64,000 nucleotides of DNA from Cyclobacteriaceae bacterium (GTDB lineage: Bacteria > Bacteroidota > Bacteroidia > Cytophagales > Cyclobacteriaceae). The notes below the pieces were generated by a model. It was not told the origin of the DNA. It did not search any database and was given only the letters and a program-made list of their open reading frames with translations. The stretch lies in the NCBI GenBank assembly GCA_016787725.1, contig JAEUTZ010000021.1, forward strand, positions 582,920 through 646,919, read 5' to 3'. Both the position numbers and the translations under genes were made by a program. Shown here piece by piece: positions 1 to 64,000 of the stretch. Each line of letters starts with the position of its first letter. Position 1 is the stretch's first letter.

Positions 1-1128
1 TTGGCCGCCACCCAGTTGGGAATTACCCTGGCCAGTTTGGGATTAGGGTGGGTTGGCGAGGATGTTGTATCCACCATCATTCTGAACCTAATGAACTCGC
101 TCAATCTTGAATTGAGTGAATCGGCAGCCCATAGCATAGCTCTTCCAGTTGCATTCCTTGTATTAACCATCCTGCACATTGTTTTTGGCGAATTAGCGCC
201 AAAATCGATTGCCATCCGCTATCCCGCCAGCACTACCTTGCGGGTCTCTATTGCCTTACGGATTTTCTATTTTGTATTCCGCCCCTTCATTTGGCTCCTG
301 AACGGATTTGCCAATTTGATCCTGAAGCTGTTTGGAATTAAGCCCATGAGTGAAATAGAGATTCACTCGGAAGAAGAGTTGAAACTGATTATTGCAGAAA
401 GCGAAGAAGGCGGGGCGATCGAAACATCAGAGCGGGAGTTGATTCAGAACGTTTTTGATTTTGATAACCGGGTTGCCCGCCAGGTGATGGTGCCACGCGT
501 AAAAATGAGTATGATTAAAGCGGATACCACCATTCAGGAAGCGATGAATATTGTTTTGAAAGAGGGGTATTCGAGATATCCGATTTACGAGCAATCGAAA
601 GATGAAATTATAGGTGTTGTCCATTCCAAAGATATTGTCTCAAACTACATTCAACAAACCGGAAAAGGGTTGAAGGAAATTATGCGGCCCGTGCAATTTA
701 TACCCGAAACCAAACCGATCGATGTGTTGTTGCGGGACTTTCAGCGCACCAAGGCGCAGATGGCATTTGTCGTGAGTGAGTTTGGCGGCATTATTGGCCT
801 CGTTACCCTGGAAGATATCCTGGAAGAACTGGTGGGTGAAATACAGGACGAACATGATCAAGAGCAGCAAATTGTGGTCACCAGCGATAAGAAAACATTC
901 CAGATCGCTGCACAATCTTCTTTACATGATATCAACAAGTTGCTCGATGTGCCTTTTCCGGAGGCCGAAGAGTATGAGACCCTGGCCGGGTTGCTAACGT
1001 ATGAACATCCCGCCTTAAAGGAAGGTGATGTTTTGTCGGTATTAAATTATCAGGTAAAAATCCTGAAGATCAATCAGACCTTACCCGAGTTGGTGGAGGC
1101 GAAATTAGTGGTTGCGGAAAAAGCCTGA
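1..1128 (+). CDS. HlyC/CorC (CNNM-like) CBS-domain membrane protein, 5' partial
   Basis: This reading frame is already open at the window edge, so the first membrane segment is missing and the true start lies outside. The visible 375 residues hold a DUF21-type membrane part (to about residue 112, with the conserved GELAPK at 63-68), a tandem CBS pair (about 160-285, starting VMVPR) and a C-terminal CorC/HlyC domain (about 295-370). The family includes CNNM/CorC magnesium exporters and the misnamed haemolysin TlyC; in Bacteroidota it also includes GldE, which is paired with GldD. Nothing visible separates GldE from the magnesium-efflux members. A convergent corA-type gene follows, which suits a role in divalent-cation homeostasis, but the substrate is inferred. 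Confidence 0.88.
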   Translation: MAATQLGITLASLGLGWVGEDVVSTIILNLMNSLNLELSESAAHSIALPVAFLVLTILHIVFGELAPKSIAIRYPASTTLRVSIALRIFYFVFRPFIWLLNGFANLILKLFGIKPMSEIEIHSEEELKLIIAESEEGGAIETSERELIQNVFDFDNRVARQVMVPRVKMSMIKADTTIQEAMNIVLKEGYSRYPIYEQSKDEIIGVVHSKDIVSNYIQQTGKGLKEIMRPVQFIPETKPIDVLLRDFQRTKAQMAFVVSEFGGIIGLVTLEDILEELVGEIQDEHDQEQQIVVTSDKKTFQIAAQSSLHDINKLLDVPFPEAEEYETLAGLLTYEHPALKEGDVLSVLNYQVKILKINQTLPELVEAKLVVAEKA

Positions 1129-1134
1129 GCGGTT

Positions 1135-1157
1135 AAGTGGTTAAACTAGAACCACTT
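1135..1157. terminator. Inverted repeat between convergent genes
   Basis: AAGTGGTT (1135-1142) and AACCACTT (1150-1157) form a perfect 8-bp stem with a 7-nt loop, placed between the convergent CorC-type and corA genes and overlapping the corA stop codon. There is no clear T-tract on either side, so its role as a bidirectional terminator is only suggested by position. Confidence 0.35.
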
Positions 1158-2213
1158 CTTGTGTTTGAAATACGCGATCATTAACAGGAAGATACCACCC
1201 ATTAACCCCAATACCCCGTAATATCCCCACGACCAGGTGAGTTCAGGCATGTTTTGGAAATTCATTCCGTAGATGCCAGCGACAAAGGACAGGGGTATGA
1301 AAATGGTGGTGATCACCGTAAGCAGTTTCATGACCTCGTTCATTTTATAGTTAATGGTATTCATGTATAAATCCATTAACGTGGAAGTAAGGTCTTTATA
1401 GGTATCCAGCGAATCGATCAGGTGAATTACATGGTCATAAACATCACTGAAATATTTCAGATTCCGGTCTTCAATAAAACCCTCTTCATTCTTTAGAACC
1501 CGGTTCAATGCTTCCCGCAACGGGTACACTACTTTGCGAAGATAGATGAACTCCTTACGCAGTTTCTGGATTCGTTGAAAATCATCGACCGCAGGGTTGT
1601 TAGAAATACTCTCTTCAATCTCTTCTACTTGCCGCCCGATGTTCTCTAATACGGAATAATAGCTATCTACAATGGTGTCTACTAATCGATACAATAAGTA
1701 ATCGGCCCCTCGCTTACGGATGATATTTGTATCCTGTTTGATACGATTTCGGAGGTTCTCGAAAATATCACCTTCTTTCTCCTGAAAAGAGAGAATGTAA
1801 TTCTTTCCTAAAACAAAACTTATATGCTCGTAGTCGATGCTCTGGCCCTCAATACGGTAAAGCATTTTAAGCGTAAAAAACAGATGATTGTCATACTCAT
1901 CGGCTTTGGGTTGGTGGTCGGTATTGAGGATATCTTCCACCAATAAATAGTGAAGATCAAATTTTTTGCTGATTTTCTTGATAAGATCTTCATCGGATAA
2001 ACCATCAACGTTCAACCAATTGATCTTTTTGAGATCGCAATGTTCTAACAAATTATCTACCGGAATATTTTCCCGAAAACTGTGCGTTGTTTCATCAAAC
2101 GTAATGAGCTCCAGGATAACCTTTTGCTTTTCAAAAATATGATGTTCGTGTTCGGTTAAATGTTCATTTAACTGTTTGAGTACGGCTTTTCTTTTTGATT
2201 CAGTTTTCTTCAT
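1146..2213 (-). CDS. corA: CorA-family magnesium/cobalt transporter
   Basis: This 355-residue protein has the CorA layout: a long acidic and helical cytoplasmic domain (about 1-290) and two C-terminal membrane helices. The signature YGMN sits at the end of the first helix (YGMNFQNMPELTW) and a basic tail (KHKKWF) ends the protein. CorA forms a pentameric channel that takes Mg2+ (also Co2+ and Ni2+) across the inner membrane. The ATG at 2213 leaves 18 bp to the upstream mscS-like gene, so the two minus-strand genes are probably co-transcribed. The assignment rests on the GMN motif and topology; ion selectivity cannot be read from the sequence. Confidence 0.95.
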   Translation of the reverse strand: MKKTESKRKAVLKQLNEHLTEHEHHIFEKQKVILELITFDETTHSFRENIPVDNLLEHCDLKKINWLNVDGLSDEDLIKKISKKFDLHYLLVEDILNTDHQPKADEYDNHLFFTLKMLYRIEGQSIDYEHISFVLGKNYILSFQEKEGDIFENLRNRIKQDTNIIRKRGADYLLYRLVDTIVDSYYSVLENIGRQVEEIEESISNNPAVDDFQRIQKLRKEFIYLRKVVYPLREALNRVLKNEEGFIEDRNLKYFSDVYDHVIHLIDSLDTYKDLTSTLMDLYMNTINYKMNEVMKLLTVITTIFIPLSFVAGIYGMNFQNMPELTWSWGYYGVLGLMGGIFLLMIAYFKHKKWF

Positions 2214-2231
2214 GGTGAAAAGAGTAATCCG

Positions 2232-3068
2232 TCAACGATTCATTAGTAATCGTCCCGGGTAGCCAAATTCTATATTTTCCTGCTGAAACCGCTCCTGGAT
2301 GGTTTTTAAAACATCGCACTTCAATTCGAAAGCATGGATTGGATTGGTAGCCCACACGTACCCTCGCAGCTGAATTCCAAAATCGGCAAATGTCATCACA
2401 CGTACCATAACGGGTTGTTCTCCTTTCGTGAGTTCTTCCGGTGACCGGTTGTCAATGCAATGCGGGTGGTTTAGCCCCGCTTGCTGAATGATGTCCATGG
2501 CCCGGTTCAGGTTGGCAGTAAATGCAATGGGCACTTCAATAAATACACAGATTTTCTCATCGGTAAGCGTTGAGTTAATGATCGTTTCATTACTGATCAC
2601 GCTGTTGGGAATTACGATCCTACGGTTTTCAAAATCTTTGATTACAGTATGTCGTAGGGTGATATCTTCTATATCGCCCGTATAAAGTTGTCCGATTTTA
2701 ACCCGATCACCCACACTAAAGGGTTTGAAAATCACCAAAAAGAATCCGCTGATGATATTTGAAAAAGCTGATTGTGAGGCAAACCCGAAAATTGCTGCCA
2801 GCACCCCGGCTCCTGTCAGCAGGGTGGTCCCCACAGCCCGGAAAGAAGGTATCGACCTGAAAATAATGATTGCAGCAATCAGGTATATGATGAAGTCTAC
2901 AGCATTCTTGAAGAAATTATAGCGGGTGGGGTCTACCTTAAGTTTCAGGGCTGCTCCACGGATGAACCTGCCGATCAGAAATCGAAGCAACCGGGAGACA
3001 AGGAAGGCAACCGCCAGTACAATCAGGGAAAAGACAACCTGTTCCCATTGCTTGTCAACCATGTTCAT
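2232..3068 (-). CDS. MscS-family small-conductance mechanosensitive channel
   Basis: The 278-residue length matches single-domain MscS channels. Three N-terminal membrane helices end in the Gly/Ala-rich pore helix (TGAGVLAAIFGFASQSAFSN), followed by the FKPFSVGDRV turn and the beta-domain with ENRRIVIPN, all hallmarks of MscS. The channel opens under membrane tension to release solutes on osmotic downshift. ATG start at 3068. It is the first gene of a probable mscS-corA unit and is divergent from the polyprenyl synthase gene. Confidence 0.93.
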   Translation of the reverse strand: MNMVDKQWEQVVFSLIVLAVAFLVSRLLRFLIGRFIRGAALKLKVDPTRYNFFKNAVDFIIYLIAAIIIFRSIPSFRAVGTTLLTGAGVLAAIFGFASQSAFSNIISGFFLVIFKPFSVGDRVKIGQLYTGDIEDITLRHTVIKDFENRRIVIPNSVISNETIINSTLTDEKICVFIEVPIAFTANLNRAMDIIQQAGLNHPHCIDNRSPEELTKGEQPVMVRVMTFADFGIQLRGYVWATNPIHAFELKCDVLKTIQERFQQENIEFGYPGRLLMNR

Positions 3069-3192
3069 GGCCTCGAAATTAGCAATTAGTTAACAGTTAG
3101 GCGTTAAACCTGTTGGTTTTTTAGAGTAACCGCTTTACGTTGGCAAGTATTTTCATGTTGAGAAATCGGGTGATTGCTTATTATTGCAGTTC

Positions 3193-4167
3193 GTGACCAG
3201 AAACCTCGATACAATTAAAGCCCCGGTGGCCCGCGAGATGGAAGAGTTTGAACAAAAGTTCAGGGCTTCCATGAAGACCCGGGTTATGCTGCTGGACAAA
3301 ATCATGAATTATATCGTGAAACGGAAGGGTAAGCAGATGCGACCTTTGTTTGTTTTCCTAAGCGCAGGAGCAACTGGCATCATCAATGAATCAACGTTTC
3401 GGGGAGCGTCTTTAATTGAATTGGTTCATACCGCCAGTTTGGTGCATGACGATGTGGTGGATAATTCAAACTACCGGAGAGGATTCTTTTCGGTCAATGC
3501 CCTGTGGAAGAATAAAATTGCTGTTCTGGTTGGTGATTTCTTGCTCACCCGGGGCTTGTTTCTGGCGCTGGAACACAAAGACTATGAACTACTGAGCATT
3601 TGTACCGATGCTGTAAAAGAAATGAGTGAAGGGGAGTTAATGCAAATGGAAAAGGCTCGCAAGTTGGACATCAGCGAGGACATTTATTATGAAGTGATTC
3701 GGCAAAAGACAGCTTCTCTCATCGCATCCTGTTGCTCGATTGGCGCTAGTTCTTCAGGTGCACCTCCGGAGACTATAGGCAAATTGAAGAAATTTGGAGA
3801 ACATGTGGGCATGGCATTTCAAATCAAAGATGATTTGTTTGACTACGGTGAGGACGAAATTGGAAAGCCGGTGGGTATTGATATTAAGGAGAAGAAAATG
3901 ACGTTGCCGTTGATCTATTCCCTGGCTCAGGCGCCCTGGCTGGAGAAGCGCAAAATTATTAGTATTGTTAAGAGCGGTACCGAGGACTCAAACAAAGTGA
4001 AATATGTCATTGACTTTGTCAAAAAATCAGGGGGCATTGAGTATGCGAATGGCAAAATGAAAGAATACCATCAGCATGCGATGAAGATTCTGGATGAAAT
4101 TCCACCCTCGGTCTATAAAACTTCGCTTGCAGATTTAGTGCAGTTTACAATCGAGCGAAAAAGTTAA
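3193..4167 (+). CDS. Polyprenyl diphosphate synthase (trans-isoprenyl transferase)
   Basis: The protein carries both Asp-rich motifs of trans-prenyltransferases: HDDVVDNS (first, DDxxD) and KDDLFDYGED (second), plus KGKQMRP for substrate binding. It condenses isopentenyl diphosphate onto an allylic primer, most likely to make the side chain of menaquinone (IspB/HepT type); chain length cannot be read. The start is uncertain. TTG at 3184 opens the frame, GTG at 3193 (used here) gives the residues VTRNLDTIKAPVA that match the usual family N-terminus, and the first ATG, at 3238, would cut a conserved helix. It stands alone on the plus strand. Confidence 0.92.
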   Translation: MTRNLDTIKAPVAREMEEFEQKFRASMKTRVMLLDKIMNYIVKRKGKQMRPLFVFLSAGATGIINESTFRGASLIELVHTASLVHDDVVDNSNYRRGFFSVNALWKNKIAVLVGDFLLTRGLFLALEHKDYELLSICTDAVKEMSEGELMQMEKARKLDISEDIYYEVIRQKTASLIASCCSIGASSSGAPPETIGKLKKFGEHVGMAFQIKDDLFDYGEDEIGKPVGIDIKEKKMTLPLIYSLAQAPWLEKRKIISIVKSGTEDSNKVKYVIDFVKKSGGIEYANGKMKEYHQHAMKILDEIPPSVYKTSLADLVQFTIERKS

Positions 4168-4219
4168 CCCACTGTAGTGTTGCATGGGTTCCACTATTTA
4201 TGATAAAAAGGGCTCTGAT

Positions 4220-4678
4220 TTATACTTTAACCCGATCGCGTCCGGCTTCCAGAATAGCGTATTCTTTCAAACGCTTATAGATCGGTTCTTCCAGAATTTG
4301 TGATGCAGGACCAATATTTTCAGGCGCATAATTTCCTTCGGATTCCCACCACATTTTCGCCTTCTGCCGCGCCTCTGATTTGTCTACCTCAAAGTAGTTG
4401 ATAATCGAATCCGATACGATCCACGGTTTTGCGATGGTAGCGTATTTTTCAAAAATCATCGACCGCATTTGAGTGCCGGTGGACTGATTCTTGAAATGAG
4501 AAAGGGTATAGGACATGGTTTCTGGTTCGGTCATCACCATATCCCAATATTTTTTTGAGGTAACTACTTGAGCAGTAGTAAGTAAGTATCCAAATCCTTT
4601 TTCAATGGGTTCTTTTGTGATCTGGCAAGTAGCCTTGAATTCTTTCTTTTTCTTTCCAAACAGGTCGAGGAGTGCCAT
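4220..4678 (-). CDS. Uncharacterised 152-residue cytoplasmic protein
   Basis: I do not recognise a family. The protein starts MALLDLFGKKKKEFKATCQ, has no signal peptide or membrane helix, and contains CQITKEPIEKGFGYLLTTAQVVTSK, which may be a small beta-rich module. It is rich in charged and aromatic residues and ends RDRVKV. ATG start at 4678. It converges on the polyprenyl synthase gene (53 bp between stops). Codon use resembles its neighbours and the frame is open throughout, so it is probably real. Confidence 0.7.
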   Translation of the reverse strand: MALLDLFGKKKKEFKATCQITKEPIEKGFGYLLTTAQVVTSKKYWDMVMTEPETMSYTLSHFKNQSTGTQMRSMIFEKYATIAKPWIVSDSIINYFEVDKSEARQKAKMWWESEGNYAPENIGPASQILEEPIYKRLKEYAILEAGRDRVKV

Positions 4679-4806
4679 GATACTTGTGGTTTACCCTCTT
4701 AGATACTCCCAAAGGGACAAATAGTTGCATCAGACGGGTGATTTTTTGAGTAAAACCTCAAAAAAATGACGTGAACAGTTCTTTTCGCTGTTTTCGAGTT
4801 GTTCGA

Positions 4807-6255
4807 TTAAGGTTGGCTGCCCTTGTTTCCATTTTTCTGGCTCTGGATAAACCGTTCGTGTTTGGTGAAGAAATCTTCCAGCTGTACGACCGGTAATTTT
4901 TTGGCAATAATTTTATGATTCCGATCCAGGATGTAGAGAGAGGGGGTAGTTTCCGCATAATAAAGCTTCGAGTAATGTTGTGGAATGTAGGAGCGGGGCC
5001 CGTTTACCGTAATCCAGGGGGTCTTCATGTCTTTCATGAAGGTTTTCATTTTTTGCATCGAAGTATCTGAGGCAACGGCAAAAACTTCAACATCGAATTT
5101 CGTCTTAAACTTGTTGTAGAACTCAACCAGCTTTGGAGTCTCTTCTTTACAGTGGCCACACTCCGGGTCGAAGATCCATAAAATGGTATACTTATTCTTG
5201 ATGTCGTACAAAGCGCGGGGTTGCAGATTTTGATCCTGCATAATAAGGTTAGCACCGGTTTTGCCTACCAGGCTGCCTCGGATTTTATCCGCATAATCTT
5301 TCAGATTTTGCTTGACTTTGTCCGTAATCCAAAAATTCATTTCACCACTGGCATAATACTTATCATATAGCCGGACGTACACTTCATCCAGCCCCATGAT
5401 CTCCGGATTTGTATAGAGGAAGAGACAATTCCATACGAGGTATTTATAAGTTTCAGGATTCTTTTTCGCCTTTAAAACCATAAAATCGATAGCCTTCATG
5501 AGCGTGTCGGGAACGGGGGCGTAAAGCTTTTGGAGATACTCTTTTATTTTCTCCTGGTAAATGGGTCTGGGCAATCGAATCAAGGCATCATCGGCCAGAT
5601 CAAATTTGTCAAAGAAGTGTTGACGGTAGTATCGCAGTTGAAAGGTCGAGTCAATGGTACCATCTGCTTTTTTAGGTGGCACCGGTACCTCGATGGGTTG
5701 GGTGGCCAGCAACAAACGCGCGGTGAGGGTAGTTGGATTTTCCTGAATCAACTTTTGTTGATATACCTTTACCTGCTCACTGATTTTCGAAAACGATTCC
5801 CGGGCCGGTTTTTTCTTTTCTTCGGTAAGCGTACTGTCTCTGAGAATTTTCAAAAAGGGCTCGGCTTCCTGACCGCGCTCCATATTGAATCGCATGTTTT
5901 CAAAGAATAATTTATTGTCAAGATCTCCGGAGACAGTGGCCGTTTTAAAGAAATCTTTCGAATCACCCTCGATGATAAAACGCTGATCACCACTTACAAC
6001 AAAATCAAACACTTTTGCATTGTTTAGCACCAGAAAATAAACTCCCTGGGGCAGTGTTTTTTCATTGTCATAATAAAATGCTCCTGCCTGATTTACCCGG
6101 GCGGTGTCGCGTATCAGCGTTTGCTCTCCATAATAATGCCCAAGGTAAATGGTTGTATCTTTCCAGCCTTTGATTTTGAAATCAATCTTGTACCCCGGCT
6201 GGGCCAGGGAAGGAGTGAGACATAGTACCAACAGAAATGCAATTGTGAGCCTCAT
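4807..6255 (-). CDS. Secreted thioredoxin-fold protein with DUF4369/DUF5106-like region
   Basis: The 482-residue precursor has a signal peptide (MRLTIAFLLVLCLTPSLAQ). An N-terminal beta-rich region (about 20-130, with GWKDTTIYLGHYYGEQTLIRDTA) resembles DUF4369, a helical middle region (about 130-330) resembles DUF5106, and the C-terminal third is a TlpA/thioredoxin fold with a CGHC redox pair (Cys366 and Cys369) in FDPECGHCKEE and the cis-Pro segment AETTPSLYIL. Such Bacteroidota proteins act in the periplasm as thiol-disulfide reductases; the partner is unknown. It is divergent from gldA, with 137 bp between starts. Confidence 0.87.
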   Translation of the reverse strand: MRLTIAFLLVLCLTPSLAQPGYKIDFKIKGWKDTTIYLGHYYGEQTLIRDTARVNQAGAFYYDNEKTLPQGVYFLVLNNAKVFDFVVSGDQRFIIEGDSKDFFKTATVSGDLDNKLFFENMRFNMERGQEAEPFLKILRDSTLTEEKKKPARESFSKISEQVKVYQQKLIQENPTTLTARLLLATQPIEVPVPPKKADGTIDSTFQLRYYRQHFFDKFDLADDALIRLPRPIYQEKIKEYLQKLYAPVPDTLMKAIDFMVLKAKKNPETYKYLVWNCLFLYTNPEIMGLDEVYVRLYDKYYASGEMNFWITDKVKQNLKDYADKIRGSLVGKTGANLIMQDQNLQPRALYDIKNKYTILWIFDPECGHCKEETPKLVEFYNKFKTKFDVEVFAVASDTSMQKMKTFMKDMKTPWITVNGPRSYIPQHYSKLYYAETTPSLYILDRNHKIIAKKLPVVQLEDFFTKHERFIQSQKNGNKGSQP

Positions 6256-6373
6256 TTTACGGTGTTAATAGTCCACAAATTTCTAAAAAGAAGTTGATAA
6301 ACTGCAATTAATAGGCCAGGCTGCAATAAAGTAAGTCGATTTACACAGTCTATGCACTATCAACTTTTAAAAT

Positions 6374-6381
6374 TACTTTTG
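6374..6381 (+). promoter_or_regulatory. Possible -7 box before gldA
   Basis: TACTTTTG fits the Bacteroidota sigma-ABfr -7 consensus TAnnTTTG and lies 11 bp upstream of the gldA ATG, implying a very short leader. No good TTTG -33 box is present at the expected spacing, so this is tentative. Confidence 0.3.
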
Positions 6382-6392
6382 CTGCGCAAAAA

Positions 6393-7316
6393 ATGTCGCT
6401 ACACGTTTCGAATTTGACGAAGTGCTATGGCCAGCAAAAGGCGGTCAATCATGCATCCTTTTTTGTTGAGAAAGGTGAGATCGTGGGTTTTTTAGGTCCG
6501 AATGGCGCAGGCAAGTCCACCACGATGAGGATCGCTACCGGATATCTACCCCCTACTTCGGGCACGGTGTATGTCAAGGGGCTGGACGTAACCACCCGGT
6601 CACTTCAGGTGCGCAAGCTGATTGGCTATCTACCGGAGCATAATCCCTTGTACCTGGACATGTACGTGCATGAATACCTTCATTTTATTGGCCGTGTATT
6701 CGGGATGTCGAACGCCCAGTTGAAAAAGCGAATCCCGGAGATTGTGTTACAATGCGGGCTGCTCCCGGAGCAAAATAAAAAAATAGAGGCCCTTTCGAAG
6801 GGCTACCGCCAACGAGTTGGACTTGCCCAGGCATTAATTCATAATCCGGAAGTTTTGATTTTAGATGAACCTACTACCGGGCTTGATCCTAATCAGATTT
6901 TAGAAATCAGAAAATTAATTCAGGAGATCAGTACGGATAAGACCGTAATTTTTTCAACGCATATCCTTCAGGAGGTACAGGCATTGTGCAACCGGGTTAT
7001 TGTAATAAATCAAGGTAAGATCGTGGCCGATGATAAAGTCACGAATCTGCTGGGGAAGCAAAAGCAACTTCAGGTAGTAGTTGAATTTGAAAACGATGTT
7101 AACGAGAATGATTTGCAAGCGCTTCCTGGGGTAGAACAGATTTCCCGTCTAAAGACGGGAGTATACAGGTTAACTGCCAAAGAAGGTGCCGATTTACGCC
7201 CTCATGTTTTTCGGTTTGCAGCCGATAAAAATCTCTCGTTAGTTGGCTTACGGCAGGAGGAGAATTCGCTGGAAGACATTTTCCGATCATTAACGACAAC
7301 CGCTGAAGTCAAATGA
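6393..7316 (+). CDS. gldA: Gliding motility ABC transporter ATP-binding protein GldA
   Basis: This 307-residue ATPase has Walker A GPNGAGKST at 35-43, the signature LSKGYRQRVGLAQAL, Walker B VLILDEPTTGLD and the H-loop FSTHIL. The C-terminal extension of about 90 residues is typical of ATPases that drive ABC-2 exporters. Identification as GldA rests on the next two genes, which match GldF and GldG; in Flavobacterium johnsoniae these form a complex required for gliding. The start is ATG (MSLHVSNLTKCYG). Its stop overlaps the gldF start by 4 bp (ATGA), indicating translational coupling. Confidence 0.93.
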   Translation: MSLHVSNLTKCYGQQKAVNHASFFVEKGEIVGFLGPNGAGKSTTMRIATGYLPPTSGTVYVKGLDVTTRSLQVRKLIGYLPEHNPLYLDMYVHEYLHFIGRVFGMSNAQLKKRIPEIVLQCGLLPEQNKKIEALSKGYRQRVGLAQALIHNPEVLILDEPTTGLDPNQILEIRKLIQEISTDKTVIFSTHILQEVQALCNRVIVINQGKIVADDKVTNLLGKQKQLQVVVEFENDVNENDLQALPGVEQISRLKTGVYRLTAKEGADLRPHVFRFAADKNLSLVGLRQEENSLEDIFRSLTTTAEVK

Positions 7317-8035
7317 TGCAGGTTTTAGCCAAAGAGTTTAGTAGTTTTCTCAACTCACTGATCGCGTATATCGTTATCGGATTTTTCCTTACCGGCATCG
7401 GTTTACTGATGTGGGTGTTCCCGGAAACCTCGGTACTGGATTACGGCTTCGCGGATCTCGACACGCTCTTTTCGATGGGACCTTATGTTTTCATTTTCTT
7501 GATTCCAGCCATCACCATGAGGAGTTTTGCCGAAGAAAGGAAAATGGGTACCCTTGAATTGTTGCTCACGAAACCATTGCGCGATTGGGACCTGGTGATC
7601 GGAAAATTTATGGCTGCTTTTGCCCTGGTATTTCTATCGCTGGTGCCCACATTAATTTATTACTATTCCGTTTATCAACTGGGCAGTCCTCCAGGCAACA
7701 TCGATTCGGCCGGAGTTGCAGGCTCGTACATTGGTATAGCTCTATTGGCGATGGTGTTTTGTGCGATCGGCTTATTAGCTTCTGCGGTCACCCACAATCA
7801 AATTATTTCATTTATTCTTGCGGCATTTTTGTGTTTCATTTTTTATATCGGTTTCGATTCGTTGGCAGCATTGTTGGAGCGGGGCGGTTTGCTCGTAAAG
7901 CAGTTCGGTATCCTCTATCATTATGAGTCCTTGAGTAAGGGGTTAATTGACAGTCGCGATGTCATTTACTTCTTAAGCGTAACCTTCTTCCTCTTATTGG
8001 CAACCAAAGTAACGATCAGCAGCAGACAATGGTGA
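7313..8035 (+). CDS. gldF: Gliding motility ABC transporter permease GldF
   Basis: A 240-residue ABC-2 type permease with about six membrane helices and no ATPase motif. The cytoplasmic loop MRSFAEERKMGTLELLLTKPLRDWD is the classic ABC-2 membrane motif. It overlaps gldA by 4 bp and gldG by 7 bp, so the three subunits are made from one message. Together with GldA and GldG it forms an inner-membrane exporter linked to gliding; its substrate has never been firmly established in any species. Confidence 0.92.
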   Translation: MMQVLAKEFSSFLNSLIAYIVIGFFLTGIGLLMWVFPETSVLDYGFADLDTLFSMGPYVFIFLIPAITMRSFAEERKMGTLELLLTKPLRDWDLVIGKFMAAFALVFLSLVPTLIYYYSVYQLGSPPGNIDSAGVAGSYIGIALLAMVFCAIGLLASAVTHNQIISFILAAFLCFIFYIGFDSLAALLERGGLLVKQFGILYHYESLSKGLIDSRDVIYFLSVTFFLLLATKVTISSRQW

Positions 8036-9708
8036 CCTGGATGACTACCAAGCGAACGGGCGATTTATTGTTATTAGCCAACGGGCTGACTTTGTTGGTC
8101 GTATTAAATCTGGCGGCTTCATTTTATTACGTTCGGATTGACCTAACAGAAGAGAAACGCTTTACCATTCAGCCGCAAACCAAAGCCCTTCTTAAGAATC
8201 TGGAGGATGTCGTGTTTATTGAAGTCTTTCTGGAGGGGGAGGATTTGAATCCCGAATTCAAGCGCTTTCAAAAATCCATCCGCGAGACCCTCGAAGAGTT
8301 TCGGATTCATTCGGGTAACCGGGTTGAGTATACGTTTACCAATCCCTTACAGGCCGGTAACCAACAGGCACGCAATGAATTCATTGCTGAGCTTAACGAC
8401 AAGGGCATCAGTCCACGCAATGTGATTGAAACCCGGGAAGGACAACGGGTAGAAAAATTTGTTTTTCCGGGTGCGCTTGTATCTTATGATGGGTTTGAGA
8501 CCGGGGTGAATCTCTTGAAAGGGAGCCGGGCCCAGAACATTAACCAATCCCTGGAGGGCATTGAATATGAATTGGCGAATGCCATTCACAAACTCAGTAA
8601 CACCAATCGCAAGCAAGTGGGCCTTATTACAGGGCATGGTGAACTCGATAGTTTATCCATTGCCAGTTTTAACAATGCTCTGTTAGATCAATATGATGTG
8701 TTTAATGTGGATTTAACCCGAAGAGCAAAAATCACCGGTTACGATTTGTTGATTGTGGCCAAGCCCAGATTGGAATTTTCAAATCAGGATAAATACAAAC
8801 TCGATCAATTTTTGATGCAAGGGGGAAAGATTCTTTTCCTGCTCGATCGGCTGGATGCCGATATGAGTCGGGCTTCGGAAGAAGATTATTTTGCGTTCCC
8901 CTATGACCTGAACCTGGATGATCAGTTGTTTAAATATGGAGTACGAATAAATCAGGATTTAATTCAGGACCGGGTTTCAGGGCGATACCCCATTGTGGTG
9001 GGTGGCGACCGGAACCAGCCTCAGATAATGCAACTGGAGTGGCCCTTCTTTCCGTTGGTAAATCAATACGCCAACCATCCTATTACTCGAAACCTCGATG
9101 CTTCCCTGCTAAAGTTTGTTAGTTCAATTGACACCGTAAAGGCGATCGGTATAAAGAAGACACCTCTCCTTTTCTCATCGGCCTATTCCCGCACGGTAGT
9201 GGCTCCGGTAAAAGTGGGGGTAAATGATTTGCGCAGGCAAATCCAGGAAGAGCAATTTTCCAGTGGTCCTATTGCAGTGGCTTACTTGCTCGAGGGAGCC
9301 TTCACCTCGCTTTTTAAAAACAGGTTCGCTCCGGATGCGGTTGATGCCACAGGCTTTTTAGATCAAAGTAGGCCAACCAAACTAATTGTGGTGGCGGATG
9401 GAGACCTGGCGAGAAATGATGTTAATCCTCGGGATCAAAGCCCACAGCCGCTGGGGTTGGATCCATTTACTCAATACACCTTTTCGAATCAGGATCTGTT
9501 GATGAACATGGTCGCATTTCTGGTTGATGAAAACGGATTGATCAAGGCAAGAAATAAGGAAGTGAAAGTCCGGCCACTGGACAAAGGTCGGATAGAGAAC
9601 GAACGGATTGGGTGGCAGGTGATTAACCTTGTTTCGCCCTTGGTAGTGTTAGTAATATTCGGATTGGCCCGTTCCTATTGGCGAAAAAGAAAATACACCC
9701 GGTTTTAA
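8029..9708 (+). CDS. gldG: Gliding motility-associated ABC transporter subunit GldG
   Basis: This 559-residue protein has one N-terminal membrane helix (GDLLLLANGLTLLVVLNLAASFYY), a large extracytoplasmic domain (about 40-520) and a C-terminal helix followed by a basic tail (RSYWRKRKYTRF). The N-terminal RIDLTEEKRFTIQPQTKALL segment is characteristic of the GldG family. ATG at 8029 lies inside the end of gldF. The gene ends at TAA directly abutting the ATG of the DUF4340 gene, so the four genes 6393-10647 form one operon. Confidence 0.92.
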   Translation: MVTWMTTKRTGDLLLLANGLTLLVVLNLAASFYYVRIDLTEEKRFTIQPQTKALLKNLEDVVFIEVFLEGEDLNPEFKRFQKSIRETLEEFRIHSGNRVEYTFTNPLQAGNQQARNEFIAELNDKGISPRNVIETREGQRVEKFVFPGALVSYDGFETGVNLLKGSRAQNINQSLEGIEYELANAIHKLSNTNRKQVGLITGHGELDSLSIASFNNALLDQYDVFNVDLTRRAKITGYDLLIVAKPRLEFSNQDKYKLDQFLMQGGKILFLLDRLDADMSRASEEDYFAFPYDLNLDDQLFKYGVRINQDLIQDRVSGRYPIVVGGDRNQPQIMQLEWPFFPLVNQYANHPITRNLDASLLKFVSSIDTVKAIGIKKTPLLFSSAYSRTVVAPVKVGVNDLRRQIQEEQFSSGPIAVAYLLEGAFTSLFKNRFAPDAVDATGFLDQSRPTKLIVVADGDLARNDVNPRDQSPQPLGLDPFTQYTFSNQDLLMNMVAFLVDENGLIKARNKEVKVRPLDKGRIENERIGWQVINLVSPLVVLVIFGLARSYWRKRKYTRF

Positions 9709-10647
9709 ATGCAGGAAAAACGGAATATTCAGCTATTGATTTCATGGGGCGTGCTCATGGCCGTTGCAGGCGTACTGCTTTACTTAGGAAATGCACCCTC
9801 CCATGAGCTGGTAGACAAGGACTTATTCCGGGTTGTTGATCAAACCGAGGTAGACCACTTCACCATTCAGAAATCAGGGTCTGAATTAATTGAAATACGA
9901 TTTGATGGTTCCAAATGGATGGTCAATAATTCTTTCGAAGCCGATCGTCAATTGATAACCGTGTTTTTTGCTACGTTGTTGCAGGCAGAGCCCAAACGAG
10001 CCGTGGCCACAGGGCAACGCGATTCAATCAGCCAGGAAATTAACCAACACGGTGTCCAGGTGAAGTTGTACATTGAAGATGAAGTCGTGCAGGATTTCAA
10101 GGTGATCGGTAATGATCGAAAAACGGAAACCTACTTTCAGTTGAATCAGGACAATACACCGTACCTGGTAACCATCCCCGGGTATCGAGTTTATGTAGGC
10201 TCTGTATTTGAATTAACCCCGGGTGAATGGCGTGATCGCAGGATCTTTAATTTCAACTGGCAGAACTTCAAAAGCCTTTCTCTGAGCCATCTGGATTCAA
10301 AGAATAATTTTACGGTTTCCTTTCAAGATCAGTTCTTCGGTATCGAAGGTTTATCCCAAGCGGACACAACACGCCTCAATGATTTTCTGGATGCTGTTTC
10401 TTTACTTCAAGCGAGCCGATTCATTGAACTGAATGATACGTTACGGTGGGAGCGTTCACGAAATCAACAACCGGAGTTTTCCATCCAGGTATTGGATATC
10501 GCTAACCGCGAATATGCCCTCGAGATTTTCCCCAGGGTGCCGGAGCAATCCTCTGTTTTAGGCAGGATTAACCGTCAAACGCTGGCCTTATTTAGTGCCC
10601 AGGACATTGCCCGCATCGCACGTAAACGCATGGATTTTAAGCGCTAA
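9709..10647 (+). CDS. DUF4340-domain membrane-anchored protein downstream of gldG
   Basis: A 312-residue protein with one N-terminal membrane helix (LLISWGVLMAVAGVLLYLG) and an extracytoplasmic beta-rich domain containing FDGSKWMVN and FELTPGEWRDRRIF, features of DUF4340 proteins. These are commonly encoded next to GldG-like ABC transporters and are thought to be accessory subunits; no biochemical role is known. It begins at the base after the gldG stop codon, which strongly suggests translation coupled to the transporter. Confidence 0.8.
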   Translation: MQEKRNIQLLISWGVLMAVAGVLLYLGNAPSHELVDKDLFRVVDQTEVDHFTIQKSGSELIEIRFDGSKWMVNNSFEADRQLITVFFATLLQAEPKRAVATGQRDSISQEINQHGVQVKLYIEDEVVQDFKVIGNDRKTETYFQLNQDNTPYLVTIPGYRVYVGSVFELTPGEWRDRRIFNFNWQNFKSLSLSHLDSKNNFTVSFQDQFFGIEGLSQADTTRLNDFLDAVSLLQASRFIELNDTLRWERSRNQQPEFSIQVLDIANREYALEIFPRVPEQSSVLGRINRQTLALFSAQDIARIARKRMDFKR

Positions 10648-10729
10648 AACCGGTCCGAACATTCGTTTTTCAGATTGGTTTTTCTTTCTAACTTTACCGC
10701 CCTATACAACCACAAACCACTGATTTACA

Positions 10730-11854
10730 ATGAAGTTTATTGTTAACTCAAGCTATCTGCTCAAGCAGCTTTCCAATATCAATGGAGTAATTACTACCAA
10801 CCCGGTAGTACCCATTTTAGAGAATTTCCTTTTTGAAATAGATAAAAGCAATCTCACTGTTACCGCTTCCGATTTGCAAACGTCTATGATTACGGAAATT
10901 ACGGTCGAATCGAAAGAACGTGGAAATATTGCGGTGCCCGCTCGCATCTTATTGGATACATTAAAAAACCTGCCTGATCAACCGGTTACGTTTTCGATTG
11001 ATGAATCAACGTACAGCATTGAGATAAGTTCGGACAATGGCCGTTATAAATTAGCTGGCGAGAATGCTACTGATTTTCCAAAGGTCCCTTCCGTTTCGAA
11101 TGATTTTTCGGCCTCCATTTCTTCCGATGTATTGGCGCGGGCAATCAACAATACCATTTTTGCAACCAGCAATGATGAACTTCGTCCTGCCATGACTGGT
11201 GTTTATGTTAATCTGGCGGATAAGAGCACCACCTTTGTAGCCACTGATGGTCATCGGTTAGTTCGTTACCGCAGAACGGATATCAAATCGGATAATGGTA
11301 ACTCCATCATCATTCCGCGTAAGGCACTCAACTTGTTAAAGGCAACCCTGCCCACAGAGAATACGGATGTAACCATCGACTTCAACATGTCGAATGCCTT
11401 CTTTAAGTTTGGGCACATTCGTATGATTTGCCGGTTAATTGACGAGCGGTTCCCGGATTATGAGAATGTGATTCCTTCACAAAACCCGATCAAGATGACA
11501 ATCAGTCGCACGGATTTATTGGGTTCTTTGAAGCGGATTTCTATCTATGCCAATAAGACGACTCATCAGGTACGACTGAAAATCACGGGCAGTGAGTTGC
11601 AGGTTTCAGCAGAAGATCTGGACTTTTCAAATGAAGCGAATGAACGTCTCTCGTGTGAACATGAAGGCGAGGATATTGAGATCGGTTTCAATGCCAAGTT
11701 TTTGATTGAGATGCTAACCAACCTGGATACGGAGCAAATCAAGTTAAATATGTCGGCTCCAAACAAAGCCGGTGTAATTCTTCCTGCAGAAAAAGAAAAG
11801 GGGGAAGATATCCTGATGCTGGTAATGCCGGTCATGCTGAATCAATACGTTTAA
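10730..11854 (+). CDS. dnaN: DNA polymerase III beta subunit (sliding clamp)
   Basis: The 374-residue protein has the three-domain clamp architecture and conserved segments TNPVVPILENFLFE, FVATDGHRLVRY and the C-terminal VMPVML near the partner-binding cleft. It forms a dimeric ring that holds the replicative polymerase on DNA. The ATG at 10730 gives MKFIVNSSYLLKQL, the expected start. It lies 82 bp downstream of the gld operon, is closed by a strong terminator, and is not next to dnaA here. Confidence 0.97.
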   Translation: MKFIVNSSYLLKQLSNINGVITTNPVVPILENFLFEIDKSNLTVTASDLQTSMITEITVESKERGNIAVPARILLDTLKNLPDQPVTFSIDESTYSIEISSDNGRYKLAGENATDFPKVPSVSNDFSASISSDVLARAINNTIFATSNDELRPAMTGVYVNLADKSTTFVATDGHRLVRYRRTDIKSDNGNSIIIPRKALNLLKATLPTENTDVTIDFNMSNAFFKFGHIRMICRLIDERFPDYENVIPSQNPIKMTISRTDLLGSLKRISIYANKTTHQVRLKITGSELQVSAEDLDFSNEANERLSCEHEGEDIEIGFNAKFLIEMLTNLDTEQIKLNMSAPNKAGVILPAEKEKGEDILMLVMPVMLNQYV

Positions 11855-11882
11855 CAATCGCATTATAAAGTCTAAACCATTG

Positions 11883-11915
11883 AAAACCACGCAGGTTGCG
11901 TGGTTTTCTTTTTTT
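11883..11915 (+). terminator. Rho-independent terminator of dnaN
   Basis: A perfect 10-bp stem AAAACCACGC / GCGTGGTTTT with a 5-nt loop (AGGTT) is followed by a C and seven T residues. It begins 28 bp after the dnaN stop. Confidence 0.9.
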
Positions 11916-11979
11916 CTGATGGTTACTTTTAAGTATTGTAATTCATGAATTTCCGATTTAACTTAATTCAAATTTGTCT

Positions 11980-12555
11980 ATGGAAGATTTCAATACGTGG
12001 TGGGAAGGCCTTAGCGTTGTGTTAAAAATCTATTGGGGAATTGCCGTTCCATTCACGCTTTTTTTTGTGCTTCAACTGGTGCTTTCATTTTTAGGTGCGG
12101 AGTCTCCGGATGATTTGCCCGACACTGAAATTGATGCCGATCATGGTATTCCCTTTCAGTTCCTGACATTAAAAAACCTTATTGGGTTCTTCACCATTTT
12201 TGCATGGACGGGTATTGCGTGTACCGAAGCAGGAATTTCTAATGGTATAACGCTAGTGATTGCAACGGTGGCCGGCTTGCTGATGATGGGGCTAATGGCT
12301 GGGTTATTTTATCTGATGATGAAGAGTGGAGCCGATGGAACCATGAAGATCAGGAATGCCATTGGTCAGGTGGGTGAAATTTATCTGACTATCCAACCTC
12401 ACCGTACTGGTATGGGTAAGATCCAGGTGAAAGTGAGTGGCTCGTTACGCACCCTGGATGCCATGACCGATGATGAGAAACCGCTAACCAGCGGCCAGCT
12501 TGCCCAGGTTATTGAAATTGTTAACGATAATATTCTATTAGTAACCTCTAAATAA
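11980..12555 (+). CDS. NfeD-like (YuaF-type) OB-fold membrane protein
   Basis: The 191-residue protein (ATG at 11980 preferred over TTG at 11974) has an N-terminal helix (LKIYWGIAVPFTLFFVLQLVLSFLG), two central helices around 60-115, and a soluble C-terminal domain with GQVGEIYLTIQPHRTGMGKIQVKVSG. That last pattern is typical of the NfeD/YuaF OB-fold. These proteins partner with flotillins, and a flotillin gene starts 9 bp downstream, which supports the call. Function in membrane organisation is inferred from Bacillus YuaF-YuaG. Confidence 0.78.
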   Translation: MEDFNTWWEGLSVVLKIYWGIAVPFTLFFVLQLVLSFLGAESPDDLPDTEIDADHGIPFQFLTLKNLIGFFTIFAWTGIACTEAGISNGITLVIATVAGLLMMGLMAGLFYLMMKSGADGTMKIRNAIGQVGEIYLTIQPHRTGMGKIQVKVSGSLRTLDAMTDDEKPLTSGQLAQVIEIVNDNILLVTSK

Positions 12556-12564
12556 GTCCAGCCT

Positions 12565-14130
12565 ATGTTTACACTGCCAATTTTGGCCCTCGTTGGTCTT
12601 TTTATTTTTGTTTTAATCACTACGGTATTACGAAGGTACAAGCGCTGTCCGTCCGACCGAATCCTGGTGGTCTATGGTAAAGTAGGTGGTGGTGGTTCGG
12701 CCAAGTGTATTCATGGTGGAGCCGCTTTTATTTGGCCTGTTTTTCAGGATTATTCGTTTATGGATTTAACCCCGATTTCCATCGAGGTGAATCTCACCAA
12801 TGCCTTGAGTAAGCAGAACATCCGGGTAGATGTTCCTTCTAAATTTACAGTCGGTATTTCTACCGAGTCCGGGGTCATGGAAAATGCGGCTGAGCGTTTG
12901 CTGGGCTTACAGCGCCCCGATGTTCATGCTTTGGCACATGATATTATTGTGGGTCAGATGCGTTTGGTGGTGGCCATGATGGACATTGAAGAGATTAACA
13001 CGAACCGCGATAAATTTCTGCTTAACGTTTCACACAATGTGGAAGTTGAGTTGAAGAAGATCGGCTTGAAGCTGATAAACGTGAACATTACGGATATCAA
13101 GGATGAGAGCGGTTACATAGCCGCATTGGGGAAAGAAGCTGCAGCAAAGGCCATCAACGAGGCTAAAATCCGGGTGGCTGATCAGGAGCGTCTGGGTGAT
13201 ATTGGTAAAACTGAGGCTGAAAAGGAGCGTGACATTAAAGTATCGGAGATGGTGCGCGACCGTGATACGCAGGTGGCCGTTACTATTAAAGATAAGGAGG
13301 TTTTGATTGCAGGGGCGAAACGCGATGAGCAGATCGGAAAAGTTGAAGCGGAACGCGATACCCGAATCAAATCAGCAGAGGCAAATGCGCTGGCGGTAAC
13401 CGGTGAAAACCAGTCCAAGATCGCCATTGCCAACTCAGACGCCCAACGTAGGGAACGTGAAGCGGAAGCTCTAAAGAAAGCCATTGCAGCCGAAAAGGTG
13501 CAGGCAGCAAAAGCCTTGGAAGAGGCGTATCTCGCGGAGCAAAAAGCTGAACAGGCTCGTGCCGAGCGCGACCGGGCTTCACAAAATGCCAACATTGTGG
13601 TGGCGGCTGAAATCCAGAAGCAAAAAGCAATCATTGAAGCACAGGCAGAAGCCGAAAAATTAAGAGAGCGGGCAAAAGGGGAGGCGGATGCCATATATGC
13701 CAAGCTGGAAGCTGAGGCACGGGGTATGTTTGAGATTCTCACCAAACAGGCACAGGGTTTACAACAAATTGTTCAGGCTTCTGGTGACAATGCGCGTGAT
13801 GCCGTTTTATTATTGATTGTTGATAAGTTGCCCGAATTGGTGCGATTACAAACAGAAGCGATCAAAAATATTAAAATTGATAAGCTCACCGTGTGGGATG
13901 GTGGTTCGGGTGCTCCAGATGGAAAGACCTCAACAGCCAATTTTATTTCAGGATTGTACAAGTCGGTCCCCCCCCTGCAGGAGATCTTTAACATGGCGGG
14001 TATGGAATTGCCGGAATACCTAAAAGGGAAGACGGCTGCTGAGTTGCAAACAATGGCCGATGAAGCTAAAGCCAAACAAGGAGCCATAGGGGAGAGCGAG
14101 AGGAAAGATACAGGGAAAGAGAAAAAGTAA
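12565..14130 (+). CDS. Flotillin family protein (YuaG/FloT-like)
   Basis: This 521-residue protein has an N-terminal membrane helix (about 2-22), an SPFH/PHB domain (about 30-200, with GGAAFIWPVFQDYSFMDLTPISIEV), a long Glu/Ala/Lys-rich coiled coil (about 190-400, including repeated AEAEK and EAEALKKA-type segments) and a flexible C-terminus. Flotillins oligomerise on the inner face of the cytoplasmic membrane and organise lipid domains. It is co-transcribed with the NfeD-like gene upstream. The coiled-coil region leaves long open frames on the opposite strand that are not genes. Confidence 0.93.
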   Translation: MFTLPILALVGLFIFVLITTVLRRYKRCPSDRILVVYGKVGGGGSAKCIHGGAAFIWPVFQDYSFMDLTPISIEVNLTNALSKQNIRVDVPSKFTVGISTESGVMENAAERLLGLQRPDVHALAHDIIVGQMRLVVAMMDIEEINTNRDKFLLNVSHNVEVELKKIGLKLINVNITDIKDESGYIAALGKEAAAKAINEAKIRVADQERLGDIGKTEAEKERDIKVSEMVRDRDTQVAVTIKDKEVLIAGAKRDEQIGKVEAERDTRIKSAEANALAVTGENQSKIAIANSDAQRREREAEALKKAIAAEKVQAAKALEEAYLAEQKAEQARAERDRASQNANIVVAAEIQKQKAIIEAQAEAEKLRERAKGEADAIYAKLEAEARGMFEILTKQAQGLQQIVQASGDNARDAVLLLIVDKLPELVRLQTEAIKNIKIDKLTVWDGGSGAPDGKTSTANFISGLYKSVPPLQEIFNMAGMELPEYLKGKTAAELQTMADEAKAKQGAIGESERKDTGKEKK

Positions 14131-14137
14131 ATTTAGA

Positions 14138-14174
14138 AACTAGAAAGGCCCGTAATACGGGCCTTTCTAGTTTT
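14138..14174. terminator. Bidirectional terminator between flotillin gene and accC
   Basis: A perfect 16-bp stem, AACTAGAAAGGCCCGT / ACGGGCCTTTCTAGTT, with a 3-nt AAT loop lies between convergent genes. T residues follow on the plus strand (TTTTG), and A-rich sequence before the stem gives weak U-rich sequence on the other side. Confidence 0.9.
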
Positions 14175-14187
14175 GTAGTAATAAGAA

Positions 14188-15537
14188 TTACTTCAAATCC
14201 GAAAAATCGAACGAGGTTTCCAAAAACTTGGTGGTAAACTTGCCCGACCGGAAGACAGGATTGTCCATCAACTTCAAATGGAAAGGAATGGTAGTTTTTA
14301 CTCCTTCAATAATGAACTCGCTTAATGCACGTTTCATTCGTGTGATTACTTCTTCACGCGATTGACCGGTAACAATTAATTTTCCAATCATCGAGTCGTA
14401 ATTGGGGGGTATGGTGTACCCCGCGTAAACGTGGCTGTCAACCCGCACACCATGGCCTCCGGGCTTGTGCAGGTTGATGATCTTTCCGGGTGAAGGCCGG
14501 AACCCATTGGCCGGATCTTCAGCGTTGATCCTGCATTCCATTGCAAACAGGTTTGGATAGTAGTTGTTGCCGGAAATGGGTACACCGGCAGCTACTTTAA
14601 TCTGTTCTTTAATCAGGTCATAGTTGGTTACTTCCTCGGTGATCGGATGCTCCACCTGAATCCGGGTGTTCATCTCCATGAAGTAAAAATCCCCATGCTT
14701 ATCTACCAGGAATTCAATCGTCCCGGCACCTTCGTAGTTGATGGCCTTGGCACCTTTAATGGCGGCTTCCCCCATCTTATCGCGCAGTTCTTGGCTTACC
14801 ACCGGGGATGGAGTTTCCTCCACCAGTTTCTGGTGCCTGCGTTGAATAGAGCAATCGCGTTCAGAAAGATGACATACCTTTCCATACTGATCGCCCACTA
14901 CCTGTATTTCAATGTGACGTGGTTCTTCAACAAATTTCTCGAGATATAATCCGTCATTTCCAAAGGCAGCACCGGCTTCGCGTTTGGCATCGTCCCAGGC
15001 CTTTTTAAACTCTGATTCATCATTAATGATACGCATCCCCTTACCACCCCCGCCAGCGGTTGCCTTCACAATAACCGGATACTTGATTTCCTTTGCAATC
15101 TGAATTCCTTGCTCCATGGATTCAAGTAACCCTTCGGATCCCGGAATGCAGGGAACTCCAGCCTTGATCATGGTGGCCTTGGCCGTGGATTTATCGCCCA
15201 TGGCGCGAATCATTTCAGGGGTTGGCCCGATGAACTTGATTCCATATTCATGACATACCGAAGAGAATTCCGCGTTTTCAGAAAGGAAACCATAACCCGG
15301 ATGAATGGCATCCGCATTCGTAATTTCTGCTGCTGAAATGATGCGTGGAATATTCAAATAGGATTCTTTGCTGGGGGCTGCCCCTATGCACACGGCCTCA
15401 TCGGCAAACCGCACATGCAAACTTTCCCGGTCGGCAGTAGAATAAACTGCCACCGTTTTAATGTCCATCTCCTTACAGGTTCGGATTACCCGCAATGCAA
15501 TTTCGCCCCGGTTCGCTATTAATATTTTCTTGAACAT
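14188..15537 (-). CDS. accC: Acetyl-CoA carboxylase, biotin carboxylase subunit
   Basis: The 449-residue protein starts [17 protein letters not shown] at the ATG at 15537; the open frame upstream adds 22 unconserved residues. It has the ATP-grasp glycine loop ([13 protein letters not shown]), [13 protein letters not shown], and [17 protein letters not shown] around the catalytic region. It carboxylates biotin on AccB with ATP and bicarbonate, the first half-reaction of malonyl-CoA formation. It is the last gene of the minus-strand operon running down from pdxA and follows accB by 81 bp. Confidence 0.97.
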
Positions 15538-15618
15538 AAAGTAGTTACTGGTTACGGGTTGGTGGTAGCTGGCAAAATGAGAGACCGATCGCCCTATCAA
15601 CAACCTGGTACGTGGAAA

Positions 15619-16149
15619 TTAATCGGGTTCAACTACGAAGAGAACTTGATCATACTCTACCGGAGATGAATTTTCAATCATCGCTTTCACAATGGTGCCT
15701 GAAACTTCAGATTCGATTTCATTGAAGAGTTTCATGGCCTCAATGATGCACACGGTTTGACCTTTCGTTATTTTATCTCCAACGGAAACGAAAGGAGGCG
15801 AATCCGGATTGGCCGAACGATAAAAGGTACCAATCATGGGCGATTTAATTTCTACGGTAGTACTGGAAGCTACGGGCTTTTCTGCTTTTACAGGTGGAGC
15901 CACCGCGGGGGTTACAGGGGTTGCTGCTGCCACCGGTACCGGGGCAGCTATAACCGGAGCGGCCGATTTAATCACTTTCTGATCCGGCTCACGTTTTACG
16001 TGCAGTTTTAATTCTTTCGTTTCGATATCCACTTCATTCAAGCCCGAATGAGCGATGAAGTCGATAAGGTCCCTGATTTCAGAAGTTTTCATTTCGGCTT
16101 GTTTTTTAGGTTCAGAAGATCCGTTCGCAGAGGTAGTTTTTTTTGCCAT
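15619..16149 (-). CDS. accB: Acetyl-CoA carboxylase biotin carboxyl carrier protein
   Basis: A 176-residue BCCP. The C-terminal biotinyl domain (about 98-176) contains the [10 protein letters not shown] motif with the biotinylated Lys140. The N-terminal part (about 20-55) is helical, and an Ala/Pro/Val-rich flexible linker (about 60-95) joins the two. The Lys-rich start [17 protein letters not shown] is normal for the family in this phylum. The start is 2 bp after the efp stop, so efp, accB and accC are very likely co-transcribed. Confidence 0.97.
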
Positions 16150-16151
16150 GG

Positions 16152-16718
16152 TTATTCTTTGACACGTTCTACATATTCACCGGTGTCTGTTTTGATTTTG
16201 ATTTTATCGCCCGTGTTAACAAACAAAGGTACTCGTATTTCGGCACCTGTTTCAATGGTAGCAGGCTTTAAGGTACGGGTGGCAGTATCCCCTTGAACAC
16301 CGGGTTCAGTATACGTTACATCTACCACCACGTGGGCCGGAGCTTCGGCTGTTATTGGATTGGCTCCATTTTCAAAAGCAATAAGCAGTGTAACCCCTTC
16401 CTTAATGAAGTTTGCTGAATTGCCTAACAGGACTTTGTCCAGGTAGATCTGCTCAAAGGTATCATTGTCCATGCACACTAAGCTTTCTCCATCCTGATAA
16501 AGGTATTGGTATTCTTTAGTCTCAACCCGCAATTGATCGACCGCATCCCCGGGGCGAAAACGGTTCTCTACAATTTTACCCGTGCGAACACTTCTCATTT
16601 TAACCTGGTAGAATGCACGCAAGTTGCCAGGCGTTCTGTGTTGAAGTTCCTCTACCTGCACAACTTCTCCATTATACCGGATAAAATTTCCCTTACTTAG
16701 ATCAGAAACGGTTGCCAT
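16152..16718 (-). CDS. efp: Translation elongation factor P with Asn at the tip position
   Basis: The 188-residue protein has the three beta-barrel domains of EF-P (KOW-like N-terminal domain, central OB domain, C-terminal OB domain with [10 protein letters not shown] and [13 protein letters not shown]). EF-P enters the ribosomal E site and rescues stalling at polyproline. The tip loop reads [10 protein letters not shown], so Asn32 stands where most EF-Ps have a modified Lys (Bacillus K32, E. coli K34) or Arg (Pseudomonas R32). No EpmA, YmfI or EarP gene is present in the window. It lies between fabH and accB in the lipid operon. Confidence 0.95.
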
Positions 16719-16790
16719 AAAAAAATCAAACTTTAATTTACAAAGGATATAACTATTTACAATGTTAATTGGAATTGTGATTAGTATTGT

Positions 16791-17786
16791 CTAGCTATTG
16801 TAGGCCCATTTTACATAAACGGCACCCCAGGTAAATCCTCCTCCAAAGGCAGCCAACAAAAGATTATCACCTTTCTTAAGTTGCTTCTCATAATCCCATA
16901 ATAAGAGTGGAATTGTACCGGCTGTAGTATTTCCATAACGCTCAATATTCATCATTACTTTGTCTTCACTAATACCCACACGGTTAGCGGTGGCGTCAAT
17001 GATCCGTTTGTTGGCCTGATGCGGAACAAGCCATTGTATGGTATCGGCTGTCAAATGATTTCGTTCGGCCACCTGGGCCGAAATATCAGCCATGTTGGTA
17101 ACGGCAAACTTAAATACAGCGGAGCCTTCCTGATACACGAAGTGTTGACGGTTGTCCACCGTTTCACGGGTAGCAGGCATCCGGCTTCCTCCGGCTTTCA
17201 TATGCAAATAAGATTCACCACTGCCGTCACTTCGCAACAACCAATCGATTACTCCAACCTCTTCGGTGGTGGGCTCAAGCAATACGCAACCCGCACCATC
17301 ACCAAAGATGATACACGTAGTACGGTCTGTATAATCAATGATCGATGACATTTTATCACCACCGATCACAATTACTTTTTTGTAAATGCCGGCTTGAATG
17401 TAGCTGGCACCGGTTGCCAACGCATAAATAAATCCGGAACAGGCGGCACCCATATCAAAACTAAATGCATTGGTTGCTCCGATGGTAGTGGCAACAATGT
17501 TGGCGGTTGCCGGAAATGTCATGTCGGGTGTTACTGTTGCAAAGATGATTAGATCAATTTCCTTTGGATCGGTTTTGGTTTTAGCCAGCATCTCCTTCAC
17601 CGCAGCAATGCCCATAACACTGACACCTTGATTTTCTCCCTTCAGGATTCTTCGTTCTTTGATGCCCGTGCGGGAGGTGATCCACTCATCGTTGGTATCT
17701 ACCATCGTTTCCAACTCTTTGTTGGTAAGAATATAATCGGGCACGTAGCCACCGACTCCTGTAATGGCTGCTCTCAGTTTATTCAT
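16791..17786 (-). CDS. fabH: Beta-ketoacyl-ACP synthase III
   Basis: This 331-residue thiolase-fold enzyme has the full catalytic triad: Cys116 in GAACSGF, His256 in VPHQANKRI and Asn286 in YGNTTAG. It starts fatty acid synthesis by condensing acyl-CoA with malonyl-ACP. It lies in the order DUF177-rpmF-fabH-efp-accB-accC, tying initiation of fatty acids to malonyl-CoA supply. The ATG at 17786 gives [17 protein letters not shown]. The plsX gene often found between rpmF and fabH is absent. Confidence 0.97.
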
Positions 17787-17831
17787 AGGTTCTTTGGCTT
17801 TGGGTTAGCCATCTCTATTTGAAAAACAAAT

Positions 17832-17856
17832 GCCCGATTGAACAATCCAACCGGGC
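17832..17856 (-). terminator. Probable terminator between rpmF and fabH (minus-strand RNA)
   Basis: An 11-bp imperfect stem (17832-17842 with 17846-17856, 3-nt loop). The two non-identical positions become G-U wobbles only in the minus-strand RNA (A-C mismatches in the plus-strand RNA), and the minus strand continues ATTTGTTTTTC, so it fits termination downstream of rpmF. Partial read-through into fabH may set subunit ratios. Confidence 0.6.
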
Positions 17857-17879
17857 TTAATCCACATTTAAATTAATCA

Positions 17880-17898
17880 GTTTGTGATGATCACAAAC
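17880..17898. promoter_or_regulatory. Palindrome in the rpmF-fabH gap
   Basis: GTTTGTGA and TCACAAAC form a perfect 8-bp inverted repeat around a 3-nt spacer (TGA). It lacks a T-tract and the 6-nt spacing of a CRP box, so it could be an operator or an mRNA hairpin; no regulator is evident. Confidence 0.35.
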
Positions 17899-17946
17899 AA
17901 AAGAGAAATCAATATTCTTTCGCTTTCGGGCGTAGATCATGGCGTA

Positions 17947-18138
17947 TTAAGCCAAAACCTCCTTCTCCATCACCACATTGCCTCTATAGTAAAGCTTGCC
18001 TTCGTGCCAGAAAGCGCGATGGGGCAAGTGATTTTCGCCTGTGGTGGGGCATACGGTCATCTGCTTGGCAGTAGCCTTGTAGTGTGTTCTTCTCTTATCT
18101 CTGCGAGTCTTTGAAGTCTTACGTTTCGGATTTGGCAT
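17947..18138 (-). CDS. rpmF: 50S ribosomal protein L32
   Basis: The 63-residue protein starts [19 protein letters not shown], the universal L32 N-terminus, and ends in [15 protein letters not shown]. Only one Cys remains ([15 protein letters not shown]), so the four-Cys zinc ribbon found in many L32 proteins is lost. That is known among L32 variants and removes dependence on zinc. It starts 11 bp after the DUF177 stop, an arrangement conserved across bacteria. Confidence 0.96.
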
Positions 18139-18149
18139 AACCTATCTGT

Positions 18150-18686
18150 TTATTTTAACTTTTTCAATTTTTCCCACCGCGGATCAATTGTATCGCTACC
18201 TTCTTCAGCCGCAGTATCAGAAGAAGTGCTATAAACTATTTTATCCTCATCTTCAATCGATAGACTGGGATGGAGTTTTTTAATGGGGATTGACAGTACG
18301 ATGAATTCGTAGATAAACTGTCCCAGGTCCAAACTGTCCTGATCGCGTGTAATCACTACGATTTCATCGCTGATTTCCTTGGCCTCTTCTCCATACTTGA
18401 AAACCACCTTGTGGGTATTTTCGATCGGATAATCAAAAGGCTGCAGGGTTCGATCGCAAATCAAATGCGCTTTCCCAGAAATCCCAAAATCAACCTCAAT
18501 GAACGATTCCTTCTTATCGAGAGTAACCTGAACGTGAAAATTGCCACCGGAAACCACCTCTTTCCCATACTTTTCAAAAAATCCATCTTTTATCTCAAAT
18601 TCAAAAAGATGGGCTTTTTTACTCAGCCCGATGATATTGACACTAAATTCTCTCAAACCCGAAGGGTTTTTAAAATGAGCGGGCAA
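18150..18686 (-). CDS. DUF177 (YceD-like) protein
   Basis: A 178-residue protein encoded directly before rpmF, the typical position of YceD/DUF177. The conserved core HLICDRTLQPFDYPI sits near the middle, the rest is acidic, and the C-terminus ends in WEKLKKLK. In plants and E. coli members have been linked to 23S rRNA accumulation, so a ribosome assembly role is likely but not shown here. ATG at 18686. Confidence 0.88.
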   Translation of the reverse strand: MPAHFKNPSGLREFSVNIIGLSKKAHLFEFEIKDGFFEKYGKEVVSGGNFHVQVTLDKKESFIEVDFGISGKAHLICDRTLQPFDYPIENTHKVVFKYGEEAKEISDEIVVITRDQDSLDLGQFIYEFIVLSIPIKKLHPSLSIEDEDKIVYSTSSDTAAEEGSDTIDPRWEKLKKLK

Positions 18687-18770
18687 ATTTATCAGAATTT
18701 ATTGGATTTGTACCCCTTTAAATCTCGTTTTTTAAGGGTTTTTGGATTTTATGCCAAATGGCCCAATTTG

Positions 18771-19157
18771 TTACCAATACTCACTAAATGCGACCGACTT
18801 TAGTTCGTCCAGGGGCCGTTTTCCCGAATTTTCTATCAGGAAGTCCACTACGTTTTTTTTGAATCCTAACTTAATAGCAATGCTTTTGGTAAAGATCACT
18901 TCACTTTCAAAAACTTTCTGGTCTGCAAAGATCAAATCAATGCAATCCTTCAGGTAATTGAATTTCTGATCGTGTGAAAGTGCACCCAGGGTATCAATGG
19001 GCTCAGGGCTGCGGATGAGTTGGTTCACCTCTTCTTCCGGAAACTTCCTGTCCAGGGCTATTTTCAAAATCATTTCGCGTTCGGCCTTGGCAAAATGCTT
19101 ATCCGCTTCAGCCAGTTGAATCAGAATATTTAGCTTCTTTTTAGTGATGATATCCAT
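18771..19157 (-). CDS. TerB-like small helical protein
   Basis: The 128-residue all-helical protein (KLNILIQLAEADKHFAKAEREMILKIA, and later DLIFADQKVFESEVIFTKSIAIKLGF) has the duplicated acidic A-D-x3-x-x-E pattern of TerB/DjlA-type metal-binding domains. No other tellurite genes are near, so a stress role should not be assumed. It lies between pdxA and the DUF177 gene on the same strand and is probably part of that operon. Confidence 0.68.
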   Translation of the reverse strand: MDIITKKKLNILIQLAEADKHFAKAEREMILKIALDRKFPEEEVNQLIRSPEPIDTLGALSHDQKFNYLKDCIDLIFADQKVFESEVIFTKSIAIKLGFKKNVVDFLIENSGKRPLDELKSVAFSEYW

Positions 19158-19247
19158 GAATTTCCGTTCGCGAAATCAAATCTAACATTAATCTATGGGT
19201 TTCAGCCGGTCGGCTTGATACTGCGCTAAAAAACCATGTAAGGTTCT

Positions 19248-20276
19248 TTATTTTTCTACCAATTGTAATTGCCGATTCTTAATAATATCGCAGGCTACAT
19301 ACATTGCCTGCCGCATGGAATTCTCACTGGCAACATTCTTTCCCACCAGTCCGTAGGCGGTGCCATGATCCGGAGACGTGCGGACGTAGGGTAATCCGGC
19401 CGTATAATTGATGCCCGACTCAAATGAAAGTGTCTTGAAAGCAACCAATCCCTGATCATGGTACATGGCAAGGATGCCATCGTATTTAGCATGCTGGCCG
19501 GTGGCAAAAAATCCATCCGCAGGATAGGGACCAAAAATCAGTTTACCTTTCGTCTTCAAATCCTGAATCACCGGTCGGATTACCTCAATTTCTTCTTTGC
19601 CCAGCAAACCTTCATCTCCGGCATGGGGGTTTAATCCTAAAACTGCAATTTTCGGTTTGCTGATGAGAAAGTCCTTTTTCAGAGTCAGTTCCATTAATCG
19701 GATTTTCAATTCTACCCGCTCTTTGGTGATGTATGAGGCAATTTCTTTAACTGGTACGTGTTCGGTTACCAGACCAACCCGGATATCATTTCCAATCATA
19801 AACATCAGACTTTCTCCGGCCTTGAACTCCTGAGTCAGGTATTCCGTGTGTCCCTGAAAGGGGAATTCATCACCATGAATTGTGTTTTTATCGATGGGTC
19901 CGGTAACCAGTCCGTCAATTAATCCTTCTTTCATTTCTTCCACAGCACGCTTCAAACATTGCAGAGCTGCTTTGGCCGTTTGGCGGGAAGGCTGCCCTGG
20001 GTTGATTTCAATAACTTCTTCCCAACAATTAACCACGTTGATGGTCTTGGGAAAAAATTGTCCCTTTGCTTTTACCTGGCTGTAATTGAACTCTTCCAGG
20101 TTCATCATCTTCCGGTAGAAAGAAAGTACTTTGGTCGATCCGTATACAACAGGAGTCATTAAACTCATCAAACGATGATCTGCCAATGCTTTTATGACCA
20201 CTTCCGGACCAATTCCATTCAGATCACCAAGGGTAATTCCAATTCGTGGTTTGTCATGTGTGAGTGGATGCGTCAT
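19248..20276 (-). CDS. pdxA: 4-hydroxythreonine-4-phosphate dehydrogenase
   Basis: The 342-residue enzyme begins at the ATG at 20276 (MTHPLTHDKPRIGITLGDLNGIGPEVV); the frame extends 43 unconserved residues upstream into the region that overlaps rsmA. Family motifs include TGPIDKNTIH, GHTEYL (metal His), LGLNPHAGDEG and MYHDQGL. It oxidises 4-phosphohydroxy-threonine in pyridoxal-phosphate synthesis. It is the first gene of the minus-strand operon ending with accC and is divergent from rsmA (96 bp between starts). Confidence 0.95.
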   Translation of the reverse strand: MTHPLTHDKPRIGITLGDLNGIGPEVVIKALADHRLMSLMTPVVYGSTKVLSFYRKMMNLEEFNYSQVKAKGQFFPKTINVVNCWEEVIEINPGQPSRQTAKAALQCLKRAVEEMKEGLIDGLVTGPIDKNTIHGDEFPFQGHTEYLTQEFKAGESLMFMIGNDIRVGLVTEHVPVKEIASYITKERVELKIRLMELTLKKDFLISKPKIAVLGLNPHAGDEGLLGKEEIEVIRPVIQDLKTKGKLIFGPYPADGFFATGQHAKYDGILAMYHDQGLVAFKTLSFESGINYTAGLPYVRTSPDHGTAYGLVGKNVASENSMRQAMYVACDIIKNRQLQLVEK

Positions 20277-20372
20277 GGGATAAATTATTGAAAACTGGCT
20301 TGCTCGCAAGTTAGTGTAATTTTCTTGTTTTGATTTTATACTTCGTAGTTTGCTGCGCATTTTATAAAAGTC

Positions 20373-21155
20373 ATGGTGCGTCCTAAAAAATATCTGGGTC
20401 AGCATTTTCTGAAGGATAAAAACGTTGCCAGGCGCATCGTTGAATCACTGAGTCTGTCAACCGGTGAAAACCAGGTGTTGGAAATTGGCCCGGGCACGGG
20501 GGTCTTAACACAATACTTAACCGAGCTTCCGCACATCAATTTGAAGTTGATTGAAATTGATCGCGAATCGGTTGCCTACCTTCAACAGCACTTTCCTCAG
20601 TTGCATGATCGGATCGTGGAAGGTGATTTTTTAACAACTGCTCTGGATTCAATATTTGCCGATAACTTTAGCATTATTGGAAATTTTCCATACAACATTT
20701 CATCCCAGATTTTCTTTAAAATCCTGGATCATCGAAATCAGATCAAACAAGTAGTGTGTATGTTACAAAAGGAGGTGGCAGATCGAATTGCTGAAAAGCC
20801 AGGAAGTAAAACGTATGGCATACTGAGCGTCTTACTTCAGGCGTATTACGATGTTGATTATCTTTTTAAAGTTCCACCCGGTGTATTCTTTCCGCCTCCC
20901 AAGGTAATGTCGGCTGTAATCCAACTGAAGCGCAATCAACGAGCGCATCTGGGATGTGATGAAGTCTTATTCAAGACCGTGGTGAAGCAAGCTTTCCAAA
21001 ACAGGCGTAAAACCTTGCGCAACGCATTGAAAGTTTTAAATTTGCCTGCCACCTTGTTGGCTGATCCCATTCTGGATAAACGGGCTGAACAGTTGGCGGT
21101 TGAACAGTTTATTTTTCTAACCAGAGCATTGGAACAACACCGTGACGCCCGTTGA
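20373..21155 (+). CDS. rsmA: 16S rRNA (adenine1518-N6/adenine1519-N6) dimethyltransferase
   Basis: The 260-residue KsgA-type methyltransferase starts MVRPKKYLGQHFLKDKNVARRIV, has the SAM-binding VLEIGPGTGVLTQYL and the catalytic motif IGNFPYNISSQIFFKIL (NxPY). It dimethylates two adenines near the 3' end of 16S rRNA late in 30S assembly. The stop codon lies 14 bp inside the mgtE frame, so the two plus-strand genes are coupled. Confidence 0.96.
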   Translation: MVRPKKYLGQHFLKDKNVARRIVESLSLSTGENQVLEIGPGTGVLTQYLTELPHINLKLIEIDRESVAYLQQHFPQLHDRIVEGDFLTTALDSIFADNFSIIGNFPYNISSQIFFKILDHRNQIKQVVCMLQKEVADRIAEKPGSKTYGILSVLLQAYYDVDYLFKVPPGVFFPPPKVMSAVIQLKRNQRAHLGCDEVLFKTVVKQAFQNRRKTLRNALKVLNLPATLLADPILDKRAEQLAVEQFIFLTRALEQHRDAR

Positions 21156-22494
21156 ATTTGAATTGAACAAAGAGTTTCGCGACCGTTTTCAGGATGCGTT
21201 AAATACACGTGACAGTGCGTTTATTCGTCAAACCCTGGAGGAGGTTAACCCGGCTGATATAACAGCCCTGCTGTATGAATTCAATGCGGAAGAGTCAAAG
21301 TATGTGTTGGACCTGTTGCCGCTCGAGACCCGGGCCAAAATCATCAACGATCTTGATTCCGACACCCGGAAAGGATTTCTGACCATTTACAACACCGTAG
21401 AGATTACCCAGATTGTAAACCTGCTTGATTCCGATGATGCTGCGGATATTCTGAACGAACTGCCTATTAAAACCAGCGAAGAAATCATTGCCTTGCTGGA
21501 TGCAGATTTACGTTCGCAGGTAATTGATCTTCTCCGGTACGATGAAAATGTGGCGGGAGGGTTGATGGCCAAAGAGTTAATCAAAGCCCGTGATCACTGG
21601 ACGGTGGTACAATGTGTTGATGAAATCCGGAAGCAAGCAGAGAACGTTACAAAATTTTATGCTGTCTATGTCGTGGATGATAATGACAAATTGTTAGGCC
21701 GTGTCTCCTTGCAAAAACTGATTCTTTCTGACCCGCGCACCATCGTGAAGGATATCCTAGAGGAGGATGTGGTTGCCGTTGAAACCTATATGGAAGACCG
21801 CGAAGTGGCGGAGATCATGAGTAAATACGACTTGGAATCCGTGCCGGTGGTCAATGTTCAGGGGCATCTGGTTGGGCGCATTACCATTGATGACGTGGTG
21901 GATGTGATTACCGAACAGGCCGAGGAAGAGCGACAGATCATGTCCGGTATCACGGAGGATGTTGAGGAAGATGATAGTGTCTGGAGGAATACCCGGGCCC
22001 GCTTACCCTGGTTATTAATAGGTATTCTGGGTGGCATGGTGAGTGCGCGTTTTATGGGATTCTTTGAAGCGGAGATAGCGCGAATCACTGCCATTTCATT
22101 TTTTGTTCCGTTGATTCAGGCAACCGGTGGAAATGTGGGAATTCAGTCCTCCTCCCTGGTGGTTCAAAGCCTGGTGAGCCCGGGGATAGTTGATGAGGGT
22201 CTTTGGAAGCGGTTATTAAAAGTATTTAGCGTTGCTTTGCTCAATGGGATTGCATTAGCAGCCGTAGTTTTTGCGATTACCTGGATCGTATTCGGTCCGG
22301 ATTCGCTTAATCTTGTCGTGGCAATTGCCTTATTTTTTGTTGTGATCTTCGCCTCTTTTATTGGTACAATTACACCCCTTATTTTAAATCAGTTAGGGTT
22401 TAATCCAGCGTTGGCATCGGGTCCCTTCATTACCACCACCAATGATTTGTTGGGATTGGGTATTTATTTTCTCACTATCCATTTGCTGCTCTAA
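21142..22494 (+). CDS. mgtE: MgtE-family magnesium transporter
   Basis: A 450-residue protein with the MgtE order: N-terminal helical domain (about 10-130, repeated L(L/I)xxLD turns such as LDSDDAADILNELP), a CBS pair (about 135-255), a plug helix and five C-terminal membrane helices (about 285-450) with ATGGNVGIQSSSLVVQ in the pore region. It is a Mg2+-gated Mg2+ channel. The only sensible start is GTG at 21142, overlapping rsmA by 14 bp. With CorA and the CorC-like protein, it is the third magnesium-linked gene in the window. Confidence 0.95.
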   Translation: MTPVEFELNKEFRDRFQDALNTRDSAFIRQTLEEVNPADITALLYEFNAEESKYVLDLLPLETRAKIINDLDSDTRKGFLTIYNTVEITQIVNLLDSDDAADILNELPIKTSEEIIALLDADLRSQVIDLLRYDENVAGGLMAKELIKARDHWTVVQCVDEIRKQAENVTKFYAVYVVDDNDKLLGRVSLQKLILSDPRTIVKDILEEDVVAVETYMEDREVAEIMSKYDLESVPVVNVQGHLVGRITIDDVVDVITEQAEEERQIMSGITEDVEEDDSVWRNTRARLPWLLIGILGGMVSARFMGFFEAEIARITAISFFVPLIQATGGNVGIQSSSLVVQSLVSPGIVDEGLWKRLLKVFSVALLNGIALAAVVFAITWIVFGPDSLNLVVAIALFFVVIFASFIGTITPLILNQLGFNPALASGPFITTTNDLLGLGIYFLTIHLLL

Positions 22495-22638
22495 AAGCCA
22501 TAAGCGGGAGAAGACGTAATAAACGTGTATATTATTTGGTGATTTTGATTAATCCGGTGTTTCTTTTTTGCTTTTATTTGAACCTGAATCAAAAGTAAAA
22601 ATCAACTGCAGCTTATTTGACTGCAGGTTGAGTTGGGT

Positions 22639-23484
22639 ATGTCAGCCATTAAGAAGATTAAGGAGCGAATCATTGATCAATACAACGAGATCATTGAAAA
22701 GCCATTGCTGACGGCCGCTTTAGTGCTGGCCATGGTATCGATATTGGTACTCAGCCTAAGCTTCAAGTACTACCTCAATGATTTTGAGAATTTTACCCCG
22801 CAGATTCTGGCCGAAGCTCACGGAATGATCTTCGATATTGCCATCATTGGTATTTTGTTATTCTGGCTTAACCAAAATGGAGAAACCCGGCAACGAATCC
22901 GCTTTTACCGAGATGAAATTGATGACTTCAGGTTGTGGGAATCCGATGAAGCGGCTTTTCGCACAGTCGGAAATATCAAGCGCCTTAACCGTCACAAAAT
23001 TCATGAGATCAATCTGGTGAATTGTTATTTAGCCCGCACCAACCTCAATTATGTGAATCTGAGAGGATCGAACATGAATTCGGCAAACTTTTCAAATTCC
23101 TCACTGATCGAAACCAATCTAGAAAACACGCGCCTTAATCAAACAAATTTTGAAAACGCGAATTTGAATCAGGCTGCACTGAAAGGTGCGTATGCCAGCG
23201 GTGCCAATTTTAAAGATGCATTTTTGATCAAATCGCAATTTGAAAATGCCTTCCTGATTAAGACCAATTTCAAAAATGCATTTCTCATGGAAGCGAACTT
23301 AAATGGTAGTTACCTGATGGGCGCGGATTTTGAGAATGCCAGCTTATACAAAGCGGATTTGCGCGGAGCAAAGGGGTTAACCCTGGAACAATTGACCAAA
23401 GCGAAAACCCTGTACCTGGCAAAGTTTGATGATGAATTGCTGGAACAAGTTAAAGTTGCCATCCCTGAACTGGTAGGGGCTTGA
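22639..23484 (+). CDS. Pentapeptide-repeat membrane protein
   Basis: The 281-residue protein (ATG at 22639 preferred over TTG at 22633) has two N-terminal membrane helices (about 25-45 and 58-75), a short charged linker and a C-terminal run of about 20 pentapeptides of the A(N/D)(L/F)xx type (about 130-250), which fold into a right-handed quadrilateral helix. Function is unknown. Topology suggests the repeat domain is cytoplasmic and membrane-tethered. It is followed by a strong terminator. Confidence 0.85.
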   Translation: MSAIKKIKERIIDQYNEIIEKPLLTAALVLAMVSILVLSLSFKYYLNDFENFTPQILAEAHGMIFDIAIIGILLFWLNQNGETRQRIRFYRDEIDDFRLWESDEAAFRTVGNIKRLNRHKIHEINLVNCYLARTNLNYVNLRGSNMNSANFSNSSLIETNLENTRLNQTNFENANLNQAALKGAYASGANFKDAFLIKSQFENAFLIKTNFKNAFLMEANLNGSYLMGADFENASLYKADLRGAKGLTLEQLTKAKTLYLAKFDDELLEQVKVAIPELVGA

Positions 23485-23485
23485 T

Positions 23486-23516
23486 TTTGATTTCGTGAAT
23501 TAATGATTTAGTTTTG
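23486..23516 (+). promoter_or_regulatory. Good match to the Bacteroidota promoter consensus upstream of greA
   Basis: TTTG (23486-23489) and TAGTTTTG (23509-23516) are separated by 19 bp, matching TTTG-N17-23-TAnnTTTG. Transcription from it would start near 23522 and at once meet the hairpin at 23529-23560, so it may drive an attenuated greA leader or a short RNA, or be fortuitous. Confidence 0.45.
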
Positions 23517-23528
23517 TCATACGTTTTT

Positions 23529-23569
23529 AAACAACGGTTTCAACCCCGAAGCCGTTGTTTCTTTTTTTT
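23529..23569 (+). terminator. Strong hairpin terminator upstream of greA
   Basis: A 13-bp stem with one G-U pair (23529-23541 with 23548-23560), 6-nt loop AACCCC, followed by C and eight T. It would end the pentapeptide-repeat transcript and sits 56 bp before the greA ATG. Confidence 0.9.
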
Positions 23570-23624
23570 ACGAATCGTGATAGAGGATTGATAGGCCGGG
23601 GTGGATTTATTAAAAGTGAAGATT

Positions 23625-24101
23625 ATGAGTAAAAAAATTTCGTATTACACCAAGGAAGGGTTGGAAAAATTGACCAATGAGCTTGCCAATTTAAAAACTA
23701 AAGGCCGTGCGGATATTGCGCGACAAATTGCGGAAGCACGGGACAAAGGTGACTTAAGCGAGAATGCGGAGTACGATGCTGCCAAAGATGCTCAGGGTCA
23801 TTTAGAAGCCAAGATTGCCCAGTTGGAGGATTTGCTTAGTTCCGCCCGGTTATTGGATGAAACAAAAATTGATACCAGCATCGTTTCCATCCTTTCCAAA
23901 GTTACGATTAAGAATAAGAAGAATGGCGCGTCTATGACGTACATGCTTGTTTCAGAAGAAGAAGCCGATCTAAAAGCAGGAAAGATTTCCACCCAATCAC
24001 CCATAGGAAAAGGATTGCTGGGAAAGAAAAAGGGAGATTTGGCGATGATTAAAACACCTGCTGGTGTTATGGAGTTCGAAATATTAAACATTGGCGCCTA
24101 A
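23625..24101 (+). CDS. greA: Transcription elongation factor GreA
   Basis: The ATG at 23625 gives 158 residues (MSKKISYYTKEGLEKL), the normal GreA length; the frame also opens 24 bp upstream. The N-terminal coiled coil (about 10-75, with ARDKGDLSENAEYDAAKDAQ carrying the acidic tip) enters the RNA polymerase secondary channel, and the C-terminal FKBP-like domain (about 80-158) contains SPIGKGLLGKKKGD. It stimulates cleavage of backtracked RNA. The next gene starts 4 bp downstream. Confidence 0.97.
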   Translation: MSKKISYYTKEGLEKLTNELANLKTKGRADIARQIAEARDKGDLSENAEYDAAKDAQGHLEAKIAQLEDLLSSARLLDETKIDTSIVSILSKVTIKNKKNGASMTYMLVSEEEADLKAGKISTQSPIGKGLLGKKKGDLAMIKTPAGVMEFEILNIGA

Positions 24102-24105
24102 AAAC

Positions 24106-24501
24106 ATGGCTTCCATTTTTACTAAGATTATCAACCGAGAGATTCCGGGTTACATCGTAGCCGAGGATGACCGATTCATTGCCTTTCTTGATGTCATGCC
24201 TCTTGTGGAAGGGCATACGTTGGTTGTGCCAAAAAAGGAAGTGGATTACATTTTTGACCTCGATGATCCTACGTTGGCGGACATGATGGTGTTTGCCAAA
24301 AAGGTGGCGCAGGGAGTAAAGAAAGTAATTCTGTGCAAACGAATTGGCGTGGCGGTGATTGGTCTCGAGGTTCCGCACATCCATGTACACCTTGTTCCCA
24401 TGAATTCGATGGGCGATATCAATTTTACGAAACCGAAACTCTCCGTTACCTCCGAAAGAATGAAACTTCTGGCAGAACAAATCAAGTCTGCCATAGGATA
24501 G
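24106..24501 (+). CDS. HIT family nucleotide-binding protein
   Basis: The 131-residue protein (ATG at 24106, chosen over TTG at 24091 inside greA) carries the histidine triad HIHVHLVP near its middle plus FLDVMPLVEGHTLVVPKKEVDY, matching HINT/Hit-type hydrolases. These cleave nucleoside phosphoramidates or dinucleoside polyphosphates; the physiological substrate is not known. It is probably co-transcribed with greA. Confidence 0.93.
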   Translation: MASIFTKIINREIPGYIVAEDDRFIAFLDVMPLVEGHTLVVPKKEVDYIFDLDDPTLADMMVFAKKVAQGVKKVILCKRIGVAVIGLEVPHIHVHLVPMNSMGDINFTKPKLSVTSERMKLLAEQIKSAIG

Positions 24502-24528
24502 AAGCGATAAGCAATCCTATAATATTAA

Positions 24529-25569
24529 TTAAATGAAGTCAATATCCACATTCAATGGATACCGCATCAGGAATTCAAGGGCTTCTTCTACCGTCATTCC
24601 TTCAAACAACACCCGGTACAAACGATCTGTGATTAGGGCGCGGATTTTGTAGTGGTCGGCACACTTCTTGGCGATTCGCACGGTATTAATACCTTCGGCA
24701 ACTTCGGCCATATCCGCCAGGATAGTATCCAGCTTTTCACCTTTTGCCAGGCGATATCCAACAGTGAAGTTCCGGCTCATGGGACTATTGCAGGTGGTAA
24801 CCAGGTCGCCAATTCCGGCTACACCCAGAAATGCTTTTAAATCACCCCCCAGGGCACGGCCCAGATAAACCATCTCCACAGCCCCCCGACTGATCAATAA
24901 CCCTTTTGCATTTTCGCCATACCCTAGTCCACTCAGTGCTCCCGATGCAATGGCAATAATATTTTTCAATACACCCGCAATCTCAACGCCAACAATGTCA
25001 TTGTTTTCGTACACCTGAAAACGATCGTTTCGCAACAATCGTTTCCCGATTTGAATCACTTCATTGAAGTGACTGGCCACCACCGTTGCTCCGGGTTGGC
25101 GCTGCGCAAGTTCCTTCGCCAGGTTAGGTCCGGCAAGACACCCTACCCGCACGACCACACTTTCCTCCTGAATTACCTCGCTCATCGTTTTTACCTGTTG
25201 CCGAGTAAGCTTTGGTATGCTTTCAATTGTTTCGCCAGGAGGCAAAGAAATGTCGAACCCTTTAGTGCCATGGATCAGGATATGATATGGATGCAGGTTG
25301 GGAGACAACTGCTTCATCATGGTTCGAAAGTGCGGGGAGGGAACCATTGGAAAAATCACATCGCAGGCGGTTGCGAGTTTCGCTAAGTCATTGGTTGCTT
25401 CCACATGTTCATGGATGATATAACCCCTGTTTTCGCGCTTGTGGTTAATGTGATCAGCCACCAGCGGGTCGCGTGCGTATAAAAGTACTTTGCGATTGAG
25501 CGCCAGAATGTTGGCAATGACGGTTCCAAAATTACCGGCACCGATTACGCCCACCGGTTTTTCAGACAT
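24529..25569 (-). CDS. gpsA: NAD(P)H-dependent glycerol-3-phosphate dehydrogenase
   Basis: The protein (346 residues from ATG at 25569, MSEKPVGVIGAGNFGTVIA) has the Rossmann GAGNFG loop, VGCLAGPNLAKE, the catalytic Lys region GVEIAGVLKNIIAIASG and GVAGIGDLVTTCNSPMSRN. It reduces dihydroxyacetone phosphate to sn-glycerol-3-phosphate for phospholipids. Its start overlaps by 8 bp the end of the acyltransferase gene that would use the product, so supply and probable use of glycerol-3-phosphate are coupled. The loop GDLVTTC, where T is usual, is intact. Confidence 0.95.
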   Translation of the reverse strand: MSEKPVGVIGAGNFGTVIANILALNRKVLLYARDPLVADHINHKRENRGYIIHEHVEATNDLAKLATACDVIFPMVPSPHFRTMMKQLSPNLHPYHILIHGTKGFDISLPPGETIESIPKLTRQQVKTMSEVIQEESVVVRVGCLAGPNLAKELAQRQPGATVVASHFNEVIQIGKRLLRNDRFQVYENNDIVGVEIAGVLKNIIAIASGALSGLGYGENAKGLLISRGAVEMVYLGRALGGDLKAFLGVAGIGDLVTTCNSPMSRNFTVGYRLAKGEKLDTILADMAEVAEGINTVRIAKKCADHYKIRALITDRLYRVLFEGMTVEEALEFLMRYPLNVDIDFI

Positions 25570-27256
25570 ACTGCTCAAGGTCATAGCCTACTAGTCGGTT
25601 ATGGTAATAGTAGAGCACGGATAGATCGTTGGTGATGATATTTCCTTTTTTATTTTTGAGCAGGGGGCGTTTGAGATGAAAGATGCCTACATTCTCAATG
25701 CCGAGTTTAATCACTTGATCCACTTTGCCTTTCAGGTGGGTGGCGTGATGAACTTTGCCGTTGTCTTTCAATTCATAAATCTTTTTTCGGACGCGTTTAA
25801 AGACCTGTCTGAATTCAGAATAATCAAGCTCCAATTCCTCTTCCGGTAACCGGAGCAAACTGAAAAGATCAAGTTTGGGGAATTTCTTTTGCCACATTTC
25901 AAAGGCCACAAAAGCCGCCACATGGCTTGCGAATACCCGGTTGATACGGTGGTATTCGGTTACAATTTTATGGCTGAGCATCCGGGTGTACTCATCTTCC
26001 CGTTGCTTGTCTTCGGTGATGTTGCCGTTGGATACAAAGTAGTCTTTTGTGTCAATGATGCGACCCTGCGCATCGAGACTATTGCCTTCTGCATCGACAT
26101 AATTCCCCATAACATCCAAGCCGGGGCCAATGGATACGGAAATATTGGAACCTTTCGTAAAGAACTTGAACAGGAATCGCAAGAGTTGAACACTTCCATA
26201 CTTATCTTGTTCGGGGAAGTACTTATCCTGACCTTTTACCTGCAAATAGTCTTCAATCATGTCGGGGGCTTCCAAAACGAAATTGTAATTGAGGGTGACA
26301 GGTACAACAAAAATTTTCCGGACTTCGCCTTCCCGGGTTTCCTGATACAGGTTTCGTTGAGCTTCAATGGCTGTGCTGAGTAAACCCAACTTCAGTTGTT
26401 TTTCAATTAATCCGGACCGCGAGCGGGTTCCACCAGGAAAGAACAAGCTATGGGCACCTTTTTGAATGGCCAGGTTGGAATACATTTTCAGGGTCTCCAG
26501 GTAGGGAAGATTTTTCTTTCTGCGGTCCACCTTATACGCCCCCAAGCTATTCATGAAGTAGGCAAAAATTTTGATGTTAAAAAGGTTAAGCCCCGCCCCG
26601 TAAATAAAAGCAGGCAAGCCAAGGGAATGGATAACCCATCCAATTAAAATTGAATCGAGGTTGCTGAAGTGTGTGGGTACCATCACCACCGTTCCTTTTT
26701 TAGCCAGGCTCCGCAACATTTTTACCTTACCAACAATCTGGATTTTATCGCGCAGGGTGTACTGATTGCGGAAGAAAGCACCAAACTTTTTAACCCGGGC
26801 CCCATTGAGCAACCGTTGAAACCAAAACTTGACAACTTCGCGCGTAAACCGATAAGAGTTAGGTTTGAAGTTGCCGGCAATTTCGTTGGCATACCGGTGA
26901 ACAATTTTTAAAAGGAGTTCGTCTTCAACAACAAGAACGTCCTCTTCCGTTTTTGGGCTCAGTTCAATCAATTGATTTTTTATACCTGACCAAAAACGGG
27001 CGTCATCCGTAGGGTCAACACGCCAGCGGTTTCGTTTGATCCGGTTTTGTTCCCGATATACAGTAGCCTCCAATTCATCGATCAACTGCTTGCGGGTGGG
27101 CCTTAGGAGTTTGATGCGTTCGATCGACTTCCGCGTCACCAACTCAACGAATTCCTTCCGGTTTTTGCTGAGCTGGTAGACAGGCCAGTCCGGAATTCCT
27201 TCAAGGATCGGTTCGTAAGGGCGGTTTTTATTTTTCTTTTCTTCGAGTATTTCCAT
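25562..27256 (-). CDS. PlsB-like glycerol-3-phosphate/lysophosphatidate acyltransferase
   Basis: From the ATG at 27256 the protein has 564 residues (MEILEEKKNKNRPYEPI); 20 further codons upstream are unconserved. The central domain has the acyltransferase blocks VPTHFSNLDSILIGW (Hx4D motif) and FFPGGTRSRSGLIEKQLKLGLLS (PEGTRS-like). The long N- and C-terminal helical regions resemble PlsB-type enzymes more than the short PlsC. It likely acylates glycerol-3-phosphate at the membrane. Overlap with gpsA supports this; the exact acceptor is inferred. Confidence 0.85.
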   Translation of the reverse strand: MEILEEKKNKNRPYEPILEGIPDWPVYQLSKNRKEFVELVTRKSIERIKLLRPTRKQLIDELEATVYREQNRIKRNRWRVDPTDDARFWSGIKNQLIELSPKTEEDVLVVEDELLLKIVHRYANEIAGNFKPNSYRFTREVVKFWFQRLLNGARVKKFGAFFRNQYTLRDKIQIVGKVKMLRSLAKKGTVVMVPTHFSNLDSILIGWVIHSLGLPAFIYGAGLNLFNIKIFAYFMNSLGAYKVDRRKKNLPYLETLKMYSNLAIQKGAHSLFFPGGTRSRSGLIEKQLKLGLLSTAIEAQRNLYQETREGEVRKIFVVPVTLNYNFVLEAPDMIEDYLQVKGQDKYFPEQDKYGSVQLLRFLFKFFTKGSNISVSIGPGLDVMGNYVDAEGNSLDAQGRIIDTKDYFVSNGNITEDKQREDEYTRMLSHKIVTEYHRINRVFASHVAAFVAFEMWQKKFPKLDLFSLLRLPEEELELDYSEFRQVFKRVRKKIYELKDNGKVHHATHLKGKVDQVIKLGIENVGIFHLKRPLLKNKKGNIITNDLSVLYYYHNRLVGYDLEQYV

Positions 27257-27323
27257 CCGCAAAGCCGTGCTACAAGCGCAGGGGGCCAAAGTTAAGGGGT
27301 GAACGATCAAACACAAAAATGCA

Positions 27324-27566
27324 TTAACATTGCCGATTCAGTGCTTTTGAAAGACTAGTCGACATCTCCTCAAAACGCGCAAGGGCTTCCCTTAAAAATC
27401 CATCGTCTAATAAACTTCTAACTTCTTCTTCGGAAGAGACATCGAATTCACTGATCTTGAAAGTCTGTTCCAGAGATCCGGATTCCAGTTTGACCAAATA
27501 CCGATTATTCCAGTGGAAAATAGTGATTTTGAATTGAGGGTAGGGTATCTCTGCAACGATTCTCAT
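27324..27566 (-). CDS. Small conserved-looking hypothetical protein, 80 residues
   Basis: A short protein starting MRIVAEIPYPQFKITIFHWNNRYLVKLE with an amphipathic helical C-terminal half (VRSLLDDGFLREALARFEEMSTSLSKAL). No family is recognised. No signal peptide. It lies 67 bp upstream of the acyltransferase on the same strand and could be the first gene of that unit. The beta-then-helix composition and open frame suggest a real protein. Confidence 0.68.
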   Translation of the reverse strand: MRIVAEIPYPQFKITIFHWNNRYLVKLESGSLEQTFKISEFDVSSEEEVRSLLDDGFLREALARFEEMSTSLSKALNRQC

Positions 27567-27744
27567 ACTTCTTTGTGATAAAAGTACAATTTTTCAGGCC
27601 CCCGGAATTAGTTCTTACGATTTCATCAAATAATTGGTATAGTTTGGTCGTTCATCGAGTAAAAAGGGCTTTTATGACGCAACTATTTATCGTTACTTGT
27701 AACCTATCTATTATTTTTACTGTTTGTAAGTCGATATAAGAGAC

Positions 27745-30663
27745 ATGGGTAACGGCAGAGAGATGTTCGCGGCAAGCAGACTTTTGGGGCTGTTGGTACT
27801 CATTTTTTTTATCAATGCCGATCTGTGGGCAACCCATTTGCGGGCGGGCGAAATTATCCTGGAACGGGTAAGCTGTACAAGCCTCACATTCCGAATCACC
27901 ATTAATATCTATACCGATACAGGTTCGCCCATTAAGTTTGGCGATGGAACGTTGGACTTTGGTGATGGAACAACCTTTATAACACCGCAGATTGATAATA
28001 CGCTTCGGCCCGATCTTGGACCCGAGGTGGGGTTTGTGACCTTTACTATTGAGCATACTTACGGTGGGCCAGGTCGTTATGTAATCAGCTACCTGGAAGC
28101 CAATCGCAATGCAGGGGTGCTCAATATGACTAATTCGGTGGATACCCGCTTCTTTGTTGAAACTGAAATCCGAATTGATCCATTTCTGGGGTGCTCCAAT
28201 ACACCCGTGTTATTGGTGCCACCCGTTGACAAGGGATGTACGGGGGCCGCTTTTTATCACAATGCGGGTGCGTTCGATCCCGATGGAGATAGTCTTTCTT
28301 ATGAGTTAACCATCCCCAAGCGCGAGAAGGAATCGAATGTGGTAGGATACCTGGATCCGAATAACAAAAAATTCTACGATGCTATTGGATTAAACTATGG
28401 AACGGCCAACGAAGATGGTGATGGGCCTCCCGATTTTAGCATTGATCCTAAGACCGGTACGTTGGTATGGGATGCACCCGGTGCCCCGGGTGAGTATAAC
28501 GTTGCGTTCAAGATTATCGAATGGCGCGAAATCAATGGCATCTGGATTCAGCAGGGGTATGTGATCCGCGACATGCAAATCATTATTGAAGATTGCTTAA
28601 ACCAACGACCTGAGCTACAAGTACCACCGGACATTTGTGTGGAGGCTGGTGAAACCATCACGATTGACATTTTCGGTACCGACCCTGATTTTGATAGCGT
28701 GAAAATAGAGGCCTTCTCACAAGTGTTCAGTATCAATCCGTCACCGGCAACATTTTCACCGAACCCACCGGTCTATCAGGCTACAGCTCCGGGGGTAGAT
28801 GCTAAGCTTACATTTACCTGGAATACCACCTGTGAACATATAAAGGATCAACCCTACCAGGTAGTATTCAAGATTAGTGATCAATCGGACACCGGACCCA
28901 CGTTGGTGCAATTTGCTACCTGGAATGTGCGGGTGGTTGGTCCGGCCCCCATTTGGGAGCCGCCCCAGGTTGACCTGGGTAGCCGATCAGCAATATTAAA
29001 TTGGGAAGACTATGCTTGTAAGGTAAAAGCCACCAGCATGCAGTTATGGCGCAGGGTGGATCAATACACTTTTACGCCCCCCGAATGTGTAACCGGAATG
29101 CCTGATTTTCTGGGTTATTCACAGATCGCAGAATTGCCCATCCATACCACCACCTTCACGGATAACAACGGTGGAAAAGGGTTAGCAGTCGGAGCACAAT
29201 ATTGTTATCGATTGGTAGCCGTATTCCCACAACCGGGGGGAGGTGAAAGTTATGTTTCACAAGAAGTTTGCCTGCCGCCCATCCTGGCGGATGCCCCGGT
29301 AATTACCAATGTTACTGTGGATGTAACCAGCACGTTGAATCAGAGTCTGAACAGTAACAACGATGGCCAGGTTACCATTCGTTGGCGGCCTCCCTTTGAA
29401 GCCGACATCGGACAATTTCCTCCACCATATACGTATGAAGTTCATCGGGCCGAGGGATTTTCCGGAGACATCCGCTTAACGCCTGCCTTCCCCGGCAGAA
29501 TCTCAGACACCGTGTGGGTGGATACCCAATTGAACACCCGTGACATTGTTTACAATTATCGTGTCACCGCATTTGCCAGTGATGGAACCCGCATTGATCA
29601 ATCTCCCACAGCGTCAACAGTTCGTCTGGAACCTTCTCCGCAGTTTTTACGCATTGCTTTATCCTGGAATGCCGATGTTCCTTGGTCTAATCAAACCCAG
29701 GATTATCCCCGACATTTGATCTACCGGGGCCCGGCCAATGCCACCGAAGGTCAGTTAGTGTTAATTGATAGCGTGGATGTAAATCAGTTTCAATTTAATT
29801 ACATCGACTCGGGCCAATTCAATAACGAAGCATTAAAAGAGACAGAACTGTATTGTTACCGCGTAATGACCAGCGGAGCCTACGGCAATCCACGGGTGGA
29901 TGAGCCGCTGAAGAATTTCTCTCAGATTATTTGTGCACAACCCAACGATGACCAACCCCCGTGTACGCCTGTACTTGCAATCGAGGGGCGGGATTGTGAG
30001 GAATATTTGCAAACTTCTTCCTGTGGTGTGAATGTGTATAGTAACCTGCTTACCTGGAACCGTCCTCCCGACCAGGCCTGCCGGGATGATATCCGTAGCT
30101 ATAAAATTTATTGGTCCCAAAAAAGCAATGAAGAAGAGTTCTCTGAGATCGCCATGGTAACGGATACATTTTTCGTACACTCAAATCTGCCTTCGTTTGC
30201 AGGATGTTACAAAATTTCAGCGGTGGATCGCGCGGGGAACGAAAGTAAACTGAGTGAAGTTTATTGTTTTGATAATTGTCCGTATTATGAATTGCCAAAT
30301 GTATTTACCCCAAATGGGGATGGCTGCAATGATTTGTTCAGCGCTTACAGCGACCGCATCTCAAGCGAAGTGGGCGAAGGCGAACTGGGTCCCTGCGGTC
30401 AGGATATAAATGATCTGCGGAAACGGTGTGCACGATTTGTATCCCGGGTTGACTTCACCGTATACAATCGATGGGGAAATGTGGTTTACTCCTATCAATC
30501 CGGAGGCGAACGATCCATCTTTATCGATTGGGATGGTAAGGATAACGGTGGAAAGGACTTGACAGGGGGCGTATACTATTATACTGCCGAAGTTATTTTT
30601 GATGTAGTGGACCCTGCTAGCGAGAAGCAAGTCTTTAAAGGATGGGTACACCTGATCCGATAA
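27745..30663 (+). CDS. Large secreted protein with T9SS type B sorting domain
   Basis: The 972-residue protein has a signal peptide (LLGLLVLIFFINADLWA), an N-terminal beta-rich region (THLRAGEIILERVSCTSLTFRITINIY, FGDGTTF), fibronectin III-like stretches in the middle (about 400-800, for example ILNWEDYACK and VTIRWRPPFEADIG) and a C-terminal CHU_C/gliding-motility-associated domain (about 850-972) opening with LPNVFTPNGDGCNDLF. Such domains direct cargo across the outer membrane through the type IX system, often for attachment to the cell surface. Likely an adhesin or structural surface protein; binding partner unknown. Confidence 0.9.
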   Translation: MGNGREMFAASRLLGLLVLIFFINADLWATHLRAGEIILERVSCTSLTFRITINIYTDTGSPIKFGDGTLDFGDGTTFITPQIDNTLRPDLGPEVGFVTFTIEHTYGGPGRYVISYLEANRNAGVLNMTNSVDTRFFVETEIRIDPFLGCSNTPVLLVPPVDKGCTGAAFYHNAGAFDPDGDSLSYELTIPKREKESNVVGYLDPNNKKFYDAIGLNYGTANEDGDGPPDFSIDPKTGTLVWDAPGAPGEYNVAFKIIEWREINGIWIQQGYVIRDMQIIIEDCLNQRPELQVPPDICVEAGETITIDIFGTDPDFDSVKIEAFSQVFSINPSPATFSPNPPVYQATAPGVDAKLTFTWNTTCEHIKDQPYQVVFKISDQSDTGPTLVQFATWNVRVVGPAPIWEPPQVDLGSRSAILNWEDYACKVKATSMQLWRRVDQYTFTPPECVTGMPDFLGYSQIAELPIHTTTFTDNNGGKGLAVGAQYCYRLVAVFPQPGGGESYVSQEVCLPPILADAPVITNVTVDVTSTLNQSLNSNNDGQVTIRWRPPFEADIGQFPPPYTYEVHRAEGFSGDIRLTPAFPGRISDTVWVDTQLNTRDIVYNYRVTAFASDGTRIDQSPTASTVRLEPSPQFLRIALSWNADVPWSNQTQDYPRHLIYRGPANATEGQLVLIDSVDVNQFQFNYIDSGQFNNEALKETELYCYRVMTSGAYGNPRVDEPLKNFSQIICAQPNDDQPPCTPVLAIEGRDCEEYLQTSSCGVNVYSNLLTWNRPPDQACRDDIRSYKIYWSQKSNEEEFSEIAMVTDTFFVHSNLPSFAGCYKISAVDRAGNESKLSEVYCFDNCPYYELPNVFTPNGDGCNDLFSAYSDRISSEVGEGELGPCGQDINDLRKRCARFVSRVDFTVYNRWGNVVYSYQSGGERSIFIDWDGKDNGGKDLTGGVYYYTAEVIFDVVDPASEKQVFKGWVHLIR

Positions 30664-31055
30664 CCCCGGTTGTCCTGTTTGATGGGGTATGCAATCTCTG
30701 TAATAGTTCGGTACTTTTTATTATCAGGCGAGATCCCCGGGCTCAATTTAGATTTGCACCGCTGCAGTCCGAATTTGGTCAGGAGCAACTCAAGCGTTTT
30801 AGGTTGTCGACTTCCGAATTGAATAGTGTCTTATTGTTGGTCGATGGAACACTTTACCAAAAGAGCAGTGCTGCGATTAAAATTGCAGGTCGGTTAAATG
30901 CAGGTTGGCCATTGTTGACCATGTTCAGAGTTGTTCCTGTACGAGTTCGGGATGGTATTTATGATTGGGTGGCTAAAAACCGGTATCGCTGGTTTGGAAA
31001 ACGGGAAGTATGTATGATTCCTACACCAGAATTAAAATCCCGTTTCATAGGCTGA
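30642..31055 (+). CDS. DCC-family thiol-disulfide protein (DUF393)
   Basis: A 137-residue protein with the DCC signature DGVCNLCNSSV (Cys17 and Cys20), then FRFAPLQSE, matching DUF393. These are predicted thioredoxin-like redox proteins without demonstrated substrates. The ATG at 30642 overlaps the end of the T9SS cargo gene by 22 bp, so it may be translationally coupled to it, though functional linkage is unproven. Confidence 0.88.
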   Translation: MGTPDPITPVVLFDGVCNLCNSSVLFIIRRDPRAQFRFAPLQSEFGQEQLKRFRLSTSELNSVLLLVDGTLYQKSSAAIKIAGRLNAGWPLLTMFRVVPVRVRDGIYDWVAKNRYRWFGKREVCMIPTPELKSRFIG

Positions 31056-31099
31056 TTCCTGGTAAATTTTCATCTTCGCAAATCAAAATTGAAGATGGT

Positions 31100-31975
31100 A
31101 TGAAGGCATTTATTTTTCCCGGACAAGGTGCACAATTTTCAGGCATGGGTAAAGATCTTTATGAAACCAAGCCACTTGCCAAAGCATTATTTGATCAGGC
31201 CGATCGGATTTTAGGATTCAGGATCACTGAAAGTATGTTCGCTGGCTCAGCCGATGAATTGAAACAAACCCGGGTTACACAACCAGCCGTTTTTCTTCAT
31301 TCTGTAATTACAGCCCTTTCGCAAGACGCTGTCCAGCCACAAATGGTGGCTGGACATTCTTTGGGCGAATTTTCAGCGCTGGTTGCCAACCGCTGCTTAT
31401 CCTTTGAAGATGGCCTAACCCTTGTCTATAAGCGCGCGATGGCCATGCAACGTGCCTGCGAGAACAACCCCTCCACAATGGCAGCCATTCTCGGGTTGGA
31501 TGACCAGGCCGTTGAAGATATTTGTGCCTCCATAAAAGAAGAGATTGTTGTGGCGGCCAATTATAACTGTCCGGGCCAGTTGGTTATTTCCGGATCGATT
31601 AAGGGGATTGACATCGCCTGCGAAAAGTTAAAAGCGGCCGGAGCCAAGCGAGCCCTGCCGTTGCAGGTGGGGGGAGCATTTCACTCGCCTCTGATGGAGC
31701 CGGCTCGTGAAGAATTAGCGGCAGCCATTGATGCAACACAATTCAATACCCCCGCCTGCCCGGTTTATCAGAATGTAGATGCCTTGCCATCTACAGATAT
31801 TGCAACCATCAAGAAAAACCTGATTGCTCAGTTAACCGCACCGGTTCGTTGGACGCAATCCGTTCAGAACATGGTGAAGGACGGAGGAACATCTTTCATT
31901 GAATGTGGACCAGGTAAAGTGCTTCAGGGATTGGTGAAAAAGATTGCCCCCGCAGCGGAAGTATCAAGTTTGTAA
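31100..31975 (+). CDS. fabD: Malonyl-CoA:ACP transacylase
   Basis: From the ATG at 31100 (MKAFIFPGQGAQFSGMG) the protein has 291 residues; the frame continues 30 unconserved codons upstream. The nucleophile Ser87 lies in GHSLGEFSAL and the catalytic His195 in GGAFHSPLM, with GQGAQ and VTQPAVFLHS also conserved. It transfers malonyl from CoA to ACP for fatty acid elongation. The 3' end overlaps the convergent folK gene by 12 bp. Confidence 0.96.
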   Translation: MKAFIFPGQGAQFSGMGKDLYETKPLAKALFDQADRILGFRITESMFAGSADELKQTRVTQPAVFLHSVITALSQDAVQPQMVAGHSLGEFSALVANRCLSFEDGLTLVYKRAMAMQRACENNPSTMAAILGLDDQAVEDICASIKEEIVVAANYNCPGQLVISGSIKGIDIACEKLKAAGAKRALPLQVGGAFHSPLMEPAREELAAAIDATQFNTPACPVYQNVDALPSTDIATIKKNLIAQLTAPVRWTQSVQNMVKDGGTSFIECGPGKVLQGLVKKIAPAAEVSSL

Positions 31976-32458
31976 CAGTTTCTTAACGGGAAGCGAATCG
32001 GGACATGCATCCAGCAGTTGTTGGTTGGTTTTTAACAACAGGGGATGGATGAAATCGGGCGCAATCTCTGCAAGTGGTTCGAGCACAAACCTACGGGTTG
32101 CGATTCCCGGGTGGGGCAGCGTTAAAGTGTCTGTCTTAATAATGAGCGACCCGGCATACAAGATATCAAGGTCGATAATTCGGGCACCCCATTTTTCGAT
32201 GCGTTTACGGCCCATGGCGCGCTCAATTTCGAGGCAGGCATTCAGAATCTCATGCACGGGGGTATCATTATTCCATACTACCACCTGGTTGATAAAATCA
32301 GGCTGATCCGACTTCCCCCAAGGTTTAGTTTCGTAAAGCGATGATGCGCGCATTTTGGACCCCAGTTGTTGTGTGAGTAGCTCAGTCGCCTTCCTAATAT
32401 TCAACTTGCGCTGGCCCAAATTACTTCCCAAAGAAAAAAACACAGGGGTTGGGGTCAT
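31964..32458 (-). CDS. folK: 2-amino-4-hydroxy-6-hydroxymethyldihydropteridine pyrophosphokinase
   Basis: The 164-residue HPPK has FSLGSNLGQRKLNIRKA at the N-terminus, SSLYETKPWG, FINQVV and the signature RKRIEKWGARIIDLDIL. It transfers pyrophosphate from ATP to the pterin in folate synthesis. The ATG at 32458 gives MTPTPVFFSLGSN. It is convergent with fabD and divergent from sppA (72 bp between starts). Confidence 0.95.
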   Translation of the reverse strand: MTPTPVFFSLGSNLGQRKLNIRKATELLTQQLGSKMRASSLYETKPWGKSDQPDFINQVVVWNNDTPVHEILNACLEIERAMGRKRIEKWGARIIDLDILYAGSLIIKTDTLTLPHPGIATRRFVLEPLAEIAPDFIHPLLLKTNQQLLDACPDSLPVKKLLQT

Positions 32459-32505
32459 TGTTGTGGAAAGATAAGGAACTGGTTTTATTCCGGATTCGCT
32501 TTCCG

Positions 32506-32513
32506 TAGTTTTG
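32506..32513 (+). promoter_or_regulatory. -7 box before sppA
   Basis: TAGTTTTG fits TAnnTTTG and lies 17 bp before the sppA ATG. A weak TTTA-type -33 sequence occurs around 32483-32486. Tentative. Confidence 0.35.
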
Positions 32514-32530
32514 TCGTTTAATTTTTGGAC

Positions 32531-34294
32531 ATGAATTTCTTTAAAACCTTTCTTGCTTCCTGCCTGGGGGCGTTGGTCGCCTTCCTTGTTTTAAGTTTCT
32601 TGATGATTTTCTTTTTCACGGCCCTGATCTCGGGATTGTCGAGCGATGACTCGCTAACAGTTGTGAAGGAAAAATCCGTTTTGAACCTGAACTTGGATGT
32701 GCCCATTACAGAAAATGATATCGAAGATCCGTTGGAGGATCTTCCGATTCCGGGAACAGTTTCTACTATGGGATTACTGCCGTTGAAACGTGCCATCGAC
32801 CATGCGAAAACCGATCCGAAAATTGAAGGAATCTACCTGGAGGTAAGTACGTTCATGGGCGGTTATGGGGTGGCACGTGAAATCCGCGAAAGTCTGTTGG
32901 ATTTCAAGACGTCCGGTAAATGGATTATCGCTTATAGCGAGTTTTATACAGAACCATCCTATTATATCGCCTCTGTGGCTGATCAGGTATTGTTGCACCC
33001 GGAGGGCGAGCTTGAGTTCAACGGCCTGTCGGTTGAAGTATCCTTCTTTAAAAAGCTATTTGACAAACTGGAGATCAAACCTCAGATTTTCAGGGTAGGG
33101 GATTTCAAAAGTGCGGTGGAACCGTTTATGCTGGATCACCTGAGTGCCGAGAATAAGCTCCAACTAAACGAGCTGATTACCGATCTCCACACCACGATGG
33201 TACAAGATGTAGCCGTAACGCGTGGAATGGAAGTGGAGCAGATTCGAACAATCGCTAAACAAGGGATCATCACCAATCCGCTAACCGCGCGCGAAAATGG
33301 ACTCGTAGACTCACTCGTGTACTTCGATCAGGTATTAGCAGCGATGCGGAACCGGATTGGACTCGATGAAGATGACAAGGTTGCGTTAGTGAAGGTTGGG
33401 AAGTACAAGAAAAGTTTCTCGTCTTATTCCAGTTCCAAAAATGAAATTGCTGTGATTGTTGCCGATGGAGATATTCTTCCCGGAAAAGCCCAGACCGGCA
33501 TGATTGGCTCTGATACGTTTGCAGAAGAATTGAGGAAGGCCCGGACCAATGACCGGGTAAAGGCCATTGTGCTGCGCATCAATTCTCCGGGTGGCAGTGC
33601 CCTTGCTTCGGATGTGATGTGGCGCGAAATTCAGTTGGCCAGCGAAGTGAAACCAGTGATTGCCTCTATGAGCGATTATGCAGCTTCCGGAGGTTATTAT
33701 CTGGCAATGGCGTGCGATACTATTGTTGCTCAGCCTACCACCATTACAGGCTCGATCGGGGTGTTCAGTGTGTTGTTTGATTTGAGTAGTTTTCTAGATC
33801 ATAAGCTTGGCATTACTTTCGAAGAAGTAAAGACGGGAGATCTTGGTGAGATGGTGACTGTAACTCGCCCTTTGACGAGTGCCGAGAAAGCGATTTGGCA
33901 AAAACGTACCGATGAAATCTATGAGGCCTTCACTACCAAGGCAGCAGCAGGACGCGGCATGAGCGTTCAAGACCTTAAAAAGGTAGCCTCTGGTCGGGTG
34001 TGGACAGGCACCCAGGCGCAAGCCCATGGGCTGGTGGATGTCTTAGGAGATTTTGACGATGCTGTAGCGATCGCTGCGAATCGTGCGAATGTAACAGGAG
34101 ACTTTAAGCTCCGTTATTATCCGATTCAAAAGAGTTTCTTGCAGGAATGGCTATCGGGTATGGAGGAAAGTGCCGAATCGCAGGCACTACAAAACGAACT
34201 TGGCCAGCACTACGATATCTACCAGCAACTGAAGCGCCTAAAAGATTATCAAGGGAGTCAGACTCGATTGCCCTATACGTTAATAATCAACTAA
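32531..34294 (+). CDS. sppA: Signal peptide peptidase SppA (67K type)
   Basis: The 587-residue protein (ATG at 32531, chosen over TTG at 32525) has one N-terminal membrane helix (LVAFLVLSFLMIFFFTALISG) and two tandem ClpP-like S49 domains. The general base Lys193 lies in RVGDFKSAVEPF in the first domain and the nucleophile Ser386 in SDYAASGGYYLA in the second, the split catalytic dyad of the long SppA form. It degrades cleaved signal peptides in the membrane. It runs alone on the plus strand. Confidence 0.95.
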   Translation: MNFFKTFLASCLGALVAFLVLSFLMIFFFTALISGLSSDDSLTVVKEKSVLNLNLDVPITENDIEDPLEDLPIPGTVSTMGLLPLKRAIDHAKTDPKIEGIYLEVSTFMGGYGVAREIRESLLDFKTSGKWIIAYSEFYTEPSYYIASVADQVLLHPEGELEFNGLSVEVSFFKKLFDKLEIKPQIFRVGDFKSAVEPFMLDHLSAENKLQLNELITDLHTTMVQDVAVTRGMEVEQIRTIAKQGIITNPLTARENGLVDSLVYFDQVLAAMRNRIGLDEDDKVALVKVGKYKKSFSSYSSSKNEIAVIVADGDILPGKAQTGMIGSDTFAEELRKARTNDRVKAIVLRINSPGGSALASDVMWREIQLASEVKPVIASMSDYAASGGYYLAMACDTIVAQPTTITGSIGVFSVLFDLSSFLDHKLGITFEEVKTGDLGEMVTVTRPLTSAEKAIWQKRTDEIYEAFTTKAAAGRGMSVQDLKKVASGRVWTGTQAQAHGLVDVLGDFDDAVAIAANRANVTGDFKLRYYPIQKSFLQEWLSGMEESAESQALQNELGQHYDIYQQLKRLKDYQGSQTRLPYTLIIN

Positions 34295-34527
34295 TTTTTG
34301 AAGAAGACTTAATTCACTTTTTAGGCAGTGTAAGGTTTTCCGTCAAAAGTGAACATTTTTTCCAAAAAAATGCAAAAAGGATAATTCTCCTACTCAAGGT
34401 CGAACTCGAATAAGCTTAATACCAACTTCCCGAAACCAATATGTTCAATTAATCCTTCTTGTCTTCAGCTTCGATAGCGATTATGAATGACTCTTATTCT
34501 ATTGAGGTACTGGAATCGACCAATTCC

Positions 34528-34695
34528 TTACCTCTTGATTTCTTCAACTGCAAAGCCGCCAGCGGGTTCAATCGCTTTGGCATTCGAATGTTCAATAGTG
34601 GTTTTGTTACTACCCTGGCTCTCTAACGTTGAGAAGGCAAATGATAATAGAGAGAGCGAAAATATCCCGGTGATTATGGCAATTCTGGTTTTCAT
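34528..34695 (-). CDS. 55-residue secreted mini-protein sharing a C-terminal motif with its neighbours
   Basis: Read directly from the minus strand: ATG at 34695, TAA at 34530-34528. The start MKTRIAIITGIFSLSLLSFA is a clear signal peptide. The mature part ends AIEPAGGFAVEEIKR. This tail aligns with those of the two lipoproteins upstream: I-[KE]-P-A, then G-G-x-A-x3-I-K-R, 9 identical of 14 aligned positions with one 2-residue gap. It has no lipobox Cys. No known family is recognised. Gene order and shared tail suggest it belongs with the two lipoproteins and the divergent histidine kinase. Confidence 0.6.
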   Translation of the reverse strand: MKTRIAIITGIFSLSLLSFAFSTLESQGSNKTTIEHSNAKAIEPAGGFAVEEIKR

Positions 34696-34737
34696 ATCAA
34701 TTAATTTTTTAATGGTTTAAGAATCTAGATTATCAAA

Positions 34738-34863
34738 TTATCTTTTTATTGGATCGTTGGCAGCCCCACCGTCAGAAGCAGGCTTGATTTCTTCTTCCGT
34801 ACAGGCGGTAATGGATACAGAACTTACGAGGGCGAACAAAACAATGTAAAGCAGTTTTTTCAT
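34738..34863 (-). CDS. 41-residue lipoprotein, tandem copy 1
   Basis: ATG at 34863 (MKKLLYIVLFALVSSVSITAC); an in-frame extension upstream adds 19 unlikely residues. The lipobox ITAC places the lipidated Cys at residue 21, leaving a 21-residue lipopeptide. After Cys comes TEEE, an acidic stretch resembling lipoprotein surface-export signals of Bacteroidota. The tail is IKPASDGGAANDPIKR. Its sequence is nearly identical to the gene 26 bp upstream, so they arose by duplication. Function unknown. Confidence 0.72.
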   Translation of the reverse strand: MKKLLYIVLFALVSSVSITACTEEEIKPASDGGAANDPIKR

Positions 34864-34888
34864 GGGTTGAAAAGGTTTAGATTTTGGG

Positions 34889-35014
34889 TTATCGTTTAAT
34901 GGGATCGTTGGCAGCCCCACCGTCAGAAGCAGGCTTGACTTCTTCTTCCGTACAGGCTGTAATTGTTGTCGAACTTACAAGAGCAAACACAAGGATGTAG
35001 AGCAGTTTTTTCAT
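34889..35014 (-). CDS. 41-residue lipoprotein, tandem copy 2
   Basis: ATG at 35014, TAA at 34891-34889. The signal peptide (MKKLLYILVFALVSSTTITAC) ends in an ITAC lipobox with Cys21, followed by TEEEVKPASDGGAANDPIKR. The mature 21 residues differ from the neighbouring copy only by I/V, while the signal peptide has drifted more, suggesting selection on the mature lipopeptide. It is the promoter-proximal gene of the three and is divergent from the histidine kinase start 105 bp away. Confidence 0.72.
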   Translation of the reverse strand: MKKLLYILVFALVSSTTITACTEEEVKPASDGGAANDPIKR

Positions 35015-35113
35015 TAGTTTTTAGGTTAGGTTTTCTGGTTTCTTTCCTCTAAAATTGACCTTCCAAAAGTCTGAAGTTGGTTGGAAATAATTTTAGGAAT
35101 AAAGACAACCTAA

Positions 35114-35125
35114 GTACACGTGTAC
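35114..35125. promoter_or_regulatory. 12-bp palindrome over the kinase start
   Basis: GTACACGTGTAC is a perfect palindrome overlapping the GTG start (35120) of the sensor kinase, inside the divergent intergenic region shared with the mini-protein genes. It may be an operator; a chance palindrome cannot be excluded. Confidence 0.3.
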
Positions 35126-37411
35126 CATTACCGAATTAAAATTTTGATTTGGAGCTTCAGTCTCATCATGCTGTTATTTGTCGGAACAGCCACAATAGCT
35201 CAGATAAAAACCATCGACTCTCTCGTACAACTCTCAAAATCGCAGTCTGGAGCCCCCCAGCTTGAAACCTTCTATGAATTGACTTTTCAATACCTGGGGA
35301 ACAGCCAATATGAGGAGTCATTAACGTCCATTACAAAGGCACAAAAACTTGCTGCTGATTTGGGAGATACCCTGAAGATAATTAAGACTTCCCGAATCAA
35401 AGGTCAGATTTTAAGAAGGCTGGATCGAACCAATGAGGCGATCGTAGCTTTTTTAAATGTATTACCACTTGCTAAGAAGAGCAATACGAAGGGCACTGAT
35501 TTTCTTTCCGAGTATGTTGATATTCTTAATGCATTGGCAGTTGCACATACATTCCAGGCTAACTATGATAAAGCGTTGGAATATAATTTTGAATCGTTGG
35601 TGGTGCGTGAGCGGGAAGGCGATAACTACGAGATCAGTGTTGCGTTGAATAATATTGGATTGGTCTATTTTAAATTAAAAGATTATGATCGAGCGCTTGA
35701 ATACTATATCAGGGCATTGAATCTGATCAACCTATCAGGCAAATACACATTTAAAGACAGACTTTTGATCAATATTGGGTTGTGCTTTAATCAAGTGCAG
35801 AACCAATCTGATAATTTCATCAAGGCTCAAAAGTATATCAATGATGGCTTGGAGTTTTGTCAACCGAATTGTGAAGACCTAACGGTAATGGAAGGAAAAT
35901 TTGGCTTAGGCATTTCCAATTTTAAATTGAAACAGTATGATCAGGCGATTATTCAATTTTCCGAGTCTTTCAACATCGCCCAAGCGTTGAACGATAAACG
36001 ATTCCAATTGGAAAATTTGCTCTACCTCGCTGAAATCAAAATAATTTTAAATGACAATCAAGGGGCAATTCAAGATTTGAGAAGATCAGAAGAAATTGCA
36101 GCGGATACAAAGTATAATGAACTACTCATAAAAATATATAGAGAATATTCAAGGCTATACAATCAGATTGGGGATTATCGAAATGCGGCTTTGTATCAAG
36201 ATAAATATATTGCACTAAAAGACAGTACTTATAGTGAGCAATTGATCAAAAATTTGGCTGAAATTCAAACCAAATTTGAGGAGCGCGAAAACCTGCAGAC
36301 CATCGAAGAGAAAAATGAGAATATTCGTTTGCAGAATGAACTCATTTCGCGTCAGCGAATACAATATTTCTTTATCATATTGGTAACCGCGTTAACAATC
36401 GTACTTGCTTCAGTTTTAGTATGGGCTAACAGAAGACAACAGAAGCACAATTTAGCATTGAGCGAGGCAAAGAAGGTGATCGAAGTTCAAAACAAGGAGT
36501 TAACCAAGACCAACGAAGAACTGGACCTGCGCGTGCAAGAAAAGACCCGCGATTTGCTGAGTACCAATGAAACGTTGATACAGGTAAACGAAGAACTGGA
36601 TAATTTTATTTACCGAACTTCGCACGACATTCGCGGCCCTTTGGTAACGTTGAAGGGCGTATGCAATGTGGCCAGCCTGGATGTAAAGGATCCGGTGGCA
36701 TTGGATTACCTGAAGCGGCTCGACCTGACTGCTGAAAAACTAAATTCCATTCTTACCCGGTTGTTAGTGGTTAATCAAATCAATCATACGGAACTGGAAG
36801 CCACCCCCATCGATCTAAAAGCGATGATAGATGACATCCTGGTGTCGGATCGCAGAACGCCCATTCCACCGCGCATGAAAATCAATCATCAGGTTGATCA
36901 ATCGGTCTCCCTGATATCAGATCGATATTTAATGTGTATCATTCTCGAAAATCTGATTGATAATTCCGTTAAGTTTTACAATACTTCTGATCGCATTGAG
37001 CCTTATGTCAACATTGACATAACAACAGCCTCGCCAGGTCTGATCCTGGTGAAAGTAGTGGACAATGGAATTGGGATTGATCCGGCTGAGAAGAATGGAA
37101 TTTTTCACCTGTTTGTACGGGCTTCGGAACGGTCAGAGACGGGCGGTATTGGCCTTTATCTCACCCGCGTGGCAGCACAACGGTTAGGCGGAGAGATTAA
37201 ATTGGTAGCAACTTCTGATAAAGGATCCACTTTCCATGTCTTCCTACCGGCCGATTTGCGACCCATCTTGGAAAAACGGAAGCAAGCGGAGGAACAGATG
37301 AAACGTGAGCGGGCAAAGCGCGATCGTGAACTTCAGTCCCAGCGCGAACAGGATGCAATGATGAACCAATACCTGCCCCACAATAAGCAAAAGGATGCCT
37401 TAGCATCCTGA
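35120..37411 (+). CDS. TPR-domain sensor histidine kinase
   Basis: The 763-residue protein has a signal-anchor at 1-28 (GTG start; next in-frame ATG at residue 17), about seven tetratricopeptide repeats at 35-385 predicted to be periplasmic, a membrane helix at about 415-436, a coiled coil (440-490), then a HisKA domain with His502 in [11 protein letters not shown] and an HATPase domain with [20 protein letters not shown] and [17 protein letters not shown]. No receiver domain is fused and no response regulator is adjacent. The phosphate acceptor is therefore unknown. It is divergent from three mini-protein genes. Confidence 0.92.
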
Positions 37412-37460
37412 AAAATTCCCCTTCATTTACCATCTTTGCGCTGCTTTCAGTAGCCTGCTT

Positions 37461-39566
37461 ATGACAAAGTCCTTCAAGCGCTATACCGTTACGGCTGCCC
37501 TGCCTTATGCCAATGGCCCCAAACACATCGGTCACCTGGCCGGAGCATACATTCCTTCCGATGTGTATGTGCGTTACCTGAGGTTGACGGGGCAGGATGT
37601 TATTTTTGTGTGCGGAAGCGATGAACACGGCACAGCCATCCCGAATCAGGCGCTCAAAGAAAATACCACGCCTCGGGCCATCATCGATAAATATGATGAC
37701 CTGATCCGCACTTGTTTTGAGCATCTCGGCATGTCGTTCGACATCTATCATCGCACCAGCGAACCCATTCATCATCAAACCTCGCAGGAGATATTTTTAT
37801 CGCTCTACAACAAGGGGTTGCTCACGGAAGAGTCATCCGAGCAATACTTTGATCCGGAAGCCAATGTTTTTTTGGCCGATCGTTACATTGTTGGCACGTG
37901 TCCCAAATGCGGTCACACCAATGCCTATGGCGATCAGTGTGAGAAGTGCGGCTCTACCCTAAGCCCACGCGAGTTGATAAACCCACGTTCAACACTCAGT
38001 GGAAAAAGTCCGGTGCTGAAACTGACCAAACATTGGTACTTACCCTTGGAGAATTATGAGCCTTGGTTGCGCGAATGGATTTTAAAGTCGCACCAGGAAG
38101 ATTGGAAACCCAATGTATATGGCCAATGTAAATCTTGGATCGAAGCGGGTTTACAACCCAGAGCCATGACCCGCGACCTGGACTGGGGCATAAAAGTTCC
38201 CTTGAAAGAAGCCGAAGGCAAGGTGCTGTATGTTTGGTTCGATGCCCCGATTGGGTATATCTCCGCAACACGGGCATTGTTCGAAGAAGTGCATTCGGGT
38301 CAGTTGAAATTTGCCACACCCAGACGGGATTTAGGGAAAGCTTCAAAGGACGATTGGAAAAAATACTGGCAAGGAAGTGATACCCGCCTGATTCACTTTA
38401 TAGGCAAAGACAACATCGTCTTTCACTGCATCATCTTTCCGGTCATGTTGCACGCCACCGGGGAATACATCGTACCCGATAATGTACCCGCCAACGAGTT
38501 CATGAATCTGGAAGGCGACAAGATGTCCACCAGCCGTGGGTGGTCGATCGAAATGCATGAGTACCTGGCCGATTTTCCGGACAAACCCGATGTATTGCGG
38601 TATGCCTTGCTCACCAACTTGCCGGAAGCGAAGGACAGTGAATTTACATGGAAAGATTTTCAAGCCAAGAATAACAATGAATTGGTAGCTATTCTGGGCA
38701 ATTTTATAAACCGGGCAGTGGTGCTGACGCAAAAATATTTTGAGAACAAGGTTCCCCTGCAAAAGAATTTACAGGCAGTGGATAAGAAGGCGTTGGAAGA
38801 GCTAAGTCAGTATCCTGCTAAGATTGCTGCTTCTATTGAAACCTTCCGCTTTCGGGAAGCTACCGCCAACCTCATGGATCTGGCACGGGTTGGAAATAAA
38901 TACCTGGCGGAGACAGAACCCTGGAAGTTGGCGAAAACCGACCTGAACCGGGTAGGCACCATCCTGAATATCGCTTTACAAATTGCGGCTTCGCTGTCGG
39001 TGGTGTGCGAACCCTTTCTTCCCTTTACTGCTCGAAAGTTGAAAGACATGTTGGGCGTGGGAGAATTACCGTGGGAACAGGCCGGACAACCCGATTTGTT
39101 GAGAGCCGGTAGTGCCTTGTACGATGCCCCGCTGTTATTTGAAAAGATCGAAGACGCAGTTATCGAAGCTCAGATTAAAAAGTTACTGGATACCAAACGC
39201 ACGATGGAACTCGCATCACAACCGGCTGCCCCGGCTAAGACAGAGATTTCGTTTGACGATTTTTCGAAGCTGGATGTCCGCATCGGCACGATTTTGAAAG
39301 CGGAACGAGTGGACAAATCGAAGAAGCTTCTGAAACTTCAGGTGGATACAGGTCTTGATGTTCGAACCGTCATGAGCGGGATTGCCGAGCACTTTAGTCC
39401 CGACCAGGTAGAGGGTAAACAGGTTACGATTTTGGTGAATCTGGCCCCCCGCAAAATCATGGGCGTGGAGTCGCAAGGAATGATCTTGATGGCTACCGAT
39501 AAGGATGGATCCTTGAAGTTGATTTCACCAGGAGAACAGGTTTCACCCGGTTCTGTAATCAGCTAG
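37461..39566 (+). CDS. metG: Methionyl-tRNA synthetase
   Basis: The 701-residue class I synthetase has HIGH at 22-25, a zinc knuckle with four Cys ([18 protein letters not shown]), KMSTS at 354-358, the helical anticodon domain, and a C-terminal Trbp111-like tRNA-binding domain (about 590-701, [19 protein letters not shown]). It charges both initiator and elongator tRNA-Met. ATG at 37461 gives [19 protein letters not shown]. It lies 49 bp after the histidine kinase and converges on a small secreted protein gene. Confidence 0.97.
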
Positions 39567-39572
39567 ATCAAA

Positions 39573-39878
39573 TCAATAGTGAGAAGCAATTTTCTCCCAC
39601 CTGCGTTTCTGACGCGGGTAAAACGTGTTCCATATTTGATTGTTGCGGGCTTGCAAATATTCGGGTAACAAAGTCCGGTCAGGAACTGATTTCAATTGGG
39701 TATAGAATTCTGAATTGATATCCCGGATTCTCCGCATCTGTTCTTGCGACAATTTAAGGCTAGGTGCCCAAAACACAGGATCGTAGGGGAAAATGCTTGT
39801 ATCAGCTTGAGCGTTAGCGGATTGAGAGGCCAGAACCAGCAGGCACAGAGCAGCAAGAACCAAAAAAGATCGTTTCAT
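39573..39878 (-). CDS. Small secreted Spy/CpxP-like protein
   Basis: The 101-residue precursor has a signal peptide (MKRSFLVLAALCLLVLASQSANAQ) and a mature helical part with LKLSQEQMRRIRDINSEFYTQL and NTFYPRQKRRWEKI. The L-(S/T)-x-x-Q spacing and basic helices resemble LTxxQ-motif periplasmic proteins of the Spy/CpxP group, but the protein is short and similarity is by eye. It is convergent with metG (6 bp apart). Confidence 0.65.
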   Translation of the reverse strand: MKRSFLVLAALCLLVLASQSANAQADTSIFPYDPVFWAPSLKLSQEQMRRIRDINSEFYTQLKSVPDRTLLPEYLQARNNQIWNTFYPRQKRRWEKIASHY

Positions 39879-40028
39879 TTTACTACATCTCGGGTTTCAA
39901 CGGCAAAGTTGTTAAAAACTTACTTTCCGGGCATAAAAATGAGATGACTAACCCACAAAATTCGATCAACTCCTGGAAATACTATACCTATCAATTTTCG
40001 GAGCATTCGGATCAGTAACATCGGTTAC

Positions 40029-40038
40029 ACACCGGTGT
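40029..40038. promoter_or_regulatory. Palindrome upstream of the sulfur cassette
   Basis: ACACCGGTGT is a perfect 10-bp palindrome, 8 bp before the FNR-like box. It could be a second operator. Confidence 0.25.
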
Positions 40039-40045
40039 TCCAGGC

Positions 40046-40059
40046 TTGATAAAGATCAT
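40046..40059. promoter_or_regulatory. FNR/CRP-family box upstream of the sulfur cassette
   Basis: TTGATAAAGATCAT matches the FNR consensus TTGAT-N4-ATCAA in 9 of 10 defined positions. It lies 78 bp before the ATG of the SQR-like gene and about 65 bp before the start site implied by the TACTTTTG box at 40104-40111, a usual activator position. It suggests control by oxygen or redox state. Confidence 0.55.
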
Positions 40060-40103
40060 ACTACCCGGTGAGCATCATCATTACCTAGGTGCTGGTGAGA
40101 ATC

Positions 40104-40111
40104 TACTTTTG
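40104..40111 (+). promoter_or_regulatory. -7 box of the sulfur cassette
   Basis: TACTTTTG fits TAnnTTTG, 25 bp before the ATG at 40137. No good -33 TTTG is visible, as expected for an activator-dependent promoter. Confidence 0.4.
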
Positions 40112-40136
40112 ACGTACCAACCAATCAGAAAACCAG

Positions 40137-41381
40137 ATGAAAAAGATCCTGATTTTAGGGGCCGGCACCGCAGGGACGATGATGGCCAACAAACTGCGCA
40201 GAAGTCTTAATAAGGATGTGTGGGAAATCACCATCGTTGATAAAGATGAAAACCACTATTATCAGCCAGGCTTCTTATTTATTCCGTTTGGCGTCTATCA
40301 ACCGGAAGAAGTTATTCGCCCGAAGAAAGAATTTATTCCGAAAGGAGTTACATTTATCGTTGACCGAATTGAGAAGATTGAGCCCGAACAAAACCGGGTA
40401 CTATTAGCCAACGATACTGTTCTTCTATACGACATTCTTGTAGTTGCTACCGGTACTGTTCCCGTGCCCGAAGAAACAGAAGGCCTGAAGGGAAAACTTT
40501 GGTACAAGGATATTTTCGATTTCTATACTTTCGAAGGAACGACCAGGTTGGCTAAGAAATTAGAGACTTGGGAAGGTGGCAAGTTGGTGATCAACCTTGC
40601 CGAGACGTTAATCAAATGTCCTGTTGCACCCCTCGAGTTCACTTTCCTGGCGGATGCCTATTTTACTGAAAGGGGTATGCGCGATAAAGTGGAAATCTCC
40701 TACGTAACACCTCTGTCGGGGGCATTCACCAAACCCAAGGCAACAGCCATGTTAAGCAAGCTATTGGATGAGAAAAAAATCAATGTCATCCCTGATTTCT
40801 ACCTGCAAATGGTGGACAACCAGCGCAAGATGTTGATCTCGTATGATGGCAAAGAGGTGCCGTTTGATCTGTTGGTTTCCATACCCGTCAATAAGGGGGA
40901 TGAAGTAATTGAAGCCAGCAACCTGGGCGATGAAGACGGCCTGAACTTTGTGCCTACCGATAAACACTCCCTCCAATCCAAGAAATATGAAAACATGTTT
41001 GTGATTGGCGATGCAACGAACGTACCAGCAAGCAAAGCAGGATCCGTTGCACACTTCGAGGCGGAGATTCTTACCGAGAATATTTTAAGTTACATCATCA
41101 AGGAGCCTTTCCGGGCTAAATTCGATGGGCACTCCAACTGCTTTATCGAAACGGGACATGGCAAGGCAACCTTAATTGACTTTAATTATGATACCGAACC
41201 CCTGCCAGGCAAATTTCCCTTTGCCAAGGTAGGCCCCATGGACTTGTTGAAAGTCACCCGCGCCAATCACTTTGGCAAGCTGGCTTTCAAATGGGTGTAT
41301 TGGCACATGCTCTTAACAGGAAAAAAACTTCCGGTAAGTACCAACATGTCGATGTCGGGAAAGCTGGTAGAAGCCGACTAA
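40137..41381 (+). CDS. Sulfide:quinone oxidoreductase-like flavoprotein
   Basis: The 414-residue protein has the FAD-binding GAGTAGTMMANKL, a second dinucleotide site and VIGDATNVPASKAG. It has only two Cys: Cys161 in IKCPVAPLE and Cys335 in GHSNCFIETGHGKA, matching the two redox Cys conserved in sulfide:quinone oxidoreductases (A. ambivalens C160/C356 type); the third Cys of classical SQR is absent. It likely oxidises sulfide or a persulfide and passes electrons to menaquinone. The next two genes encode sulfur-relay proteins, which supports a sulfur role. Confidence 0.85.
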   Translation: MKKILILGAGTAGTMMANKLRRSLNKDVWEITIVDKDENHYYQPGFLFIPFGVYQPEEVIRPKKEFIPKGVTFIVDRIEKIEPEQNRVLLANDTVLLYDILVVATGTVPVPEETEGLKGKLWYKDIFDFYTFEGTTRLAKKLETWEGGKLVINLAETLIKCPVAPLEFTFLADAYFTERGMRDKVEISYVTPLSGAFTKPKATAMLSKLLDEKKINVIPDFYLQMVDNQRKMLISYDGKEVPFDLLVSIPVNKGDEVIEASNLGDEDGLNFVPTDKHSLQSKKYENMFVIGDATNVPASKAGSVAHFEAEILTENILSYIIKEPFRAKFDGHSNCFIETGHGKATLIDFNYDTEPLPGKFPFAKVGPMDLLKVTRANHFGKLAFKWVYWHMLLTGKKLPVSTNMSMSGKLVEAD

Positions 41382-41412
41382 CATTATTAACCAACCTATA
41401 AACAACAACTAT

Positions 41413-41724
41413 ATGGAAACGTACACAAACAACGGAATACAGGTAGAAGTAAATGCAGAAGGGTATTTGAAGGACATGAAACAGTGGACTCCCGAATTGG
41501 CGCGCGAAATGGCCCGGGAGGAGAATATTGAACTTACCGATAAGCACTTTGAAGTATTGAACTGGCTTCGCACCAAGCAACAGGAAGGGGTGCCGCTGAG
41601 TATTCGCAAAGTGGGGAACTCAGGCCTGGTAGACATCAAGCAATTCTATCAACTTTTCCCGGGTGGCCCTTTGAAAATTTCAAGCAAACTGGCCGGCATA
41701 CCCAAACCAGCCAGCTGCATTTAA
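41413..41724 (+). CDS. DsrC/TusE-family sulfur carrier with one C-terminal Cys
   Basis: The 103-residue protein has the family pattern DKHFEVLNWLRT, and QFYQLFPGGPLKIS, and ends LAGIPKPASCI. The penultimate Cys102 is the conserved CysA that carries persulfide. The second, CysB, expected 11 residues earlier at position 91, is Ser. It is thus closer to TusE than to DsrC of sulfite reductase systems, although dsrAB and tusBCD are absent here. It lies 31 bp after the SQR-like gene. Confidence 0.88.
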   Translation: METYTNNGIQVEVNAEGYLKDMKQWTPELAREMAREENIELTDKHFEVLNWLRTKQQEGVPLSIRKVGNSGLVDIKQFYQLFPGGPLKISSKLAGIPKPASCI

Positions 41725-41754
41725 CCAACATTCCAACTAATAAACACAAAAATT

Positions 41755-42291
41755 ATGCAAGACGTACTTGAAAAACCGACCACGAAAGCAGCTGACGTGA
41801 AGGTTGATAAAAATAAAGGAAAGGTTAAGAAGGTCCTGATCATCTGCTCCAAAGGCAAATTGGAAGATGTGTATGCAGCCCTGGTGATGGCCAATGGTGC
41901 CCTCATGGAGGGTATACAAGCAAAAATGTTCTTTACCTTCTTTGGCCTGGAAGCCATTACGAAGAAGCATGCCGATCATTTGCACACTGCCACGGTTGGC
42001 AACCCTGCCTTTATGCCCGGTATGCCCACCGTAGTAGCAGGATTACCCGGTTTTGAAGCCTTCGCATCGTACATGATGAAGAAGGAAATGGATAAACTGG
42101 ACATACCGCATGTAACGGAATTTATTCAAATGATTGATGCCGGAGGAGGCGAAATCTATGCTTGCAAACTGGCAGCCGATATGTTCCACCTGAAGAAAGA
42201 AGATTTTCTGGATGAAGTGAAAGACATCATCACCGTAGGCGACATGTACACATTAGCCGAAGGTGAGGGTACTCAGATAATTTTTATCTGA
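41755..42291 (+). CDS. DsrE/DsrF-like (DsrE2-type) sulfur-relay protein
   Basis: The 178-residue protein has a Lys-rich N-terminus and a DsrE fold (KKVLIICSKGKLEDVYAALVMANGALMEG) with Cys137 in IYACKLAADMFHL, the Cys known to carry sulfur in DsrE2-type proteins, and a second Cys31. GMPTVVAGLPGFEAFASYMMKKEMDKL is a possible membrane-associated helix region typical of DsrE2. Its place after the SQR-like and DsrC-like genes suggests a sulfane-sulfur chain: flavoprotein, carrier, acceptor. Confidence 0.86.
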   Translation: MQDVLEKPTTKAADVKVDKNKGKVKKVLIICSKGKLEDVYAALVMANGALMEGIQAKMFFTFFGLEAITKKHADHLHTATVGNPAFMPGMPTVVAGLPGFEAFASYMMKKEMDKLDIPHVTEFIQMIDAGGGEIYACKLAADMFHLKKEDFLDEVKDIITVGDMYTLAEGEGTQIIFI

Positions 42292-42350
42292 CTTTTGGTT
42301 GGTGAGGGTTGGCTGAGTCGTCAGTAGAAATATTGACGACTCTCCTTTTT

Positions 42351-42911
42351 TTATCCATTGTATAAACTCATGGTCCGTTCCGGACCGATGGTGCAAAAGG
42401 AATAGATCATTTCAGCGGCTTTATCCATCAGGCCTGGCAACGCATCCAGTTCCTGTTTTGCAAAGTTGCTGAGAACATAATCAACCTGCTGACCCCTATT
42501 GAATTCACTCCCGATGCCAAAGCGTAGCCGTGAGTAATCCTGTCCACCCAGCAATTCTTCAATATTTTTTAACCCATTGTGTCCTGCCGAACCTCCTTTC
42601 GTGCGCATTCGCAGGGTGCCAAAAGGCAGAGCGATATCATCCAGCACGACCAACAAATGCTCTTTTGGGATTTTCAATTCCTGCAGCCAGTAGGCAATGG
42701 CTTTCCCACTCAGATTCATGTATGTATTGGGTTTGATGAGATGAAGTTGTTTGCCTTTGTGCTTCAACTCGGCTTTGTCGGCAAGTCGGGTGGTGGTGAA
42801 ATCTACCTTCTGAAGGTCGGCTATTCGGTCCAAGATCAGAAATCCGATGTTATGGCGGGTGAGTTCGTATTCTGGTCCGATGTTGCCCAATCCGGCAATC
42901 AGGTATTTCAT
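42351..42911 (-). CDS. pth: Peptidyl-tRNA hydrolase
   Basis: From the ATG at 42911 (MKYLIAGLGNIGPEYELTRHNIGF) the protein has 186 residues; the upstream frame adds 63 codons over a terminator and is not translated. Asn10 and His20 are the conserved catalytic residues, with KPNTYMNLSGKA and DDIALPFGTLRMRTKGGSAGHNGLK also typical. It frees tRNA from drop-off peptidyl-tRNA. It lies downstream of rplY, an arrangement common in bacteria. Confidence 0.96.
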   Translation of the reverse strand: MKYLIAGLGNIGPEYELTRHNIGFLILDRIADLQKVDFTTTRLADKAELKHKGKQLHLIKPNTYMNLSGKAIAYWLQELKIPKEHLLVVLDDIALPFGTLRMRTKGGSAGHNGLKNIEELLGGQDYSRLRFGIGSEFNRGQQVDYVLSNFAKQELDALPGLMDKAAEMIYSFCTIGPERTMSLYNG

Positions 42912-42948
42912 AAAGCAAAGGTAAGCGTTATTGGTGGGTGCTAAACGC

Positions 42949-42988
42949 AAAAATCCCGTCTGCGAAACAATTCGAGACGGGATTTTTT
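42949..42988 (-). terminator. Terminator between rplY and pth
   Basis: A 13-bp perfect stem, AAAAATCCCGTCT (42949-42961) with AGACGGGATTTTT (42975-42987), plus an inner CGAA/TTCG helix. On the minus strand the last arm ends in TTTTT, so it ends the rplY message, with possible read-through to pth. Confidence 0.85.
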
Positions 42989-43005
42989 GTAATGATAAAA
43001 AAAGA

Positions 43006-43698
43006 TTACTTCTTCTTTTCGTCTTTCTTCGGTGCCTCGGCCTTCTTGGCATCAGCAGCAGGAGCAGCGGGAGCAGCAGCACCCGCGGCAGGAGCAGCAC
43101 CGGCAGCAGGAGCAGCTGCAGTTGCAGCAGCGGCAGTCTCTTCAGCCAACTTCGCAGAACGAGGTACTTCTACCACAGCAATCGAGGCCTTTTTGGGATC
43201 AACAAACTCCAGATTGGCGAATTTCAGGTCACCCACTTTTACGGAGTGATGAAAATCCAGCTCCGAACAGTCCACATCAATGTGATCAGGCATGTCCTTG
43301 GGGAATGCAAATACTTTCAGGGAAGCACGTTTACGCACAAGGGTGCCACCTTTAGAAACCCCTGGAGATTGGCCTACCAGGCGGGTGGGGATGTCCATTT
43401 TAATTTTTCGATCTTCACTGATTTTCAAAAAGTCAACGTGCAGGATTAATTCACTTACCGGGTGAAACTGAACTTCCTGCATGATGGCCTGGCACTCTTC
43501 GCCTTCAATGTTCAGGTGCACAAAGTGTGCTTCGTTGGTGTAAATCAAATCGCGGAATAAAATGACGGGTGCATAAAAATGCACTTGCTCTTGACCTCCG
43601 TACAGTACACACGGTACGTTTCCTTCTTCACGGATTTTCTGAGCATCATTCTTGCCGAGATTTGCTCTTCGATACCCTATAATCTCGATGGTTTTCAT
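43006..43698 (-). CDS. rplY: 50S ribosomal protein L25 (Ctc form) with Ala/Pro-rich tail
   Basis: The 230-residue protein has the L25 domain (about 1-95, starting MKTIEIIGYRRANLGKNDAQKIREEGNVPCVLYGG) and the TL5/Ctc C-terminal domain (about 100-185). A low-complexity tail of about 45 residues (Ala, Pro, Gly, then Lys-rich, ending KKDEKKK) is unusual in length. L25 binds 5S rRNA. It sits between prs and pth, the conserved prs-rplY-pth order. Confidence 0.95.
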   Translation of the reverse strand: MKTIEIIGYRRANLGKNDAQKIREEGNVPCVLYGGQEQVHFYAPVILFRDLIYTNEAHFVHLNIEGEECQAIMQEVQFHPVSELILHVDFLKISEDRKIKMDIPTRLVGQSPGVSKGGTLVRKRASLKVFAFPKDMPDHIDVDCSELDFHHSVKVGDLKFANLEFVDPKKASIAVVEVPRSAKLAEETAAAATAAAPAAGAAPAAGAAAPAAPAADAKKAEAPKKDEKKK

Positions 43699-43739
43699 AA
43701 TAGATAATTGTTTATGGTTAATTAATGGTGTTGCTAAAA

Positions 43740-44669
43740 TTACAATCGGATAAAAAGCGAACTGATGGATTCGTGGTCATGGATTTTTCGGATTGCCTTG
43801 GCAAAAAGGTCGGAGACAGAAAGTACCTTAATTTTTGGCAAGGCCTGCTTTAAAGGAATCGTATCCGAGACCACCAATTCCTCCAATACCGAATTTTGAA
43901 TGTTCTCGTAAGCATTGCCCGATAATACCGGATGGGTACAAATGGCACGCACACTCTTCGCACCATTTTCTTTCAACAGCGAGGCAGCTTTGCAAATCGT
44001 ACCTGCTGTATCCACCAAATCATCGACCAGAACAACATCTTTGCCCTCCACTTCACCGATCAATCGCATGGATTCAATTTTGTTGGCTTCCCTGCGATAT
44101 TTATCACACACGGCCAAGTCGGCATTAAAAAACTTGGCGAAACTGCGGGCCCGCTTAATGCCCCCCACATCCGGGGTGGCAAACATGATATTCGGAAGAT
44201 TTAACGACTTGAGGTAAGGAACAAAAATATAGTTCCCATCCAGGTGGTCTACCGGAATATCAAAAAAACCTTGAATCTGATCAGCATGTAAGTCGCAGGT
44301 CATGATGCGATTTGCACCAGCCGCGGACAGCAGGTTGGCAATCAGTTTGGCAGCGATGGCCACCCGGGGTTTGTCTTTGCGATCCTGGCGGGCATATCCA
44401 AAGTAGGGTATGATTACGTTCACGTTGGAGGCACTCGCCCGTCTGGCCGCATCGATCATCAACAGCAACTCCATGAAGTTATCCGCGGGTGCAAACGTTG
44501 ACTGAACGATGAAGACGTCATGGCCGCGCACCGACTCGCCAATAAACGGTGACATTTCACCATCGCTGAATTGCTGGTAGTTAACCGTACCCAATGGCTC
44601 GCCATACGCGTGAGCAATTTTCTCCGCGAGGTAGGTGGTCGCCCTTCCTGAAAAGATTTTTACAGCCAT
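43740..44669 (-). CDS. prs: Ribose-phosphate pyrophosphokinase
   Basis: The 309-residue enzyme has FSDGEMSPFIGESVRGHDVFIVQS, FGYARQDRKDKPR, TCDLHADQIQGFFDIPVDHL and the PRPP loop VVLVDDLVDTAGT. It makes PRPP from ribose-5-phosphate and ATP for nucleotide, His and Trp synthesis. ATG at 44669. Transcription from the tRNA promoter upstream could read into it past the hairpin at 44688-44714. Confidence 0.97.
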   Translation of the reverse strand: MAVKIFSGRATTYLAEKIAHAYGEPLGTVNYQQFSDGEMSPFIGESVRGHDVFIVQSTFAPADNFMELLLMIDAARRASASNVNVIIPYFGYARQDRKDKPRVAIAAKLIANLLSAAGANRIMTCDLHADQIQGFFDIPVDHLDGNYIFVPYLKSLNLPNIMFATPDVGGIKRARSFAKFFNADLAVCDKYRREANKIESMRLIGEVEGKDVVLVDDLVDTAGTICKAASLLKENGAKSVRAICTHPVLSGNAYENIQNSVLEELVVSDTIPLKQALPKIKVLSVSDLFAKAIRKIHDHESISSLFIRL

Positions 44670-44687
44670 GAGTACATCTCAAAAATT

Positions 44688-44714
44688 AAATCCTGGCCAT
44701 GCGCCAGGATTTTT
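44688..44714. terminator. Hairpin between tRNA-Gln and prs
   Basis: AAATCCTGGC / GCCAGGATTT form a 10-bp stem with a 5-nt loop. T-rich sequence follows on both strands (TTTTT on plus, TTTAATTTTTG on minus). It probably ends the tRNA transcript on the minus strand, 4 bp after the mature tRNA. Confidence 0.75.
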
Positions 44715-44717
44715 CAG

Positions 44718-44790
44718 TTGCCCGACCAGGGCTCGAACCTGGACTTTCTTGAATCAAAATCAAGCGTGTTGCCAGTTACACCATCGGGCA
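44718..44790 (-). tRNA. tRNA-Gln (TTG anticodon)
   Basis: 73 nt on the minus strand. The 7-bp acceptor stem TGCCCGA / TCGGGCA is perfect, with discriminator A and no encoded CCA. The anticodon arm CTTGA-TTTTGAT-TCAAG gives anticodon TTG (reads CAA). The T-arm has CCAGG-TTCGAAC-CTGG. The sequence resembles Bacteroidota tRNA-Gln. Confidence 0.95.
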
Positions 44791-44816
44791 ATCCAATACC
44801 CTAAAAAAAGGGTTCG

Positions 44817-44824
44817 CAAAGGTA
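44817..44824 (-). promoter_or_regulatory. -7 box of tRNA-Gln promoter
   Basis: On the minus strand TACCTTTG matches TAnnTTTG exactly, 26 bp upstream of the tRNA 5' end. A TTG lies 13 bp further upstream and a TTTTC about 20 bp, so the -33 box is not certain. Confidence 0.5.
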
Positions 44825-44839
44825 GGATTAATTTCGACA

Positions 44840-44860
44840 AGTGAAAATTCGATTTTCACT
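44840..44860. terminator. Hairpin after the DUF4136 gene
   Basis: AGTGAAAAT / ATTTTCACT form a perfect 9-bp stem with loop TCG, 24 bp beyond the stop codon of the DUF4136 lipoprotein. The T-tract is good on the plus strand (GTTTTTC) but poor on the minus strand, so termination of the minus-strand gene is uncertain. It may overlap the -33 region of the tRNA promoter. Confidence 0.4.
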
Positions 44861-44884
44861 GTTTTTCAATCTTTTTACCCGTTT

Positions 44885-45469
44885 TTAAGGCTTATTGGAG
44901 TCATTGTCGGGCAGGCTGGCTGTCGATCCTTCGGCAAATCCTTCAGCCATAAAGCGATACTTATCCAGGATGGAAATGACCGCATTACGAAGGTGTCGAT
45001 CATTGTTAAAATTGATACTGCCGTAAAGGGTGGTTGCATACCCTTGCCAGATGGATCGGTTTTGACGTCTATCAAAAAACTGGATCAACAAGGTACCGGT
45101 TTTTAGGTCCAACTTCCGGGCTTCATAGGCAATATCCTCATCCTGGCTTTTGATCCACTCTTCAATCTCCGGCTGATCATAGCCATTGAACCGGAGGCTG
45201 TCGTTATACATTTTAAATCCGATTATGAGGTGGGGCCTTGTTTCAGACTGTCGGTATCCCAGAAACTTCATTCTCGACACAATGGATTTCTCCACGATCT
45301 CATTCACCATGGTGGTATCGGCCAATCCAATGGGGCGCATAATATCAAAGGTGCGGTACTTCTTAAAGTTACCTTTGTAACTGTAATCGTATTCTACCGG
45401 TAATTCTTTATAACCCAGACAGGAAGTCAGCAACACAAGCAACAAGGCAGACACGTATAATTTCCTCAT
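44885..45469 (-). CDS. DUF4136-like lipoprotein
   Basis: From the ATG at 45469 the precursor has 194 residues with a short signal and lipobox (MRKLYVSALLLVLLTSC). The mature part has YDYSYKGNFKKYRTFDIM, RMKFLGYRQSETRPHLIIGF and GTLLIQFFDRRQNRSIWQGYA, matching the DUF4136 pattern of envelope lipoproteins with unknown role. The C-terminus is acidic and Asn-rich. It is divergent from ppc. Confidence 0.8.
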   Translation of the reverse strand: MRKLYVSALLLVLLTSCLGYKELPVEYDYSYKGNFKKYRTFDIMRPIGLADTTMVNEIVEKSIVSRMKFLGYRQSETRPHLIIGFKMYNDSLRFNGYDQPEIEEWIKSQDEDIAYEARKLDLKTGTLLIQFFDRRQNRSIWQGYATTLYGSINFNNDRHLRNAVISILDKYRFMAEGFAEGSTASLPDNDSNKP

Positions 45470-45633
45470 AGGGAGTGGTTTGGACAAAAGTTAGAAGATT
45501 TACCGGTCGGAAACAAGTCTTCGATGCAGGAGCCAATTTAATCCCGATAAATATTCGGTTTAAAGGCTAAAAATTTAAAACCATAACCTCCTAAACTGTA
45601 ACTTCATGTAAATTTTGGTTCAATCTTTTCTGC

Positions 45634-48204
45634 ATGCTTTCGAAGTACGATCAAACTGTAGGCGCCCGCTACCATATCTACAACAGTCTTTTCCTGAATC
45701 TTCCCTATCAGGACATTTTAAGAACGGGTACGCTATTGCCTTTTTTACAGCAATACTGCGAGGAGGGATTTGAAAGGGGACAGCCGGCTACCGAAATCCT
45801 GCAACAATTTTTTGGTGACCTGATACCCCAGGCTAAAAAGGAAGAACAATTCGATCTGCTCTTTAAATTCATTCAATACATTGAGCGGCAGGTTGCCTTG
45901 TTTGACTCCATTGAAGATTCTGCGTTTGAACAAATCAACGACACGACAGGAAAAGGAACCGTTACCTCCCTGTTGCAACGCACTAAATTCGATCGCAAGG
46001 AGAAAGAATTGATGGAACGCCTGGAACATTTCAGTTTGCGTACGGTGCTCACCGCACACCCAACCCAATTCTATCCAGGGCACGTGTTGGGTATTTTAAC
46101 AGATCTGGAGCGCTCCATTCGCGAGAGTGATTTACCCCAAATCAATTTATTGTTGCAACAACTTGGTAAGACTGGGTTTATCAATCAGGATAAACCAACC
46201 CCGTATGATGAAGCGGTCAGTTTGTGCTGGTACCTCGAGAACGTTTTTTACCAGGCCATCCCCGAAATCATTCAAACCTTGTGTGCGGGATTACAAATGC
46301 CCTTGTCAGAATGGAAAAACGATCGGCTGGTAGTGATCGGCTTTTGGCCGGGTGGCGACCGGGATGGAAACCCGTTTGTTACCAGTGAAATTACCCGACA
46401 GGTAGCGGCCCGGTTACAGGAGAGTATTCTTAAGTGTTACTACCGCGATATTCGCGGCTTGCGGAGGCGGCTTACGTTTCGGGGCGTAGATAAACTCGTG
46501 ATCGAAATAGAAAAGAAAATTTATCAATGGGCGTATGGAACGGAACGTGGGTATGCGCAAGCATCCCAATTAGTAAACGATCTGAACGCGGTGAGGAAAA
46601 AACTGGTGGATGATCACGATGGGTTGTTTCTGGAGTTGCTCGATGTCTTTATAATAAAAGTAAAGCTGTTCGGATTTTATTTTGCCAGCCTGGATGTACG
46701 GCAGGATAGTCGAAAACATGACTATGTTTGGTCTCAAATTTTGGACTGTGGGGTTAAGGCTGGCAATACGATTTCGGGGGCGGAATTTGAAAAACTTTCG
46801 CAGGCGGAACAGATTCGGTATCTGCTCTCACTCAAGCTCGATTTGAATAGTCTTGAAATACCGGATGTCTTTGTCAAGGAAACTTTGAACAGCATTCGCG
46901 TGATAGGAGAAATACAGAAAAGCAATGGTGTAACGGGTAGTCATCGGTACGTCATCAGCAATTGTCAAAGTGCCCTGCACGTCATTGAAGTTTTTGTGTT
47001 GGCGCAGTTGTTAATCGGCACTGAAGCGGGCTTGGAACTGGATGTTGTCCCCTTATTTGAAACAATTGATGATCTCACCCATGCACCAAAGATCATGGAT
47101 GAGTTGTATAGCATTCAAGTTTACCGGCAGCACCTGAGCCAGCGACAATCGCACCAAACGATCATGCTTGGATTTTCCGATGGCACTAAAGACGGTGGGT
47201 ATCTCCGCGCCAACTGGTCCATTTTTCGGGCAAAGGAGAACCTCACCACCATTTCACGCAAGCATGAACTGAAAGCCGTCTTTTTTGACGGCCGCGGTGG
47301 GCCGCCTGCGAGGGGTGGCGGCAACACCCACGACTTCTACGCATCCCTGGGAGATACTATAGAGAATGAAGAAGTACAAATTACCATTCAAGGACAAACC
47401 ATCAGTTCCAATTTTGGAAAAATTGCTTCCTGTAAGTACAACCTCGAGCAATTGCTTTCAGCAGGATTAGAGGGAGCAGTTTTCAAACGTGATGAAAATC
47501 AACTTTCGGACGAACAGAAGAAGGTATTGGATGAATTGGCGGAAGCAGGCTATAAGGAATATCTGAGTTTAAAACACCACGATCGGTTTGTTCCATACCT
47601 GGAAAAAGTTACTCCGCTTTCCTTTTTTGGAGACACCAACATTGGTTCCCGTCCTGTGAAGCGAAACGCAACCGAAGGATTGAAGTTTGAGGACCTGAGG
47701 GCCATTCCTTTTGTTGGATCGTGGGCCATGATGAAACAAAATATTCCCGGATTTTATGGTGTAGGTTCTGCATTGAAAACCATTGGGGAGAAACGCGGAG
47801 CCCAGCGTTTGCGATCATTTTATCAGGATTCTCTTTTCTTCCGAACTTTGTTAGGCAATAGCATGATGTCGCTAACCAAAACGTATTATAAGGCCACCAC
47901 CTATTTAAGTAAGGATGCGGAGTTTGGCGACTTCTGGAAGAAGATGTATGCTGAATTTGAATTATCGCGGCACCAAGTGCTGGAAGTTTCGGGTTTAAGT
48001 GGCCTGATGGAAAACAATCCGGGTATTCGCGATTCAGTACGCCTGCGCGAACGCATCGTATTACCCCTGATCGCCATTCAACAGTTTGCACTCATGAACA
48101 TCCGAAATCTGGATGATACAAACAAGATGTATGAACTCCGGTATCGCAAGTTGATCATTCGATGCATGTTTGGAATTATTAATGCGGCCCGTAACTCGGC
48201 ATAA
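45634..48204 (+). CDS. ppc: Phosphoenolpyruvate carboxylase, Bacteroidota-type loop
   Basis: The 856-residue enzyme has the catalytic His142 in LTAHPTQ, GFWPGGDRDGNP, GYSDGTKDGG-like (LGFSDGTKDGGYL) and the glycine loop around Arg554 and Arg560 (FFDGRGGPPARGGGNTH). It carboxylates PEP to oxaloacetate to refill the TCA cycle. In E. coli the loop is HGRGGSIGRGGAP; here His579 is replaced by Asp552 and several loop residues change, while both Arg are kept. ATG at 45634; the protein is slightly shorter than the 880-900 residues usual elsewhere. Confidence 0.94.
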   Translation: MLSKYDQTVGARYHIYNSLFLNLPYQDILRTGTLLPFLQQYCEEGFERGQPATEILQQFFGDLIPQAKKEEQFDLLFKFIQYIERQVALFDSIEDSAFEQINDTTGKGTVTSLLQRTKFDRKEKELMERLEHFSLRTVLTAHPTQFYPGHVLGILTDLERSIRESDLPQINLLLQQLGKTGFINQDKPTPYDEAVSLCWYLENVFYQAIPEIIQTLCAGLQMPLSEWKNDRLVVIGFWPGGDRDGNPFVTSEITRQVAARLQESILKCYYRDIRGLRRRLTFRGVDKLVIEIEKKIYQWAYGTERGYAQASQLVNDLNAVRKKLVDDHDGLFLELLDVFIIKVKLFGFYFASLDVRQDSRKHDYVWSQILDCGVKAGNTISGAEFEKLSQAEQIRYLLSLKLDLNSLEIPDVFVKETLNSIRVIGEIQKSNGVTGSHRYVISNCQSALHVIEVFVLAQLLIGTEAGLELDVVPLFETIDDLTHAPKIMDELYSIQVYRQHLSQRQSHQTIMLGFSDGTKDGGYLRANWSIFRAKENLTTISRKHELKAVFFDGRGGPPARGGGNTHDFYASLGDTIENEEVQITIQGQTISSNFGKIASCKYNLEQLLSAGLEGAVFKRDENQLSDEQKKVLDELAEAGYKEYLSLKHHDRFVPYLEKVTPLSFFGDTNIGSRPVKRNATEGLKFEDLRAIPFVGSWAMMKQNIPGFYGVGSALKTIGEKRGAQRLRSFYQDSLFFRTLLGNSMMSLTKTYYKATTYLSKDAEFGDFWKKMYAEFELSRHQVLEVSGLSGLMENNPGIRDSVRLRERIVLPLIAIQQFALMNIRNLDDTNKMYELRYRKLIIRCMFGIINAARNSA

Positions 48205-48219
48205 TTAGTTGATGGCTGG

Positions 48220-48267
48220 AGTTGTTCGTTGCTGACATACATGACTAACAACTATCAACGAGCAACT
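48220..48267. repeat. Imperfect inverted repeat after ppc
   Basis: AGTTGTTCGTTG (48220-48231) and CAACGAGCAACT (48256-48267) pair with one G-U or mismatch around a 24-nt spacer. There is no T-tract, so it is not a clear terminator. Its low-complexity GTTG/CAAC wording resembles interspersed intergenic repeats of this phylum. Confidence 0.45.
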
Positions 48268-48290
48268 TACAATTAGAAAATTTTTTAATT

Positions 48291-49826
48291 ATGAAACTAT
48301 TCTCAGCACTGCTTCTAACCGCTTTGACCAACCTGGCATGGGCGCAGAACAAAGCCATCCTGCACACCGATCAGGGAGCCGTGAAAATTGACCGGCACAT
48401 CTATGGTCATTTTTCTGAACACTTGGGCCGCTGTATTTATGGTGGATTCTATGTAGGCGAGAGTAATACAACCATCCCACACACGGCAGGCGTTCGAAAC
48501 GATGTGGTGGATGCGTTGAAGAAATTGAAAGTACCCAACTTGCGCTGGCCCGGGGGTTGTTTTGCCGACACCTATCATTGGAAGGATGGGGTGGGGCCGA
48601 AAGCAAAACGACCGACCATCGTTAATACGTGGTGGGGTGGCGTTACCGAAGACAACAGTTTTGGAACGCATGACTTTTTAAACATGTGCGAGCTGATCGG
48701 GGCCGAACCATACCTGGCCGCCAACGTGGGCAGTGGTACCGTTCAAGAGCTGATCGATTGGGTACAGTATGTAAACTTCGCGGGTGAAAGTCCTATGTCT
48801 AAATGGCGTAGGGAGAATGGTCGGGATAAACCGTGGAATGTAACGTATTGGGGCGTAGGCAATGAAACCTGGGGGTGTGGGGGAAATATGAAACCAGAAT
48901 ATTATGCCAACATTTACCGGCAGTATGCCACCTTCATGACAGGGTGGAGCAATGAAAGTAAAATCTTTCGTATTGCCTCCGGTGCCAACTCATCCGATTA
49001 TACTTGGACCGAGGTATTAATGCGGGATATTCCGCTCAACATGCTGGAAGGGGTTGCCTTGCACCATTACTCCGTCATCGACTGGAATAAAAAAGGATCG
49101 GCAACTGCGTTTACGGAAAAGCAATACTTCCAAACCATGCAAAAGGCGTTGTTCATGGATGAGTTGATTCAACGTCATAGCACGATCATGGACAAATACG
49201 ATCCGAAAAAGAAAGTGGCATTGATTGTAGACGAGTGGGGTGGATGGTATGATGTGGAGCCCACTACTCATCCGGGGTTCCTGTTTCAACAAAATACGAT
49301 GCGGGATGCGGTATTGGCGGGTGCCACCTTAAACATCTTTCACAAACACAGCGACCGGGTACGGATGGCCAATCTGGCACAAACCGTCAATGTGTTGCAG
49401 GCTGTCGTGCTTACTCAGGAGGAAAAAATGATTCTAACACCCACCTACCATGCCATGGAAATGTACAACGTGCACCAGGATGCCACCTACTTACCGTTGG
49501 ATCTTACTACCGGAACGTATACACTCGATGGCGAAAAACTTCCGGCCATCTCGGCATCTGCTTCGAAAAATACAGCAGGGGTTGTACACATTTCATTGGT
49601 GAACATCGATGCAAAAGCTGCTCAGGAAATTTCAATTGACTTACGAGGTGGAAAATTTAGTGCAGTCAATGGAAGGATTTTAACCGGCACGAACGTGCAG
49701 GAATATAACTCCTTTGAAAGACCGGAGCAGATTAGACCTGCAACATTTAAAGGCGCTACATTAAAAGATGGTATCTTGAAAGTAACGTTGCCTAAACATT
49801 CGGTGGTGGTGTTGGCAGTGAAATGA
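48291..49826 (+). CDS. Secreted alpha-L-arabinofuranosidase (GH51)
   Basis: The 511-residue protein has a signal peptide (MKLFSALLLTALTNLAWAQ) and a GH51 catalytic barrel. The acid/base Glu192 lies in GVGNETWGCGG and the nucleophile Glu315 in IVDEWGGWYD; HFSEHLGRCIYGGFY and RWPGGCFADTYHWKDGVG near the N-terminus are also family marks. The C-terminal part is a beta-sandwich. It removes arabinose from arabinan or arabinoxylan. No SusCD or other carbohydrate genes are near. Confidence 0.93.
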   Translation: MKLFSALLLTALTNLAWAQNKAILHTDQGAVKIDRHIYGHFSEHLGRCIYGGFYVGESNTTIPHTAGVRNDVVDALKKLKVPNLRWPGGCFADTYHWKDGVGPKAKRPTIVNTWWGGVTEDNSFGTHDFLNMCELIGAEPYLAANVGSGTVQELIDWVQYVNFAGESPMSKWRRENGRDKPWNVTYWGVGNETWGCGGNMKPEYYANIYRQYATFMTGWSNESKIFRIASGANSSDYTWTEVLMRDIPLNMLEGVALHHYSVIDWNKKGSATAFTEKQYFQTMQKALFMDELIQRHSTIMDKYDPKKKVALIVDEWGGWYDVEPTTHPGFLFQQNTMRDAVLAGATLNIFHKHSDRVRMANLAQTVNVLQAVVLTQEEKMILTPTYHAMEMYNVHQDATYLPLDLTTGTYTLDGEKLPAISASASKNTAGVVHISLVNIDAKAAQEISIDLRGGKFSAVNGRILTGTNVQEYNSFERPEQIRPATFKGATLKDGILKVTLPKHSVVVLAVK

Positions 49827-49858
49827 TCGTGCCCGGTGCCGGTAACGAATACCTTCAA

Positions 49859-52800
49859 CTAGGAACCAGTAACTGATTTTACCCATTCCCGTGCGTTCAC
49901 AAAGGCCTCGATCCAGGGACCGATTTCATCCTGCTTGCGTTCGCGCGGGTAATATCCCCAATTCCACGGATACAGCGTACGTTCGATGTGCGGCATGATG
50001 GCGAGGTGCCTTCCATCGGTTGAACATAAAGCCGCTGCTGCAAAGTCGGAATCATTCGGGTTGCCCGGATATTCCGCGTAGCTGTAGGTTGCAGCCACCT
50101 GATATCCGGTGCGATTTTTCAGATCGAATCTTCCTTCCCCATGCGCCACCCACACACCCAGCCGCGTTCCTTCGTAACTGGAGAGCATGACGGAATTGTT
50201 TTTAGGTACAGTAACGTTGATAAATATTGACTCAAACTTGCCGGAACCGTTATGATGCATTTTTGGATGAGCCTGCATTCCCTGTTCGCGATACACCAGA
50301 CCCAACTCCATCATCAACTGACATCCGTTACAAACACCGAGACTCAAAGTATCTTCGCGATTATAAAAATTATCAAGCACGGCTTTGGCTTTTGGATTGT
50401 ATAAGAACGCACCCGCCCATCCTTTGGCTGACCCCAGCACATCGGAGTTGGAGAAGCCCCCGACAAAGACAATCAGGTTCACCGCACTCAAATCTTCACG
50501 CCCGGTCATCAGGTCGGTCATGTGTACATCTTTTACATCAAAGCCGGCCAGGTATAATGCGTAGGCCATCTCGCGATCGCCATTCACCCCCTTCTCCCGA
50601 ATGATGGCAGCCTTGATGCCCGTGGGTTTTCTACGATTGGGATCGATCTGGTACGTAGAAAATGATCCGGTAAACTTTTTCGGAAATTGATAGTGCAAAG
50701 GTTGCCGGAAGAGATTTTCTTTTCGTTGCACGGCATGACCTTTTGTGCGTTGCAAGGCATCCAGTAAGTAGGAGGTTTTAAACCAGGTATCCCTTAAGTT
50801 ATCAATGGACAATTGATAATTGACCATCGATAACTGGCGGGTGGCTGTAACTTCACCCAGTACAATACCTTTGATTTTTTGTGAAGAAAGAATCTTTTGA
50901 ACTGATTCCACGTCTGATACCTGAAGAACAACACCCGGATTTTCGGCAAACAAGGTCTTTACCAGATCCTGATTCAGGGTACTCAGATCAAGTTTCACAC
51001 CCACTTCCGGTGTAGGGAAACACATTTCCAGTACCGCAGTGATCAATCCACCCGATGAAATATCATGCCCGGCCAGAATCTGGTTTTTCTTAATCAACTG
51101 TTGAACTGTTTCGAAGGCGTTCACAAAGTAGGCTTCGTCCTGAACGGTAGGAGCTGTAATGCCAAGCTGATTCACTACCTGGGCAAAACTGCTGCCGCCC
51201 AGTTTCAACGCATCTTTTGAGAAATCTATGTAAACCAGTTTTGTTCCGATGACGGGGACCAATGCAGGAGAAATCGATTGACGGATGTCACTCACCTCGG
51301 CTACCGCAGAAATGATCACGGTGCCCGGAGAGTAAACCACTTCGCCATTCGGATACTTCTGCGTCATCGACAGCGAATCCTTGCCCGTTGGGATGTTGAT
51401 GCCAAGTTTACATGCAAAATCACTCACTGCTTCCACGGCCGCATAGAGGCGTGCATTTTCTCCTTCATTCTTTGCGGGCCACATCCAGTTGGCACTCAGC
51501 GATACCCCTTTTAATCCATACGTGAGTGGAGCCCAGATTATGTTCAGCAGTGACTCTGCAATGGCAAGCCGGCTTCCGGCTGCAGGGTCTACCATCGCTG
51601 CGCCCGGTGCATGTCCAATCCCGGTGGCAATCCCTTTGTTGCTTGTGAAGTCCAGGGCCATGACGGATACGTTGTTCAGCGGCAGTTGAATTTGCCCGCA
51701 GGTTTGTTGCATCGCCACCCGACCGGTTACTGACCGGTCTACTTTGTTTGTCAACCAATCTTTACACGCAACCGCTTCTAATTGCAACACCTGTTCGATG
51801 TAGGCGGTGAAGTGCTTAACATCATACAATACTTCCGCAAACCGATTGGGAATGGTTTTATCTATCAAAATGGTCTTGGGAGACGAACCAAAGAGATGGC
51901 TCATCGCCAATGCAACGGGTCTTGTATTTTTTTTGTGATCAACAAATTGAAACTGGTGGTCACCGGTAGCCATTCCTACCACATACATCGGGGCCCGTTC
52001 GCGCTCGGCCACCCGTTTCAGTGTCGCGACATCTTTTTCATGCATGGCCACACCCATGCGTTCCTGCGATTCGTTGCTGATAATTTCCTTATCCGAAAGG
52101 GTAGGATCCCCAATGGGTAGTTTGTCGATTTCGATGGTACCACCGGTTTCTTCCAACAGTTCGGAGAAGCAATTCAAATGACCACCGGCACCGTGATCGT
52201 GAATGGAAACAATGGGATTCTGTTCCGACTCCACCATAGCACGGATGGCATTCATCACCCGTTTTTGCATTTCGGGATTGGAGCGTTGCACGGCATTTAA
52301 TTCAAGAGCATTGCCGAATTCACCAGTAATAACCGAAGAGACAGCCGCACCCCCCATACCGATCCGATAGTTATCGCCACCCAGTAAAATTATTTTGTCT
52401 CCTTCGTGCAGGTGTTCCTTTTTGCTGTCTTTCTCCTTTCCATAACCAACGCCCCCGGCCAGCATGATCACTTTATCAAAGCCAAACTTTTTATTGTTTT
52501 CAACATGCTCGAACGTGAGCACGCTGCCACCAATCAAGGGCTGGCCAAACTTATTTCCGAAATCACTTGCGCCATCCGAAGCTTTAATTAAAATCTCAGC
52601 CGGGTTGTGGTACAGCCAGTTGCGCGCCTCAAACTTTTTCTCCCACGGCCTACCGTTTTCCAATCGGGGGTAGGAGGTGATGTACACGGCAGTTCCCGAC
52701 AAGGGGATGGATCCTTTGCCTCCGGCCAGGCGATCACGAATTTCGCCACCGCCTCCGGTTGCCGCGCCATTAAACGGTTCTACGGTCGTGGGAAAATTGT

Positions 52801-53545
52801 GCGTTTCTGCCTTTAATGAAATCACACTGTCAAACTCATCCACCTGGAAGTAATCGGGTTTGTCTTGCGTAGCCGGTGCAAATTGTTCCACTCGGGGACC
52901 CTTAATAAACGCCACATTGTCTTTGTAGGCCGATACCAGGTAATTCGGATTTTCTTTGGAAGTCCTTTTTATCAACTGGAATAGCGTAGCTTTTTTTTCC
53001 TCGCCATCGATGATGAAGGTGCCATTAAAGATTTTATGCCGGCAGTGTTCGCTGTTCACTTGAGAAAAGCCAAACACTTCGCTGTCGGTAAGTTTGCGGC
53101 CCAGTTTCCAACGTACATCGTTCAGATATTCAATTTCTTCCTGACTCAACGCAAGGCCTTCTTTTTCATTGAAGGCTTTGATGTCGTCAACTTCGAAGAT
53201 GGGCTCCGGTGCGTGGTGGATGGTGAATAGGTTCTGATCAAGTCCGCTATACAATCGCTGCAACATCCGATCATGGGGAACGGAATTGTCCTCTACCTCT
53301 ACAAATTCTTCGATGCGTTCAATTCCATGGATCCCCATGGTTTGGGTGATCTCCACGGCATTCGTACTCCAGGGGGTAATCATCTCCTTGCGGGGCCCCA
53401 GAAAATACCCGGATAGTGATTTCTGTTCCAGGGGTTTTCCACCACCAAAAAGCCAGATCAGCTTTTCATATTCTTGACTACCAAAGGGTTGGGCGCTTCC
53501 TACTGCATAAAGGGTAGAACCGGAAGCCCGAAAGAAGACGATCAT
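49859..53545 (-). CDS. purL: Phosphoribosylformylglycinamidine synthase (large type)
   Basis: The 1228-residue enzyme (ATG at 53545, MIVFFRASGSTLYAVGS) has the N-terminal PurS-like part, the two AIRS-fold synthetase halves (FNGAATGGGGEIRDR, HDISSGGLITAVLEM) and a C-terminal glutamine amidotransferase with the catalytic Cys in LGVCNGCQLMMELG and the His/Glu in PHIERTLYP. It makes FGAM from FGAR, Gln and ATP in purine synthesis. About residues 905-920 contain an in-frame QLSMVNYQLSIDN segment encoded by a self-complementary repeat. Confidence 0.96.
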   Translation of the reverse strand: MIVFFRASGSTLYAVGSAQPFGSQEYEKLIWLFGGGKPLEQKSLSGYFLGPRKEMITPWSTNAVEITQTMGIHGIERIEEFVEVEDNSVPHDRMLQRLYSGLDQNLFTIHHAPEPIFEVDDIKAFNEKEGLALSQEEIEYLNDVRWKLGRKLTDSEVFGFSQVNSEHCRHKIFNGTFIIDGEEKKATLFQLIKRTSKENPNYLVSAYKDNVAFIKGPRVEQFAPATQDKPDYFQVDEFDSVISLKAETHNFPTTVEPFNGAATGGGGEIRDRLAGGKGSIPLSGTAVYITSYPRLENGRPWEKKFEARNWLYHNPAEILIKASDGASDFGNKFGQPLIGGSVLTFEHVENNKKFGFDKVIMLAGGVGYGKEKDSKKEHLHEGDKIILLGGDNYRIGMGGAAVSSVITGEFGNALELNAVQRSNPEMQKRVMNAIRAMVESEQNPIVSIHDHGAGGHLNCFSELLEETGGTIEIDKLPIGDPTLSDKEIISNESQERMGVAMHEKDVATLKRVAERERAPMYVVGMATGDHQFQFVDHKKNTRPVALAMSHLFGSSPKTILIDKTIPNRFAEVLYDVKHFTAYIEQVLQLEAVACKDWLTNKVDRSVTGRVAMQQTCGQIQLPLNNVSVMALDFTSNKGIATGIGHAPGAAMVDPAAGSRLAIAESLLNIIWAPLTYGLKGVSLSANWMWPAKNEGENARLYAAVEAVSDFACKLGINIPTGKDSLSMTQKYPNGEVVYSPGTVIISAVAEVSDIRQSISPALVPVIGTKLVYIDFSKDALKLGGSSFAQVVNQLGITAPTVQDEAYFVNAFETVQQLIKKNQILAGHDISSGGLITAVLEMCFPTPEVGVKLDLSTLNQDLVKTLFAENPGVVLQVSDVESVQKILSSQKIKGIVLGEVTATRQLSMVNYQLSIDNLRDTWFKTSYLLDALQRTKGHAVQRKENLFRQPLHYQFPKKFTGSFSTYQIDPNRRKPTGIKAAIIREKGVNGDREMAYALYLAGFDVKDVHMTDLMTGREDLSAVNLIVFVGGFSNSDVLGSAKGWAGAFLYNPKAKAVLDNFYNREDTLSLGVCNGCQLMMELGLVYREQGMQAHPKMHHNGSGKFESIFINVTVPKNNSVMLSSYEGTRLGVWVAHGEGRFDLKNRTGYQVAATYSYAEYPGNPNDSDFAAAALCSTDGRHLAIMPHIERTLYPWNWGYYPRERKQDEIGPWIEAFVNAREWVKSVTGS
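50798..50834. repeat. Self-complementary repeat inserted in frame within purL
   Basis: A 37-bp imperfect palindrome: the 17-bp arms 50798-50814 and 50818-50834 match at 15 of 17 positions around a 3-nt centre. It encodes SMVNYQLSIDN-like residues in purL. The wording (CAATTATCAATTGTCCATTGATAA) is typical of small interspersed repeats. Confidence 0.6.
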
Positions 53546-53665
53546 AGTGGTGAGCGTAAGCACAAAAATAATGTTTCAAACTCTCTCAGTTGAATTTATT
53601 AAGAAGGATTTTACAAACGTGTCTAAGTGAAACCGTTTTCAACGAATTCCGTATTTTTACCAGGC

Positions 53666-54049
53666 ATGATTCAATTGAATTCATTTATGCGTCAAGGTTG
53701 GAAGCGATTTTTGGTAGGCCTACTGGCGTTATACCTTTTGAACATTAGTGTTGATTTCCAGCATCCACGAATTACAGTCCGTGAAGAGATCTCGATCAAT
53801 GAAATTGAATCGCTTGCGGAATTAGTAGTTGAAGAGATTGCACAAGTAGAGGATTTTTTTGAAGAGCTTCCGGAGTCAGATCGAGAGCCCATTGTGAAGG
53901 TCAATTTTAGTCTGATATATCTTGTTTCCGGTCCATTGGTGTTGCCCGTCCGTCACGGATTGGCTTTACAATCTGATTTCGCTGAACAGACGAGCTGTTT
54001 TATAAACCTCACACCTTCGATTTTAACCCCACCACCGCAGATAGTTTGA
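53666..54049 (+). CDS. Uncharacterised membrane-anchored protein, 127 residues
   Basis: The frame opens at GTG 53627, but ATG at 53666 is preferred because a TATTTTTA -7-like box lies just before it (53652-53659); a third option is ATG 53687. One membrane helix (RFLVGLLALYLLNISV) is followed by an acidic region (EEISINEIESLAELVVEEIAQVEDFFEELPE) and an unusual C-terminus with ILTPPPQIV. No family is recognised. A 30-residue membrane peptide and an outer-membrane-like protein follow on the same strand. Confidence 0.62.
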   Translation: MIQLNSFMRQGWKRFLVGLLALYLLNISVDFQHPRITVREEISINEIESLAELVVEEIAQVEDFFEELPESDREPIVKVNFSLIYLVSGPLVLPVRHGLALQSDFAEQTSCFINLTPSILTPPPQIV

Positions 54050-54088
54050 TTACCCCTCTCGCAGGAATTATTATCAAACTAAACAATC

Positions 54089-54181
54089 ATGTCGGGTCGA
54101 TTTAAAATCAACATCCTGTTTTTATTTATTCTGTTAATCATTGCGCTGCTCACGCTCCTCAGTGCGTGGTTTAGCTTCTGA
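54089..54181 (+). CDS. 30-residue single-helix membrane peptide
   Basis: ATG at 54089, TGA at 54181. The product MSGRFKINILFLFILLIIAL continues as a single membrane helix of about 20 residues after a short basic N-terminus and ends AWFSF. It lies 39 bp after the preceding gene and 60 bp before the next, all on one strand. No family is recognised. A short, purely hydrophobic frame could arise by chance; the position in a tight cassette favours a real gene. Confidence 0.45.
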   Translation: MSGRFKINILFLFILLIIALLTLLSAWFSF

Positions 54182-54241
54182 TCAGCAGATTCGGAAATTT
54201 CAAGAATGGATTAGTTCAACTACTTATCTAAATGCATATCT

Positions 54242-55114
54242 ATGCGCTTTATTTTTTTCCTTACCATACTATACTTCGCTGCTAAAGTCGTTGGTGCACA
54301 AGATCTCGATTCGCTTCGGGCAGCAAACCGGGAGTTAGATAGTTTATACATTGTCGAAGTTGAGCATCGATTTGAACGAGTGAAGGTCCTTCATGCCGAG
54401 CCGTTATACATTGATTTAATACGCGACCTGGGAGCAAGAAAAGGTGAGCGAGAGTGGAACCTCGGCATCGGATTAACCGACAATTTACGTTTCGACACCT
54501 ATCAGGCCTTGCTGGAATACGAATGGGCACCCGTTGATCGACTGGGATTTGAAATTGAAGTTCCCATTACGCTCATCGCACCATATCGAAATGCGAAAGA
54601 TGATACGGTGCCTTCAAGCCGGATAGAGAGCTTGAAATCGGCAGTACAATGGTCTTTTTTTGTTTCTGAAGCATTAAAGACCACGTTGGCAGCTGGCTTT
54701 ATCAATGAGCTTGAGTTTTCTGATTTGAAAGAGTTTGGCAATCCGCTTTTTAAAGGAAATGTATACAATCCATTTCTGGTTGCCGCCAAACGATGGGGAA
54801 ACAAGTACCACACACTCATTTATACAGGTCCTCGTTTTGAGCAGGAATTTAAAAGTAAATCCTGGCATTCCGCGTATGATCTTAACACCAGTTTCCATTA
54901 CATGATCTCCGGTACGAGAAACTTTATTGGTGTGGAGATTAACAAGACCTGGTTGAACAAAGAGTTTGATGCGGTGGTCAGGCCACAAATGCGTGTGGGC
55001 ATTGCTCCGAATTTTCTAATCGGGATTCTTGGTGGAGTTCCGATCAACCGGGAGAATCAACGCTTTAGCATGTTTACTAGGTTAATTTGGGAACCGGGAA
55101 TCTCCAAACATTAA
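54242..55114 (+). CDS. Conserved-looking outer-membrane protein (HAEPLYIDL family)
   Basis: The 290-residue precursor has a signal peptide (MRFIFFLTILYFAAKVVGAQ). After it come RVKVLHAEPLYIDLIRDLGARKGEREWNLGIGL and alternating hydrophobic/polar strands (for example ALLEYEWAPVDRLGFEIEVPI, FIGVEINKTWL, MRVGIAPNFLIGILGGVPI) consistent with a small beta-barrel. I remember similar HAEPLYIDL proteins in Bacteroidota but not a function. It is the last gene of the cassette 53666-55114. Confidence 0.7.
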   Translation: MRFIFFLTILYFAAKVVGAQDLDSLRAANRELDSLYIVEVEHRFERVKVLHAEPLYIDLIRDLGARKGEREWNLGIGLTDNLRFDTYQALLEYEWAPVDRLGFEIEVPITLIAPYRNAKDDTVPSSRIESLKSAVQWSFFVSEALKTTLAAGFINELEFSDLKEFGNPLFKGNVYNPFLVAAKRWGNKYHTLIYTGPRFEQEFKSKSWHSAYDLNTSFHYMISGTRNFIGVEINKTWLNKEFDAVVRPQMRVGIAPNFLIGILGGVPINRENQRFSMFTRLIWEPGISKH

Positions 55115-55170
55115 GTTTCTACTTCTCACTGTTGTTCGTCATTTTAACGGCCGAGTATTTGAGCGAGCTA

Positions 55171-55947
55171 TTATCGTCTCTTCGAAAACATCCAGCTCAG
55201 GTAATCGGGTTCGGCAAAAACATGATCCCAACTGTTGTGATTGACACCCGGAAATTCTTTGTATCGTACAGCAGCCTTGAGTTCGTTCAATTTCTTAACC
55301 ATTCTTCGCGACTCTGCTACGCCTACTACACTGTCGGCATCCCCGTGGTAGATGGAGAATGGAATTTTGCGGATGCGTTTGTCGTAGTGAAGGGCATCAC
55401 CACCCCCGCAAATGGGAGCGGCTGCTGCAAACAGATGGGGGTACCGATACACCGCTTCAAAGGTTCCCATTCCCCCCATGGATAGGCCGGTTATGTAGAT
55501 CCGTTGCTTATCGACCCCTTCTGCTGCAACAATTTGCTTTACTAAAGCAATGGCCATTTGCAACGGTTCGGGTTCTGGCCGGGTATAATCAAAATCGAAC
55601 GTAAACGGGGTTTTCGTACGATCAATGGTTACACTCCCCCAGTAACTTTCGGCCGGGCATTGAGGAAAAACAACAATGGCCGGGAAGTTGCTTTGATTTT
55701 CAGGAGCCAGAAAAAGTTTCGCCCCGTGGGTTAGTTGCTTTTCATTGTCGTTGCCCCGTTCCCCGGCCCCGTGCAGAAACAACACGACTGGATATTTTTT
55801 TGACCGGTCATAATTCTCTGGGAAGAGAATGCGGTAGGAAAGGGTATTGCCGGTAGCCGAGGTAAAGGTGCGCTTTTCAAAACGGGTAAGGTCTTGTGAC
55901 GGAAGCACGAATGGAAACAGGAGGAGGATAGAAAGCAGGAGTTTCAT
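55171..55947 (-). CDS. Secreted alpha/beta-hydrolase (esterase/dienelactone hydrolase-like)
   Basis: The 258-residue precursor has a signal peptide (MKLLLSILLLFPFVLPSQ), LFLHGAGERGNDNE (oxyanion region), the nucleophile elbow GLSMGGMGTFEA, IYHGDADSVV with the acid residue and PGVNHNSWDH with the His. This matches PHB-depolymerase/carboxylesterase-type hydrolases related to prolyl oligopeptidase. It may cleave ester-linked plant or polyester substrates; the substrate is unknown. Convergent with the outer-membrane protein gene. Confidence 0.88.
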   Translation of the reverse strand: MKLLLSILLLFPFVLPSQDLTRFEKRTFTSATGNTLSYRILFPENYDRSKKYPVVLFLHGAGERGNDNEKQLTHGAKLFLAPENQSNFPAIVVFPQCPAESYWGSVTIDRTKTPFTFDFDYTRPEPEPLQMAIALVKQIVAAEGVDKQRIYITGLSMGGMGTFEAVYRYPHLFAAAAPICGGGDALHYDKRIRKIPFSIYHGDADSVVGVAESRRMVKKLNELKAAVRYKEFPGVNHNSWDHVFAEPDYLSWMFSKRR

Positions 55948-56000
55948 GACTAACTAGAATTTGATAAAAGATACCAGGAACGATAAAGGTTTAGATAAAA

Positions 56001-56030
56001 GAGGCTTTATCCCAACAGGAATAAAGCCTC
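56001..56030 (-). terminator. Terminator of the 33-residue basic protein gene
   Basis: GAGGCTTTAT (56001-56010) and ATAAAGCCTC (56021-56030) form a perfect 10-bp stem with a 10-nt loop; the minus strand continues TTTTATC. It lies 21 bp after the stop of the small minus-strand gene. Confidence 0.8.
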
Positions 56031-56051
56031 GCTTTGAAGAGTAAGAGTCGC

Positions 56052-56153
56052 TTAGCTGTTTGCTTTCTTGGCTCTTTTTTCAGCCCGCTTTTCCTTTAAG
56101 GTTTTGGTGGGCTTCTTCTTCTCATCTTTCTTGCGATCCATTCCTTTTGACAT
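56052..56153 (-). CDS. 33-residue highly basic protein
   Basis: ATG at 56153, TAA at 56054-56052. The product, MSKGMDRKKDEKKKPTKTLK followed by EKRAEKRAKKANS, has 14 Lys or Arg. It has its own terminator, which favours a real gene. Small Lys-rich proteins of this kind occur in Bacteroidota; function is unknown, and nucleic-acid binding is only a guess from charge. Confidence 0.65.
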   Translation of the reverse strand: MSKGMDRKKDEKKKPTKTLKEKRAEKRAKKANS

Positions 56154-56192
56154 AGTAGTAATAGTTTGACACTATAAAAATAATAAAAAAAC

Positions 56193-56999
56193 TTACAGCC
56201 CAAGAACTTGCTTAACTGCCGGAATACTTTCTTCAATAATCTGGTTGTGTCCGGAATCGACTACGAGGCACGGGTGTTGCGGTAAATAACGTAACAAATG
56301 GCGCATGTTGGTAGCGGTAATGATTTTATCATGCTTGCCAACAATCAGGGTTAAGGGAATGGACTGTTCCTGAATGAGGGCAGCGATGGACTTCATGTCA
56401 AAATACAAATGGCGGAATACCACCCACGAATAATACACCCGTTCCCGTTTCTCGCGTGTGTTCATCTGGTGTTCGGCAAACCGCAGCACACCTTTGTCCA
56501 CCCACTGCCATGTGCGCAGCAGAGAAACAAGTTTGTGTAACCGGCCGGGATGGAGGATCATGCTGCGAAAGAATTTGCGCAACAGCAGGGGATAGGTAGC
56601 CAGGCTGTACCAGAAACTGGTTTTGATGCCATCGGGGGCAAGCAGGATCAGATTTTCGATGCGTGAGGGAAACAATTCCAGAGTGGCCAGAGCAAACTTC
56701 CCACCCATGCTAAAGCCCAACACGCTAAAGCGCTCCAGGTTGTTTTCATTGAAAAACCGGGTCATGATTTCGCCCCAGGTCGATTTCTCCAAAGGGTGCT
56801 CACCCTCACTCCATTTGCTTTGACCATGAAAGAACAGATCAAAGGCGAACAACGTGTAGTGCGAGCCAAGGGACTCCGTCAGCGCATCAAAGGCCTGATG
56901 GTGTTGCCCAAATCCGTGAAACAACAACAAGGCTTTCTTTCCGCTGCCGGTTTTATGATAGGCTAGTGAACTGTTTTGGTAACGAAGAATACAATCCAT
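56193..56999 (-). CDS. Alpha/beta-hydrolase fold protein
   Basis: A 268-residue cytoplasmic protein with LLLFHGFGQHHQAFDALTE (oxyanion), the nucleophile elbow GFSMGGKFALA, and IVGKHDKII with the likely acid and VDSGHNQIIEE with the His. This is the standard triad of the hydrolase superfamily (MenH/BioH-like size), without a substrate that can be named. It starts at ATG 56999 and follows the OsmC-like gene on the same strand with 36 bp between. Confidence 0.88.
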   Translation of the reverse strand: MDCILRYQNSSLAYHKTGSGKKALLLFHGFGQHHQAFDALTESLGSHYTLFAFDLFFHGQSKWSEGEHPLEKSTWGEIMTRFFNENNLERFSVLGFSMGGKFALATLELFPSRIENLILLAPDGIKTSFWYSLATYPLLLRKFFRSMILHPGRLHKLVSLLRTWQWVDKGVLRFAEHQMNTREKRERVYYSWVVFRHLYFDMKSIAALIQEQSIPLTLIVGKHDKIITATNMRHLLRYLPQHPCLVVDSGHNQIIEESIPAVKQVLGL

Positions 57000-57035
57000 T
57001 CAGCTGCCGATAAACGCACCGCCCAGCATCCCGGA

Positions 57036-57446
57036 CTACACCAATTGTGCCTCCAGTGTAATGTTTGTATTCAAGAGCTTCGAAATCGGGCAGTTTGCTT
57101 TCGCATCCGCAGCGCAGGCTTCGAATTTTTCTTTGCTGATCCCGGGCACCCGGCCCTTCAGTGCGAGGTGCGAATTTGTGATGGCGCCATCGACAAAGGT
57201 AATGCTGCAGGTTACCGTCAAGTCCTCTGCGGTGAAGCCTGCTTCGACCAGGACAAAACTAAGTTTCATGGCAAAGCACCCGCTGTGGGCGGCTGCTACC
57301 AGTTCCTCCGGGTTGGTGCCCACGCCTTCTGCGAAGCGTGAGTTAAAGGAGTATTGGGTGTTGTTGAGCACGGTGCTGGCGGTGGAGACAAGGCCCTTTC
57401 CTTCTTTTCCGGTTCCTTTCCAGTTGGCAGTGGCAGTTCGTTTCAT
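57036..57446 (-). CDS. OsmC-family peroxide reductase
   Basis: The 136-residue protein has two conserved Cys in AAHSGCFAMKLSF and LTVTCSITFVDG, the OsmC pair used to reduce organic hydroperoxides. NTQYSFNSRFAEGVGTNPEEL is the family's substrate-pocket region. Starts at ATG 57446 (MKRTATANWKG). It likely protects against organic peroxides; lipoyl-based recycling is known for the family. Confidence 0.92.
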   Translation of the reverse strand: MKRTATANWKGTGKEGKGLVSTASTVLNNTQYSFNSRFAEGVGTNPEELVAAAHSGCFAMKLSFVLVEAGFTAEDLTVTCSITFVDGAITNSHLALKGRVPGISKEKFEACAADAKANCPISKLLNTNITLEAQLV

Positions 57447-57544
57447 AATGGTAATTTTTTGGAAACAAGTTACAATTTGATTTTGAGATTGTTCACCTTA
57501 AAATAAGAGTAACCCTCATGCCTTCCATATTTAAGCAAGAGTGA

Positions 57545-57558
57545 TTAAGTTTACTTAA
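57545..57558. promoter_or_regulatory. Inverted repeat before the propeller kinase
   Basis: TTAAGT and ACTTAA form a perfect inverted repeat around TT, 12 bp before the GTG of the sensor kinase. It may be an operator. Tentative. Confidence 0.3.
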
Positions 57559-57570
57559 ACACCTTTACCT

Positions 57571-60500
57571 GTGCGTTCGGCCTGTTCTTTCCGTTGGCAC
57601 CTCAGTTCAGTGCTCGTTCTTATACTGATTTTGCCAGGATTTAGTCAGACTATTGCCCCCCGCTTTGAGACGCTGGATGTTGAAAATGGATTATCCCAAA
57701 ACTCAGTGTATCGCATCTTTCAAGATCGCATAGGGTTTATTTGGTTTGGAACAGCGGATGGCCTGAACCGATATGATGGGAACACCATCCGAGTCTTTAA
57801 GTACACCGCGCCCTCGATTGCATTTGCCAATTCCAATACCGTACGCGGTTTGCTCCTCGAGGATCAGCAAGGGCGCATTTGGTATGCCAATGAAACCGGG
57901 ATCTACTTCTATAATCCAGTCACCGAAAAAATTGAGCAGGCCTATGATTTTCTGACCAAGCAAGGATCAGGATTTGTTTACTATAGTGCGCTGGCATTGG
58001 ACGAACAAGGTGATTTTTGGTTGTTGGACCCCGGTCGTGGAGTCATCCGTTTCTCCATTTACACGAAATTAGTCGAAACGTTTAAATATCCATCGAGCAT
58101 CCGCCCGGGAGAGTATGCACTCGATCCCCAATCCGGAAAACGATACTTTTATTTACAGGTCCCAAACCGAAACGGTGTTTTACGCTTTGATAAAAATGCT
58201 CATACGTATGATTGGATATTTGAAGACCTGCCCAATGTGAATGTGGTTGCAGAAAGCACTCAACTTTTCGTCAGTAAAAATGAATCTCTGTTTTTTTACG
58301 ACTCCACAAACCATCGACTGGAACCTATACCCATTCAAACAATAAGTACCATTTCGTATGCCCAACAAGATGCCTTTGGCCGGTACTGGGTTGCCACACG
58401 CGGTGACGGGTTGCACGTAATTGATCGAGGCAAACCCTGGGTGTTTCGCAATGATCGGTCAAAGCTTAAAACACTACCTTCGAATTTCGTCACCCGTTTA
58501 TTTATCGATGCTGATCAGAATCTTTGGATTGGGATGGATGGAGGAGGGGTTAGTCGATTGGATTTAAGACCACCTCGTTTTAATATCTTCTCACTTTCGG
58601 ATGGTGACCCTGTGATGAAAGATTATTTTATTCGATGCTTCTATGAAGACGACCATGGTCGTATTTGGTTTGGAACCTTGCAGGATGGATTTTTTATATT
58701 CGATCCTCAGAATAAAAGGATCAAGAAGTACTCGAGTGAGAATGGATTGCCGGGAAATTCTGTCGGAAGTATTTTTCGCGATCGAAAGGGTCAGGTTTGG
58801 ATTGGCTATAATCAGGGAATTTCCAGGTTTGATGAAGCCACGGGAAAATTCTATCCGGTGCCGATGGAACACGCCCAGTATTTTAACAGGGACGATAATT
58901 ATGTGACCCAGATAATCGAATTACCATCGGGCGAACTGTTGCTGTCTTGTTATTATGGTATTTATAAAATTGAACAAGATAAAGAGGGTCGGTATCGCTG
59001 CACCAATTGGAAAGAATTTACGTCTCGTGCAGTCGGAATTATTCAAACACCCGATGGACATTATTGGGTAGCATCGCAGGTACAAGGGCTATATCATGTG
59101 TATCCGGAGGAGCCCCGCACCCTGGACACTCGTGTATTTTTCAGTCGTATCAATTTAAAAAGCATCCACCAGGATGAACAGAACCCGCAGCTACTTTGGC
59201 TTTCTTCGGGCGCGGGACTCATCCGTTTTGATACCCAAACAGGCAGCTACAAACTCTATGATGAACAGGCTGGCATTCCCGGCAGTTTTGTTTATGGACT
59301 GCTGGAAGCGGCAGATCATAACTTTTGGCTTAGTACGAATTCAGGACTTTGTTTTTTTGACCGGAAGAACGAAACCTTCCAACACTTTACGGTGGCCGAT
59401 GGGCTTCAAAGCAATGAGTTCAACTCCGGAGCCTTTTACAAAGGTCCATCAGGCACCTTGTATTTTGGTGGCATCAAAGGCTTCAACTGGTTTTCAACCG
59501 GAGCGGAAAGACCTACGCGCACCCCACCCCGATCCAGGGTCACCTCCGTTCAGGTAAATGAGGTCGTTGTTTCTCACGACAGTACCTTCTATTTCACACG
59601 ATCTTTAGCCCGACCTCATCATCAAAATGATTATGTCTTTGAATTTGCGGTTTTTAACTATACGCATCCGGAAGCCAACAAAGTACAATACATGTTGACG
59701 GGGTGGGATCAGAACTGGATAACCACCGATCAAAAAGTAGCGCGCTATTCGAATCTCTCACCCGGATCGTATCATTTTAAGGTTCGGGCTTCCACCGGTA
59801 ACTCGGCCTGGGGGCCGGAAGATCAAGTCAGCATTCTTATTCGATCCCCGTTTTGGCGGACGGCCTGGTTTTATGGTATATGTAGTCTAATCGTACTCGG
59901 CATGCTGGGGGCGGGTACACGATTTATTGCGCACCGAAAGGTTGAAAAGAAAATCCGGGAATTGGAGATGCAACGAGCTGTATGGGAGGAGCGGGAACGG
60001 ATTAGCAAAGATATTCACGATGATCTGGGTACCGGCCTCTCAAAGATTTCCATCCTCAGTGAGCTTGCCAAGCAATCCAAAAGTGCGGATGACTTCACGC
60101 AACGCCAACTGGAGAAAATATCAGACTCATCCCATGAATTGATTGATAACCTGGGGGAATTAATCTGGTCACATAATCCGGCTAACGATAGCTTAATGAA
60201 ACTGTTTTGGTATATCCGCGAGCACTTGAGTCCGGTTTTTGATGGTACGACAACCGTCTTGCAATTATCTTTGCCCGACCTGACTACCGATCGATCGGTA
60301 CCTGCTGCCTGGCGCAGAAATGTTTTTTTAGCCGTGAAGGAATCGTTGCACAATGTGTTGAAACATGCACAGGCTTCGCGGGTGGAATTGGATTTTAAAG
60401 TACATGATCAACACTTACATATTTATATCACAGACAATGGAGGGGGGTTTGATCCCAGCCGCACGACACCGGGCAATGGACTCATTAACATCAGAAAACG

Positions 60501-60582
60501 CATGGCTGATTGTGGAGGGAGTGTCTCGATCGAAAGTCAGCTGGGTGCGGGTACGCAGATCCACCTGATTGTTCCACTATGA
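57571..60582 (+). CDS. Two-component sensor kinase with beta-propeller domain
   Basis: The 1003-residue protein has a signal peptide (GTG start, WHLSSVLVLILILPGFSQ), about a dozen propeller blades of the FQDRIGFIWFGTADGLNRYDG type (about 40-640), a Y_Y_Y-like domain (about 660-755, YSNLSPGSYHFKVRAS), a membrane helix (about 765-785), a HisKA_3 domain with His816 in ISKDIHDDLGTGL and an HATPase domain ending ITDNGGGFD. It is a periplasmic ligand sensor of a kind common in Bacteroidota. The response regulator gene follows 53 bp downstream. Confidence 0.95.
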   Translation: MRSACSFRWHLSSVLVLILILPGFSQTIAPRFETLDVENGLSQNSVYRIFQDRIGFIWFGTADGLNRYDGNTIRVFKYTAPSIAFANSNTVRGLLLEDQQGRIWYANETGIYFYNPVTEKIEQAYDFLTKQGSGFVYYSALALDEQGDFWLLDPGRGVIRFSIYTKLVETFKYPSSIRPGEYALDPQSGKRYFYLQVPNRNGVLRFDKNAHTYDWIFEDLPNVNVVAESTQLFVSKNESLFFYDSTNHRLEPIPIQTISTISYAQQDAFGRYWVATRGDGLHVIDRGKPWVFRNDRSKLKTLPSNFVTRLFIDADQNLWIGMDGGGVSRLDLRPPRFNIFSLSDGDPVMKDYFIRCFYEDDHGRIWFGTLQDGFFIFDPQNKRIKKYSSENGLPGNSVGSIFRDRKGQVWIGYNQGISRFDEATGKFYPVPMEHAQYFNRDDNYVTQIIELPSGELLLSCYYGIYKIEQDKEGRYRCTNWKEFTSRAVGIIQTPDGHYWVASQVQGLYHVYPEEPRTLDTRVFFSRINLKSIHQDEQNPQLLWLSSGAGLIRFDTQTGSYKLYDEQAGIPGSFVYGLLEAADHNFWLSTNSGLCFFDRKNETFQHFTVADGLQSNEFNSGAFYKGPSGTLYFGGIKGFNWFSTGAERPTRTPPRSRVTSVQVNEVVVSHDSTFYFTRSLARPHHQNDYVFEFAVFNYTHPEANKVQYMLTGWDQNWITTDQKVARYSNLSPGSYHFKVRASTGNSAWGPEDQVSILIRSPFWRTAWFYGICSLIVLGMLGAGTRFIAHRKVEKKIRELEMQRAVWEERERISKDIHDDLGTGLSKISILSELAKQSKSADDFTQRQLEKISDSSHELIDNLGELIWSHNPANDSLMKLFWYIREHLSPVFDGTTTVLQLSLPDLTTDRSVPAAWRRNVFLAVKESLHNVLKHAQASRVELDFKVHDQHLHIYITDNGGGFDPSRTTPGNGLINIRKRMADCGGSVSIESQLGAGTQIHLIVPL

Positions 60583-60635
60583 TTTACTACTTTCATGCGA
60601 TTGTTTAATAGGGATAGACTCACCAGCTTTCTATT

Positions 60636-61259
60636 ATGATCAAGGTGGCTATTGTGGAAGATATTGACGATATCCGGAAAGGGTTAGCGATGATTGTGAA
60701 TACCAATGATAGCCTGGAGTGTAAACATACGTTTGCTGATGCGGATAAAGCATTTGCTGTTCTTTCGGTACAACCGGTGGATGTGGTATTGGTGGACATT
60801 AACTTGCCCGGGGGTATTAATGGCATTGAGCTGGTACATAAACTGAAACCGGTACATCCCCACATGCAGTTTATGATGTGTACTGTCTATGAAGACAGTG
60901 AGCTTGTTTTCAAAGCATTGAAAGTAGGCGCAACGGGATACATTTTAAAGAAGACTCCCCCGGCCAAATTGCTGGAGGCAATCCAGGAGATATATGAAGG
61001 AGGCTCCCCCATGAGCGCACAGATCGCACGCAAAGTGATCTCGTCTTTTCAAAAGCCGGTACTCAACGATGTGACACAATTGCTAACCAAACGTGAACAA
61101 GAGTTGCTTGATTTACTAGCACAGGGCTTTCGGTATAAGGAAATTGCTGATAAGTTAAGTTTATCAATTGATACGATCCGTACGCACATCCGAAATATCT
61201 ATCGCAAACTGGAAGTGCAAAGCAGAGCGGAAGCGTTGAATAAAATTTACCCACACTAA
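60636..61259 (+). CDS. NarL/LuxR-type response regulator
   Basis: The 207-residue protein has a receiver domain (about 1-120) with phospho-acceptor Asp54 in VVLVDINLPGG and a LuxR-type HTH (about 142-205, LTKREQELLDLLAQGFRYKEIADKL). It is the partner of the propeller kinase immediately upstream, whose HisKA_3 type usually phosphorylates this class. Target genes are not evident, though the minus-strand genes 61317-63568 are adjacent. Confidence 0.94.
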   Translation: MIKVAIVEDIDDIRKGLAMIVNTNDSLECKHTFADADKAFAVLSVQPVDVVLVDINLPGGINGIELVHKLKPVHPHMQFMMCTVYEDSELVFKALKVGATGYILKKTPPAKLLEAIQEIYEGGSPMSAQIARKVISSFQKPVLNDVTQLLTKREQELLDLLAQGFRYKEIADKLSLSIDTIRTHIRNIYRKLEVQSRAEALNKIYPH

Positions 61260-61316
61260 TGGTAAGCCGGAGAGCCCCGGCATTTAAAAAAAAACGGGCA
61301 GGCGTGATTTTCTTAC

Positions 61317-61877
61317 TTATTTTATAAGGATCCAGAGGATGAAGAAGACTAACGCACCGGTAAAAGCAACAGTACCCAGCACACCCAGGGCACTTGCGGC
61401 AGCGCTAAAAGCAACAAACAGAATACCTACTAAGAGGAGAATACCTGCCCAGGATAAGTATTTGTAGCGGGGCATTTCCTTTATTCTTGATATGGAGTAT
61501 GCTTTGCCGGTTCTTTCATAATTCAGCACCCTTTTCGGTACTTCGCGTTTAATCGATTTAATCTCTGATTTACTTAACGGATAAGAATAGTTTGATTTTA
61601 TATCAGTTGGGATCACCAAGGTCAATTGCTCGCCCGGTTCATCCAGGAGCACGAGGTCACTCCGTAGGGAAGTTAATAACGGTGGTTTATCTTGATTTTT
61701 CAAAGGGACTTGGTCGCTACCCAGTGAAGAACCCCAAGGAGGAGGGTTGATTGAATTGAATTTCTGGTAATCGTTGAAATGGGCTCCATACCGATGTGAA
61801 GAGCAGCCCATGATGAGGATAACACTCATCATAGGCAAAACCCTGGAGCTTACGCATTCGTTGGATTTACGAGTCAT
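61317..61877 (-). CDS. Uncharacterised lipoprotein with two C-terminal membrane helices
   Basis: From the ATG at 61877 the precursor has 186 residues; a possible lipobox is VILIMGC (Met at -2 is atypical). Middle region: LTVIPTDIKSNYSYPLSKSEIKSIKREVPKRVL. The C-terminal about 45 residues form two membrane helices (YLSWAGILLLVGILFVAFSA and FTGALVFFILWILI). No family is recognised. It lies 26 bp after the stop of the secreted protein gene on the same strand, so the two are probably co-transcribed. Confidence 0.65.
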   Translation of the reverse strand: MTRKSNECVSSRVLPMMSVILIMGCSSHRYGAHFNDYQKFNSINPPPWGSSLGSDQVPLKNQDKPPLLTSLRSDLVLLDEPGEQLTLVIPTDIKSNYSYPLSKSEIKSIKREVPKRVLNYERTGKAYSISRIKEMPRYKYLSWAGILLLVGILFVAFSAAASALGVLGTVAFTGALVFFILWILIK

Positions 61878-61903
61878 TTGATCGTGTACCTGTACCAATG
61901 GAA

Positions 61904-63568
61904 TCAATCAAACGAAGCTTTGCCCACCCAGAGTACAGATTCATTATCATCTTTACCGAAATACACAATACAATTTTGTTCGGGCACAAAGGTCCCCGGG
62001 AATGTCTGATACACAAAATACTTCTTGCCTCCGAATACCTTAAAGTCAGCGATGGATGTTTTTTCTAAATCAATTTTTGTGATTCGGGGATAGTACTCCA
62101 CGTTCTCAATGGACCCCGTCCAGAAGTCGCGCTCTCCTTTTGCCTCCAGTATTTCCCAATACACTGTTTTGCCATCCGCACCGAAATAAAAACTTTGAGG
62201 CATTTCGAAGATGGCGCTCTTCTTGGTTTCAAACATCCGGTCCACCGCATATTGTGCTTTTAACTCACCTTTCGAGTCAAGATGCAGACACACAATGTCT
62301 CCATAGGTGGTTAGGAATAATGGATTTTGAAGTGAGCCCACGTTCGCTCTTCCTAAAAGCTGACCCGCTATCAGGTACTCATTGTCCGGAGTAACTTCAA
62401 ACTTGTGTATCGAGAATTTCTTTCCTTTATATGGGGACGCTCCCTTATCGGAAGGAGGTGTTTTCATTTTGGCCTTTAAGTTTTTTAGGGGAGCCATGGT
62501 AGCAAAGTCTACTTTGCCACCCGAGATACGCATGATATGGAAGTTATCCATTTCTTCATTGGCGGCTTTATTGTATTTAGCGCGCTGGGGATTCTCAGCA
62601 TCACCACCCGAGCCGATGAAGCAAGGACCTTCGATTTCAGCGTAGTCTTCAAATACTTCTTCAAAGGCCTTTTTGCCATCCAGGGATTGCCCAAACAGAT
62701 ACACCGATCCATCAATTACGGTAGCGTTGGTATATAAGGTGGCCGGATTCTGAGTTTGGAAAGTGACTTTATTTTTCAACGTACCCCCCATGTCGTAATG
62801 CAGGTATACATATTCAGAAATATTGGGCGAGCCTTTCTGTGGGGCTAATAGCACAATGAAATCCTGCTTGCCCACCGCCTTGCCAGCTTCCATTTCGGAG
62901 ATCATTTGCGAATACACAACCGAATAATTTCCGGTTACATCCAATGCCTTTTCGGTTACGTTGCCATCAAAGTCAACATTCAGAATGACATATCGTTTTG
63001 GATTTTTCTTATCCTTCGTCTCTACATATCCCAAGATCGCCAACTTGTTGTCATCTTCCCGCCACCAGGATGCTATGCCAAAGTAGGGTTTGTCTTCATC
63101 GGATTTGATTTTACCAGCTTCTACATCTACGTCTTTTACCTTCTCGTAACGCTGTTTTTTGTAATTCCAATTGCTGTAAACCCGGTTAGCTGTTACCACT
63201 CTTACTTTCATGCTGAGCACATCAAAGGAATTACATTTCGTACCGCCCACAAAGGCATTCATCACCTTAACCGTTTTGTCCGGTTTGACTTCCTTATTTT
63301 CACTGGTCCCCTTTTTTTCAATGAACTTCAGACTTTTGTCAAACACATAATCTTCATAATTCACAGCCGCACTCTTTTTCTCAATTTTGTTTTGATAGAT
63401 GACATGAATGTTTCCATCCGGCTCCATGCGTACCTCATCAATATAGCCTTTCTGTGCTTCCTTGCTTAGCTTTTGTGCTGATTCGGTGATCGTTTGGGCC
63501 TGGCAAGGCATACTCACTGCACACAAAAGAATAATTATTGCGTTGGGGATCGGCTTATGATTTTTCAT
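61904..63568 (-). CDS. Uncharacterised secreted protein, 554 residues
   Basis: ATG at 63568 gives a signal peptide (PNAIIILLCAVSMPCQAQ); the upstream extension is not conserved-looking. The mature protein is beta-rich with repeated strand patterns (GTKCNSFDVLSMKVRVVTANRVY, FGIASWWREDDNKLAILGYVETKD, GSVYLFGQSLDGKKAFEEV) that may form a propeller. No family is recognised. It is followed by the lipoprotein above, suggesting a joint envelope function. Confidence 0.72.
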   Translation of the reverse strand: MKNHKPIPNAIIILLCAVSMPCQAQTITESAQKLSKEAQKGYIDEVRMEPDGNIHVIYQNKIEKKSAAVNYEDYVFDKSLKFIEKKGTSENKEVKPDKTVKVMNAFVGGTKCNSFDVLSMKVRVVTANRVYSNWNYKKQRYEKVKDVDVEAGKIKSDEDKPYFGIASWWREDDNKLAILGYVETKDKKNPKRYVILNVDFDGNVTEKALDVTGNYSVVYSQMISEMEAGKAVGKQDFIVLLAPQKGSPNISEYVYLHYDMGGTLKNKVTFQTQNPATLYTNATVIDGSVYLFGQSLDGKKAFEEVFEDYAEIEGPCFIGSGGDAENPQRAKYNKAANEEMDNFHIMRISGGKVDFATMAPLKNLKAKMKTPPSDKGASPYKGKKFSIHKFEVTPDNEYLIAGQLLGRANVGSLQNPLFLTTYGDIVCLHLDSKGELKAQYAVDRMFETKKSAIFEMPQSFYFGADGKTVYWEILEAKGERDFWTGSIENVEYYPRITKIDLEKTSIADFKVFGGKKYFVYQTFPGTFVPEQNCIVYFGKDDNESVLWVGKASFD

Positions 63569-63667
63569 AGGGTGTTTGATTTTGTACCAAATTGGCAAGC
63601 TTCCCATTGCACCACAATCGCATGAAAATGTGATTTACCATTGCGGTACAAAAGTTTAGCTTGGGAT

Positions 63668-64000
63668 GTGTATTTATTAAAATCAACGTATTGGTTAGGC
63701 ACATGGCTACTTGCGCTGATCCTGCTGCTGTTCTCTCCTCCAGCCATCGGCCAGCGCAACATGCTCATCAGCCCCGAAAAGCAATGGCTTGCAAAAGGAA
63801 AGGAGCAGTACGAAAAGGGAAATTACGCGGAAGCCATTGCCCTGCTCACGCAGGCGTTAGCCAAAGACAGCACGCAACTGGAAGCAAACTACTACCTGGG
63901 GCTGGCCTACGTACAAACCGGAGACGATGAGGCGGCCATCCCGTTGCTTGCTTACTATACTGCTCATGCTAAGTCCAGTGCCGGGAGTACGCTCGAAAAA
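63668..64000 (+). CDS. TPR-repeat secreted protein, 3' partial
   Basis: The frame from GTG 63668 (VYLLKSTYWLGTWLLALILL) is open to the window edge with no stop. A signal peptide ends near PPAIGQ; a start codon further upstream is not available in frame. The mature part has WLAKGKEQYEKGNYAEAIAL and EANYYLGLAYVQTGDDEAAI, two TPR units. A longer, out-of-frame open frame at 63661-63930 is spurious. Confidence 0.75.
   Translation, partial: MYLLKSTYWLGTWLLALILLLFSPPAIGQRNMLISPEKQWLAKGKEQYEKGNYAEAIALLTQALAKDSTQLEANYYLGLAYVQTGDDEAAIPLLAYYTAHAKSSAGSTLEK

Follow-up and report, generated by a model that had tools for sequence, protein, structure and literature searches.

A gene cassette of a Cyclobacteriaceae bacterium, in which short genes for two lipoproteins (A1 and A2) and a secreted protein (B) are divergent from a TPR sensor histidine kinase, probably encodes a secreted-peptide ligand/receptor pair, with the C-terminal tails of the small proteins as the peptide ligands of the kinase. 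Across related cassettes, tail distance follows the periplasmic domain of the kinase much more closely than it follows the catalytic half or the neighbouring genes. The probability that we assign to this reading does not include an envelope sentinel, which is counted apart although the kinase would bind the tail there as well. The cassette seems to represent a type of peptide signalling not yet described, in this Bacteroidota family; that the tails signal between cells is a more tentative proposal.

Genes of the cassette

The window, i.e. the complete stretch of 64,000 nucleotides that was analysed, contains two 41-codon lipoprotein genes and one 55-codon gene for a secreted protein, located as in the original prediction and divergent from the TPR kinase gene (Table 1). 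The mature part of A2 differs from that of A1 by a single residue (I for V), and several residues are changed in the signal peptide. In this pair there are 8 synonymous and 5 non-synonymous differences in the signal peptide, and 3 and 1 in the tail. B is the final gene of the A-B run; it ends in EPAGGFAVEEIKR, and its export signal is of the Sec type, as judged by eye and with a crude filter. Neither A nor B matched a Pfam or NCBIfam family above the cut-off, and they are two different families. The gene next to the cassette encodes an SppA-type peptidase (Peptidase_S49, Pfam). The statement that no peptide-processing gene is adjacent therefore has to be amended, although synteny suggests that this adjacency is possibly just a matter of position. 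One protein of the window gave a match to the T9SS type B sorting domain of 32 bits, with a cut-off of 35.

Table 1. Features of the cassette in the window
Feature	Position	Strand	Description	Basis
B	34528-34695	-	55-aa secreted protein without lipobox, family B	
A2	34738-34863	-	41 aa, second A copy, lipobox ending in Cys21	
A1	34889-35014	-	41-aa lipoprotein precursor, family A	ORF, family conservation, tail constraint
A1 signal peptide			Residues 1-20; Cys21 is the predicted lipidation site (lipobox end)	
A1 mature lipopeptide	34892-34954	-	21 aa	
Divergent intergenic region, A1 to kinase	35015-35119	none	105 bp	
TPR sensor histidine kinase	35120-37411	+	GTG start, 763 aa	
Periplasmic TPR sensor domain (predicted)	35201-36343	+	Residues 28-408	
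Second hydrophobic stretch	36353-36433	+	About residues 412-438, predicted transmembrane	Hydropathy
Predicted phospho-accepting His502	36623-36625	+	SHDIRGP	Kept in 60/60 kinases

The tail motif I-[KE]-P-A that had been reported for the three proteins is present, but A1 has a valine before KPA, and the motif thus reads [IV]-[KE]-P-A. As a shared, conserved feature it does not hold: the tails of A1 and A2 agree because the two are paralogues, B belongs to a separate family, and in relatives A ends in PIKE, DKGF, DPKG, ERI and others, B often in GGF-x-x-[ED]. When the literal motif was searched as a DNA pattern in the window, there were 4 matches with 3.93 expected. This is not above chance, and our case thus rests on comparative evidence. 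What is conserved across the relatives is the design and not the letters of the tail.

The kinase matches the Pfam families TPR_12 (E 1.1e-21, four stretches) and HATPase_c (E 1.8e-16); its HisKA match of 20.7 bits is under the cut-off of 26.9. It has the phospho-acceptor histidine and the HATPase motifs of a two-component sensor histidine kinase, and His502, N615, D648, G650, G652, G676 and G678 are all present in the 60 kinases compared. In the hydropathy profile, one hydrophobic stretch covers about residues 4-32 and a second about residues 412-438. Since these flank the TPR region, the TPR domain is presumably outside the inner membrane, in agreement with the earlier prediction. Cys247 and Cys251 of the sensor are kept in 59 of the 60 kinases. 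An AlphaFold model of the sensor from the single sequence had a mean pLDDT of 37.6 and was set aside.

Conservation of the cassette

The conserved layout is [B<-A(1-5)<-][->kinase]. In the genus, A is present in 55 of 63 genomes (53 intact, one cut by a contig end, one with fused frames), and the kinase or its start adjoins A in 54 of these; in the remaining genome the contig ends at A. A was not detected in the other 8. The absences in G066, which has an assembly gap, and in G076, G012 and G022, which have no SppA either, are uninformative, and G021 has a short paralogue only. Joint absence of A and the kinase was therefore dropped as an argument.

Kinases in other genera were collected with the sensor profile alone, i.e. 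independently of A. A divergent A-type gene was found at 18 of the 19 scorable metG-linked kinases, the exception being L229. Outside the metG context, 3 of 13 kinases of the same family have an A-type gene and 10 have none, and at distant TPR-sensor loci a short secreted ORF lay within 700 bp upstream in 0 of 26 cases. On these two counts, a general tie between TPR sensors and mini-lipoproteins was rejected. A slightly stricter filter picked up a short ORF resembling a lipoprotein at one distant locus (L156), some 1.3 kb upstream and at the locus edge. TPR sensor domains of this type, not all of which need be kinases, occur in 124 of 247 genomes of the phylum (E<=1e-25). An order-wide search with the A profile gave matches in at least 221 of 342 genomes. 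Among the matches listed, most were to the signal peptide inside longer ORFs, and strong, short, full-length matches outside the genus came from 7 genomes, all of the same family. Two weaker short matches in other families that were read (L164, L165) had no such kinase alongside. In the suggested search for short tail genes beside TPR kinases in relatives, the cassette co-occurs with the kinase, and the literal motif is not conserved.

Sixty-two cassettes were used for quantitative comparison; L035, L048, L091, L093 and L097, where the kinase is cut off or A was not scored, are left out of this set. The start-to-start distance from A to the kinase ranges from 7 to 363 and is between 70 and 170 in 52 of the 62. 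The Bacteroidota promoter consensus TTG-N-TAnnTTTG was not enriched between the two genes (1 of 56 in each direction, 1.8 in shuffles). No response regulator was found in the conserved order FabD-FolK-SppA-cassette-MetG, in which not every neighbouring ORF is annotated; other operons of A-like genes and TPR kinases do contain one. The conserved cassette itself contains no exporter or dedicated protease, which, like the result for the response regulator, counts against a ligand/receptor pair.

Constraint and diversity of the tails

Among 66 pairs of tandem A copies, pS was 0.414 and pN 0.024 in the tails (pN/pS 0.06), and 0.430 and 0.143 in the signal peptides (pN/pS 0.33). The last 8 residues are identical in 19 of 21 multi-copy cassettes; among the 62 cassettes there are 55 distinct last-8 tails. 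By these measures, the A tail is strongly constrained inside a genome and yet different from species to species. In one relative, the tail contains an 11-aa unit (DVVRRGEDIRG) twice in line.

The same data bear on the possibility that the small ORFs do not encode proteins at all, or that their shared tail is coincidental. The ORFs are indeed short, and the literal DNA motif is not enriched in the window. Still, dozens of genomes conserve them in the same frame, and pN much below pS shows that the A genes are coding; for B, the evidence for coding is conservation. We regard this explanation as negligible.

Of 101 A copies, 99 were scored: all 99 have T, S or A as the +2 residue, 96 carry two or more acidic residues at +3 to +6, and 18 have C-x-K-[DE]-[DE]. 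A thus resembles the Bacteroidota surface-lipoprotein export signal (LES), which is defined in the available part of PMC5080379 as C-x-K-(D/E)2, or a polar residue plus a run of D/E, and its surface location is predicted on this basis.

Such a minimal lipoprotein might also be the cargo by which a cell monitors its own lipoprotein export route. A precedent exists in E. coli, where NlpE signals to CpxA when lipoprotein export fails. In both cases a lipoprotein would be sensed by an inner-membrane kinase, but NlpE is large and single-copy, and CpxA is without a TPR domain. While export is intact, A would leave for the outer membrane or the surface; upon failure, its tail would remain within reach of the kinase, or compete there with the soluble B, and switch on a stress response. 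The export-signal-like residues of A fit this sentinel, as do the existence of B, which is soluble and has a tail like that of A, and the presence of the cassette in most genomes of the genus, which would be typical of a housekeeping monitor. We nevertheless consider it unlikely, since the tails are so diverse and co-vary with the sensor, and a self-monitor gains nothing obvious from a change of its key. The in-line tail repeat and the kinase-dead receptors described below are not expected from it either.

Co-variation of tail and sensor

The co-variation tests cover the 60 of 62 cassettes with kinases of at least 650 aa. The partial Mantel correlation of tail and periplasmic distance given the catalytic distance was 0.41 (0 of 2000 permutations), that of tail and catalytic distance given the periplasmic distance 0.07. 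With one cassette per locus (n=35, 40 and 54), the tail-sensor correlation was 0.58 when controlled for FolK, 0.42 for SppA and 0.40 for MetG (each 0 of 1000 permutations), and that of tail and FolK given the sensor was 0.09. The tie between tail and catalytic half is weak (raw 0.26; 0.23 given FolK, 0.01 given SppA, 0.15 given MetG). For the signal peptide, which is encoded in the gene of the tail, the correlation with the sensor is lower than for the tail (0.24 versus 0.41).

Paralogous cassettes give a similar picture. At five loci with two kinases, each kinase has its own A, and the tails differ in 5 of 5 pairs. In two genomes, the catalytic halves of the paralogous kinases share 82% and 76% identity, the sensors only 37% and 32%, and their tails are different. 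Co-duplication is not universal, as two tandem kinases have one A in common at L081. Next to some cassettes there are receptor paralogues without the histidine and the catalytic domain.

Linkage alone could produce co-variation of tail and sensor through joint recombination. If A and B were outputs, i.e. small envelope lipoproteins that are controlled by the kinase and have some other interaction partner, the co-variation would reflect linkage and shared history. Regulators are commonly divergent from their targets, there is synteny at the sppA-metG position, and with phylogenetic pairing the co-variation of A and B is modest (see below). Against this stand the preference of the tail for the sensor over catalytic half and neighbours, the lower value for the equally linked signal peptide and the preservation of the tail in tandem copies, which make the output explanation quite improbable. 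The earlier idea that the kinase senses the tail has thus lost the shared motif as an argument, but is supported by the conserved cassette, co-duplication at the five loci, tails that are constant inside one genome and vary among species, and the co-variation of tail and sensor.

Resemblance of A and B tails

Within a cassette, the A tail and the B tail are similar (54 cassettes, 0 of 5000 permutations). For the 15 cassettes of other genera that have both genes (L211 and L217 lack B), local alignment gave 7-107 of 20000, or 157 of 20000 without three of the loci. Ungapped comparison gave 556-624 of 20000 with the nearest A copy and 763-2495 of 20000 with hand-picked A copies, which are not always the nearest. 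Disjoint nearest pairs, with identical-tail pairs skipped, yielded 15 versus 7 for the last 5 residues (sign p 0.067; Wilcoxon 0.017) and 18 versus 5 for the last 8 (p 0.005). For pairs formed by the catalytic half, the result was not significant (12 versus 13 for the last 5 residues, 15 versus 10 for the last 8). The resemblance is partial, above chance over many cassettes and weaker with phylogenetic pairing.

Proposed mechanism

In the ligand/receptor model that we favour, A would be cleaved by signal peptidase II, receive a lipid anchor and go to the outer membrane, probably to its surface, because the acidic residues that follow the cysteine resemble the Bacteroidota export signal. The TPR domain would bind the C-terminal tail of A and also that of B, which is similar. 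Binding would regulate the kinase by way of the membrane span and the DHp helices, and the phosphoryl group would pass to a response regulator whose gene lies elsewhere. Several identical A copies would raise the dose, and the kinase-dead receptor paralogues might serve as decoys or as dimer partners. A pheromone-type (pherotype) specificity agrees with tails that are specific to a species and with paralogous cassettes in which the catalytic half is shared but sensor and tail differ. A counterpoint is that A on the surface sits outside the compartment of its own kinase unless it is released or taken up.

Tail diversification and kinase-less receptor paralogues could also be immunity-like, as if A and B were secreted effectors against competitors and the kinase sensed self to regulate them. 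The loci read showed neither an immunity gene nor an exporter or a killing domain, and we take such antagonism to be very improbable.

Comparison with known systems

The proposed ligand/receptor cassette is similar to the RRNPP(A) systems of Firmicutes (Rap-Phr, PlcR-PapR, NprR, AimR) in that a TPR receptor is found beside a short exported propeptide with a variable C-terminal part, which is the signal in RRNPP(A) and the candidate signal here. In some RRNPP(A) systems, according to the accessible part of PMC9765709, identical copies occur several times or the peptide is repeated ('chatterers'), and the in-line repeat of the A tail in one relative is likewise as in some pheromone precursors. 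In contrast to these cytoplasmic receptors, however, the TPR domain of the cassette is predicted to lie outside the inner membrane, from its hydrophobic flanks and conserved cysteine pair, and is part of a histidine kinase; no peptide re-import would thus be needed, unlike in RRNPP(A). The kinase is neither an HTH regulator nor a Rap-type receptor: no HTH family appears in its Pfam table, which has HisKA/HATPase_c instead. Furthermore, the main propeptide is a lipoprotein, and the host is Gram-negative.

The best named match of the kinase is FimS (NCBIfam NF053520) of the FimS-FimR system of Porphyromonas gingivalis, which also has a periplasmic TPR domain on a histidine kinase; at 106.4 bits, it is far below the curated cut-off of 600, and FimS has a known regulator. 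As far as the text of PMC11053733 was available, the signal of FimS is not known; according to its authors, the ligand might be a polypeptide.

The cassette also has a counterpart in the agr, ComD and ComP systems of Gram-positive bacteria. In these, a secreted peptide is encoded beside a membrane kinase, and sensor and peptide diverge while the catalytic half is conserved. The cassette shares this pairing and joint divergence, but those systems have multi-TM sensors, processed or modified peptides and dedicated maturation genes, and no such gene was seen in the cassette. Among the papers listed in literature searches, no peptide-pheromone system of this design in Gram-negative Bacteroidota appeared.

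Implications

A new class of Bacteroidota communication is conceivable, though we put it forward with reserve: periplasmic TPR kinases would read C-terminal address tags of lipid-anchored and soluble mini-proteins, and the system would include pherotype-like diversification, multi-copy and in-line repeated tags and arrays of kinase-dead decoys. As the candidate ligand is gene-linked and its tail varies with the sensor, the question of the ligand can be tested with synthetic peptides of 10-20 residues. If the model is true, the small proteins would give periplasmic TPR sensor kinases their first candidate ligands with a genetic link, and the kinase-dead receptor paralogues would add a possible decoy layer. 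If, in addition, the signal passes between cells, Gram-negative Bacteroidota would have a peptide-pheromone system in this cassette.

Gene order and conservation within the genus

In the window (contig positions 582920-646919), two mini-lipoprotein genes (family A, copies A1 and A2) and the gene of a separate secreted mini-protein (B) share one strand and diverge from the gene of a TPR sensor histidine kinase. After Cys21, A1 and A2 end in EE[VI]KPASDGGAANDPIKR, and the C-terminus of B is AIEPAGGFAVEEIKR. Hydrophobic stretches, two in total, flank the TPR region of the kinase on both sides, and a cysteine pair within it is kept in 59 of 60 kinases, as would be expected of a TPR region outside the cytoplasm. 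In many relatives, too, sppA is the cassette's other neighbour; the peptidase could process peptides, or this could be mere synteny. Proteins similar to the secreted protein past metG occupy the same place in L040-L043 and L048.

Features of the window and of loci in relatives (L-numbers)
Feature	Locus	Position	Strand	Basis
SppA-type peptidase gene sppA	window	32525-34294	+	Pfam
A1, A2: two lipoprotein genes, 41 aa each	window	between sppA and metG	-	window ORFs
B: secreted-protein gene, 55 aa	window	between sppA and metG	-	window ORF
TPR histidine kinase, 763 aa	window	between sppA and metG, divergent from A1/A2/B	+	ORF and Pfam
metG	window	37461-39566	+	by eye
Secreted protein, 101 aa	window	39573-39878	-	
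Four A copies in a 294-codon open frame	L048	5361-6230	-	
TPR kinases in tandem (699 and 693 aa) sharing a single A and a single B	L081	1650-5887	-	
A-like lipoprotein (48 aa), TPR-HisKA_3 kinase, LuxR-type response regulator	L106	5134-7864	+	
Second mini-lipoprotein type, TPR-HisKA_2 kinase, LytTR response regulator	L108	2719-5532	-	
Second mini-lipoprotein type, TPR-HisKA_2 kinase, LytTR response regulator	L109	389-3227	+	
Order as in L108	L163	2845-5666	-	TPR kinase by gene order only
Mini-lipoprotein with in-line doubled 11-residue unit in its tail	L223	3969-4145	+	
Related mini-lipoprotein, contig-cut	L220	3-149	-	

A profile built from A (E<=0.1) matched 62 of the 63 genomes of the genus, part of the matches being signal peptides inside long ORFs. 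When the loci were read individually, 55 genomes had a real A, which was intact in 53, cut by a contig end in G070 and present as fused frames in G024. The kinase or its start adjoins A in 54 of these 55, the exception being G030, where the contig stops at A. Absence of A from eight genomes is uninformative because of an assembly gap with the kinase C-terminus at the contig edge (G066), SppA likewise not recovered (G076, G012, G022), a short paralogue only (G021) or no sensor match at E<=1e-60 (G004, G010, G084). Of 62 scored cassettes, seven come from other genera; B is present in 54 of the 62, and A and kinase starts lie 70-170 bp apart in 52. In G024 (L048), the four A copies, spaced 180 bp, do not appear as separate genes, which may reflect a sequencing error or a true fusion.

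Search with the sensor alone

Queried with only the periplasmic TPR domain of the kinase (the sensor), 45 of 147 family genomes matched at E<=1e-55, and previously unread loci were then inspected. Outside the genus, a divergent A-type lipoprotein gene was found beside 18 of 19 scorable metG-linked kinases (L202-L211, L214-L216, L218, L220-L223; the L220 gene is truncated by a contig end), and none in L229, whose locus was read. Not among the 19 are L224, which a contig end truncates, and two loci with incomplete kinases, L212 and L213, the latter having both A and B. Kinases in contexts other than metG have A in 3 of 13 cases (L217, L219, L225) and none in 10, and no short secreted ORF was found <=700 bp upstream of any of 26 more distant TPR sensors. 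The mini-genes are therefore tied to this kinase lineage and not to TPR sensors generally. All 22 kinases examined that are linked to metG or accompanied by A contain an SHD[IL]RGP box; two of them, L220 and L223, gave no match to a simple HATPase motif.

Within the genus, an A-like lipoprotein gene also precedes the TPR-kinase genes of three further loci (L106, L108, L109), with a response regulator gene next in order, which supports a tie between mini-lipoproteins and TPR kinases past a single locus. The second lipoprotein type (L108, L109, L163) has tails like DDPIIIPP.PPK. By eye, L108 and L163 have a TIR-like neighbour protein. L162 holds a second-type copy without Cys, and no TPR kinase was recognised adjacent to it.

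Export signal and selection on the tail

A was scored against the lipoprotein export signal as defined in PMC5080379: 96 of the 99 scored copies have at least two acids at +3 to +6, and 18 match C-x-K-[DE]2. In 66 tandem-copy pairs, non-independent where they share a locus, pS and pN were 0.414 and 0.024 for the post-Cys part and 0.430 and 0.143 for the signal peptide; the tails of tandem copies are thus alike through protein-level selection and not recent duplication. The last eight residues are identical in 19 of 21 multi-copy cassettes, and 55 distinct last-eight sequences occur among 62 cassettes. The doubled unit in L223 belongs to genome G672, which has more copies of this repeat-type mini-lipoprotein at contig ends; L220 is from its sister, G728.

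Co-variation of tail and sensor

Among 60 kinases, tail distance correlated with periplasmic distance (Spearman 0.47) and, less, with distance in the catalytic half (0.26); the partial correlations were 0.41 (0/2000 permutations) and 0.07. With FolK, SppA or MetG as background, the tail-sensor partial correlation was 0.58 (n=35), 0.42 (n=40) and 0.40 (n=54), each 0/1000, and that of tail and catalytic half 0.23, 0.01 and 0.15. Tail against FolK given the sensor yielded 0.09, and the signal peptide of A against the sensor 0.24. Joint recombination of neighbouring segments could add to this co-variation. Five loci have two kinases with an A of their own each, and the tails differ in all five pairs. 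The paired kinases are 82% identical in the catalytic half and 37% in the sensor at L024, and 76% and 32% at L085; across these genomes, tail class follows sensor class. Sensor and peptide classes switching together is the pattern of Gram-positive pherotypes, and the paired classes of L024 and L085 share it. At L081, A and B are divergent from the distal kinase only.

Likeness of A and B tails

Over 54 cassettes, the last five residues of A and B showed an excess likeness of 3.24 (null sd 0.61, 0/5000), and over 37 non-redundant cassettes 4.42 (sd 0.74, 0/5000). In 15 cassettes of other genera, each represented by the A copy closest to its kinase, local alignment gave 7-107/20000 (157/20000 minus three loci) and ungapped comparison 556-624/20000; hand-picked copies gave 6-65 (144 minus three loci) and 763-2495. 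The effect shrank in disjoint nearest pairs, where the last five residues gave 15 against 7 (p 0.067 by sign test and 0.017 by Wilcoxon) and the last eight 18 against 5 (p 0.005 and, by Wilcoxon, 0.0046); with pairs set by the catalytic half, the signal was not significant. The tail originally proposed to be shared by all three mini-proteins is thus one local case of an A-B likeness that is real but moderate in strength.

Kinase-dead paralogues

Ten TPR paralogues of 514-569 aa lie beside genus cassettes. Both cysteines and a DHp-like stretch are retained, as is, judged by eye, a hydrophobic segment at the N-terminus, but their length leaves no room for a catalytic domain; the six searched with Pfam gave no HATPase match. 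The acceptor-position His is missing in all ten, L025 and L036 having a His one residue earlier. Receptors lacking the phospho-His box and a catalytic motif were noted at L024, L025, L036, L044, L046, L051, L085, L086 and L097. Other genera add 13 paralogues of 502-565 aa (five in L201, two each in L203 and L204, four in L205), all missing the SHD box and the simple HATPase motif. Such receptors, up to five per locus and close to the cassette or distant, could be decoys or dimer partners.

Possible mechanism

Sequence comparison establishes the export signals, gene pairing, selection and tail-sensor co-variation of the cassette. In the mechanism we propose, A would be lipidated and placed in the outer membrane or on the surface, its tail would bind the TPR domain, binding would control kinase phosphorylation, and some regulator would act downstream. 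The cassette would work similarly to RRNPP(A) systems (PMC9765709), but two defining features, a cytoplasmic receptor and HTH or Rap architecture, are missing, and it is therefore not filed under them. The nearest named kinase is FimS, whose signal is given as unknown in PMC11053733. A literature search, with subscription papers and preprints largely outside its reach, found no description of this design. The export signal of A and the cassette's presence in most genus genomes also fit a within-cell self-monitor, and we leave room for that reading; the species-specific tails would point rather to cell-to-cell signalling.
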